Notes under the pieces: model-generated
Database searches by the model: none
Told to the model about the DNA's origin: nothing
Seen by the model: the letters and a program-made list of their open reading frames with translations, nothing else
Shown: one piece after another, positions 1 through 40,576 of the stretch
Position numbering within the stretch: the first letter of the stretch is position 1
Layout: the number at the start of each line of letters is the position of its first letter
Translations under genes and position numbers: made by a program
Source: Methanobrevibacter sp.
GTDB taxonomy: Archaea > Methanobacteriota > Methanobacteria > Methanobacteriales > Methanobacteriaceae
Direction: 5' to 3'
Length of the DNA: 40,576 nt
NCBI RefSeq assembly: GCF_017940815.1
Contig: NZ_JAGAXX010000035.1
Span: 1-40,576 of the forward strand

Positions 1-135
1 ATAAAAAAAGAGTTAAAAGTCAAAACACGCAAATGGAAATGCACAAACTGCGGAAAAACACATGATAGAGACATAAACGCCGCAATTAATATACTAAACC
101 GCTGGTTCAACGGGGATAGCCTGAAAAAACATTAA
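1..135 (+). CDS. tnpB: TnpB-like protein, C-terminal fragment (cut by window edge)
   Basis: Frame 1 is open from base 1 to the TAA at 133-135, giving the last 44 residues of an IS605 OrfB/TnpB-type protein. It contains the end of the zinc-ribbon (CTNCGKTHDRDINAAINI), where the second CxxC pair and the HDRD-N-A segment with the RuvC-III aspartate are visible. TnpB proteins are RNA-guided nucleases that help retain IS200/IS605 elements. The N-terminal part is beyond the window, so whether the full gene is intact cannot be judged. Confidence 0.8.
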   Translation: MKKELKVKTRKWKCTNCGKTHDRDINAAINILNRWFNGDSLKKH

Positions 136-199
136 AATTAATCAATCAAATGAAAAAAAATTCAGGAATCCCCACCCTCTTAAGGGCGGGGTGGTTCAA
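1..199 (+). mobile_element. Right end of an IS200/IS605-family element
   Basis: The window opens inside the 3' end of a tnpB-like gene. Its stop codon is followed by a GC-rich hairpin at 172-194 (CCACCC pairing with GGGTGG, inner CTTAAG loop) in otherwise AT-rich DNA. A TCAA tetranucleotide lies at 196-199, just after the hairpin. A subterminal hairpin followed by such a tetranucleotide is the usual right-end architecture of IS200/IS605 elements, so the element probably stops near 199. In this family the tnpB 3' end and right end also encode the guide (omega) RNA, so 80-199 may be transcribed as such. The left end lies outside the window. Confidence 0.7.
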
Positions 200-281
200 T
201 GAATCAAGGATTTTTCACAATAATTTTTAATTAGATTATGAATAGATATTAATATTGAATGTGATTAATGTGGATGATAAA

Positions 282-923
282 ATGGCTATTGATTTGACTG
301 ATATCGGAATTGAAGAAGGACAGAAATATGAAGGGATTTACACTACAATGAGCAATGACGGTGTAAAAAATGCTGCGCCAATAGGAATTGTGTGCAAGGG
401 CAAGAACAAACTCGGATGCAGGTTATTTGTCGGCACCCAAACCCTTAAAAACATCATGGAAACACGCAAGTATGTTGTAAACATCACTTTTGACCCTATA
501 AACTTTGTAAAGTCAACCATCGGAAACCTGGATATTGAAGAGTTTACAGATGATGAGGACATTGCAATATTGAAAAATGCCGAAGCGTATATTATTTGCG
601 ATGTCACAGACATTAGAAAAATGGACCCGATTAGGGACCATGTAACCTCAAACGGGGAGGCTTATATCGTAAGCAGCGATGTTGTTGAAATCGTCAAAAA
701 CCATCCATGCGCAAAGGCTTTAAACCGAGGTGTGTTTGCACTTCTGGAATGCCTTACAAACTATACTCGACTCGACCTTGTCAGCAAGGAGCAGCAGGAT
801 TATTTTGTCGGAAGGTTTAATGAAAACAACCGTATGATCAAGAGGGTTTCAGGGCCTGATACAATAGAAGCCATGGAGATTCTTAAAAACAGCATGATGG
901 AAAAGGGCTTTGACGTTGAATAA
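282..923 (+). CDS. DUF447 family protein (FMN-binding split-barrel-like)
   Basis: Encodes about 213 residues from ATG 282. It matches the archaeal DUF447 family as I recognise it, with an N-terminal half resembling flavin reductase-like split-barrel proteins (LTDIGIEEGQKYEGIYTT, then a strand-rich segment with VGTQTLKNI) and an acidic, helical C-terminal half. Members are assumed to bind FMN; the substrate is unknown. A longer reading from TTG 255 is possible, but ATG 282 has the better upstream GGATGA and starts closer to the conserved region. The gene stands alone between an IS end and a small minus-strand ORF. No signal peptide or membrane segment is visible. Confidence 0.75.
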   Translation: MAIDLTDIGIEEGQKYEGIYTTMSNDGVKNAAPIGIVCKGKNKLGCRLFVGTQTLKNIMETRKYVVNITFDPINFVKSTIGNLDIEEFTDDEDIAILKNAEAYIICDVTDIRKMDPIRDHVTSNGEAYIVSSDVVEIVKNHPCAKALNRGVFALLECLTNYTRLDLVSKEQQDYFVGRFNENNRMIKRVSGPDTIEAMEILKNSMMEKGFDVE

Positions 924-993
924 CAGGATTAGTTGAGCACATGTGTGTTGAAACCAAAAATAGTCATTATTTCAACAAATGGATTTAATTAGG

Positions 994-1122
994 TTATTTG
1001 CTCCAGTCATCACACGTGTCATCCATTTTAACTAGTTTTTCATGCAATCTGCAGTAATATTGGGTGCAAAGGCCGATATCAAATTCCATATGCTTGCAGT
1101 TATAGCATTCCTTTTCATCCAT
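994..1122 (-). CDS. Small Cys-rich protein (42 aa), putative zinc-binding
   Basis: A 42-residue minus-strand frame starts MDEKECYNCKHMEFDIG and ends DDTCDDWSK. It holds CxxC at residues 6 and 9, Cys 19, Cys 24, His 28 and Cys 37, a spacing that suggests one or two metal sites. The high Cys content, the charge pattern and the lack of rare codons argue for a real gene, although it lies alone in an intergenic region. A G-rich stretch upstream of the ATG (GGGGAAAATATC) could be a weak ribosome binding site. I do not recognise a named family. Short Cys-rich proteins of this kind are common in methanogens. Confidence 0.6.
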   Translation of the reverse strand: MDEKECYNCKHMEFDIGLCTQYYCRLHEKLVKMDDTCDDWSK

Positions 1123-1525
1123 GATATTTTCCCCAAAAGTTATTCTTTTTTAAATGCGGTCAGTTGGTACCGTCTATGTATTTTTTCTGAAATAAGTTTT
1201 TCTAGTTAGGAATTCCACGCTTGCTGTTAAAACATTGCGATTATAAAATGTGTCTAAATCTTGTATTTTTTTAAATTAAACCAAATTTTGTTCTTATTGC
1301 TGTATTTTGTAATATATTTTCTACAATTGTAAATAGGTATATAAATATCAGTTTTCATGATTAAGAGTTAATTTTTCTATGATTTGAAATATATTTGATA
1401 CATTCGCTCTTGTTAAATAAATATATAAATAACTGATAAAATCATATTTGCATTTAAATTATTTTAAATAAATTTAAATATTGTTCCAAAGAAATTTAAT
1501 TATGAATAATATTTTGAGGAAAATT
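1123..1525. other. AT-rich intergenic region upstream of adhesin gene 1
   Basis: No convincing ORF or RNA gene is seen. It holds the TATCAG-type site at 1341-1354 and a TATA-like box near 1420-1430 (AAATATATAAATAA) about 100 bp before the adhesin start. An isolated inverted TATCAG hexamer lies at 1433-1438. A GAGGA ribosome binding site lies at 1516-1520. Confidence 0.5.
1341..1356 (+). repeat. TATCAG-core site 1 (candidate recombinase site or promoter element)
   Basis: ATAAA-TATCAG-TTTTC lies 185 bp upstream of adhesin gene 1. The preceding bases AGGTAT match the AGGTAC that precedes the site at 7131, so the left arms agree at 10 of 11 positions. The right arm has diverged and lacks the dyad. 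It also overlaps a TATAAATA-like box, so a promoter role is an alternative. Confidence 0.45.
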
Positions 1526-1532
1526 ATGACAT

Positions 1533-4500
1533 ATGATAAATATGTATTACATTTTTTTTATATTAGTGTGCATTTTGATTTCAATCACATCAGTATCTGC
1601 AGTTGATTTAAATGATACTGTTGGTCATGATGTTTTAAATGATGTTGGAGAGAAATCATATGGTGACCTTAATATTAAAATTAATGGAGAAAATTTGAAT
1701 TTTACTTTTGAAAGTGATTATAAATTTAATGGTGAAATTGACAAAAATTATTCTGGTGGAGTCAATATAACCAAGGATAATTTTATAATTGATGGGAATA
1801 ATCATCGAATTGACTGTGGCGGTCAATCCAGAGCGTTCTATATCACAGGAAAGAATGTTGAAATAAATAATTTAATTATTGAAAATGCCTTTTACGGGTA
1901 TGGTTCGGCAATTAGAACTGGCTCCCAGTTAACATTGAACAATGTTACCTTCATAAATTGCTTAGGGGATAATGAAACTTATAGTGGAGGTGCCATTTTT
2001 TCTTACAGGACTACATTAAACGTTAATAATTGTAGATTCATTGATAATGGTGGAAAAAATGGTGCTTCACTCACTTCTTTAAGATCTACGGTCAATGTTG
2101 TCAACTCCACATTCATCAGCGGTAGCGATATGATTATTAATGGACATATATATTTGGAAAACTCACAGTTGACTGTTGACAGTTCCAATTTTTTAAATAC
2201 TACCTCAAAATATGCTACTGCAATTTTTTTAATGGATGATGGAAACTTAAATATTAAAAATTCTAAATTCAAAAACCTGTTTGCTTATAAAACTGCAGGT
2301 GCAATCGGAGCAAAAGTTGTATCAGATTTAACTGTTTCAAACTGTGAATTTGACAATGTATCTAGCGCAAACAATGGAGGTGCAATTTTTGTTGACATGA
2401 AAGGTTATGATGGGGCGTTATATAAACTTGAAATTGAAAATTCAGTATTTAACAACTGTTATTCCGGTTTTGGAGGTTCCATACTTCAATTGGATGGATA
2501 TTTGGTTATTAACAATACAAATTTCACTTCCAGTATTGCACATTATGAAGGCGGTGCAGTTTATACAAGTGATGCCTATGTAGGGATTTCCAATTCAAAA
2601 TTCAAATACAATAGTCTGATTGACGAAATGTCTTATGGAGGGGCATGTTATTTTGATAATGGTGCTGTAACCCTAGATGGAAATTCTTTTGAAAACAATA
2701 TGGCTTTTGAAGGGGCTTCAGTTTATGCATATGATGTGACTTTAAACTTAATCGGAAATTACTTCAACAATCCCTCTGATGCGATAAGCATATACACAGT
2801 ATATGGAAAAATGGATGAAGAACGGGATAACAATTATAGTTCAGATGTTAAATCTTTCAACAACACCAATAACTTCTATAATTTTGAAGGCAGTGCGAGT
2901 TCATTTATAATAATCAACAACACTCTTTCATTTGATGAGATGCCTGAAAAATTTGATTTGAGAAGCTATGGGTGGATTACTCCAGTTAAAAGCCAGGGGT
3001 TCGCGGGATCCTGCTGGGCATTTGGAAATCTTGCGGCACTGGAATCATCATTGCTGAGATATGCAAATAAGACATATTCCCTATCAGTGAACAATATGCA
3101 GAATTCAATGCTCAAGTATTCAAAATATGGAGATTCTTCTATGAAGGAAGGGGGAATTGCATTTTCCGCTGTTGCTTATTTGATTGACTGGCTTGGAATC
3201 TTTCCCGAAGAATATGACGGTTACGATGAACTGGGTAAGATATCCTCATTGGCCATAACTCCCGAAGACATCCATATTCAAAATGTGGTTGTCATTGCCC
3301 CAATAAAAAATGCTTCAGATAGGGATTTAATCAAAGATTCTTTAATAAAATATGGGGCTGTATCAACAGCTCATTACGCAAATTTCGATAAAAGTAAATA
3401 TTTCAACGAGTCAAGTTCTGCACAATATTTTTATGGCACACACAATGCAAATCATAGGGTTTGTATTGTGGGGTGGGATGACAGCTATTCAAGATATAAT
3501 TTCCTAAACACTCCTGAAGGTGACGGTGCATGGATTTGCAAAAACAGTTGGGGAACTGATTGGGGTGATGGAGGATACTTCTACGTGTCTTATTACGACA
3601 CCTCATTTGCAACCAAAGAGAGTATTTGTTACATAGTTAACAATGATTCATACACCCGGATTTATCAGCATGATGTTGGCGGGGAAGGTAAATGGATGGA
3701 AAGATCCAAGTATTATGCCAATGTTTTCACCGCCGATGAGGATGAATTTATTGGGGCTGTCGGAACATTTTTCAATCAAAGTGGCATTGAATATGAGTTT
3801 ACAATATCCGTAAACGATGTTGATGTACATACTCAAAAGGGAATAAGCAAATTTAGGGGATATGAAACAATCAAACTGGATAAACTCGTTCCAATTAAAA
3901 AAGGGGAAAAATTTAAAGTCACATTTAAGAACATGCTCTATGCCGTCAATACCCTCAGAATTCACCCTCAAATGGGACAGTCTTTTGTTAGTAATGATGG
4001 TGAATCCTGGCAAGATTTGAGTAATTCACTCTCTGTAGCGCTTCTCAAGGCATATGCAGTTTCTCAAATGCCTGCTGAAATTGATATAACTAATGAAACA
4101 ATTGATTTGAAAGTTGGTGACACTGTTCAGCTCAATGCTACTTTGAATCCGGCTGATGCAGGTAATCTGACATATTCTTCAATCAATGGAAGTGTTGTCA
4201 AAGTATCTGATGATGGTTCAATTGTTGCCGTTGGTAAAGGTACTGCCATTGTCACTGTTTCATTTGCTGGAAATGATAAATATGCTTCTGATTTAAAAAC
4301 AGTTACTATCAATGTAGGTAAGGTTTCCACCAATCTGGCTGCAGCAGATGTGACTGCAACTTATAATGTCAATAAATATCTTGTAATCACATTGAAAGAC
4401 AGTAAAGGAAAACCTTTAGTTGGTGCAGGTGTCACTGTTGACTTGAACGGTGCTAAAACCTACACTACTGACAGTAACGGTCAGGTTCAGGTGTCAACCA

Positions 4501-5114
4501 ATGGACTTGCTCCTAAGACTTACACTGCAAGAATAACATTCGACGGAAATACCAACTATGAAAAATCCGCCAAAAATGTTAAAGTCACTGTCAAGAAGGC
4601 AACTCCTAAGTTGACTGCCAAAAAGAAAACCTTTAAGACAACTACAAAAACCAAAAAGTACACTATTACATTAAAGGACAATACCGGCAAGGCAATCAAG
4701 AATGCCAAAGTCACCCTGAAAGTCAAAGGCAAAACCTACAAGGCAACCACAAACAGCAAAGGCAAAGCAGTCTTCAAAATCAAAAATCTCAAAAAGAAAG
4801 GAACCTTCAAGGCAACAGTAACCTATAAAGGAAACAAATACTACAACAAGGTATCCAAAAAAGCCAATATTAAAGTCATTGTCACCTTCAAGACAGTATC
4901 CAAAGGAAGCAAGGACAAATCCACAGTTAAAGAAATCCAACAGGCCTTAAAAGACCATGGATACTACATCTCATACAAAGGCCACTACCTTAAGGTTGAC
5001 GGTAAATTCAAAGGCTGCACTGAAAGATCCGTCAAGGAGTTCCAAAAGGACAAAGGCCTTAAAGTGACCGGTAAGGTTGATGAAAAGACCGCCAAAAAAC
5101 TTGGTTTAATTTAA
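1533..5114 (+). CDS. Secreted adhesin-like protein: beta-helix, C1A cysteine protease, Ig-like domains and cell-wall-binding domain
   Basis: 1193 residues. Signal peptide about 1-23 (hydrophobic run ending SVSA). Residues about 40-430 are right-handed beta-helix repeats (GGAIF, NNCxFxNN patterns). Residues about 450-720 form a papain-like C1A peptidase with Gln488, Cys494 (GSCWAF), His641 (NHRVCIVGWDD) and Asn671 (KNSWGTDWG), so all catalytic residues are present. A Big_2-like domain follows at about 850-928, two further Ig-like domains at about 930-1120, and a PG_binding_1-like domain at about 1122-1193. The product is probably anchored to the pseudomurein wall with the protease outward. The start is uncertain: GAGGA at 1516-1520 is ideally placed for ATG 1526, which is out of frame and reaches a stop after 25 codons. 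Losing one T from the T8 tract at 1552-1559 would join that ATG to this frame. Confidence 0.9.
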   Translation: MINMYYIFFILVCILISITSVSAVDLNDTVGHDVLNDVGEKSYGDLNIKINGENLNFTFESDYKFNGEIDKNYSGGVNITKDNFIIDGNNHRIDCGGQSRAFYITGKNVEINNLIIENAFYGYGSAIRTGSQLTLNNVTFINCLGDNETYSGGAIFSYRTTLNVNNCRFIDNGGKNGASLTSLRSTVNVVNSTFISGSDMIINGHIYLENSQLTVDSSNFLNTTSKYATAIFLMDDGNLNIKNSKFKNLFAYKTAGAIGAKVVSDLTVSNCEFDNVSSANNGGAIFVDMKGYDGALYKLEIENSVFNNCYSGFGGSILQLDGYLVINNTNFTSSIAHYEGGAVYTSDAYVGISNSKFKYNSLIDEMSYGGACYFDNGAVTLDGNSFENNMAFEGASVYAYDVTLNLIGNYFNNPSDAISIYTVYGKMDEERDNNYSSDVKSFNNTNNFYNFEGSASSFIIINNTLSFDEMPEKFDLRSYGWITPVKSQGFAGSCWAFGNLAALESSLLRYANKTYSLSVNNMQNSMLKYSKYGDSSMKEGGIAFSAVAYLIDWLGIFPEEYDGYDELGKISSLAITPEDIHIQNVVVIAPIKNASDRDLIKDSLIKYGAVSTAHYANFDKSKYFNESSSAQYFYGTHNANHRVCIVGWDDSYSRYNFLNTPEGDGAWICKNSWGTDWGDGGYFYVSYYDTSFATKESICYIVNNDSYTRIYQHDVGGEGKWMERSKYYANVFTADEDEFIGAVGTFFNQSGIEYEFTISVNDVDVHTQKGISKFRGYETIKLDKLVPIKKGEKFKVTFKNMLYAVNTLRIHPQMGQSFVSNDGESWQDLSNSLSVALLKAYAVSQMPAEIDITNETIDLKVGDTVQLNATLNPADAGNLTYSSINGSVVKVSDDGSIVAVGKGTAIVTVSFAGNDKYASDLKTVTINVGKVSTNLAAADVTATYNVNKYLVITLKDSKGKPLVGAGVTVDLNGAKTYTTDSNGQVQVSTNGLAPKTYTARITFDGNTNYEKSAKNVKVTVKKATPKLTAKKKTFKTTTKTKKYTITLKDNTGKAIKNAKVTLKVKGKTYKATTNSKGKAVFKIKNLKKKGTFKATVTYKGNKYYNKVSKKANIKVIVTFKTVSKGSKDKSTVKEIQQALKDHGYYISYKGHYLKVDGKFKGCTERSVKEFQKDKGLKVTGKVDEKTAKKLGLI
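4320..5114 (+). repeat. Shared 3' module, copy 1 (direct repeat with 9062-9856)
   Basis: The last 265 codons of adhesin gene 1 align without gaps to the last 265 codons of adhesin gene 2 at a constant offset of 4742 bp. A 90-bp stretch (4728-4817 versus 9470-9559) is identical. The module encodes two Ig-like domains and the wall-binding domain. Direct repeats this similar allow homologous recombination or gene conversion. Confidence 0.9.
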
Positions 5115-5121
5115 ATTTAAT

Positions 5122-5158
5122 GTGGATGCAATTGCATCTGCACTTTTTTCTTTTTTTT
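5122..5158 (+). terminator. Hairpin plus T-tract after adhesin gene 1
   Basis: GATGCAATTGCATC (5125-5138) is a perfect 14-bp palindrome, bordered by GTG and CAC. It is followed by T-runs at 5144-5158. It lies 10 bp after the stop codon and resembles an intrinsic terminator. Archaeal termination often needs only the T-tract. Confidence 0.6.
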
Positions 5159-5229
5159 GCATTTTTCATTTAATCATTTTTTAATAGGTACTGCTTTTTT
5201 TTAGTTTTTAAAGTCAAATCAATATGTGT

Positions 5230-5250
5230 ATAAATATCAGTTTATCTGCC
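5230..5250 (+). repeat. TATCAG-core site 2, perfect 21-bp direct repeat with 7131-7151
   Basis: The 21 bases are identical to 7131-7151, with unrelated flanks beyond. The first 16 bases, ATAAATATCAGTTTAT, are 5-bp inverted arms around a 6-bp asymmetric core. It lies between the adhesin 1 terminator and the 3' end of the toxin gene. No plus-strand gene starts downstream, which argues against a simple promoter role here. Confidence 0.7.
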
Positions 5251-5287
5251 AATAGAAAATTAAATAGTTTAACCCGATTTGGAAAAA

Positions 5288-5542
5288 CTATTGGTATACT
5301 TTTGAGCGGTCTTCAATACGTCCAATATAAATGCAATTGTTTTCTACTCTAAAACAGATTCTATAATTTCCTTTTCTTGCTCTTTTGTATTTTGGATATT
5401 TTTTTACTTTTTTATAGTTACTGTCTTCTGGATTGTTTATTATTTCTTCTAATTTTTCACGGATTATTTTGTAAGCTATTGGATTTTTCTTTTTATAGTA
5501 TTTCAATTGTTTTAAAGCAGAACGTTTAAATTCAAGTTCCAT
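5288..5542 (-). CDS. RelE/ParE-type toxin
   Basis: 84 residues from ATG 5542 (87 if the upstream ATG at 5551 is used). It matches the RelE/ParE superfamily: an N-terminal MELEFKRSALKQL segment, a helical middle, then a strand region KGNYRICFRVENNCIYIGRIEDRSKVYQ with the basic residues Arg61, Arg65 and Arg79 and Tyr83 expected of ribosome-dependent mRNA interferases. I chose 5542 because family members begin right at the first strand. The ATG at 5551 overlaps the antitoxin end by 8 bp and could also serve by translational coupling. The gene is cotranscribed after its antitoxin. Activity as an interferase is inferred from the family. Confidence 0.85.
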   Translation of the reverse strand: MELEFKRSALKQLKYYKKKNPIAYKIIREKLEEIINNPEDSNYKKVKKYPKYKRARKGNYRICFRVENNCIYIGRIEDRSKVYQ

Positions 5543-5543
5543 A

Positions 5544-5765
5544 TTAATCATCTAGATATGCATCAAGTTCGTCTAATGAAGAAAAGTGAACTCCTTCACC
5601 ATTTGCAAATTCTTTATCTGCTTCAATTAAGTCTTTAATCTCCTGATATTCTTCATAATCATCTAATACTTTAGAGATAATGTCATTGAAAGAATCATTC
5701 TTATGTCCAATGTCTGCTAATCTTTCATGATTAAATAAACTGACTCTGATAGATTTTGTTTCCAT
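5544..5765 (-). CDS. Antitoxin of the RelE-type pair (DUF7557-like, DNA-binding N terminus)
   Basis: 73 residues. The N-terminal strand KSIRVSLFNHERLADIGHKNDSFNDIISKVLDDYEE is typical of small archaeal antitoxins with a ribbon-helix-helix-like fold. The acidic C-terminal tail (GVHFSSLDELDAYLDD) should wrap the toxin. The ATG has a strong GGTGATG ribosome binding site on the minus strand (5771-5777) and a TATA-like box at 5801-5812. An 18-bp perfect palindrome abuts this box on its upstream side, as expected of autoregulation by the antitoxin or the complex. It is the first gene of the two-gene operon. Confidence 0.82.
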   Translation of the reverse strand: METKSIRVSLFNHERLADIGHKNDSFNDIISKVLDDYEEYQEIKDLIEADKEFANGEGVHFSSLDELDAYLDD

Positions 5766-5812
5766 TTATACATCACCAATAATATATTTTGTAGTTTTAA
5801 GTATATATAGTT

Positions 5813-5830
5813 TACAAGGTATACCTTGTA
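5813..5830. promoter_or_regulatory. Perfect 18-bp palindrome, candidate operator of the toxin-antitoxin operon
   Basis: TACAAGGTATACCTTGTA is its own reverse complement. It lies directly upstream of the minus-strand TATA box of the antitoxin gene (5801-5812), where bound protein would block TFB/TBP. Autoregulation through such a palindrome is usual for toxin-antitoxin operons; the binding protein is inferred. Confidence 0.7.
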
Positions 5831-5886
5831 TACATAATCAACAATATTGCTCAATTTTATATATTTTTTTGTATATGACAAAAAAT

Positions 5887-5902
5887 ATTAATATCAGTTA
5901 AT
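5887..5902 (+). repeat. TATCAG-core site 3
   Basis: ATTAATATCAGTTAAT has the same TATCAG core as sites 2 and 4 but different arms: ATTAA pairs with TTAAT instead of ATAAA with TTTAT. Both arms changed together so the dyad is kept, and CT follows as in sites 2 and 4. It lies between the toxin-antitoxin promoter and the recombinase gene. Confidence 0.5.
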
Positions 5903-5932
5903 CTCTCTAACATTTGGTTTTCGTTTAAAATT

Positions 5933-5982
5933 TTAGGTTTATAAGACTAACTTTTCTATTTTTTTATTAAATTTAGGTTTAT
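5933..5982 (+). repeat. TTAGGTTTAT direct repeat pair, 40 bp apart
   Basis: TTAGGTTTAT at 5933-5942 and 5973-5982, each preceded by an A/T stretch and followed by (A/G)AGA, lies 80-130 bp upstream of the recombinase ATG. The 40-bp spacing is close to four helical turns. It could be an accessory binding site for the recombinase or a regulator, or an AT-rich coincidence. Confidence 0.35.
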
Positions 5983-6062
5983 GAGAAAAATTTAGTGTCA
6001 AAGTTTCTGTTGCATATGTTTTCCAGTATGATTTAATAGATATTGTCATATGGTGATTTTAA

Positions 6063-7058
6063 ATGAAAAATGAATTGATCAGATTAATAGAAAGTAATAT
6101 AGGGCATTATCTAAATGAAATTCAATTGGCACAACTTAATGAATGTCTAAAAAGTATTTTGAATGAATTTGAAGTGTTTAAAAAGGACAATATTTTATCG
6201 GCTGATGAATCAAAAGAAAATCGGGAATTGTTGGTGTCTTTTCTTTCAGCCAAACAAATTGAGGGATGTTCTGAAAAAACCATTGATTATTACAGAAACA
6301 TGATTTCCAGGATGTTGAGGTCAGTTAATCTTAAAATCGAAAGCATCACAACTGATGATTTGAGAAAATATTTGGCAGACTATAAAAATCAGAGTAATGC
6401 ATCCAAATCAACGATTGACAATATCCGAAGAGTTCTGTCTAGTTTTTTCAGCTGGCTTGAGGATGAGGGATATATTTCAAAAAATCCCGTTAGAAGAATT
6501 CATAGGATTAAAACCAAAAGGGTAGTTAAAGAGGTTTTAAGCGATGAAAATTTTGAAGTCCTAAGGGACAAGTGTGATAACATCAGGGATTTGGCAATGA
6601 TTGAGCTTTTAGCATCAACCGGTATACGTGTAGGGGAACTTGTAAATCTAAATATTGATGATATTCTTTTTAGTGAAAGGGAATGTGTTGTATTGGGCAA
6701 GGGTGACAGTGAACGTATAGTTTACTTTGATGCAAAAACAAAAATTCACCTTCAAAAATACTTGGAGTCAAGAAACGATGATAATCCCGCACTATTCGTG
6801 TCACTTAGAAAACCTCACAATCGGTTGGGAATTCCTGGTGTTGAAAAAAGAATGCGTAAACTTGGCAATGAAGCTAAAATCAAAAAAATACATCCACATA
6901 AGTTCAGAAGAACAATGGCAACAAATGCAATTGATAAAGGAATGCCGATTGAACAGGTTCAAAGGCTGTTGGGTCATGTACAGATTGACACTACCATGCA
7001 ATATGCAATGGTGAATCAAAACAACGTGAAAATATCACATAGGAAATTCATCGGATAA
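6063..7058 (+). CDS. Xer-like tyrosine recombinase/integrase
   Basis: 331 residues, the size of XerC/D-type recombinases plus about 50 extra N-terminal residues. The SAM-like core-binding domain is at about 55-140 and the catalytic domain at about 155-330. All active-site residues are seen: Arg189 (STGIRVGE), Lys213, His279 and Arg282 (HPHKFRR), His305 (RLLGH) and nucleophile Tyr314 (TTMQYAMV). GGTGAT five bases before the ATG fixes the start. It sits between two adhesin genes and inside a 21-bp direct repeat, so it may act on those sites. It is probably not the chromosome-dimer resolvase XerA, but this cannot be excluded from one window. Confidence 0.9.
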   Translation: MKNELIRLIESNIGHYLNEIQLAQLNECLKSILNEFEVFKKDNILSADESKENRELLVSFLSAKQIEGCSEKTIDYYRNMISRMLRSVNLKIESITTDDLRKYLADYKNQSNASKSTIDNIRRVLSSFFSWLEDEGYISKNPVRRIHRIKTKRVVKEVLSDENFEVLRDKCDNIRDLAMIELLASTGIRVGELVNLNIDDILFSERECVVLGKGDSERIVYFDAKTKIHLQKYLESRNDDNPALFVSLRKPHNRLGIPGVEKRMRKLGNEAKIKKIHPHKFRRTMATNAIDKGMPIEQVQRLLGHVQIDTTMQYAMVNQNNVKISHRKFIG

Positions 7059-7130
7059 TCTTGTTCGTATTTTAAATTTTAGGTGTTTTGGTGGATATTT
7101 CTTCCATTATTTTCTTAAAATGGTAGGTAC

Positions 7131-7151
7131 ATAAATATCAGTTTATCTGCC
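7131..7151 (+). repeat. TATCAG-core site 4, perfect 21-bp direct repeat with 5230-5250
   Basis: Identical over 21 bases to 5230-5250. With flanks, the arms AGGTACATAAA and TTTATCTGCCC match as an inverted repeat at 8 of 11 positions around the TATCAG spacer, which is the arm-6 bp-arm geometry of Xer-type sites. It lies 73 bp after the recombinase gene and 174 bp upstream of the adhesin 2 start. A TATA-like element at 7173-7185 lies downstream. Confidence 0.65.
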
Positions 7152-7304
7152 CTTCATGTCTCTGGTATAGTTATGTATAAATATATTTATTGATAGATTT
7201 TTATTCATGTTTTAGATGTTTTAAACAAAGGATATGTATTTTTATGATTGTTTGAATGATATAAAACATTTTTAGTATATAATTTTCAGGGGTTCAGGGA
7301 GAAA

Positions 7305-9856
7305 ATGGAGTACAAAAAACAATAATCCTATTGGCGCTTGTTGTTTTCCTATTGAGCATTGCAGGTGTTAGTGCAAGTGAAATAGGGGATACTATAGCAA
7401 GCGAAAATACAAATACAATCGAGTTATCCACTGATAATGATATTATTGAGGATAATCTACAAACAAGTGAAGAAAACGAGGCATTGGCTTCAACTGATTA
7501 TGATGAGGCTATTGCACAAACTGATACTGAGGTATTGGGTGCGGATTCAGCTACATATTCTGATTTGGCTAAAGAAATTGGCCATTCTGGAAACATTACA
7601 TTAACCCATAAGAACTATACTTACACTGGGGGTGAAACCATTACTATCAGTGAGGCCAATAAAGTCATTGATGGTAACGGTGCAGTCATTGACATGAACG
7701 GATCAACAATCAGGGCATTTTATATTAGTGCTTCCGATGTAACAATTAAAAACCTAACCATTAAAAATGCTAATTATGAGGGTGATGGAGGAGCAATTTA
7801 CTTTACTAGTTCAGGTACTGTCAAAAATTGTAATTTCACCAATAACCAAGCAACCAATTATGGGGGCGCTATATGGGTGAGTTCTGGCACTGTTGAAAAT
7901 TGTAATTTCACCAATAACCAAGCAACTAACAAGGGTGGAGCGGTTTACTTTAGTAACTCCGGTAGTGTTATAAATTGTAATTTTGTTGAAAACAAAGCAA
8001 CTGGTAATTATGGTTATGGTGGTGCAGTTTTATTTAACGATAATAGTAATGGTGAAGTGATAAATTGTAATTTTGCAGGTAACTCTGCAGCAGTTGGTGG
8101 TGCTGTCTGGATGTATTATGGCAGTGTTAAAAATTCTAATTGCACCGGTAACTCTGCAATACGTGGCGGTGGTGCTATCTCAATACTTCAGGGCAGTGTT
8201 GAAAATTGTAATATTGCCGATAACTATGTAAACACTGATGGTGTTGTCATTATGTATCAGGGCAGTGTTAAAAATTGTAATTTCACCAATAACAAAGCAG
8301 AAACTAATGGCGGAGCAGTTTATTTTGGCAGTAATTTTAATAATACTGCGATAAATTGTTATTTTGCCAATAACAACGCAACTAATGATGGCGGTGCCAT
8401 ATATCGTGGTTCAGCCATAAACTGCACATTCATAGCCAACCGTGCACAAGGCAATGGTGATGCCATGTACAACGGCTATTATTTGGACTGCATCGGTCAG
8501 GAAGAGGAATATGTTGATTGTGAGGTGTTAGATCTTTACTTTGAAGTATCTGATTTCAATTCAACATACAAATCCGATAAGGAGTTCCTCATCACTTTAA
8601 AAGGCCAGGACAGAGACATAAACTTTATGAATACTGATGTGGTAATTTATAAGAACGGCAATCATGTCAAAACATACTCTTGCCTAAGCGGTGGGGCATT
8701 GATTTTTGATTTGGCCGCAGGCAACTATACCGCCGAGCTGAGAATCCCATATCCGAATCTGGACCCTAAATCAAAAAACGTCACAGTAACAATCAGTAGG
8801 ATAGCACTGAAAATTGAAGCGTCATGCAATGAAACAACATACTCCGAAAATGTTGTCGTTAATGTAAAATCAGACATGAGCGGAGATTATGTGGTTACAG
8901 TTGGCGATAAAACCCAAACAGTAACTCTTGAAGCAAATGTAGTCAAAAATGTCACATTCACAGGCATATCAGCCAATGAAACAGGACATGTAATTAACGT
9001 GACATACATTGATAGCGAGAATTACACAGGATTAAACGGCACCGTCAGGGCAGTTGTGCATAAGGCATCAACAGCAATCACAGCTGCGGGAATAACCGCA
9101 ACCTACAACATCGACAGGGACCTGGTTGTTACCCTCAAAGACGCAAGCGGAAATGCTTTAAGTGGTGTTAAAGTAACTGTTGACTTGAACGGTGCCAAAA
9201 CATACACTACCGATAATAACGGCCAGGTCAAGGTATCAACCAAGGGACTTGCTCCAAAAGCATACACTGCTAAGGTAACATTCAACGGCAACACTAACTA
9301 TGATAAGTCAACCAAGGATGTTAAAGTCACTGTCAAAAAGGCAACTCCTAAGTTGACTGCCAAAAAGAAAACCTTTAAAACCAGTGTCAAAACCAAAAAG
9401 TACGCTATAATCTTAAAGGACAATACTGGTAAGGCAATCACGAAGGCTAAAGTCACCCTAAAAGTCAAGGGCAAAACCTACAAGGCAACCACAAACAGCA
9501 AAGGCAAAGCAGTCTTCAAAATCAAAAATCTCAAAAAGAAAGGAACCTTCAAGGCAACAATAACCTATAAAGGAAACAAGTACTACAACAAGGTATCCAA
9601 AAAAGCCAATATTAAAGTTATTGTCACCTTCAAGACAGTATCCAAAGGAAGCAAGGACAAGTCAACCGTCAAGGAAATCCAGCAAGCCTTAAAAGACAAA
9701 GGTTACTACATTTCATACAAAGGCCACTACCTTAAAGTCGACGGCAAGTTCAAAAGCTGCACTGAAAGATCCGTCAAGCAGTTCCAAAAGGACAATGGAC
9801 TCAAAGTGACAGGCAAGGTTGACGAGAAAACCGCCCATAAGCTTGGAATAATTTAA
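7305..9856 (+). CDS. Adhesin-like beta-helix protein, start region frameshifted
   Basis: The open frame runs from about 7331 to 9856 (841 residues). Residues about 70-390 are polymorphic-membrane-protein-like beta-helix repeats (GGAIYF, VKNCNFTNNQAT). Several Ig-like domains follow, and a PG_binding_1-like wall-binding domain lies at about 770-841. There is no protease domain. The natural start is ATG 7305, with GGGAG four bases upstream, but that frame stops at 7323 after MEYKKQ. One more A in the A6 run (7314-7319) would give MEYKKTIILLALVVFLLSIA, a textbook signal peptide in frame with the rest. As written the gene is off, phase-variable, or carries a sequencing error. The 3' third is shared with adhesin gene 1. 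Confidence 0.85.
9062..9856 (+). repeat. Shared 3' module, copy 2 (direct repeat with 4320-5114)
   Basis: This is the second copy of the module described at 4320-5114, at a constant offset of 4742 bp without gaps. It ends at the same codon of the gene. The two genes diverge fully upstream of it, where protease plus Big_2 in gene 1 is replaced by other Ig-like domains in gene 2. Confidence 0.9.
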
Positions 9857-9867
9857 ATTCGATAAAT

Positions 9868-9903
9868 GTAGGCATCCAGTTGCCTACCACTTTTTCTTTT
9901 TTT
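9868..9903 (+). terminator. Hairpin plus T-tract after adhesin gene 2
   Basis: GTAGGCA (9868-9874) pairs with TGCCTAC (9881-9887) over a 6-base loop and is followed by T-runs at 9891-9903. The position, 12 bp after the stop, matches the terminator of adhesin gene 1, but the hairpin sequence differs. Confidence 0.65.
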
Positions 9904-10004
9904 CTAATTTAATTGAACTTTTTAGGAATCCATTCCAATTTGATTAATTATTTAAAGAATAATTTAATTATATAATTATATAGTGAAATTTGGAGTTTTA
10001 TTTT

Positions 10005-11087
10005 ATGAAAATAGCTATGGTTGGTCAGTTCCCGCCTCATGTTGGAGGAGTGGGAGTTCATATACACACGTTGTCCAAGAAGCTTGTTGAAGAGGGTCAT
10101 GAGGTCTATGTAATAACCTATCCCCACAAGGAAATCAAGGACATCGATGGAATACATGTAATCGGAACTAAAGGGCTCAATATCCCAGGAGTTCGTGGAT
10201 TGATGTTCAAGAAGAATGCCAAAAAGGCATTGGAAAACCTTTTGGAAAAAGAAGATATCGACATCATTCACGGCCATTACCTCTTCCCTGCGGGAGCGGC
10301 CGCTGTTGAGGTTGGAAACGCCCACAACATAAAGACATATGTGACAGCCCACGGTTCGGACATGTTTGAGCTTTACAAGTCCCAGCCTCTTATGCGCTCA
10401 CCGATTAAAAACGTGTTGAAGAATGCAGATGGAGTTTTTGCAGTGAGCAATGCACTGAGACATGAGATAATAGCCACAGGAGTTGTCGGCATAGCAGATA
10501 AAACCAAGCTTTCATGGAATTCCGTAGACATTGACAGATTCTCTCCAAACAATGATGATTCCTTTAAAAAGGAATATAAGCTCACAGACAAGCCAATAGT
10601 TCTTTTTGTGGGAAACCTGATTAAAAGGAAAAACGTTGATTCACTTCTTGAGGCCAAAAAGATTGCCAACAGCGACTATTATCTTGTGGTCGTCGGTGAC
10701 GGGCCGCTTTACAAGAAGCTGACAAAGAAGGTTGAGGAGGAAAACATCCGTGACGTTATTTTCACCGGTTCCCGAGGGGACGTGGAAAACATCATTCCAA
10801 GCTGTGACGTTTTGGTCCTGCCATCATTTTCAGAGAGTTTCGGCCTTGTGCTGATTGAGGCATTGGCATGTGAAAAACCGGTCATCGGAAGTGATGTTGG
10901 CGGAATCACAGAAATCATAAACGATAAAGTGGGATTGCTTGTAAATCCTAAAAAGGTTTCATCAATAGCTCATGCAATCGATAGGATTGTCAATGATGAT
11001 GAATTTAGAAATGCATTGTCAATGAATGCAAGAAACAGGGCAAGGGATTTCTCGGAAGTCACAATCCCTTACGATGAGGTTCAATAA
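10005..11087 (+). CDS. GT4-family glycosyltransferase (GT-B fold)
   Basis: 360 residues. The N-terminal Rossmann half begins MKIAMVGQFPPHVGGVGVH, with the glycine-rich acceptor-side loop. The C-terminal half carries the donor-site signature ESFGLVLIEALACEKPV, the E-x7-E motif of GT4 retaining enzymes. No membrane segment is seen, so it is probably cytoplasmic or peripheral. I chose ATG 10005 because GGAG lies upstream and the glycine loop must be N-terminal; a longer frame from 9990 adds only five residues. Its TAA overlaps the shikimate kinase ATG (TAATG), so the two are translationally coupled. Substrate unknown; a cell-surface glycan, glycolipid or N-glycan is plausible given the neighbouring secreted proteins. 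Confidence 0.85.
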   Translation: MKIAMVGQFPPHVGGVGVHIHTLSKKLVEEGHEVYVITYPHKEIKDIDGIHVIGTKGLNIPGVRGLMFKKNAKKALENLLEKEDIDIIHGHYLFPAGAAAVEVGNAHNIKTYVTAHGSDMFELYKSQPLMRSPIKNVLKNADGVFAVSNALRHEIIATGVVGIADKTKLSWNSVDIDRFSPNNDDSFKKEYKLTDKPIVLFVGNLIKRKNVDSLLEAKKIANSDYYLVVVGDGPLYKKLTKKVEEENIRDVIFTGSRGDVENIIPSCDVLVLPSFSESFGLVLIEALACEKPVIGSDVGGITEIINDKVGLLVNPKKVSSIAHAIDRIVNDDEFRNALSMNARNRARDFSEVTIPYDEVQ

Positions 11088-11953
11088 TGAAAAAGACAGT
11101 AAGATCGCCAGGTTCAGCAACAATCATTAACGCAATAGCAACAGGATACGGTTCGGCATTCGGAATAGGATTGGATATAGAATGCGAGGCTGAAACAACA
11201 TCAAATTCAATAACCTGCTCAAATGACGTCGGAGCCGACACAGGCTTGATGGAGCTGTGCGTTCAGAAGGTATTCAATCACTATGACATTGATGAAAGTG
11301 AATTCGGAATCAACTTAAAGACAAAATCAAAGCTGCCAATGGCATCAGGCCTTTCAAGCAGTAGTGCTTCATCAAATGCAATAGTTAAAGTTGTATCTGA
11401 AATCGTTGCAGAGGAATTTGACCTAAACCCTCTTGAGGACTTGGAGGTCGTTAATATGGCGATTGATGCGTCACTGGATGCTGGTGTTACAATCACCGGA
11501 TCATTTGACGATGCAACAGCTTCATACTTTGGAGGGGTTGTAGTTACAGATAATAAGAATAGGGAATTTATCATTAAAGAGAAAATGGAAGCGCATCCCA
11601 TTTTAATTTACATGCCCAATTTTTATTCAAAATCAGGAGACAGCGACGCTGACAGAATGAGGGTATTGGCCCCATTGGTGAGGGAGGCATTTGATCTGGC
11701 CTGTGATAAGGATTACTTTAAGGCATTGACATTGAACGGTTTGCTTTACTCAGCAACATTGGGATTTGACTCAACAATTGCAGTTGATGCATTGGCCCAA
11801 GGGGCCATCGCTTCCGGTTTGTCCGGAACAGGATCATCCTTTGTTGCGGTTGTTGATGATGATTCAATCGATGATGTCAAGGAAGCTTGGGAGAAATATG
11901 AAGGAAGTGTTATTGAAACACACGTTGATAATGAAGGATGTTGTTTATTATGA
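11087..11953 (+). CDS. aroK: Archaeal shikimate kinase (GHMP family)
   Basis: 288 residues. It phosphorylates shikimate with ATP in the chorismate pathway (EC 2.7.1.71). Archaea use a GHMP-superfamily enzyme unrelated to bacterial AroK. The signatures are PGSATIINAIATGYGSAFGI at the N terminus, the ATP-binding loop MASGLSSSSASSNA, DDATASYFGG in the middle and the C-terminal GLSGTGSSFVAVV. Length fits the family. It overlaps the glycosyltransferase by one base and the next gene by an ATGA overlap. A chorismate mutase gene lies 2.5 kb downstream in the same direction, so this is an aromatic amino acid cluster interrupted by two secreted-protein genes. Confidence 0.93.
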   Translation: MKKTVRSPGSATIINAIATGYGSAFGIGLDIECEAETTSNSITCSNDVGADTGLMELCVQKVFNHYDIDESEFGINLKTKSKLPMASGLSSSSASSNAIVKVVSEIVAEEFDLNPLEDLEVVNMAIDASLDAGVTITGSFDDATASYFGGVVVTDNKNREFIIKEKMEAHPILIYMPNFYSKSGDSDADRMRVLAPLVREAFDLACDKDYFKALTLNGLLYSATLGFDSTIAVDALAQGAIASGLSGTGSSFVAVVDDDSIDDVKEAWEKYEGSVIETHVDNEGCCLL

Positions 11954-13170
11954 AAAAGAGATATGTAGTGCTGTTGTTGGCCGCTATTGTTTTAAGCATG
12001 TCGGCGGTTTCAGCGGCGGATAATTTATCAGTTTCTGACGCTCCGTTGGAAATGGATAATGTTGAAGAAGTGCCTTTGGATAATGTAATGTCTGAAGTGA
12101 ATCATGATGCCGATAGGTTGGAGTCAAGCGATGAGCCCGATATGATTGCATCATCAAATGAGTCTTCTGATGACTCTTCCAAGGATGCTGAAGTGCAGGT
12201 TCCTTCAAAAGCAACCACAAAGGATATCAAATCCACTTATGGGACTGAAGCTGAATACACACTTAAATTGCTGGACAAGTCCGGAAAGATTATAGTGGGC
12301 AAGAAGGTCACCTTTAAGGTCAATGATGAATCCTATAAAATCACGACAGATTCCAATGGTGTGGCTACTTTAAAACTTAATTTGCCTGCTGGAAAATATG
12401 TCATAAGTTATTCTGTTGGAGATTTGAAAGGCAAAAACACATATACTGTTTCAAATAAGGTTACAACCAAGATTTTAAAATGGGGAAATAAAGGCGATGT
12501 GTCCAAGATTAAGCTGCTTAAAAAAAACATGCCCAACAATAAGTGGGTTAAATGGGCCGTAAAAGCTACCAAGAAAGGAAATCCTCTTTTGAAATTCCAG
12601 GGTGGTGAAGGAAAGATTGTATTCCTGACTGCCGGAGTTCATGGTAATGAATTGTCCTCCCAAGTTGCGGCAATGAAATTGATTAAGTACCTAAGTAAAA
12701 ATCCAATCAAGGGAACAGTCTACATAATTCCATTTGTTAACATCAAGGCTATATCAAATAAGGTAAGGCACACTGGCGTTGATTATAATAGGGTTGCTAA
12801 CAAAGCAGGAACAATCTCAAATAAGATAGTCAAGCTTGTAAGCAAATATAACTGTGATGCATATGGTGATTTCCATACAACACAGCCTGGAGGAATTCCT
12901 GGAAAAAATATTGTCATGGGATCAAAATCCCCTGCTACAAAATGCAAGGAAATGACAAAGTATATCGCAAGTCAGGCAAAGGTCAATAAAAGGATTTATA
13001 AATATGCCGGAGAGCAATATCCTGGCGCATTGGCAGACAATGTTAACAAAAATGGCATTCCAGGTGTTATTTGTGAGGTCATGCTTCCACACAATACTGT
13101 GACAACAAAAACGGTCAAGACTTCATATGCCATGATGAAGGCATTATTGAGATTCAACTCAGTAATATGA
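11950..13170 (+). CDS. Secreted M14/AspA-AstE-like zinc hydrolase, paralogue 1
   Basis: 406 residues from ATG 11950, which overlaps the aroK stop as ATGA and has GAAGGATG upstream. Signal peptide about 1-24 (MKKRYVVLLLAAIVLSMSA). An acidic Ser-rich linker follows to about residue 75, then an Ig-like domain at about 80-170, then a catalytic domain at about 180-406 of the succinylglutamate desuccinylase/aspartoacylase branch of M14. Predicted zinc ligands are His231 and Glu234 (GVHGNE) and His309 (DFH); Glu376 (VICEVM) is the likely catalytic glutamate. The substrate is unknown. Because M14-like enzymes trim peptidoglycan in some bacteria, I infer a role on pseudomurein peptides or surface glycoproteins. 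Confidence 0.8.
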   Translation: MKKRYVVLLLAAIVLSMSAVSAADNLSVSDAPLEMDNVEEVPLDNVMSEVNHDADRLESSDEPDMIASSNESSDDSSKDAEVQVPSKATTKDIKSTYGTEAEYTLKLLDKSGKIIVGKKVTFKVNDESYKITTDSNGVATLKLNLPAGKYVISYSVGDLKGKNTYTVSNKVTTKILKWGNKGDVSKIKLLKKNMPNNKWVKWAVKATKKGNPLLKFQGGEGKIVFLTAGVHGNELSSQVAAMKLIKYLSKNPIKGTVYIIPFVNIKAISNKVRHTGVDYNRVANKAGTISNKIVKLVSKYNCDAYGDFHTTQPGGIPGKNIVMGSKSPATKCKEMTKYIASQAKVNKRIYKYAGEQYPGALADNVNKNGIPGVICEVMLPHNTVTTKTVKTSYAMMKALLRFNSVI

Positions 13171-14387
13171 GTGGGGGCGATTTGATTAAAAAAAATATTT
13201 TTTTAATTCTTTTTTTATTTTTGATTATTTCTGCAGTAAGTGCAGCAGATAACGCTACTGATGATAACGTTTTAAGTGATTCTGATGATTTATCATTAAG
13301 GGGCTCTACAGATGTTCCTGTTATGGGAGATGCTGAATCCTCAACTTTGAGTGCGGATGATGTTTCCAAAAACGAAAGTGGTACCGACACCACATTGAAG
13401 TCTCCTTCAGGTTCTGTTTCAAAGTTTTCGGCCAAGGATGTGGCCTCAAAGTATGGGTCAAAAACAACTTTTTCAGTTAAACTTTTGAATAAGGATGGCA
13501 ATGTGCTTAAAGACAAGTCAGTCATCTTTAAAGTCAACGGCAATAAATATTCTGCCCAATCTGACTCTAAGGGGATAGCAACAGTATCCCTCAAATTAAA
13601 CGCTGGAAAGTATACAATATCCTATTCATGTGATGGTGTTGGCGGAAAGAATACCATTAATGTCAAAAACGCCTATAAAATCAAGATTTACAAGTGGAAA
13701 TCCGGTGCGGACATAAAAAAGAACAAGAAAATCAAAAAGAACATTCCGGATTCCAAGGTAGTCAAAAAGATTGTAAAAGCTGCCAAGAAGGGAACTCCCG
13801 TAATCAAGTTCAAGGGAGGGAAAGGCAAGAAAGTGTTCATCACTGCAGGGGTTCATGGAAATGAGCTTTCGTCTCAGGTTGCAGCAATGAACCTGATCAA
13901 GTATCTGGAAGACCATCCAATCAAGGGGACCGTTTACATCATGCCTTTCATGAATCCAAAGGGAACTGCAAAGAATGTAAGAGATTACAATGGAGTTCAT
14001 TTGAATAAGTTGGCCAATAAGAAGGGAACAATATCCTATAAGACAGTCAAGTTGATTACTAAATTCAAGTGCAAGGCCTACGGTGATTTCCACTGCACAA
14101 AACCCGGCGGAAAACCAGGAATGGATGTTGCGATGGGGACTTATAATCCGACTCCACAGAGTGCTGTGATGGCCAGATACATCGCCAAGGACAGCAATGT
14201 AAACTATCTGATTTACAAAAAGGCAGGTTCCGAATATCCTGGAGCTTTGGAAGATACCGTCAGCCTGAAGGGAATCCCTGCGGTGACATGTGAGGTGATA
14301 ACCCCTCACGGCAAGATTGCTAAGGGAACCCCTACAAAGTCACTGTCAATGATGAGGTCATTTTTGAAATTCAATGCATTGATTTAA
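13167..14387 (+). CDS. Secreted M14/AspA-AstE-like zinc hydrolase, paralogue 2
   Basis: 406 residues, the same architecture and length as the gene before it: signal peptide, acidic linker, Ig-like domain (about 85-170) and hydrolase domain with His230 and Glu233 (GVHGNE), His309 (DFH) and Glu376 (TCEVI). Nearly identical motif positions show a tandem duplication, but linker and surface sequences have diverged, so substrate or localisation may differ. ATG 13167 overlaps the upstream stop as ATGA. TTG 13182 is an alternative start, preceded by GGGGGCGAT and giving a cleaner signal peptide (MIKKNIFLILFLFLI). Confidence 0.8.
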   Translation: MSGGDLIKKNIFLILFLFLIISAVSAADNATDDNVLSDSDDLSLRGSTDVPVMGDAESSTLSADDVSKNESGTDTTLKSPSGSVSKFSAKDVASKYGSKTTFSVKLLNKDGNVLKDKSVIFKVNGNKYSAQSDSKGIATVSLKLNAGKYTISYSCDGVGGKNTINVKNAYKIKIYKWKSGADIKKNKKIKKNIPDSKVVKKIVKAAKKGTPVIKFKGGKGKKVFITAGVHGNELSSQVAAMNLIKYLEDHPIKGTVYIMPFMNPKGTAKNVRDYNGVHLNKLANKKGTISYKTVKLITKFKCKAYGDFHCTKPGGKPGMDVAMGTYNPTPQSAVMARYIAKDSNVNYLIYKKAGSEYPGALEDTVSLKGIPAVTCEVITPHGKIAKGTPTKSLSMMRSFLKFNALI

Positions 14388-14453
14388 ATAGCAAACATAT
14401 AGTTTATATAGTAGGATATGAATAAATTATATTATTATCAATTTGGTGATTTT

Positions 14454-14795
14454 TTGAAAAGTAATGAGGAAATAATATCTTTTGAAAATAGGGAAGATGC
14501 TGAAATACTGCTCAAGGAATCTCGAGAACGTATTGATGAAATTGATAATGCGTTATTTGATTTAATTTCTCAGAGAACTTCTCTTGCAAAGGACATTGCA
14601 ATTTCCAAGGATTATCTTGGAATGCCTATTTATGATAAAAGCAGGGAAGATGCAATTCATGAAAAGGTTGAGAGATTGTCTGAAGAAAATGGTCTTGATG
14701 TTGATATTATTGATCAGATAGTTAATATGCTGACTATGTTAAGTAAAAACGAACAAAAAGAAATTTTAAGGAGGAATGTTGATGGGCAATATTAG
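14454..14795 (+). CDS. aroQ: Chorismate mutase (AroQ class)
   Basis: About 113 residues. The all-alpha AroQ fold is recognised from [29 protein letters not shown] and [16 protein letters not shown], which contain the conserved Arg, Lys and Glu positions of the active site. It converts chorismate to prephenate for Phe and Tyr synthesis. An in-frame ATG at 14418 would add 12 residues. A TATA-like GTTTATATAG at 14401-14411 should start transcription near 14430, downstream of that ATG, and GGTGAT at 14445-14450 serves TTG 14454, so I prefer the TTG. The 3' end overlaps the start of the eS17 gene. Confidence 0.85.
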
Positions 14796-14979
14796 AACTT
14801 CATTTGTTAAACGTTTAGCAAAAGAATTAATTGAAACTCACAAAGGTGTTTTCACTACTGATTTTGAAGAAAACAAAAAATTAGTACAAGAATACTCTAC
14901 TGTAAGTACTAAACATTTAAGAAACAAAATTGCTGGATATGTAACAAGGCTTGTCAGGTTAGAACAAACCCAAGAATAA
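14782..14979 (+). CDS. rps17e: 30S ribosomal protein eS17 (S17e)
   Basis: 65 residues, matching archaeal S17e closely ([18 protein letters not shown], then [20 protein letters not shown] and GYVTRL). It is a small-subunit protein shared by archaea and eukaryotes. GGAGG at 14770-14774 precedes ATG 14782, which fixes the start. It overlaps the chorismate mutase gene by 14 bp and is probably read from the same transcript. Long T-runs at 14980-15025 are the likely termination region of this cluster. Confidence 0.95.
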
Positions 14980-15109
14980 GCTTTTTTTCATATTTTTTTA
15001 CTCTTTTTTTATAACTTTTTTTTACATGACTATTTTTTCAGGTTTTTTTCCAACACTTCTTTTAATTAAAGTATATTAATATGGTTAGATAAAAATAGAT
15101 ATGTATATT

Positions 15110-15138
15110 TTATTTTGTTGAATAATTTGACAAAATAA
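15110..15138 (+). promoter_or_regulatory. Inverted repeat in the lysC leader
   Basis: TTATTTTGT (15110-15118) pairs with ACAAAATAA (15130-15138), 9-bp perfect arms around 11 bases. It lies downstream of a TATA-like GTATATTAATATGG (15071-15084) and 31 bp before the lysC start, so it should be near or just after the transcription start. It could be an operator or a leader hairpin. The ligand or regulator is unknown. Confidence 0.45.
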
Positions 15139-15169
15139 CAATAAATATTTTAAGAAATAGGTGAACTTA

Positions 15170-16390
15170 ATGGATTTGGTAGTAATAAAATTCGGTGGAA
15201 CCTCGGTAGGAAACGGTTCCAGAATTAAAAAAGCGGCGCAGTCCGTTGTAAATGAATATATGAATGGTAGTCGAGTGGTAGTTGTGGTTTCAGCTGTCAA
15301 CAAGACTACAGACGACCTCATAGGATTATCTGATGAGGCAATTGGTGCTAGCTTAACAGATAAGCAGAAGGCAGAAATCGTGTCTATGGGTGAATTAACT
15401 AGCGCTAGATTATTCTCTGCAACTATTGAATCTTTAGGTGTCAAGTCCGAATTTATTGATCCATACAGTGACTTATGGCCAATCAAGACTGATTCAAACT
15501 ATTTGGAAGCAAGCATTGACTTCAATACAACAAAGAAAAAAACTGAAGGAATCATGCAGCTTGTAAACCAAGGTGTTATTCCTGTCATTTGTGGATTTTT
15601 AGGTCAAGGTCCTAGCGGTGAAATCACAACTCTCGGAAGAGGTGGAAGTGACATCACAGCATTCTTAATAGGCCACTGCCTAGACGCAAATGAAGTGATT
15701 ATCGTAACCGATGTTGATGGAGTAATGTCAACAGACCCAAATAAAATTGAAGAGGCTGAATTGCTTGAAGAGATATCCGTTGAAGAGTTAAGGGATTTGG
15801 CTACTCATGGAGCTCAAGTCTTACATCCTCATGCATTAAAATATAAAGATCCATTAATAACTGCAAAGATTATAAATTTCGAGCACGGAGACTTGTCTTC
15901 AAAGGGAACACGTATTTTGGGTCCCTATGAAGGTGAAATGATGAAATGTGTATCAATTTATAAGAACCCTATTTCTCTTATTGCTATTGTCGGTGAAGCT
16001 ATGGTGAAAACACCTGGTCTAATAGCGAAATTATCTGGAAGTCTTGCTGACTCAGACATAAACATTTTCGGCATCTCCGCAGGTCAGAATTCAATAACCG
16101 CATTTGTCGACAAGGCTGATTCCAACAAGGCATATCATTTATTGCACAATGTAGTGATTGAAAGTGATGTTTTAAGTTCATTATCATTAGGAAGGGACAC
16201 TGCAATGATTACATTTGTAAGTCCAGACATTATTGACACTCCTGGAATCATTTCAGATGTCACAGAACCACTTAGAAAAAACAATATCAATATTGTCGAA
16301 ATTATCTCATCACAAACCGCAATTGTACTTTTCGTCGATTGGGAAGATGGTGAAAAAGCACGCGAATTAATTAACGAGGTTTTAGAATGA
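15170..16390 (+). CDS. lysC: Aspartate kinase
   Basis: 406 residues. It phosphorylates L-aspartate, the first step to lysine, threonine and methionine (EC 2.7.2.4). The N-terminal amino acid kinase domain begins [13 protein letters not shown], with KFGGTS at 7-12, and contains [10 protein letters not shown] and [12 protein letters not shown]. Two ACT domains occupy about 265-406, the usual site of feedback control by end products. AGGTGA upstream supports ATG 15170 over the GTG at 15161. The dapA ATG overlaps its stop (ATGA), so this is the first gene of the lysC-dapA-dapB-asd operon. Confidence 0.96.
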
Positions 16391-17280
16391 AATTTGAAGG
16401 AACATATGTTGCAATGGTTACTCCATTCACAAAAGATTTGGAGATTGATGAAGAAGGATTTAGATCCAATATCAACTATTTGATTGATAAAGGGGTCACA
16501 GGTTTAGTCGGTGCAGGTACCACCGGTGAATCCGCTACCGTGAATCATGAAGAGCATCAAAAGATTATCGACATCTTGGTTGATGAGGTTGATGGCAGGG
16601 TTGAAACCGTAGCCGGAACCGGAAGTAACGCTACTTCAGAAGCACTTTCCTTAACCAAATACGCATATGATGCAGGTGCGGATTCCGCATTGTTAATCAC
16701 TCCTTACTACAACAAACCTCAACAACATGGTATGATTCAACACTATGGAACTATTGCAGAAGCTGTTGACATCCCATTGATTGCATACAACGTACCTTCC
16801 CGTACCGGTATCAACATGGATGTTGAAACCATTGTTGAACTTGCTAAAATCGACGGTGTTGACGCTGTAAAAGAAGCAAGTGGAAGTGTGGATAAAGTTT
16901 CAGACATTTACAAAGCTCTTTCAAATGAAGGACTTGAAGATGACTTCAGCATCCTTTCAGGTGAAGACTCATTGACATTACCTCTCATGGCTGTCGGAGC
17001 AACTGGAGTTATCAGTGCATCCGCAAACGTTGACGCAAAAAGGATGGTGTTGATGGTTGACAGCATCTTGAACGATGACTACACAAGAGCTATGGAACTT
17101 CACTATGAAATGGTTGAATTGATTAGGGCATTATTCATTGAAAGCAATCCGGTTCCTGTAAAAACCGCAATGAACATTATGGGACTTCCATCAGGACCGT
17201 TAAGACAACCATTAGCTCCAATGTTAGATGAACATGTTGACATTCTTAAAGAAGCATTAAAAAAATCAGAATTAATTTAA
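16387..17280 (+). CDS. dapA: 4-hydroxy-tetrahydrodipicolinate synthase
   Basis: 297 residues. A TIM-barrel class I aldolase that condenses pyruvate with aspartate semialdehyde (EC 4.3.3.7). Lys162 (AVKEASG) is the Schiff-base lysine, Tyr134 (YNVPSRTG) the catalytic tyrosine, and GAGTTGES at 43-50 the substrate loop. Length and motifs are complete. The gene is translationally coupled to lysC by a 4-bp overlap, and dapB follows after 12 bp. The product feeds lysine for protein and, in this lineage, for pseudomurein cross-links. Confidence 0.96.
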
Positions 17281-17292
17281 GTTGGTAATAAT

Positions 17293-18114
17293 ATGATTAA
17301 AGTAGCAGTTACCGGAGCGGCCGGAAGAATGGGCTCTGGTATTATTAGAAAAATTACAGAACAAGATGATATGGAAGTAGTTGCAGCTATTGAAATGCCA
17401 AACACTCCTCTTGCAGGTAAAGATGCTGGTGTTCAAGCTGGAATTGATGAATTGGGTGTTGCAATCTCCGGTTCTGAAAAATTAGAAGAAACATTAAAAG
17501 CTTCCAAACCAGACGTATTGGTTGACTTCACTATTGCTCACGCAGCAGTTGAAACCATTAAAATAGCAACTTCCTGTGGTGTTGGTGTTGTAGTTGGAAC
17601 CACCGGTTTCAGTGAAGAGCAAATGGAATCAAACATTGCAAATGTTAAGGATAATAATGTTCCTGCAGTAATATCATCCAATATGGCTATTGGAGTAAAC
17701 GTATTTTTCAACACATTGAAAAAATTGGCTCCATTATTATATGATTTTGACATTGAAATTATCGAGGCTCACCACAATCAGAAAAAAGACGCTCCATCCG
17801 GAACAGCCATGACTGCATTTGAAGTCATCGCTAAGGAATTGGAACGTGACCCTGAAGAAGTGGGAGTTTACGGAAGACAAGGATTAGTAGGTAAAAGAAC
17901 TCCTGAAGAAATAGGTATCCACGCCATCCGTGGTGGAGACATTGTTGGAGATCATACCGTAATGTTTGTCGGTGACGGTGAAAGGATAGAGCTCAAACAT
18001 CAAGCGCACACAAGGGAAGTTTTCATTGCTGGTGTAATCAGGGCTATCAGATACATTCCTAATGCTGAAAAAGGTGTTGTCAGCAGCATGAATGATGTCT
18101 TAGGATTAGAATAG
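17293..18114 (+). CDS. dapB: 4-hydroxy-tetrahydrodipicolinate reductase
   Basis: 273 residues. It reduces the DapA product with NAD(P)H (EC 1.17.1.8). The N-terminal Rossmann motif GAAGRMG is at 8-14. The family signature EAHHNQKKDAPSGTA, with the catalytic His pair and Lys, is in the middle, followed by GIHAIRGGDIVGDHTVMF. The gene sits between dapA and asd with short gaps of 12 and 9 bp, consistent with one transcript. Nothing is missing compared with the family. Confidence 0.96.
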   Translation: MIKVAVTGAAGRMGSGIIRKITEQDDMEVVAAIEMPNTPLAGKDAGVQAGIDELGVAISGSEKLEETLKASKPDVLVDFTIAHAAVETIKIATSCGVGVVVGTTGFSEEQMESNIANVKDNNVPAVISSNMAIGVNVFFNTLKKLAPLLYDFDIEIIEAHHNQKKDAPSGTAMTAFEVIAKELERDPEEVGVYGRQGLVGKRTPEEIGIHAIRGGDIVGDHTVMFVGDGERIELKHQAHTREVFIAGVIRAIRYIPNAEKGVVSSMNDVLGLE

Positions 18115-18123
18115 GTGTTAAAT

Positions 18124-19173
18124 ATGGTAAACGTGGGAGTACTTGGTGCAACTGGAATGGTCGGCCAAAGATTCATTCAATTGCTCGAAAACCACCCTGA
18201 TTTCGAAGTCACTGCATTAGCGGCTTCTTCCAGATCAGCGGGTAAAAGATACGAGGATGCTACAACTTGGTATATGGATAATGAAATGCCTGAGTCTGTT
18301 AAAGACATAGAAGTCATTGAAACAAATCCTGAAGCTATGGATAACGATGTGGATATTGTATTTTCATCTCTTCCTGCAGATTTCGCATTGACTGTTGAAA
18401 AGGAATTTGCAAAGGATTATGTTGTTGCAAGTAATGCTAGTGCTCACAGGATGAAGAAAAATATTCCTTTAGTAATTCCTGAAGTCAATCCTGAGTGCTT
18501 AGACATGATTGATGCTCAGCAAAAGGAAAATGACTGGGACGGATTCATTGTAACCAATCCAAACTGTTCCACTATTGCTTTGGCTTTAACTTTAAAACCT
18601 ATTGTTGACAATTTCAATGTAAACTCAGTTAGAGTATCAACCATGCAAGCTGTATCCGGTGCAGGTTATAATGGTGTACCATCAATGGCTATTGTCGATA
18701 ATCTCGTTCCTTACATTGGAGGGGAAGAGGAAAAAATGGAAAGTGAATCCCTCTATCTGTTAGGTTCATACGATGGTAACGATGTAGTTAATGCAGATTT
18801 CAAATTGAGTGCATCATGTCATAGGGTGCCTGTTATCGATGGTCATACCGAGGCAGTATTCATTGAATTGGATGATGGATTTGACATTGCTGATGTTGCT
18901 GATAAAATGGCAAACTTCAAAGGATTGCCACAAGAACTAAATCTATATTCAGCTCCAGAAAATCCGGTAATTGTCAAAAATGAAAACGACAGGCCACAAC
19001 CTAGAATGGACAGAAATGCCGGCAATGGTATGGCGGTTACTGTTGGTAGATTAAGAGAAGACAAAGTATTTGATAATAGTTTCAAATATGTTCTTGTTGG
19101 ACATAATACTATTCGTGGTGCTGCTGGAGCATCAATATTGAATGCTGAGTTAATCAATGATAAAATACTTTAA
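18124..19173 (+). CDS. asd: Aspartate-semialdehyde dehydrogenase
   Basis: 349 residues of the archaeal/fungal type. It reduces aspartyl phosphate to aspartate semialdehyde (EC 1.2.1.11), the substrate of Dap[11 protein letters not shown] at 8-17 binds NADP, Cys148 (NPNCST) is the catalytic thiol, and His241 (DGHTEAVF) is the acid/base residue. ATG 18124 is chosen over GTG 18115 because the AGGTG that includes that GTG is its ribosome binding site. It is the last gene of the lysine-branch operon, and T-runs at 19180-19210 follow. Confidence 0.95.
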
Positions 19174-19314
19174 TTTTATCAATTTATTTTTTCTATTTTT
19201 TTTAATATTTTCTGATTTTTCTATCTGTTTTCTATTTCTTTTTAATTTCAATTATAGGTTAATTTAAGGGTTTAATTTAAATAGTATAAAATTAATATTT
19301 TATATCAAGGAATT

Positions 19315-19328
19315 ATATTGTACAATAT
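19315..19328. promoter_or_regulatory. 14-bp perfect palindrome upstream of the coiled-coil gene
   Basis: ATATTGTACAATAT is its own reverse complement and lies 76 bp before the ATG, next to the stem-loop at 19327-19375. A TATA-like stretch (TTAATATTTTATATC, about 19291-19305) precedes it. It may be an operator. Confidence 0.4.
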
Positions 19329-19375
19329 ATCGATGATTTCAAATTTATAATTTCACACTAATTTGAAATCGATAT
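19327..19375 (+). promoter_or_regulatory. Stem-loop in the leader of the coiled-coil gene
   Basis: ATATCGAT plus TTCAAAT on the left pairs with ATTTGAA plus ATCGATAT on the right, 15 bp in total with a 3-base bulge (GAT) and a loop of about 16 bases. It ends 28 bp before ATG 19404. It could be a leader RNA hairpin or a long operator. Confidence 0.5.
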
Positions 19376-19403
19376 AGGGATAAAATTTAAACTAAGGGAT
19401 AGA

Positions 19404-20561
19404 ATGGAAATAGGAATTGATGCTGAAAAAGATACTTTACAATCTTTGATTCGATCTTGCCTATTGGAGCTCAATAACTTAAAATTCGAATTGACTGAGC
19501 TTGAAGTGGAACGGAAAAATGATAACACTCCACAAAGGATTAAAGAACTCGAAAAAGATATTGTAGATAAGGAAAAAGAAGTTTCTGTTATTAAATTCAA
19601 AGCAGAAGACGAAATTAATCTTTTGAAAAAACAACTTGAAGAAAAAGACATTTTAATCAAAAATCAGGAGGATAGGATTTATGAATTAGATTACGTAAAC
19701 AATTCTCTTGATGAGATTAAAGAATATTTTGCAGAGCAATTGCATGATTATAAGAAAAAAGAATTAGCTGATGTTAATGAGAGATTAACCGAATCTTATA
19801 AAAGTATTGCTGAAAAAGAAGCTCAAATTAATACTCTTTCTAGGACTATTGATGAATACAAGATCAAAGTTCTCAAATTGGAAAATGATGTTGAATCCCA
19901 GGCTCAGATATTGGAGCTTGAAAAGCAAATTGAACTTAAAAATAATGAAATTCGCATTAAGGAAAGTGAAATCGATCAAATTAATAATGAGTTAAATATT
20001 TTAAAACAGCAAACAATTCCTAAAGATGAATATATTTCTCTTCAAACTCAATTTGAATCTGAAATCAATGCGATGAATAATGAAATTTCTAATTTGAAAC
20101 AAGACAGTATCCCTAAAAAAGATTATGACGATTTGCAATCCAAATTCGATTCTGAAATTAAAAGTTTGGATAGTCAAATTGTTGATTTGCAACAAACCAC
20201 CGTTCCTAAGGATGACTATGTGAATCTCAAGAACAGGTTTGACACTGAAATTGATGCAAGAGACAGTGAAATACAATACCTAAGAGAAAGGACTATTCCT
20301 AAAGAGGATTATGTCAGTCTTCAAAATCAATTGGAAAGTGAAATCAATGCTCGTGAAAGTGAACTTCGCTTTATTAGGGAACAAAGCGTTTCACGTGAAG
20401 ATTATTTGAAACTCCAAAATGAGCTCCAAAGAAAAGATGATAAAATCAAAAGATTAGAAGAAATTAATAATTTCTTTAATGATCTTCAGGAAGAGCAGGA
20501 GGCTTACGAAACTCAAGACAGGACTCCTCCTTTCAGATTGGAGAAAAAACAAGGTAGATAA
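19404..20561 (+). CDS. Coiled-coil protein with tandem 31-residue repeats
   Basis: 385 residues with no signal peptide or membrane segment, very rich in Glu, Lys, Gln, Asn and Ile/Leu. Residues about 15-200 are continuous predicted coiled coil. From residue 204 four 31-residue repeats follow (204-234, 235-265, 266-296, 297-327) plus a partial fifth. Each starts with (S/T)(I/V)PK-D/E-D/E-Y-x-x-L and ends in helical sequence such as ESEINxxxxEIxxL. The fifth has SVSRED, where the proline is lost. I do not recognise a family. The architecture suggests a cytoplasmic filament-forming or scaffold protein. The start has GGGATAG upstream. It is a single gene with its own structured leader. Confidence 0.8.
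   Translation: MEIGIDAEKDTLQSLIRSCLLELNNLKFELTELEVERKNDNTPQRIKELEKDIVDKEKEVSVIKFKAEDEINLLKKQLEEKDILIKNQEDRIYELDYVNNSLDEIKEYFAEQLHDYKKKELADVNERLTESYKSIAEKEAQINTLSRTIDEYKIKVLKLENDVESQAQILELEKQIELKNNEIRIKESEIDQINNELNILKQQTIPKDEYISLQTQFESEINAMNNEISNLKQDSIPKKDYDDLQSKFDSEIKSLDSQIVDLQQTTVPKDDYVNLKNRFDTEIDARDSEIQYLRERTIPKEDYVSLQNQLESEINARESELRFIREQSVSREDYLKLQNELQRKDDKIKRLEEINNFFNDLQEEQEAYETQDRTPPFRLEKKQGR
20013..20384 (+). repeat. Four tandem 93-bp coding repeats
   Basis: Four consecutive 93-bp units, in frame within the coiled-coil gene, encode the 31-residue repeats described there. Protein similarity is high but the DNA units have diverged, so this is an old expansion and not a recent slippage product. 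Confidence 0.75.
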
Positions 20562-20607
20562 TTCTATCTTATTTTTTTATCTTTAAATTTTTTATTTATT
20601 GTTGCAA

Positions 20608-20787
20608 TCATCTATCTATCCCATTTAATTTACTATTTTTTTTAGCACTGTTTTCAAAATAATTGATTTGCTCATGATTTATTTTGGGTATCTTTTCTTG
20701 AAGTGTTAAAATTTTTACATGTTGCTTGCATATTTCGAGGGGTAATTTTTCATTGGATTTCTCAATTATTCTTTTTCTTACTTTAAT
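20608..20787 (-). pseudogene. Open frame of 59 codons without a canonical start (possible gene remnant)
   Basis: The minus strand is open from an in-frame stop to TGA 20608-20610. It reads KVRKRIIEKSNEKLPLEIC near the start and NYFENSAKKNSKLNGIDR at the end. The composition looks protein-like, but there is no ATG, GTG or TTG; the first possible codon is ATT at 20787, with no ribosome binding site. It could be a decayed gene, a gene using a rare start, or chance in AT-rich DNA. Confidence 0.25.
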
Positions 20788-20788
20788 T

Positions 20789-20816
20789 TACTTTATACCA
20801 TAAAGTATTTATATAA
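20789..20816 (+). promoter_or_regulatory. Thermosome promoter with inverted-repeat operator
   Basis: TACTTTAT-ACC-ATAAAGTA (20789-20807) is a perfect 8-bp inverted repeat with a 3-base spacer. It abuts a TATA box, TTTATATAA (20808-20816). The placement, upstream of TATA where TFB binds, suits a heat-shock repressor or activator. The regulator is unknown. Confidence 0.6.
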
Positions 20817-20931
20817 CCTTAAACTCATGTATTAAGTAGAAAGGTTTAGTCAACACTATAAACTTATTTTCTCATGTTGATAATTAAACTGATCTATTTA
20901 TTTATTAAAATTAAAAAAAAGGTGATTATTA

Positions 20932-22542
20932 ATGGCACAAGGACAACCAATTTTTATTTTACCTGAAGGTACTAACAGGTCTGTCGGTAGAGATGCTCAA
21001 AGAAACAACATCTTAGCTGGTAAAGTATTAGCTGAAACCGTAAGAACCACATTAGGTCCTAAAGGAATGGACAAAATGTTAGTAGACGGACTTGGAGACA
21101 TTGTTGTAACCAACGACGGTGTAACAATCTTAAAAGAAATGGATATTGAACACCCTGCAGCAAAAATGCTCGTAGAAGTGGCAAAAACCCAAGAAGACGA
21201 AGTCGGTGACGGAACCACTACTGCAGTTATCATTGCTGGAGAATTACTCAAAAAATCCGAAAACTTACTCGACTCTGACATTCACCCAACAATCATTGCA
21301 ATGGGATACAGAAAAGCAGCTGAAAAAGCACAAGAAATCTTAGACGAAATCGCAATCGATGACGTAGATTCCGAAACCTTAATGAAAGTAGCTATGACTG
21401 CTATGACTGGTAAAGGAACCGAAGCTGCACGTGAACCATTAGCAAAATTAATCGTTGACGCTGTAGAAGCAGTTGAAGAAGACGGCGTAGTTGACACTGA
21501 CAACATCAAAATCGAGAAAAAAGACGGAGCTGTTGTTGAAGAATCCAACTTAGTTGAAGGTGTAATTGTAGACAAAGAAAGAGTACACCCAGGTATGCCA
21601 TCTGAAATCAAAGACGCAAAAATCGCATTAGTCAACGCTCCATTAGAAGTAAAAGAAACCGAAATGGACGCTGAAATCACAATCACTGACCCTGCTCAAA
21701 TGCAAGCTTTCATCGAACAAGAAGAAAAAATGGTCAAAGACATGGTTGACAAAGTTGTTGCAGCAGGCGCTAACGTATTATTCGCACAAAAAGGTATCGA
21801 CGACTTAGCACAACACTACTTATCCAAAGCTGGTGTTTTAGCTGTAAGAAGAGTTAAAAAATCCGATATCGAAAAATTATCCAGAGCAACTGGTGCTAAC
21901 GTCATCACCAACTTAGATGACTTAACCGAAGACGACTTAGGTATTGCTGGAACCGTAGAAGAAAGAAAAATCTCCGGTGACGACATGATCTTCGTAGAAG
22001 AATGTTCCAGTGCAAAATCCGTAACCTTATTCGTAAGAGGTAGTACCAAACACATCGTTGACGAAATCGTAAGAGCAATCGAAGACGCAATCGGTGTAGT
22101 AGCAGCTACCGTAGAAGACGACAAAGTTGTTGCAGGTGGAGGAGCTCCTGAAATCGCAATGGCTAAAAAACTCAAAGACTACGCAGAATCCATTTCTGGT
22201 AGAGAACAATTAGCTGTAAACGCATTCGCAGAAGCTTTAGAAATCGTACCAAAAACCTTAGCAGAAAACGCAGGTTTAGACAGCATCGACTCCTTAGTAG
22301 ACTTAAGAGCTGCACAAGAAGACTCCTTCTACATGGGATTAGATGTATTCACTGGTGAAGTTGCAGACATGAAAGAAGCTGGAGTTATCGAACCTAAACG
22401 TGTTAAAAAACAAGCTATCCAATCTGCATCTGAAGCAGCTGAAATGATTTTAAGAATCGACGATGTAATTGCATCAACCAAAGGCCCTGAAGACATGGGT
22501 ATGGATCCTTCCGCAATGGGCGGAATGCCTCCAATGATGTAA
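20932..22542 (+). CDS. Thermosome subunit (group II chaperonin)
   Basis: 536 residues, full length for archaeal Hsp60. It forms a double-ring ATP-dependent folding chamber in the cytoplasm with a built-in lid. Seen are LGPKG at 41-45 and GDGTTT at 92-97 (ATP binding and hydrolysis), an apical domain in the middle, [13 protein letters not shown] near 400 and the Gly/Met-rich tail [14 protein letters not shown]. Codon use is strongly biased (AAA, GAA, TTA and C-ending codons), as expected of a highly expressed gene. GGTGAT five bases before the ATG fixes the start. The promoter carries an inverted-repeat operator. Confidence 0.97.
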
Positions 22543-22572
22543 ATTCTTACATCTTCTTTTTTTCTTTTTTTT

Positions 22573-23586
22573 ATGAATTCCAATAGACTAATTTTTAAGA
22601 CATCACTTGGTGATGAAATATATTATTTGAATGACACTATCTTAATTAATTTTGGGGTAAGCCGTAATGGATTGTCAACCTCTGAATTGAATAGTGGCAC
22701 AAACGATTTGTATAAAACTGTTTTTAACCAACACCTGTCTCAAGAAAAAATTGATTATCTTGTGGACCATGACGTTCATGACTACCTGATTAAGGAATGC
22801 GAAAGGCTGAATGTCGACTATCGTCATGCCACAGGTTTGATAACCTTGGCGGAAATGAAAAACGTAAGCATTGTCAACAAGTCTTTCAGGAATGTTGATG
22901 TCACTGCCGTGGTCACTGCAGGCGTCAGGACAAATGCGTCACGGGCGGGAGACCCTGCATCATATTGGCAGGAAAACGGTGAATTTCATTTTGGAACCAT
23001 CAATGTTATTTTGCTGACTAATGTATGTTTGGACGAGTCAACATTGACAGATGCATTCATGACAATAACCGAAGCGAAGACCGTTGCATTGAGCAATCTG
23101 AAAATCCCTTCTCAATATTCGAATGGATTTGCAACAGGCACCGGAACTGACGGTGTGGCAATATTTTCAAACACTGACTCAAAAGAGATATTGACCAATG
23201 CGGGAAAACACTCCAAGTTAGGTGAATTAATTGCCAATGCGGTAATTGAAGCAATCTCCAAGGCAATTGGGAAGCAAGTCTGGATTACAAGCAAGTCCCA
23301 GTCCAATGCATTGGTAAGGCTAAACAGATATACCTTGGACATCAACAGGTTTTATGACGATCTTGACGACGATAAATTTGAATTTATAAAACAGTTGAGA
23401 ATCGATGCTAGAAAGCAGGAAAATGTGGCAATCACCACTTCAATCCTAAACTTAATTGATGAGGTTGAAAATAATCTGATTGAAAAACAGGTCGCCTATG
23501 ATTTGGCGATAAAAATAAAAGAAAATTGTAATAGTTATCCAATAAATGCATTACTGGAATACTGGATAAACTATTTCATTCGTTAG
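22573..23586 (+). CDS. cbiZ: Adenosylcobinamide amidohydrolase (CbiZ)
   Basis: 337 residues. CbiZ hydrolyses adenosylcobinamide to adenosylcobyric acid (EC 3.5.1.90), letting archaea salvage incomplete corrinoids. The family signatures VTAGVRTNASRAGDP and ATGTGTDGVAIF are present. The CbiZ domain spans about 20-240; a C-terminal extension of about 95 residues (helical, from NRFYDDLDDD) goes beyond the usual domain. The ATG directly follows the T-rich end of the thermosome gene, with no Shine-Dalgarno sequence and no clear TATA box, so expression may come from readthrough. The 3' end overlaps xseB (opposite strand) by 11 bp. Confidence 0.85.
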   Translation: MNSNRLIFKTSLGDEIYYLNDTILINFGVSRNGLSTSELNSGTNDLYKTVFNQHLSQEKIDYLVDHDVHDYLIKECERLNVDYRHATGLITLAEMKNVSIVNKSFRNVDVTAVVTAGVRTNASRAGDPASYWQENGEFHFGTINVILLTNVCLDESTLTDAFMTITEAKTVALSNLKIPSQYSNGFATGTGTDGVAIFSNTDSKEILTNAGKHSKLGELIANAVIEAISKAIGKQVWITSKSQSNALVRLNRYTLDINRFYDDLDDDKFEFIKQLRIDARKQENVAITTSILNLIDEVENNLIEKQVAYDLAIKIKENCNSYPINALLEYWINYFIR

Positions 23587-23800
23587 TGTTGAACTCTATC
23601 AGTTCTCCGTTATCCTGAACTATCTTTGCGATTGATTCTTCTGCAACTTCTAATTTTTTGTTACAAATCTTGACAAGGTCCATCGCTTTTTTAAATTCAT
23701 CAATTGCATCGTCCAATGGCACATTACCATTTTCCAACTTGTTAACAATGTCTTCTAACTTTTCTAAACTTTCTTCAAAACTTAATTCTTGCTCCATCAT
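23576..23800 (-). CDS. xseB: Exodeoxyribonuclease VII small subunit
   Basis: 74 residues, the usual size of XseB. LSFEESLEKLEDIVNKLENG followed by PLDDAIDEFKKAMDLVKICNKKL is the diagnostic two-helix pattern of the family. It binds XseA to form ExoVII, which degrades single-stranded DNA to oligonucleotides in both directions. Its ATG overlaps the xseA stop (ATATGATGG), so the pair is translationally coupled. The stop overlaps the end of cbiZ. ExoVII is mainly bacterial, so the pair points to an old transfer into this methanogen lineage. Confidence 0.93.
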   Translation of the reverse strand: MMEQELSFEESLEKLEDIVNKLENGNVPLDDAIDEFKKAMDLVKICNKKLEVAEESIAKIVQDNGELIEFNTNE

Positions 23801-25188
23801 ATCACCTTTGTATTAATAATTCCATCGTCAAATTCAATATCCACTTCATCTCCAACTTCAACATCTTTTACGGAAGTGATTACCTTTTCTTTGGTCTTCG
23901 CTATGCTGTATCCTCTTTTCAATGTTGAAAGTGGATTTAAAACTTCTAACTTATTTATATTCTTTAAACATTCGTCCCTCTTCTTCTTGGTTATTTCGGT
24001 AGGATTCTTTAAAATATGGGAATTTTCTATCTTAAACAGCCTGTTTTTATTTTTGACAATAATGTTGTTGGAAGTCATGTTCAGTTTGTTAATCACTTTC
24101 TCCAGATCCATCCTTTTTAGCTTATACATTGATTCCGGATTCTTAAACACTGCTGAGCTTTCCAATCTGACCAGCTTATTTTTATTTCTTGTCATAATAT
24201 TCTTGGATGTGAAACTTAATCTGTTGATTAGGTTATCCAGGCTCATCCCTTTTATATCATAAATCGATTCGGGATTTTTTAAAATGTTTTTTTGTGAAAT
24301 GTTGTTCAATTTAGTTTTATTTAATTCAATCCTATCGTTAATGGACTTATTTGCCCTTCTGTTTAACTGGCTCACGCTCTCCTTAACTTTTCTAATGTCC
24401 GGCACGGCAATTTCCGCCGCTGCAGTTGGGGTTGGTGCCCTCAAGTCCGCCACAAAGTCGGATATTGTAAAGTCAATTTCATGACCCACTGCGCTTATGA
24501 CCGGAATTCTGCAGTTGTAGATTGCATATGCAACTTCCCTTTCGTTAAATGCCCATAGGTCTTCAATGCTTCCTCCACCACGGCCTACAATTAGTGTGTC
24601 CAAATCAAATTTTTGGGCATGAATGATTTGTCTGGCAATTTGTGGTGCAGCGTTATCTCCCTGAACCAGAGTTGAAAAGACCAGCACGTCACAAATTGGG
24701 TATCTTCTTTTGATTGTTGTGATGATGTCTCTTATTGCCGCACCTGTCTGTGCAGTCACAACGCCTATTCTATTTGGGTATTTAGGTATTTTCTTTTTAT
24801 GGGTATCGTCGAATAATCCTTCCTTTTTAAGGTCTTTCTTTAATTGTTCGAAAGCTATGTGTAAGTCTCCAAGGCCGTCTTCAGTTATCCTTGTTGCATA
24901 TAGCTGATATTTTCCGTCCCTCTCATATACTTCAATCTTACCCTTGATGATTACTTTCATTCCGTCTTTTGGTTCAAATTTGAGGAATCTGTCCTTATTT
25001 CCTTTGAACATCACTCCCGGAATCTGTGATTTCTCATCCTTTAAAGTAAAATAGCTATGTCCGCTAGGGTAGGTTTTGTAATTTGAAATTTCTCCCTTTA
25101 TGTAGATGTTTTTCAAATTTTGGTCCAGCTTGAGCTTCCTTCCAATATAGTTATTAATCTCAGATACTGTGAAAGTTTTCTCTTCCAT
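23797..25188 (-). CDS. xseA: Exodeoxyribonuclease VII large subunit
   Basis: 463 residues, full length. An N-terminal OB fold (about 1-100) is followed by the catalytic domain with VGRGGGSIEDLWAFNE and AVGHEIDFTISDFVADLRAP. A long coiled-coil arm (about 265-410) contains three repeats of about 45 residues, each with (I/V/L)(L/F)KNP-(E/T) and a following helix. The C-terminal segment has LKRGYSI, also typical of XseA. AAGGTGA upstream of the ATG on the minus strand supports the start. It is cotranscribed with xseB and diverges from the PRC-barrel gene. Confidence 0.95.
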   Translation of the reverse strand: MEEKTFTVSEINNYIGRKLKLDQNLKNIYIKGEISNYKTYPSGHSYFTLKDEKSQIPGVMFKGNKDRFLKFEPKDGMKVIIKGKIEVYERDGKYQLYATRITEDGLGDLHIAFEQLKKDLKKEGLFDDTHKKKIPKYPNRIGVVTAQTGAAIRDIITTIKRRYPICDVLVFSTLVQGDNAAPQIARQIIHAQKFDLDTLIVGRGGGSIEDLWAFNEREVAYAIYNCRIPVISAVGHEIDFTISDFVADLRAPTPTAAAEIAVPDIRKVKESVSQLNRRANKSINDRIELNKTKLNNISQKNILKNPESIYDIKGMSLDNLINRLSFTSKNIMTRNKNKLVRLESSAVFKNPESMYKLKRMDLEKVINKLNMTSNNIIVKNKNRLFKIENSHILKNPTEITKKKRDECLKNINKLEVLNPLSTLKRGYSIAKTKEKVITSVKDVEVGDEVDIEFDDGIINTKVI

Positions 25189-25314
25189 GCATTCACCTTA
25201 AAATTAATATTGTTAGTATGTTGTTTGTATTTAATACAATTTTGCATTGACATTAATTTTTTTTAGAAACTATTAATTAATATTAAAAACTATTTATTAA
25301 TTAAGGTGTTTTTT

Positions 25315-25548
25315 ATGAGAATTCGAGAAGAATTATTTGGAAAAGAAGTACTTGATGCAGAAATTCAAATTGTTGGAAAGGTTCATGATGTAATTCTTGA
25401 TAAAGATTCATTAGAAATTACCGATTTAGTGATAAAAAGATCCGGATTTTCCGAACAAATCAAATCCAGTGAAGACGTTGTTCCAATGGAACTTGTAAAA
25501 GTCATTGGGGATAAGATTTTACTTAAAGGCGAAGATGATATATTATGA
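25315..25548 (+). CDS. PRC-barrel domain protein
   Basis: 77 residues that form a single PRC-barrel ([22 protein letters not shown], then [12 protein letters not shown] and [16 protein letters not shown]). Such stand-alone barrels are common in archaea and probably mediate protein or RNA contacts; some are linked to ribosome or division functions. AGGTG precedes ATG 25315, so the GTG at 25306 is not the start. The pyrE ATG overlaps its stop (ATGA), which suggests strict co-expression, though no functional link is known. Confidence 0.85.
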
Positions 25549-26072
25549 CTTCAAAGGAATATCTGATTGATTTATTGAAAGAGAATGAAGTGTTCCTTGA
25601 AGGGGATTTCACTTTATCTTCAGGTAAAAAGAGTAATTATTACATTAACATGAAAAAGGCTATTACCGAACCTGAAATCTTATCAACAATCTCAAAATTG
25701 ATTACAGAAAAAATATCTGGCGAGGACATTGACAAGGTTGCGGGCCCTGCATTGGGTGCAGTTCCAATAGCCACTGCAGTTTCACTTGAATCTAAATTGC
25801 CATTGCTGATGATTCGTAAGGAAAAGAAAGGCTACGGTACATCAAAACTCATTGAAGGCGAGCTCAACGAAAATGATAATGTGATTGTTGTTGAGGACGT
25901 TTCCACAACTGGAGGATCACTTTTAAAAGCAATCAAGGCTATTCAAGAGAATGGCGGCAATGTTGTTAGGGCTTTTGTTGTCGTTGACAGGCAAGAAGGT
26001 GCTGTTGAAGAGTTTGAAAAGGCAGGCATAAAATTAGAACCTTTAATAAGTGTCAACGAGTTTTTTGACTAA
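25545..26072 (+). CDS. pyrE: Orotate phosphoribosyltransferase
   Basis: 175 residues. It converts orotate and PRPP to OMP in pyrimidine synthesis (EC 2.4.2.10). The PRPP loop [17 protein letters not shown] and the N-terminal [18 protein letters not shown] are diagnostic, and [19 protein letters not shown] holds the flexible catalytic loop with its Lys and Gly. Length fits archaeal PyrE. It is coupled to the upstream PRC-barrel gene and converges on moaB, with a shared hairpin between them. Confidence 0.95.
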
Positions 26073-26084
26073 AAAAATAAAATC

Positions 26085-26108
26085 ATGATGAAATATTTAT
26101 TTCATCAT
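26085..26108. terminator. Hairpin between convergent pyrE and moaB
   Basis: ATGATGAAATA (26085-26095) pairs with TATTTCATCAT (26098-26108) over a 2-base gap, with an A-run on the left and a T-run on the right. It can act in both directions. Its right arm covers the moaB stop codon. Confidence 0.65.
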
Positions 26109-26611
26109 TTTTTCACATGATGGACAAAATGAGGCAGTTCATCAATGATTAATCCTAAAGCTGTTTTAACAGCATTTGGGGAGCCGGGCATCGAAAATAT
26201 GATTGTTTTTTTATAGACTCCTGCAGTCGCTCTTGAGAGAAGTGCTGCAGATCCTATTTCTTCAAAAGATTTTGCCCTGAAGAGTTCTCCAAAACCATCA
26301 ATTTTTTTTTCAAAAAGTGCTTCAACGGTTTCAACGGTGATGTCACGTTCATCAAGACCTGTTCCACCGTTTGTTAGTATCACGTCAATTCCCTCGGAAA
26401 TCATGTCATCTATCGCATCGGTTAGGTCTTTTGGTTCATCAGGAATTAATTTTCTAGATTTTAATGTGTATCTAGATTCGATTTCCTCTGCGATGTATTT
26501 TCCAGACAAATCTAATTTTTCTGATTTTCTGCTGTCGCTAAGGGTTATTAATCCGCATTCAATATCATCAGATGATTGTTGCTTGTGTAATTTGGAAGTC
26601 TCACTTTTCAT
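26105..26611 (-). CDS. moaB: MoaB/MogA-type molybdopterin adenylyltransferase
   Basis: 168 residues from ATG 26611. It belongs to the MoaB/MogA fold, which adenylates molybdopterin before metal insertion. In methanogens the cofactor serves formylmethanofuran and formate dehydrogenases with Mo or W. DVILTNGGTGLDERDITVE is the family signature, with GSPNAV near the C terminus and FSMPGSP as the second loop. GAGGG just upstream selects ATG 26611 over the ATG at 26623. It is the last gene of an operon with three HTH regulators, and its start overlaps the regulator ahead of it. Confidence 0.9.
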   Translation of the reverse strand: MKSETSKLHKQQSSDDIECGLITLSDSRKSEKLDLSGKYIAEEIESRYTLKSRKLIPDEPKDLTDAIDDMISEGIDVILTNGGTGLDERDITVETVEALFEKKIDGFGELFRAKSFEEIGSAALLSRATAGVYKKTIIFSMPGSPNAVKTALGLIIDELPHFVHHVKK

Positions 26612-26954
26612 TTTTTCCCTCATTTTTAATTGATTCTTTAATTAAATTATATTCGTTTATATTCTTTAATAATTTTTTGCTGGGGCGATAATAGTAATTC
26701 TGCTCAAATTTTTCCTGTGTGATGTAGTCATATTTTGAGATTAGCTGTATGTGGTAACATATCGTTTTGTAGTCTAGCTGAAGTTTTTTTGATAATTGGT
26801 TTCTGTTGTATGGTCCTTCAAGTATTGCATCTATGATTCTTGCTGTTGTTTTTCCGCCGTCTCTGCTTTTAATTAAGTATAACAGTTCTTTGTTGGTCAA
26901 ATTCCAGATGTTCGTTTCAGTTTTTTTAATTTTAATCACCGCCAGTCTATTCAA
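26601..26954 (-). CDS. Winged-helix transcriptional regulator (ArsR-like)
   Basis: 117 residues. The central part (LLYLIKSRDGGKTTARIIDAILEGPYNRNQLSKKLQLDYKTICYHIQLISKY) is a winged-helix domain of the methanogen ArsR-like type, with a recognition helix around QLDYKTICYHIQ. No ligand domain is present. The start is TTG 26954, which overlaps the stop of the upstream regulator as TTGA; reinitiation after that stop is likely since no ribosome binding site is clear. A later in-frame GTG is possible. It sits just ahead of moaB, so a role in Mo/W cofactor control is an inference from position only. Confidence 0.8.
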   Translation of the reverse strand: MNRLAVIKIKKTETNIWNLTNKELLYLIKSRDGGKTTARIIDAILEGPYNRNQLSKKLQLDYKTICYHIQLISKYDYITQEKFEQNYYYRPSKKLLKNINEYNLIKESIKNEGKNEK

Positions 26955-27742
26955 TAATGATTAATGAGGCCAAATGCCCACGTTAAGGCATTCTCATCCT
27001 TGGCAATTAAGATTTGGCTGTCGTCGTAATGACCGTCTTTAAAAAATAATGTTAGAGACATGAATTCTTCTGAAATTGTCAAAAATAACCTTACCTTCTG
27101 CTTGGTTATTTTTATTTTGACTTTTTCATTTTCAACAAGGGACTTTTTCAAGTCGGCATTGCTTTTCATTGAATTTAAGATTTCACGGTCAATGGTTAAT
27201 TCCAGATTCTCTAATTTATTTTCATCTAGCAATTTTACTAGATGTTTCAAATGTTTCTCGGAATAGATCGGAAGAATAATCTTCAATGTTTTTGCTTTTG
27301 AAATTAATTTTAGATATGAATTGAATGCATTGGACAAATCGCTTGTAGTGGAATGTATATATTCGGCATCCTTTAGAAGGTACACGTTTTTCAAAACATC
27401 ATCTGGAATATCTGACAAATCGTGATTGTTCCAAAAGGCCTTGCTTTTGTTTACGGCATACCAGTTTTCAACAAGTTTCACCATGTTTACGGTTATCAGG
27501 TATCCGTTTGAAGTCAGTTCATATTGTTTGTTGACTTTCTTGATCAGATTGTTGTTTTCCAGTTCCTTAAGTCCATGCAATATTGTTGCGGAAGGCTTTT
27601 TCAACACATTTCTCAAGTCATCCAAGTTTTTAGGTCCATCATAAATTGCCAATAGCAGTCTTGAACGCATTCCTGAAGTCAAAATGTATTTGATTCCACT
27701 AAACTCTTTGTTTATTTGTTCACGGGTTTCTGTGCTGGTCAT
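26951..27742 (-). CDS. Methanogen HTH regulator with FilR1-type domain (DUF1724), paralogue B
   Basis: 263 residues. An N-terminal winged helix is seen at about 20-95 (LTSGMRSRLLLAIYDGPKNLDDLRNVLKKPSATILHGLKELE). The C-terminal half (about 130-260) resembles the FilR1/DUF1724 sensor domain found in archaeal regulators. It is a paralogue of the gene upstream: same length and order, shared AFWNNHDL versus AFWDNHNL near residue 105. The ATG overlaps the upstream stop by one base (TAATG). It is the second gene of the operon. Ligand unknown. Confidence 0.85.
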   Translation of the reverse strand: MTSTETREQINKEFSGIKYILTSGMRSRLLLAIYDGPKNLDDLRNVLKKPSATILHGLKELENNNLIKKVNKQYELTSNGYLITVNMVKLVENWYAVNKSKAFWNNHDLSDIPDDVLKNVYLLKDAEYIHSTTSDLSNAFNSYLKLISKAKTLKIILPIYSEKHLKHLVKLLDENKLENLELTIDREILNSMKSNADLKKSLVENEKVKIKITKQKVRLFLTISEEFMSLTLFFKDGHYDDSQILIAKDENALTWAFGLINHY

Positions 27743-28530
27743 TATATCACCTGATGTTTCACATGTTCAAATAATTTCTCAGCCCATTTGCCGGATTGCT
27801 CATCGTTTGAAACTAGGATGCGATTCTGGTCGAAGCTGCCGTCGTTTTTGAACAAGCCCAATCCTATGTTTTCATCGCAAATGCTCAAGTACAAATTCAA
27901 TTCGTCTTTAAACTTGAACACTCTCAATTTTTTACTTTTGACTGCAGGCCTTCTAATGTCTCCATTGATTTTGAAAAATAATTCTTGGAAAATGCTTTGC
28001 GGAATGATCAGTTCAACAGTGCCGTTGTTCTCCAATACCCTTTCAATTAATTTGGGGTATTCCGGATGCAAATAGGGAAATACTGCCTTTACGCTTTTAG
28101 ATGTGACCATCTGCTGTTTTATTGTATTGTGTGTTTTGAAAATCTCTGTTGGTGTCGCTTCAATTAGTGCACAATTCTTCAAATCGGTTATGCTTTTTAC
28201 AGAGTCAATGCTTAGCTGATTCAAGTTATGATTGTCCCAAAAAGCATCGTAATCACTAACCAGGTCCATGCTGTTTTTAAAGTCCATTAGACTTTTCAGA
28301 TAAACTTCTGCCATTGGAGAGATGTGGTACCTCTTGTTGATTTTTTGAATATGATTGTTTTTCTCTAATTTTCCTATATTACTTGAAACGGAACTGTAGG
28401 TAATCTTTGTTTTTTTAACGATGCCACGTACATTATTTGGTTGTTTATACAATTCACTTAAAATTTTCAATCGAATTTCCGATTTTGCAAGGAACTTGAT
28501 GTCGTTATTTATATCACTTTTGAAATTCAT
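27742..28530 (-). CDS. Methanogen HTH regulator with FilR1-type domain (DUF1724), paralogue A
   Basis: 262 residues, first gene of the minus-strand regulator-moaB operon. The N-terminal winged helix (about 15-85) has a recognition segment NVRGIVKKTKITYSSVSSNIGKLEKN. The C-terminal FilR1-like half contains TEIFKTHNTIKQQMVTSKSVKAVFPYLHPEYPKLIERVLE. GGAGATG seven bases before the ATG is a clear ribosome binding site. The promoter faces nob1 across an array of nine 11-bp repeats, the most likely binding site for this protein or its paralogue. Confidence 0.85.
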   Translation of the reverse strand: MNFKSDINNDIKFLAKSEIRLKILSELYKQPNNVRGIVKKTKITYSSVSSNIGKLEKNNHIQKINKRYHISPMAEVYLKSLMDFKNSMDLVSDYDAFWDNHNLNQLSIDSVKSITDLKNCALIEATPTEIFKTHNTIKQQMVTSKSVKAVFPYLHPEYPKLIERVLENNGTVELIIPQSIFQELFFKINGDIRRPAVKSKKLRVFKFKDELNLYLSICDENIGLGLFKNDGSFDQNRILVSNDEQSGKWAEKLFEHVKHQVI

Positions 28531-28617
28531 TTAAACATCTCCTATCCATAAAGATTTCTATTAAACTCTTCATGTAATTTCGTTAATATTAATTTAACAA
28601 TTAGAATTTAAATAAAT

Positions 28618-28716
28618 TATTCCAAATCCTTACAATATTTATCCAATATTTATTCTAAGCTTTTTCCAAACTTTTCCCAAATATTTCCCAAGGTTATTCC
28701 AAATGTATTCCAACTC
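28618..28716. repeat. Nine helically phased 11-bp repeats between divergent promoters
   Basis: Nine units in exact 11-bp register, starting at 28618, 28629, 28640, 28651, 28662, 28673, 28684, 28695 and 28706. The consensus is TATTCCAAANT: the first unit is TATTCCAAATC and the last two are TATTCCAAATG and TATTCCAACTC. Units 2 and 4 are the most degenerate. The array fills the gap between the minus-strand TATA box of the regulator operon (about 28606-28617, TTTATTTAAA) and the plus-strand TATA box of nob1 (about 28725-28740). It is not CRISPR: there are no spacers. Confidence 0.8.
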
Positions 28717-28724
28717 ATTGAATA

Positions 28725-28758
28725 GCTTTATTAATTTATAGTTTGTAATATAATATCA
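28725..28758 (+). promoter_or_regulatory. nob1 promoter, probably leaderless transcript
   Basis: A TATA-like CTTTATTAATTTATAG ends 18 bp before the nob1 ATG. Transcription should begin at or next to the ATG, and no ribosome binding site is present, so translation is probably leaderless. Confidence 0.5.
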
Positions 28759-29264
28759 TGGAAATTTATTATGTTCTAGATGCATCTGCTTTTATAAATG
28801 GATTTAAACTAATTTCTAAAAACAATTTCACGGTTCCAGAAATATCATCTGAAATTAAAGATTTCAAATCCAAATTAACATTTGATATGGCTCTTGAGGA
28901 AGGCAGGTTAATCATACAAGATGTGTCTTCCGAGTATATATCAAGTGTTAATGATATTATTTCTGATTCCGGTGATATTTTAAGATTATCCATGCCTGAT
29001 AAAAAATTAATATCCCTTGCATACATGTTCCATCAACAGGGTCGCAACGTAAAGGTTATCAGTGACGATTACACAATCCAGAACACCTTGAAAATCATGA
29101 ACATTCCGTATTCTGGAGTTATAACAGATGGAATTAAGGGAATTTACAATTGGAAAAAGGTTTGTGAAGGATGTAAAAAGGAATATGATGAGGATTATCC
29201 TTTTGATGATTGCGAGATTTGCGGTTCAAGAATATTCAAGAAAAGAATAAAGGTGAATAAATGA
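28758..29264 (+). CDS. nob1: Nob1-type rRNA maturation endonuclease (PIN domain plus zinc ribbon)
   Basis: 168 residues. Nob1 cleaves the 3' end of pre-16S rRNA in archaeal 40S-like small-subunit maturation. The PIN domain starts VLDASAFI with the metal-binding Asp8, and has further acidic residues at EEGR (about 47) and VISDDYTIQ (about 100-108). The zinc ribbon uses Cys136, Cys139, Cys152 and Cys155 (CEGC and CEIC). Length fits archaeal Nob1. The next gene overlaps its stop (ATGA). It is divergent from the regulator operon and shares the repeat array upstream. Confidence 0.93.
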   Translation: MEIYYVLDASAFINGFKLISKNNFTVPEISSEIKDFKSKLTFDMALEEGRLIIQDVSSEYISSVNDIISDSGDILRLSMPDKKLISLAYMFHQQGRNVKVISDDYTIQNTLKIMNIPYSGVITDGIKGIYNWKKVCEGCKKEYDEDYPFDDCEICGSRIFKKRIKVNK

Positions 29265-30376
29265 ATATTGGAATTGTTGTTCACGGACCTAATATAATTG
29301 ACTCAGGTTATGCCTTGAAACTGATTGGCCTGCTTAAAGAATATGGTGATGTTAAGGTTAGGCTTGGCGGAACAATGGGAAGGACTGCAGTGATTGATGC
29401 AAGCCTGGAGGATGTGATTGACATCTCCCGCAAGTTGGTTCCAAGCGAGTCCCTCAAGATATTTCATGATGATGGAGCGGATGTGATTTTCCTTCTGAAT
29501 TATGGTAAATCGGATGTGACTGGCCAGGTTTTCGGATATAAGGTTTACAATCATTATGTTGAAAAGATCGACGATAACAACATTCCTGTAATTCAAATTG
29601 AAAGGCCTGGCGAAGAAGACGGTAGTGTCATTTTATGGAATAATGACTTGGAATTGGGCCATGATTTGTCTGAAAGGTTGGGCTTGAATATTGTATGGCC
29701 TGAAGAGGTTTATGAAAAGCATATTAAAAATGACAATGCAGGTTTGAATCAAAGAATTGTCCATGGGGTAAGTCCTGGTGAAAATATCATGGTTAACAGT
29801 GTCGTGATTGGAAAGACTAATTCCGACCGGCTTACATTGATTGCCCGTGACAATCATATTGTCGACATTGTTGGTGGTGAGCTTAAACAGCACGGCCTTG
29901 AAAAGCTGGGCGAGGTGGATCTTGATTCAGCAATAATCAAAACAGGTCTTTTAAGGCATGCAAAGGTCACTCCTCGTGTAATATCAAATCAAAAGCCTAA
30001 TGATTTTAGGGTAACTTTTCTTGACCATGCTGGAGAGGATGTTTACAGATTCAGAGATTCCAGTCTTGTCATCACTGTTGGTGACGACACCACATTGATA
30101 TCTTCAGACATTCTGTATAGATTTGATATACCTGTAATTGGAATAACTGATGGGGATTTGGATAAGGTTGTGGAAGATGGATTCAAGGTTAAAAATTCCA
30201 TAATCTTCGAGGTCGAAAGTGGTTTTGATGACATCATCGGTCAAAATATTAAACAGGTAATCTTTGGCGGCAAACGGGAATGTGGTGATTTTGAAGATAT
30301 CGAGGATGTTAAATGCAAAATCATTGAAATAATAAATAATATTAATTGCAATTACAAAATTAATTATATAGAATAA
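29261..30376 (+). CDS. DUF2117 family protein
   Basis: 371 residues. It matches the methanogen-restricted DUF2117 family as I recognise it (MNIGIVVHGPNIIDSGYALK at the N terminus, then LGGTMGRTAVIDASL). The N-terminal half is a Rossmann-like alpha/beta region; the C-terminal half is less conserved and ends in an acidic, then AT-rich Asn/Ile tail. No membrane or signal segment is visible. The ATG overlaps the nob1 stop, and methanogenesis marker 2 follows after 18 bp, so it may serve methanogenesis or its cofactors. Function unknown. Confidence 0.75.
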   Translation: MNIGIVVHGPNIIDSGYALKLIGLLKEYGDVKVRLGGTMGRTAVIDASLEDVIDISRKLVPSESLKIFHDDGADVIFLLNYGKSDVTGQVFGYKVYNHYVEKIDDNNIPVIQIERPGEEDGSVILWNNDLELGHDLSERLGLNIVWPEEVYEKHIKNDNAGLNQRIVHGVSPGENIMVNSVVIGKTNSDRLTLIARDNHIVDIVGGELKQHGLEKLGEVDLDSAIIKTGLLRHAKVTPRVISNQKPNDFRVTFLDHAGEDVYRFRDSSLVITVGDDTTLISSDILYRFDIPVIGITDGDLDKVVEDGFKVKNSIIFEVESGFDDIIGQNIKQVIFGGKRECGDFEDIEDVKCKIIEIINNINCNYKINYIE

Positions 30377-30394
30377 AATTGGGAAGTGTAATCT

Positions 30395-31369
30395 TTGGAT
30401 TTAAAAAGTCTAGTAAAGGAAATTCAAGAATTTAAGGGCGTGTCACGTAAAAGTTCAATAGACAATGTAATATCTCTTTTAAAAGAATCATACAACGTTT
30501 CCGGTGATGTTGTGATTGACATTGGTGACGACGCTTCCGCTATTGACATTGGAAATGGTCAGGTAATGCTTATTGCGGCGGACGGCATTTGGGGAGACAT
30601 CATGAATGTAAACCCTTATTGGGCAGGATATTGCTCCGTGCTTGTTAATGTTAATGATATTGCTGCGATGGGAGGAAAGCCATTGGCTATGGTAAACATA
30701 ATGTCAATAAGCAATGATGATATTTACGAAGATTTGTTAAATGGAATAAAAGACGGATGCTTGAAGTTCAATGTCCCTATGGTTGGAGGACACTTGCATC
30801 CTGATGGTGAGGTGGACTCATTAGGTGTGGCAATTGTCGGAATAGCTCAAAAAGATAAGATAATTACTAGTTTTGGAGCTGAAGTTGGAGATAAGGTGAT
30901 TGTTGCTATCGACCTTGATGGCAAACCTCATGAAATGTTTTCCTTGAACTGGGACACTACATATGACAAAGATGCACAACTCGTTCAAGACCAGATTACT
31001 GCGGTTCAATACTTGGCCGAACATGATTACATCAAATCCGGAAAGGATATTTCAAACCCTGGAATTTTGGGAACCTTGGAAATGCTTCTGGAAACTTCTC
31101 ACAAAGGAGCCACAGTCAATCTTGACGACATTCCAAAAAATGAGAACATGTCATGGGTTGATTGGCTTAGATCATATCCTGGTTCAGGTTTTGTTTTCAC
31201 AGCAAGTGAAGATAAATGTGATTACATTAAGGAATATTTGGCCAAATACTCAATTGCGGCCAATGTGGTTGGTGAAGTGAATGATTCCAATTCGCTATTC
31301 TTGAATCATGACGGTGAACAGGTGGAAGTGTTCAACCAAGATAAAAATCCCGTGTTTATTTTCAGATGA
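30395..31369 (+). CDS. mmp2: Methanogenesis marker protein 2 (AIR synthase/ThiL-like fold)
   Basis: 324 residues from TTG 30395, with GGGAAGTG upstream. It belongs to the PurM/ThiL superfamily: IDIGDDASAIDIG is the Mg-ATP-binding segment, VNVNDIAAMGGKPLAMVN the next motif, and VPMVGGHLHPDG the third. It matches the family found in essentially all methanogens and called marker 2. The phosphorylated or amidated substrate is unknown. The gene is separated from the mmp3-mmp17 cluster by two genes. The marker status is known from comparative genomics; a role in methanogenesis cofactors is inferred. Confidence 0.85.
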   Translation: MDLKSLVKEIQEFKGVSRKSSIDNVISLLKESYNVSGDVVIDIGDDASAIDIGNGQVMLIAADGIWGDIMNVNPYWAGYCSVLVNVNDIAAMGGKPLAMVNIMSISNDDIYEDLLNGIKDGCLKFNVPMVGGHLHPDGEVDSLGVAIVGIAQKDKIITSFGAEVGDKVIVAIDLDGKPHEMFSLNWDTTYDKDAQLVQDQITAVQYLAEHDYIKSGKDISNPGILGTLEMLLETSHKGATVNLDDIPKNENMSWVDWLRSYPGSGFVFTASEDKCDYIKEYLAKYSIAANVVGEVNDSNSLFLNHDGEQVEVFNQDKNPVFIFR

Positions 31370-31379
31370 GAGGTAGGAT

Positions 31380-32111
31380 ATGGATTTATCAAATATCATT
31401 TTTAATTCATTGAAATATCCGTTTAGGAATATTGCAAAATTGCCGATTATTTCTATTCTTTTTATTTTAATAACCATTACTCCAATAGGTTATCTGTTGG
31501 ATAATAAGATCATAATTTTCATTGGGGTAGTTGCATTCTTTATTTTCATTTTGATTGTACCAGGATTCTTCCTGGACGTTATTAAAACAGGTTCAAGGGA
31601 ATCTTCGATGTTTCCTTCTTTCAATCTGGTGAACAGCGTATATGACTCAATTAGGGTTTTGGCATTGAGAATGGTTTATATGATTGTACCTGCCTTGGTA
31701 TTTTTCATAAGCCTGTCCACATTGGGTCCCGCCAGTGTAAATCTTCTATATGAATACAAGATTCTTAGCTTCCTGGCAACTTTCTGGACTTTAACCCTGG
31801 TGATTTTAGTCACCTATCTGGTGTTCGAATTCCTTCTGTTTTTTGCAAAAGCCAGGTTGGCATATCTTGATAGCTTGTCAGAGGCCTTGAAAATTAATAG
31901 GGTCATTGGCGATATCAGGAACATAGGAATATTCAATATAATTAAATGGCTGATAGCGATGGCGATCTTGATGGTTGTAATTTCATTCGTCTCATCATTC
32001 GTTCTGACAATTCCTTATGTGGGATTCCTGATTGATGTCTGTATTATTATTCCAATCATGGAAAGTATTGCGAATTATTCATTGGGATTGCTATATTCAA
32101 ATATCACATAA
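31380..32111 (+). CDS. DUF4013 family membrane protein
   Basis: 243 residues, hydrophobic along nearly its whole length, with about six predicted membrane segments (about 20-40, 44-68, 90-120, 130-160, 185-212, 215-240). It resembles the DUF4013 family common in Methanobacteriales. No catalytic motif is visible. AGGTAGGAT precedes the ATG, 10 bp after the mmp2 stop, so it is probably cotranscribed. It converges on the secreted nuclease gene with only 15 bp between the stops. Confidence 0.8.
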   Translation: MDLSNIIFNSLKYPFRNIAKLPIISILFILITITPIGYLLDNKIIIFIGVVAFFIFILIVPGFFLDVIKTGSRESSMFPSFNLVNSVYDSIRVLALRMVYMIVPALVFFISLSTLGPASVNLLYEYKILSFLATFWTLTLVILVTYLVFEFLLFFAKARLAYLDSLSEALKINRVIGDIRNIGIFNIIKWLIAMAILMVVISFVSSFVLTIPYVGFLIDVCIIIPIMESIANYSLGLLYSNIT

Positions 32112-32126
32112 AAAATAAAAAAGAGT

Positions 32127-32873
32127 TCAAGGATTGCACCGCTTACACGGGATATATCCTTGGCTTATTGCATCGTCTCTTGCAGAAAAGAACACTTTGT
32201 TTCCTTCAGCCATGTCCTTGACACTGGAACATGACGGTTCGTGGAATTTGCCGGTGTTTGCATTTCCAACATAACTTGCAGAACCTGATGAACTTGTCGA
32301 TTCGCTGCTTGTCGGATGTGAACTTGATGAAGACGAGCTATGTGTGTCTGCCACATGGGTGTTGCCGTTTGCCCAGTCATATGGGTAGAATTCACTTGGA
32401 GGCATGTACATTATTTCGGCAAGCCCTTCTTTTAAAAGCATCTCATTGACATTTTTTCCATCAACAATAACGACGCCTAATGTTCTTCCGTACTTGTCAT
32501 TGTGTTTCCTATTGTCGACATCAATGCCCACTTTTTTGTTTAGGCAAAGTTTTTGCACAAAGTTTTTAGATGTAATATAACCTTCAACGCCTCTTTCAGG
32601 GGTGTTCACTCCTACAAAACGAATTTTTTCACCGTTATCCAGATATATAGTATCTCCATCAACTACATTGGTGCAGACTGCGCTTTCTTCAACATGACAG
32701 TCTGTCTTGTTGTATTTGCTTAAGATATCTGAAGCTGACAGGTCATAATATTTGGAACTTGGAATGTTGTGTGAAAACCCGGTTCCTGTGTATGCGCTTG
32801 CAATTGAGATTGCACTAATCGCTATAATCAAAATAACCAATAAAGAAAATATATGTTTTTTAGTGACTTTCAT
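32127..32873 (-). CDS. Secreted thermonuclease-like protein with C-terminal Cys-rich (Ada-like) domain
   Basis: 248 residues. Signal peptide or membrane anchor at about 1-27. The SNase domain (about 65-165) keeps the catalytic residues of micrococcal nuclease: Arg85, Glu93 (RFVGVNTPE) and Arg130 (KYGRTLG), plus Asp72 and Asp74. A Ser-rich linker (177-200) leads to a domain with His211, Cys215, Cys243 and Cys246 that resembles the Ada zinc-binding module (YVGNANTGKFHEPSC). It should cut DNA or RNA outside the cell. GAGGA upstream of the ATG fixes the start. Confidence 0.85.
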   Translation of the reverse strand: MKVTKKHIFSLLVILIIAISAISIASAYTGTGFSHNIPSSKYYDLSASDILSKYNKTDCHVEESAVCTNVVDGDTIYLDNGEKIRFVGVNTPERGVEGYITSKNFVQKLCLNKKVGIDVDNRKHNDKYGRTLGVVIVDGKNVNEMLLKEGLAEIMYMPPSEFYPYDWANGNTHVADTHSSSSSSSHPTSSESTSSSGSASYVGNANTGKFHEPSCSSVKDMAEGNKVFFSARDDAISQGYIPCKRCNP

Positions 32874-32999
32874 AAATTTTCCTCCTCAATTATTAATGTT
32901 ATAATTTTGTGTTTATATAATTTTTCAAAATCAAATAAATAATTGTTTTATATAATAAACTCATAAATATATAATATTAAAATTCTTATTGGAGATTGT

Positions 33000-34547
33000 A
33001 TGTTAATTAAAATTAATGGAGAGGAAATAGAAGTGGCAGATGCTTCTACAATTCAGGATGTAATTGATGAAACAAATGCCCCTTATACTCCAGGAAGTAT
33101 TATTTGCTTAATAAAAGGTAAAAAAGAACTGGAAAAGAATATTAGCAAGTATAAAATTAAAACAAACAAGGGTTCAATAATTATACAATTGGACGAATCC
33201 GATGAGGCAAAACCTCTTGTTGATGTGTGGAAAAATCAATACGAGGAGTTTGTTGACTTGGACATTCGCTGGTCAACTCCTACAGAAGTGGCAGTTGGTC
33301 CTATTGTAACTGATTTGGAGCCTACTTCTGATGAATACAAGTATTTTGAGGGAGATGTTGTTTTAAGTTTATCTAGTTTTAGTAATGAGTCAACTCACTT
33401 TATAATGCTTAAGGAAAACACTACTAACGTTTACAGTGTTCCGCCATACAACAAGGGTATTTTTGCCCGTGTAATTGGTGGTAAAAAAACTTTGGAAGGG
33501 TTAACTGATGACGATAAGATAACAGGCATTGAGCCGGTCATTGAAAGAAGCACAACAACTGACAGTGCTTCCGTATCAGACTTAAGCACAGTTTTGGAAG
33601 AAGGAAATGAGTTATACACTTACATTTCATTCGATATTGATGAGGACTCTCCTACTTGTGTAGAGCATCTCTTTTCAGTTATTAAAGACGGTAGAATTAA
33701 AGTTTCATATGACAGTGAGTCATTCATAGGCTTTTATGACCTTGCAGGTATAGATAAACCTAAGGAAAACACCACTCAAAGAACTCGTGGAACAATTACT
33801 GTGAGAAACGATGGTGTAGGTGTTGGAAAAGTATTCATATATCGTGAAAACAGGGTATTGACTCCAAATCATACCACTGTTGGGCACATCGTTGCGGGAA
33901 TGGAAATAATTGACATCGCAAAAGAAAACGATTTCATTACCGTTCAATCTGAACAACAAAGGTTAATGTTATTAAATAAAACTCAAAAAGAGGCTACAGA
34001 ACTATTGTCTGCAGCTGGCGTTGAGCACATGATTGATGGATTGATTGATGATGATGCAATTATTGTCGAGCAAATTCCTAAACATACAATTGATATCCTA
34101 AAAGAAGGTCAGGTAATTACAAAAGCAATCAAGAAAGAGGACTTATGTACAGTCAAGTTTGCAGATAATGCTCCAAGGTCTGTAAGATACTTCAAATATG
34201 TTTCTGGTCTTTTGGAAAATCCTATTGGAAAAATCAAAGTCCACTTTGCAGTGCCTGGAATGCACATTGTAATTTTTGAAGGAGATAAGAAATTGGCTAA
34301 GGGTTTAGTTCCTGAGAATAACCCGGTCGATAAGGTAATTAGAGGTCAAATTGGTATTACCAACATGGCTTCAAAAAGTGCAGGTCTAATCGGTATCAGA
34401 TTTGAGGACAATTCTGAATACGGTCCTACTGCAGAATCATTTGAAGCGACAAACATTGTTGGGGATATCACTTCAGATTATGATCACATTGAACAATTAA
34501 AAGAGGGAGTTGAAGTTTATGTCACAGAATCTAACCATGAGTCCTGA
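33000..34547 (+). CDS. mmp3: Methanogenesis marker protein 3
   Basis: 515 residues, full length for this methanogen-specific family. An N-terminal ubiquitin-like domain ([20 protein letters not shown]) is followed by segments with a cyclophilin-like character and the [23 protein letters not shown] region. In Methanococcus maripaludis Mmp3 is reported to copurify with McrC, Mmp7, Mmp17 and A2 in the complex that activates methyl-coenzyme M reductase. GGAGA five bases before the ATG fixes the start, and a TATA box is seen at 32945-32955. The mmp6 ATG lies inside its 3' end, so the two are translationally coupled. It opens the five-gene mmp operon. Confidence 0.93.
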
Positions 34548-34989
34548 TTTGGGTACTGAAGATTGGGATCCTGATGTAATCACTCGTATGATTTTTATTG
34601 GGCCAGGAGCTCACGTAAGTGAACAAGAAATCGTTACTGCATTTCACATGCTGGGTTTACCACTTACTATTAAAAATACTTGTTATGGATCTATGATTAG
34701 TGGAAAAAGTGAGGATGTATACAAGGCAATTGAGGAGATTAGAAAACTAGACCCTAATCACATTTTCACAAAGGAAAGAGGATTCGCTCCAGGTGATCCT
34801 AGAAGATGCAGAGGTCACAGGTTCGGTCCTAGGGAAGGTTTCCACCAAATGGAAAAGGAATATCGTATACTTGGTTTTGTTTCAAACGCTTTAGAAAATC
34901 CTAAAGAGGTTGAAATTGAAGAGAAAAAACCAGTTGACGTTGATGAATTTAAGAAAATCATGAATGATTGTTTAGATAAAGAAGAATAG
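34519..34989 (+). CDS. mmp6: Methanogenesis marker protein 6
   Basis: 156 residues from ATG 34519, with GGGAG upstream and a 29-bp overlap with mmp3. The family is recognised from [18 protein letters not shown] and a basic, Arg-rich loop near [20 protein letters not shown]. Its biochemical role is unknown. The TTG at 34510 would add three residues and is less likely. It is one of the marker proteins nearly universal in methanogens, and always near mmp3 and mmp5 in this lineage as far as I know. Confidence 0.9.
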
Positions 34990-34997
34990 GTGAAAAT

Positions 34998-35453
34998 ATG
35001 GTTAAGGTAGCTATTTATCCTCCAAACTCATTAATTTTGGCAGATTTAATTGAAAGAAAAGGTCACACTCCTTTAGTTTTACAAAAACAAATTAGGCAAA
35101 AAATCAAAGACCCTGAGATTGATTCTCCACCAATGAACATTACCGAAGAGGACCCAATCAAAGGACTTAAATACGCAGCTATTGAAGTTCCTTCAGGTGT
35201 TCGTGGTAGGATGGCAATCATTGGGCCACTTATAGATGAAGCTGAAGCAGCAATTGTTGTTGACGGCGCACCATATGGTTTCGGTTGTATAGGTTGTGCA
35301 AGGACTAACGAATTGTCAATATTCTTGCTAAGAAACAAGGACATTCCTGTTTTGGAAGTCACTTATCCTACAAATCAGGATGAAACATATGTTATGGTAA
35401 ATGATATTAATAATTTTATAGACTCACTTGAAGAAACTAAGGAGGAAGAATAA
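34998..35453 (+). CDS. mmp5: Methanogenesis marker protein 5
   Basis: 151 residues. Recognised from [20 protein letters not shown] at the N terminus and the Cys pair in [12 protein letters not shown], which could bind a metal or cluster. The GGTGAAAAT upstream fixes the start, and the stop overlaps the mmp15 ATG (TAATG). Function unknown. Its place between mmp6 and mmp15 suggests a common assembly or activation pathway. Confidence 0.9.
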
Positions 35454-36694
35454 TGGTTAAAATCGCATTAGTTTCATGTGGAACAGAATACAGTGGAATT
35501 CAAAAAGAGATTGAAAAGGCAGCAAACAAGTTTGGTGCTGAAATCATTCTTCCTGAAATTGATTTAGATTACATTGATGAATCTTATGAGAAATTTGGAT
35601 TTTCAGCTCAAAGTTCAAGTTTAAAATTAATGATTGCAAGAGCTATGGCTATTGTTGAAGGCAGATGCAAACCTGATGCAGTGTTTATCGCAACCTGTTT
35701 TAGATGTGCTGAAGCGGCATTGGTCAGAAATGAAGTAAGAAGATTTATTCAGAACAATACTCGTATTCCAGTAGTAACCTATTCATTCACTGAAAGAACA
35801 AAAGCGGACGAATTGTTCATCCGTATGGAAGCATTGGCTACTACTGTAACTAGAAGAAGTATTCTTGCACGTGAAAAGCAAGAAGGACTTACTCTTGGTT
35901 TGGATTCAGGTTCAACCACTACAAAAGCAGTTCTTATGGAAAACAACAAGGTTATAGGAACCGGTTGGACATCCACCAAGGACATTATCGAATCTGCAAA
36001 AACAGCTGCTGCTGAAGCATTTGGCGAAACCGATTACGATTGGGATGACCTTGATGGAATTGGAACCACCGGTTACGGTAGGTTTACCATGGGTCAGGAA
36101 TTCGGTGCGGAGCTCATTCAAGAAGAGTTATCTGTTAACGCAAAAGGTGCTGTATACTTGGCGGATTGTCAAAAAGGTGAAGCTACCGTATTGGATATAG
36201 GTGGTATGGACAACAAGGTTATTACCGTAAACAACGGTATTCCTGACAACTTCACCATGGGTGGTATCTGTGCAGGTGCATCAGGTAGATTCTTGGACAT
36301 GACTTCTCGTAGGTTAGATGTGGACATCACTGAATTAGGTCCATTAGCTGTTCAAGGGGACTGGAGAAAAGCAATGTTGAACTCATACTGTATTGTATTC
36401 GGTATTCAGGACCTTGTTACTACACTCGCTGCTGGAGGTTCCAAAGCGGATGTTGCAGCTGCTGCATGTCATTCCGTATCTGAGCAAGTTTATGAACAAC
36501 AACTTCAGGAAATTGATATCCGTGAACCTTTAATCCAAGTAGGAGGAACCAGTTTAATTTCCGGTCTTGTTGAAGCGGTTAGTGAAACATTAGGTGGAAT
36601 TGAAGTTATCGTTCCGGAATACTCACAACACATTGGTGCTGTAGGTGCAGCTCTTTTAGTATCTGGAATGGGTCACAGACAAGATAATAAATAG
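35453..36694 (+). CDS. mmp15: Methanogenesis marker protein 15 (BadF/HgdC-type ASKHA ATPase)
   Basis: 413 residues. An N-terminal extension of about 140 residues with Cys-rich [11 protein letters not shown] precedes an ASKHA ATPase domain: [14 protein letters not shown] (phosphate 1), [12 protein letters not shown] (phosphate 2) and [13 protein letters not shown] (adenosine). Cys273 in [14 protein letters not shown] matches the cysteine that holds the bridging cluster in activators such as HgdC/BadF. Those proteins drive ATP-dependent low-potential electron transfer, so a role in delivering reducing power for MCR or a partner is plausible. It overlaps mmp5 by one base and is 17 bp from mmp17. 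Confidence 0.92.
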
Positions 36695-36711
36695 ATTTAG
36701 GGATTGATTCG

Positions 36712-37272
36712 ATGTTAGTTGAATGCTATGATGAACGTGGTGCAGAAGTTTATGAAATTATCATTAAGCAAATCTTTCAGGATTTGGTTTTAGGCGCTTC
36801 TGTGGATGATTTAAGGGCTTATGTTAATCCGGATGATCCTGTATTTGTCTTAGCTATTAAAATGAGGAAGACTTCAAATATCGTTTTGTTTGAAGATGTT
36901 GCTAACTTGACTTATGACAAGCAAAGGGACGTAACCATGATTTTAATCGACAATGAGAACTACCTTCCAAACATCCTAAAAGAGCTATGGAAAAAGTTCT
37001 CAAGAGATGAAATCTACCAACCTAACAGATATCAGCTTGAAATCAGTGGTGATTTCACTGAATTAAAATCTGTAGTTGTTGATGATCCTCATTCTAATTT
37101 ACAAAGACGTATTTATGATGCAGTCTTTAGGATATTGCCTGAAGGATTTAAAAACATTAAAGACTTATCCACTGAGGATATTGTAACTGTTGTAGCTACT
37201 GATGAGCTAATTAAGGATGAATGGATTGAAAAAGCTCACGAGTTTATCGACGAATTGAACAATGGCATGTAG
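36712..37272 (+). CDS. mmp17: Methanogenesis marker protein 17
   Basis: 186 residues. The family is recognised from LVECYDERGAEVYEIIIKQI and VLAIKMRKTSNIVLFEDVANL. Mmp17 is reported to be a partner of McrC with Mmp3, Mmp7 and A2 in the ATP-driven MCR activation complex of M. maripaludis, which uses complex iron-sulfur clusters. GGGATTG lies just upstream of the ATG. It closes the mmp operon; a TATA box right after its stop starts the nifB-like transcript. Confidence 0.88.
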   Translation: MLVECYDERGAEVYEIIIKQIFQDLVLGASVDDLRAYVNPDDPVFVLAIKMRKTSNIVLFEDVANLTYDKQRDVTMILIDNENYLPNILKELWKKFSRDEIYQPNRYQLEISGDFTELKSVVVDDPHSNLQRRIYDAVFRILPEGFKNIKDLSTEDIVTVVATDELIKDEWIEKAHEFIDELNNGM

Positions 37273-37273
37273 A

Positions 37274-37340
37274 AAACTTTATATATTTGTTCGTATCAAT
37301 ACAAATTAACAAGAGTTATATTTTATGGAGTAGTGGTAAT
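37274..37340 (+). promoter_or_regulatory. Promoter and leader of the nifB-type gene
   Basis: ACTTTATATATTTG at 37272-37285 is a strong TATA box, so transcription should start near 37307. That excludes the in-frame TTG at 37287. The leader contains a minimal upstream ORF, ATG GAG TAG (37325-37333), eight bases before the likely start ATG 37341, and TGGTAAT as a weak ribosome binding site. Confidence 0.55.
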
Positions 37341-38207
37341 ATGAATGAACACAACGGTTCAAGATTTGCACATATAACAAAAGCACATCCATGCTTTAAT
37401 GAAAAAATGCATGATAAAGTCGGAAGAGCACATGTACCAGTTGCACCTAAATGTAATATCTTTTGTAACTTCTGTACAAGGGATATCAATAATGAGGAAG
37501 ACCGGCCGGGTGTTGCTGGCTGCATAATGAAACCAGATGATGCAATTACTCACATTAATGATGTTACTGCAGACGGTCCAATTTCAGTTGTCGGAGTTGC
37601 TGGGCCGGGAGACTCACTTGCAAATGAGGAAACATTTGAATTCTTCGAAAAGTTAGCAAAAGAACAACCTGACTTAATCAAATGTATGAGTACCAATGGA
37701 CTTTTACTTCCAAAATATGCTGATAAATTGGCTGAACTTGGAGTGAACTCCGTTACAGTTACAATCAATGCAATCGATCCAGATATTGCAGTCGATATCT
37801 ATTCTTTCATCAAATACGAAGGAAAAGTGTACAAAGGATATGATGCTGTTGAAATCTTGATTAAAAATCAATTGGATGGTGTTGAGAAAGCTGCAGCAAA
37901 CGGTTTGGTTGTTAAAGTCAATTCAGTTTTAATTCCAGGATTGAATGATGAGCATATTGTTGAAATAGCTAAGGAAGTCAAAAAACGTGGTGCAGCATTG
38001 ATGAATGTCTTGCCTTTAATCCCATTGGCAAAAATGAAACATTATTCTCGTCCGGATTGTTCAATGATGGAAAGCGTCAGGGAACAAGTTGAAGAAATTA
38101 TTCCAGTATTCAGGGCATGTACTCAATGTAGGGCGGATGCATACGGAATACCTGGTAAGAAAAGCGAAGACCATCATTTAGGAATGACTCCACAAAGTCA
38201 TTACTAA
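37341..38207 (+). CDS. nifB: NifB-type radical SAM protein (L-cluster synthase family)
   Basis: 288 residues. NifB fuses two [4Fe-4S] clusters with a carbide to give the [8Fe-9S-C] L-cluster. Seen are HPCF at 16-19, the radical SAM motif Cys38, Cys42, Cys45 (CNIFCNFC), GRAHVPVAP, RPGV at 55-58, VAGPGDSLANEETF, and the C-terminal ACTQCRADAYG with Cys260 and Cys263. These are the accessory-cluster ligands of NifB. It lacks the C-terminal NifX-like domain found in many bacteria. No nitrogenase gene lies in this window. It follows the mmp operon by 68 bp under its own promoter, which fits supply of L-type clusters to the MCR activation complex. Confidence 0.88.
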   Translation: MNEHNGSRFAHITKAHPCFNEKMHDKVGRAHVPVAPKCNIFCNFCTRDINNEEDRPGVAGCIMKPDDAITHINDVTADGPISVVGVAGPGDSLANEETFEFFEKLAKEQPDLIKCMSTNGLLLPKYADKLAELGVNSVTVTINAIDPDIAVDIYSFIKYEGKVYKGYDAVEILIKNQLDGVEKAAANGLVVKVNSVLIPGLNDEHIVEIAKEVKKRGAALMNVLPLIPLAKMKHYSRPDCSMMESVREQVEEIIPVFRACTQCRADAYGIPGKKSEDHHLGMTPQSHY

Positions 38208-38344
38208 ACACTTTTTTTTATTTTCATAACTTTTTTTTATATTTCATCTATTTTTTTAGTAATATTAAATACTGATGAAAAAGATAATTTATAACTGATA
38301 TTAAGTTTATTTTTATCAATTCATAATTAATAGGAGTAAATAAT

Positions 38345-39265
38345 ATGGTTAAAACTTATGTTTTTGGACATAAAAGTCCTGATAGTGATACAATTACATC
38401 CAGTATTGTAATGGCTAATTTGGAAAACGAATTGGGTAATGCTGATGCAAAAGCTTACAGATTAGGAAACATCAACAAGGAAACTGAATTCATTTTAAAT
38501 TATTTGGATATGGAAGCACCGGAACTTCTGGAAGATGTTGAAGACGATGCAAATGTGATTTTAGTTGACCACAACTCTCCGGCAGAATCCGTTGACAATT
38601 TGGAAAATGCAAATATTTTAAAAGTTGTTGATCATCATAAATTAGCTTTAGAAACTTCTTATCCCTTATTCTTAAGATTTGAACCTGTCGGATGTACTGA
38701 AACAATATTATGCAAATTGTATGAAGAGAACGATGTGGAAATCACAAAAGAAATCGCTACATTAATGTTGTCCGCAATCATTTCCGACACATTGCTATTG
38801 AAATCTCCAACCACAACCGAGGACGATAAGGCTGCTGTTGAAAAACTTGCAAAAATCGCTGAAGTTGACGCTGAAGAATATGGTTTGGAAATGCTCAAGG
38901 CAGGAACTGACTTAAGCAGTTTTTCAATTGAGGAAATCTTGGCTTTAGACGCTAAGCAAATTGACTTTAAAGATGTAAAATCAATTATTAATCAAGTCAA
39001 CACTGCAGACATTTCAGATGTCATGGCCATGAAGGATGATTTGGAAGCAGGCATGAACAAAATCATTGAAGATGAAGGATTGGACCTTTTCATGCTTTTA
39101 ATCACTGATATCGTCAACAGCAACTCACAAGTGATTGCATTGGGTAAAGACGCATGCCTAGTCGAAAAGGCTTATGGTGTAAAACTTGAAGACAACACAG
39201 TATTGTTAGAGGGTGTTGTTTCACGTAAAAAACAAGTTGTGCCAATCATGACTGATAATGCATAA
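38345..39265 (+). CDS. ppaC: Manganese-dependent (family II) inorganic pyrophosphatase
   Basis: 306 residues of the DHH family. It hydrolyses pyrophosphate to two phosphates. Metal ligands are seen at His9, Asp13 and Asp15 (HKSPDSD), Asp75 (VDHNS), His97 (VDHHK) and Asp148 (ISDT). The C-terminal DHHA2 domain ends in SRKKQVVP, the substrate-binding Lys pair. Length fits the family. AATAGGAGTAAATAAT precedes the ATG. It stands alone between nifB and mtnA. Confidence 0.95.
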   Translation: MVKTYVFGHKSPDSDTITSSIVMANLENELGNADAKAYRLGNINKETEFILNYLDMEAPELLEDVEDDANVILVDHNSPAESVDNLENANILKVVDHHKLALETSYPLFLRFEPVGCTETILCKLYEENDVEITKEIATLMLSAIISDTLLLKSPTTTEDDKAAVEKLAKIAEVDAEEYGLEMLKAGTDLSSFSIEEILALDAKQIDFKDVKSIINQVNTADISDVMAMKDDLEAGMNKIIEDEGLDLFMLLITDIVNSNSQVIALGKDACLVEKAYGVKLEDNTVLLEGVVSRKKQVVPIMTDNA

Positions 39266-39309
39266 TTAATTTTATTAGGTCTGACTAAAATAAAGGCATT
39301 TTCATGGTT

Positions 39310-39514
39310 TTTTATAAATATTTATAAATGATAATATTATAAGTAATAATTAGATGTATGTAAATACATCTCTAATCAATCCATTTTTGGATATTAAATT
39401 AGACGGGAAGCATAATTATAAACCTTTAATTGTATTTTTATACATAAAAAAATTAGAAACTAACGTTAATTATGCTTTTCAACTTTTTATACTTTTTTTA
39501 GACAAGGTGTTAAA
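39310..39514 (+). promoter_or_regulatory. Promoter and long structured leader of mtnA
   Basis: TTTATAAATATTTATAAATG at 39310-39329 is a TATA region, so the transcript should start near 39345 and carry a leader of about 170 bases. It holds the inverted repeat AGATGTAT-GTAA-ATACATCT (39352-39371). A second, longer stem follows, AAGCATAATTA (39408-39418) with TAATTATGCTT (39467-39477), extended by G-U and G-C pairs to 39405 and 39480. AAGGTG precedes the ATG. Long leaders are uncommon here, so control by RNA structure or bound protein is possible. Confidence 0.5.
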
Positions 39515-40444
39515 ATGAAAACACTTGAATGGGAAGATAACAAACTAAAACTTATTGATCAAAGAAAACTTCCTGATGAATTGACTTACGTTTACTGTGA
39601 CAACTATCAGGATGTTATTGTTGCAATTAAAAATATGACTGTACGTGGCGCTCCGGCTATTGGAGTTTCAGCCGCTTTTGGAATGGCTCTTGCAGACATT
39701 GAAGGTGTTGACCTGGACAAGGCTGCAGAGGAAATCAAGGCAGCAAGGCCAACTGCTGTAAATCTGTTCTGGGCAGTTGACCGTGTATTGAACAGTGATG
39801 ATGCATTGTCAGAAGCACTTAAAATGTATGAGGAGGATATGGCTACAAACAGGGCTATCGGAAAATTTGGTGCTGAAATAATTGATGACGGTGACACCGT
39901 TTTAACTCACTGTAATGCGGGTGCTCTTGCATGTGTGGACTATGGGACCGCTCTTGGAGTGTTCAGGGCCGCAAGGGATGCTGGTAAAAACATCAATGTA
40001 ATCTGTGACGAGACACGTCCACGTGGACAGGGCGCAAGCTTAAGCGTATGGGAAATGCAGCAGGAAAACATTCCAGTTAAATTAATCCCTGATGTGGCTT
40101 CAGGATTCTTAATGTCTCAAGGAAAAATTGATAAGGTTGTCATTGGAGCAGATAGGATTGCCCGTGGAGGAGTTGTTAATAAGGTAGGTTCTTTCATGGT
40201 GGCACTGGCCGCAAAGCATCATGACATTCCGTTTTATGTTGCAGCACCATATTCAACTTTCGACAATGAGATATCCATCTATGACACAATCATTGAGGAA
40301 AGAGATGGTGATGAAGTAAGATATTACGGTGGTGCAAGAATCTGTCCTGAGGGAACAGATGTTATAAATCCTGCATTCGACATAACTCCTAAAGAATTGG
40401 TCACTGGAATTATCACCGAAAAGGGAATTATTGACCCAATCTAA
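39515..40444 (+). CDS. mtnA: S-methyl-5-thioribose-1-phosphate isomerase family (MtnA)
   Basis: 309 residues. It isomerises 5-methylthioribose-1-phosphate to the ribulose form (EC 5.3.1.23). RGAPAIGVSAAFG at 44-56, Cys133 (THCNAGALA) and Asp213 (GADRI) are the substrate loop and the two catalytic residues. The usual NGD after GADRI is RGG here, which may reflect the archaeal subgroup. Methanogen MtnA is also thought to act on 5-deoxyribose-1-phosphate in 5'-deoxyadenosine salvage, useful in cells with many radical SAM enzymes such as NifB. It is preceded by a long structured leader. Confidence 0.92.
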   Translation: MKTLEWEDNKLKLIDQRKLPDELTYVYCDNYQDVIVAIKNMTVRGAPAIGVSAAFGMALADIEGVDLDKAAEEIKAARPTAVNLFWAVDRVLNSDDALSEALKMYEEDMATNRAIGKFGAEIIDDGDTVLTHCNAGALACVDYGTALGVFRAARDAGKNINVICDETRPRGQGASLSVWEMQQENIPVKLIPDVASGFLMSQGKIDKVVIGADRIARGGVVNKVGSFMVALAAKHHDIPFYVAAPYSTFDNEISIYDTIIEERDGDEVRYYGGARICPEGTDVINPAFDITPKELVTGIITEKGIIDPI

Positions 40445-40547
40445 TTCCATTGTATTTTACATTTTAGATAAAATTATTTAAGCAATAAAAATATAAAATA
40501 AATATAACATTAATAGAATTAATTGTTATTATTACCGAGGAGATTTT

Positions 40548-40576
40548 ATGGAGATTAAATATAATAAAGAAAAAAC
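40548..40576 (+). CDS. Start of a gene cut by the window edge
   Basis: GAGGAGA at 40537-40543 precedes ATG 40548, and the frame MEIKYNKEK is open to the edge. The strong ribosome binding site makes it a likely real start. The product cannot be identified. Confidence 0.55.

Follow-up and report, generated by a model that had tools for sequence, protein, structure and literature searches.

Nine 11-bp direct repeats lie immediately upstream of the filA operon in the Methanobrevibacter contig analysed here (the window, the whole stretch of 40,576 nucleotides), and their register is fixed to the filA TATA box. On balance, we consider this array to be a probable multi-copy operator of the filA-filB-hth3-moaB operon, read by a wHTH protein that the operon itself encodes, most likely hth3.

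The array and its surroundings

The features of the region are the following.

26105 to 26623, minus strand: moaB-like molybdopterin-binding protein, final gene of the operon
26601 to 26954, minus strand: hth3, small ArsR-like winged-helix protein of 117 aa, recognition helix 62-74 with K63; favoured candidate for the array binder
26951 to 27742, minus strand: filB, second FilR1-like regulator, 263 aa, PF08350 (domain search)
27742 to 28530, minus strand: filA, FilR1-like regulator, 262 aa, PF08350 and ArsR-like wHTH (domain search)
28607 to 28614, minus strand: TATA box of the filA operon, TTTAAATA on the plus and TATTTAAA on the minus strand (from sequence; register alike in relatives with the array)
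28618 to 28716, no strand: putative operator array, nine 11-bp direct repeats, consensus TATTCCAAATN (periodicity above shuffles; register to the filA TATA box conserved in 60 genomes)
28727 to 28740, plus strand: nob1 TATA-like element, TTTATTAATTTATA (from sequence)
28758 to 29264, plus strand: nob1, PIN-domain endonuclease, the divergent gene; relatives show no tie between it and the array

Starting at 28618, the units read TATTCCAAATC, CTTACAATATT, TATCCAATATT, TATTCTAAGCT, TTTTCCAAACT, TTTCCCAAATA, TTTCCCAAGGT, TATTCCAAATG and TATTCCAACTC, with a spacing of exactly 11 bp throughout. They match the consensus TATTCCAAATT at 10, 6, 8, 8, 9, 8, 7, 10 and 9 of 11 positions, respectively. The register is perfect and the unit sequences are imperfect, unit 2 being matched at 6/11 positions. 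Since several units reach only 6-8 matches, the array is diverged and not a fresh duplication; because of this divergence, Tandem Repeats Finder recovered only three short pieces of it. The 11-phase score of the array (0.76-0.77) was the highest among all 99-bp stretches in the window and exceeded the maximum of 0.65 obtained from 2000 dinucleotide shuffles of the intergenic region. Self-identity was 0.66, 0.57 and 0.64 at lags of 11, 22 and 33, respectively. The nine units without a slip over 99 bp given in the preliminary description were thus borne out, as was the gene order it proposed, with filA, filB, a small wHTH gene and moaB running leftwards and nob1 rightwards.

The array was also said to fill the space between two TATA boxes, and it nearly does: it starts just past the filA TATA box at 28607-28614 and ends ∼10 bp short of the nob1 TATA-like element at 28727. 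On the filA side, the first repeat core, TTCCAAA, starts 13 bp from the first base of the TATA box, within the BRE region, and the complement of the filA ribosome-binding site is found near 28537-28543 by sequence. On the other side, the TATA-like element lies only 31 bp before the nob1 ATG, which suggests that the nob1 mRNA is probably leaderless. The FilR1 middle domain, PF08350, was detected above cut-off in both filA and filB (E 8e-23 and 2e-19, respectively).

Conservation and anchoring

The order PRC-pyrE-moaB-hth3-filB-filA-nob1 is retained in most of the genus, with filAB-hth3 sited between moaB and nob1 (L032-L060). The searches with nob1 and hth3 took in 66 further genomes of the genus; a scan of genome contigs with FilA alone as query gave no matches, while a FilB profile did match. 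In order-level relatives, nob1 lacks filAB as a neighbour, which suggests that filAB-hth3 was probably inserted at this place in the ancestor of the genus; nor was any array seen in them. The 11-bp array is found at nearly every filA promoter of the genus where the operon and its upstream region are present. Absence from relatives that keep the gene order would have spoken against the element described earlier; the array is present in them. Its unit number, also raised in that description, ranges from 4 to 18 among filA arrays, the shortest (4 units, e.g. G062) being marginal. It is larger in one genome, G013, where the array reaches two contig ends with 11 units on one side and >20 on the other.

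In order to place the register, only the positions of [CG]AA cores were used, in 60 Methanobrevibacter genomes. Relative to the filA TATA box, 278 of 302 cores fell into two adjacent bins of the 11 phases; two phases are seen, not one, because CCAA cores differ from CAAA/TGAA cores. Relative to the nob1 ATG, all 11 phases were occupied, with 13-38 counts each, and the gap between array end and ATG varied from 19 to 423 bp. Where nob1 is displaced, the array stays beside filA: filA and nob1 are 2-4 kb apart in G020 and G035, and the operon lies ∼17 kb from nob1 in G009. The array therefore belongs to filA and is not an element shared by filA and nob1. The proposal that both promoters respond together through the array was not supported. 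One array coordinating the two divergent promoters would agree with the filA/nob1 gene order kept in most of the genus, and with the window and about half of the relatives, in which the array leaves little room before the nob1 TATA (gap to the ATG of 19-60 bp). Given the lack of a common register to nob1, the variable gap, the three genomes with array and filA apart from nob1, and the order-level relatives, we consider such coordination improbable. A side effect of the array on nob1 in this strain is conceivable.

The unit core drifts between species (TTCCAA, TTCAAA, TGAA), and the units agree within each genome, where the unit at certain other promoters varies along with that at filA. The core type of the window is TTCCAAA. 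Other cores are TTCAAAA (G005), TTCARTA (G025), CACAAA/CATAAA (G015 and G065), TGAANATT (one clade) and TCGAAATTCC (G021). Perfect matches of the TGAA type occur only in the TGAA clade and in a few related genomes, G033 among them; low-mismatch arrays of the CCAA type occur only in the CC genomes. A core that is specific to the species and common to the units of one genome would call for a trans-acting reader; judged from these sequences, agreement within genomes is the pattern expected of a changing reader protein. Some of the similarity between units of one genome could come from slippage or gene conversion inside arrays.

The candidate reader

We consider hth3 to have a somewhat better than even chance of being the array binder. 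Its AF2 model (pLDDT 84) matched CzrA, HlyU and SqrR in Foldseek, that is, ArsR-type winged helices, and it also matched AspA and TubR in structure. At the sequence level, hth3 had no Pfam family above cut-off: HTH_5 was found in 21 of 29 hth3-family members at E≤0.01, the hth3 of the window lying below the curated cut-off, and the NCBIfam metalloregulator model matched hth3 weakly. In G008, which was reached by two routes, filA and filB are kept, the genome has no hth3 match and there is no array. Two termite-gut relatives (L226 and L227) likewise keep filAB without an operonic hth3 and without an array; hth3-like genes elsewhere in these two genomes have no array beside them. The rule that links hth3 and array is one-way, since L229 has hth3 and no clear array. 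The hth3 status of G033 is unreadable owing to a run of N in the sequence.

A phylogeny-aware column scan, for which trait evolution was simulated along the tree, placed 4 of 89 hth3 columns at p<0.01, compared with 5 of 667 columns in filA, filB, moaB and nob1 together (Fisher p 0.014). Residue K63, first noticed by eye and placed by the model in the recognition helix, tends to vary with the unit core (scan p 0.0027); the best-scoring column of the whole scan was filB D173. In a strict independent-pairs test of K63 against the unit core, ∼3 pairs agreed, 0-0.3 disagreed and 3 were neutral, a result that is suggestive and not significant. N63 is found alongside CC-type units in G001, G011 and G034, while the clade of G023, G077 and G084 is mixed.

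The two FilR1-like proteins had been named as the ones to test for binding. An HTH protein of the same operon is indeed the probable reader, but hth3 fits better than the FilR1-like pair. FilA and/or FilB reading the array in place of hth3, with the FilR1 middle domain sensing a ligand and the array serving as autoregulatory operator, would be in keeping with the position of filA and filB at the head of the operon, with their ArsR-like wHTH domains and with the recognition helix of FilA, which is altered in most TGAA-clade genomes. In addition, FilR1 of Methanosaeta binds the promoter of its own gene, both in vitro and in vivo (PMC3991700). The FilB recognition helix, KPSATILHGLK, is invariant while the units change, and filA and filB are present without an array in G008, L226 and L227. 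We therefore regard binding by FilA or FilB as possible and less likely than binding by hth3, and that by some protein other than these as less likely still.

Other arrays, mode of action and precedents

Further arrays were sought by pattern scans of 67 genomes and with a four-unit profile. In relatives, short arrays of the 11-bp filA-type unit adjoin the TATA boxes of recurring gene families, at an array-to-TATA spacing of ∼11-14 bp (by eye) versus 13 bp at filA. Shared units at other TATA boxes would make the filA array the main operator of a small regulon in these relatives. In the window's own genome, the pattern search and a sequence-only four-unit profile found only the filA array to be strong. 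Weak matches there at C24:2002 and C35:6759 were set aside as probably due to chance, the C24 match lying inside an ORF, and profile matches inside an IscU-like ORF in several genomes were discarded as false positives.

One group of such targets is a 51-aa family (L305:2303-2458:-), with about twelve array-bearing copies in G002, G006, G024, G026, G027, G070, G071, G078, G087 and G090. It has no Pfam or NCBIfam match, a divergent subfamily has no array, and the window's genome has no such gene. The family is patchy in the genus, and its promoters are often near-identical between different species, indicating recent transfer. In G024 and G027, the arrays at the 51-aa gene are of the CC type, yet the filA arrays are not, which possibly also reflects recent transfer. 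Genes for DUF6932 (PF22014; also the PADLOC candidate PDC-M63A) are another group, with clear cases in G003, G077, G082 and G085, a truncated one in G018 and a decayed one in G070; family membership was tested on the G082 member and the others were assigned by sequence likeness. These targets are candidate phage defence genes. In four TGAA-clade genomes (G013, G022, G061 and G069), a 337-aa family is found under TGAA-type arrays. The 337-aa protein L314:2658-3671:+ (HNKDTRVKISMRNH...) has homologues in L311, L312 and L317 and no convincing family match. G023 and G081 also have short arrays close to a gene for a flavodoxin-like reductase (L398 and L318).

The mechanism we propose is that a small wHTH protein from the operon, most likely hth3 and perhaps FilA/FilB as sensors through their FilR1 middle domains, would bind the array. 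One protomer would occupy each 11-bp unit, side by side and on nearly one face of the DNA. At a pitch of 11 bp against 10.5 bp for B-DNA, each unit is turned by ∼17 degrees, so bound proteins would trace a gentle superhelix. The bound protomers may form a cooperative filament whose end meets BRE/TATA and which would control the operon encoding its own binder; in relatives, the binder would also control a handful of accessory genes with short arrays at their TATA boxes. The suggestion of a helically spaced array for cooperative HTH binding is supported to the extent that this is an array of putative protein sites, conserved in relatives along with gene order.

As to the sign of regulation, the typical binding site of an activator in archaea is upstream of BRE, and that of a repressor is over the promoter or downstream of it (PMC5512572). 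The arrays lie upstream of BRE/TATA in the cases examined, which makes activation by helping TFB/TBP likelier than repression, and we rather expect the array to act in this way. An array serving as repressor operator, with the protein covering the BRE region, the operon autorepressed and the accessory targets silent, is possible and less favoured. Overlap of the proximal unit with the BRE region, next to TATA, would suit a repressor too; moreover, ArsR-fold relatives are mostly repressors, and some of the targets resemble defence genes, which are potentially costly. However, at several unrelated kinds of target the arrays extend upstream of TATA and not over it or the start site, which is the layout of an activator (PMC5512572), and a register exact to the base pair is unnecessary for a repressor. 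Passive, helically phased DNA, serving to position archaeal histones or to bend the promoter, would account for the A/T-richness of the region and for a period near the helical repeat. We regard it as very improbable, since the specific cores (CCAA, CAAA, TGAA) switch in concert in each genome and recur at other promoters, for which histone signals would have no need. Even less credible is a role in partition or replication, as an element resembling a centromere or iterons (parC/tubC/AspA type). Tandem short repeats beside a wHTH gene are the architecture of a partition site, and hth3 matches the AspA and TubR fold, but no partition NTPase is found among the genes of the filA operon and in relatives a single genome has arrays at several promoters, next to TATA boxes.

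In the parC site of plasmid R1, an autoregulated promoter is surrounded by about ten 11-bp direct repeats; the reader there differs, being the ribbon-helix-helix protein ParR, which works with the actin-like ParM. AspA of pNOB8 builds a helix that coats DNA, and it has its site upstream of the gene that encodes it (PMC5120986). AspA and TubR (type III partition), both of which coat DNA, share the ArsR-like wHTH fold with hth3; their partition systems include a motor NTPase, and AspA nucleates on a 23-bp palindrome, neither of which is seen here. BldC of Streptomyces coats 9-bp repeats head to tail, and like the putative system described here it combines a small single-domain wHTH regulator with direct repeats in variable number at the promoters of several genes (PMC5859096). 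Unlike BldC, which is bacterial and MerR-like with a 9-bp unit, the archaeal hth3, a putative binder, has a family that matches ArsR-type models and ArsR-fold structures, and the arrays have an 11-bp unit, are longer and are locked to TATA. RdfS also forms head-to-tail filaments (PMC11963761). FilR1 of Methanosaeta harundinacea belongs to the same family (PF08350) as filA and filB and binds its own promoter. It works with the histidine kinase FilI and on methanogenesis genes, and the accessible part of the report describes no repeat array for it (PMC3991700), whereas no partner histidine kinase is found among the genes of the filA operon. A methanogen precedent is EarA of Methanococcus maripaludis, an activator whose short sites are clustered directly upstream of BRE/TATA (PMC5512572). 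The filA array shares this position. EarA uses four 6-bp TACATA sites (PMC10665913) at one archaellum operon, in contrast to the long uniform array of a different 11-bp unit at the regulator's own operon.

The preliminary description knew of no such element in methanogens. We likewise found no description of such an 11-bp array in methanogens in the open-access literature searched, although shorter arrays at other promoters of relatives and the EarA sites abutting BRE mean that it does not stand entirely alone. Its parts are known in kind, namely clustered sites upstream of BRE and wHTH proteins on direct repeats. Probably new, as judged from the same literature, is the combination in Methanobrevibacter of a long 11-bp array, prone to drift and locked to TATA, with a small regulon and a reader that the operon probably encodes. 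More tentatively, we suggest a BldC-like head-to-tail wHTH filament that acts as an archaeal activator and switches genus-specific accessory, partly defence-like genes. Its length (∼4 to 18+ units) would set cooperativity or strength, and within this one genus, operator and reader would several times have changed their specificity jointly.

Species of Methanobrevibacter are the main methanogens in the guts of ruminants and humans, and to our knowledge few archaeal activators are known, with hardly any in this genus. One operon with its probable reader and an operator whose length varies naturally over sixty species, with specificity apparently changing in both together, offers a ready system for testing how promoter response depends on the number of repeats and in what way archaeal regulators act on BRE/TATA. 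With the array motif, the regulon can be searched for as well, including the orphan 51-aa family and the candidate defence genes.

Repeats of the CCAA type are found in other settings as well. In L325 (G090:C24:215659-216113), ∼40 CCAA-type 11-bp units at ∼3150-3620 in the locus form an array that greatly exceeds the operator arrays in length and is not clearly sited at a TATA box, and in L326 (G089:C28) two further long CCAA-type 11-bp arrays, at ∼2360-2510 and 4590-5140, lie between adhesin-like genes. No array was found in the stretches examined at the FilR1 genes of order-level relatives or at a third FilR1 paralogue, L105 (G000:C57:32138-32476). This paralogue and its orthologues (L110, L124-L140) have a different, strongly conserved upstream element (..AGTAATACTACATAGGTGG..).
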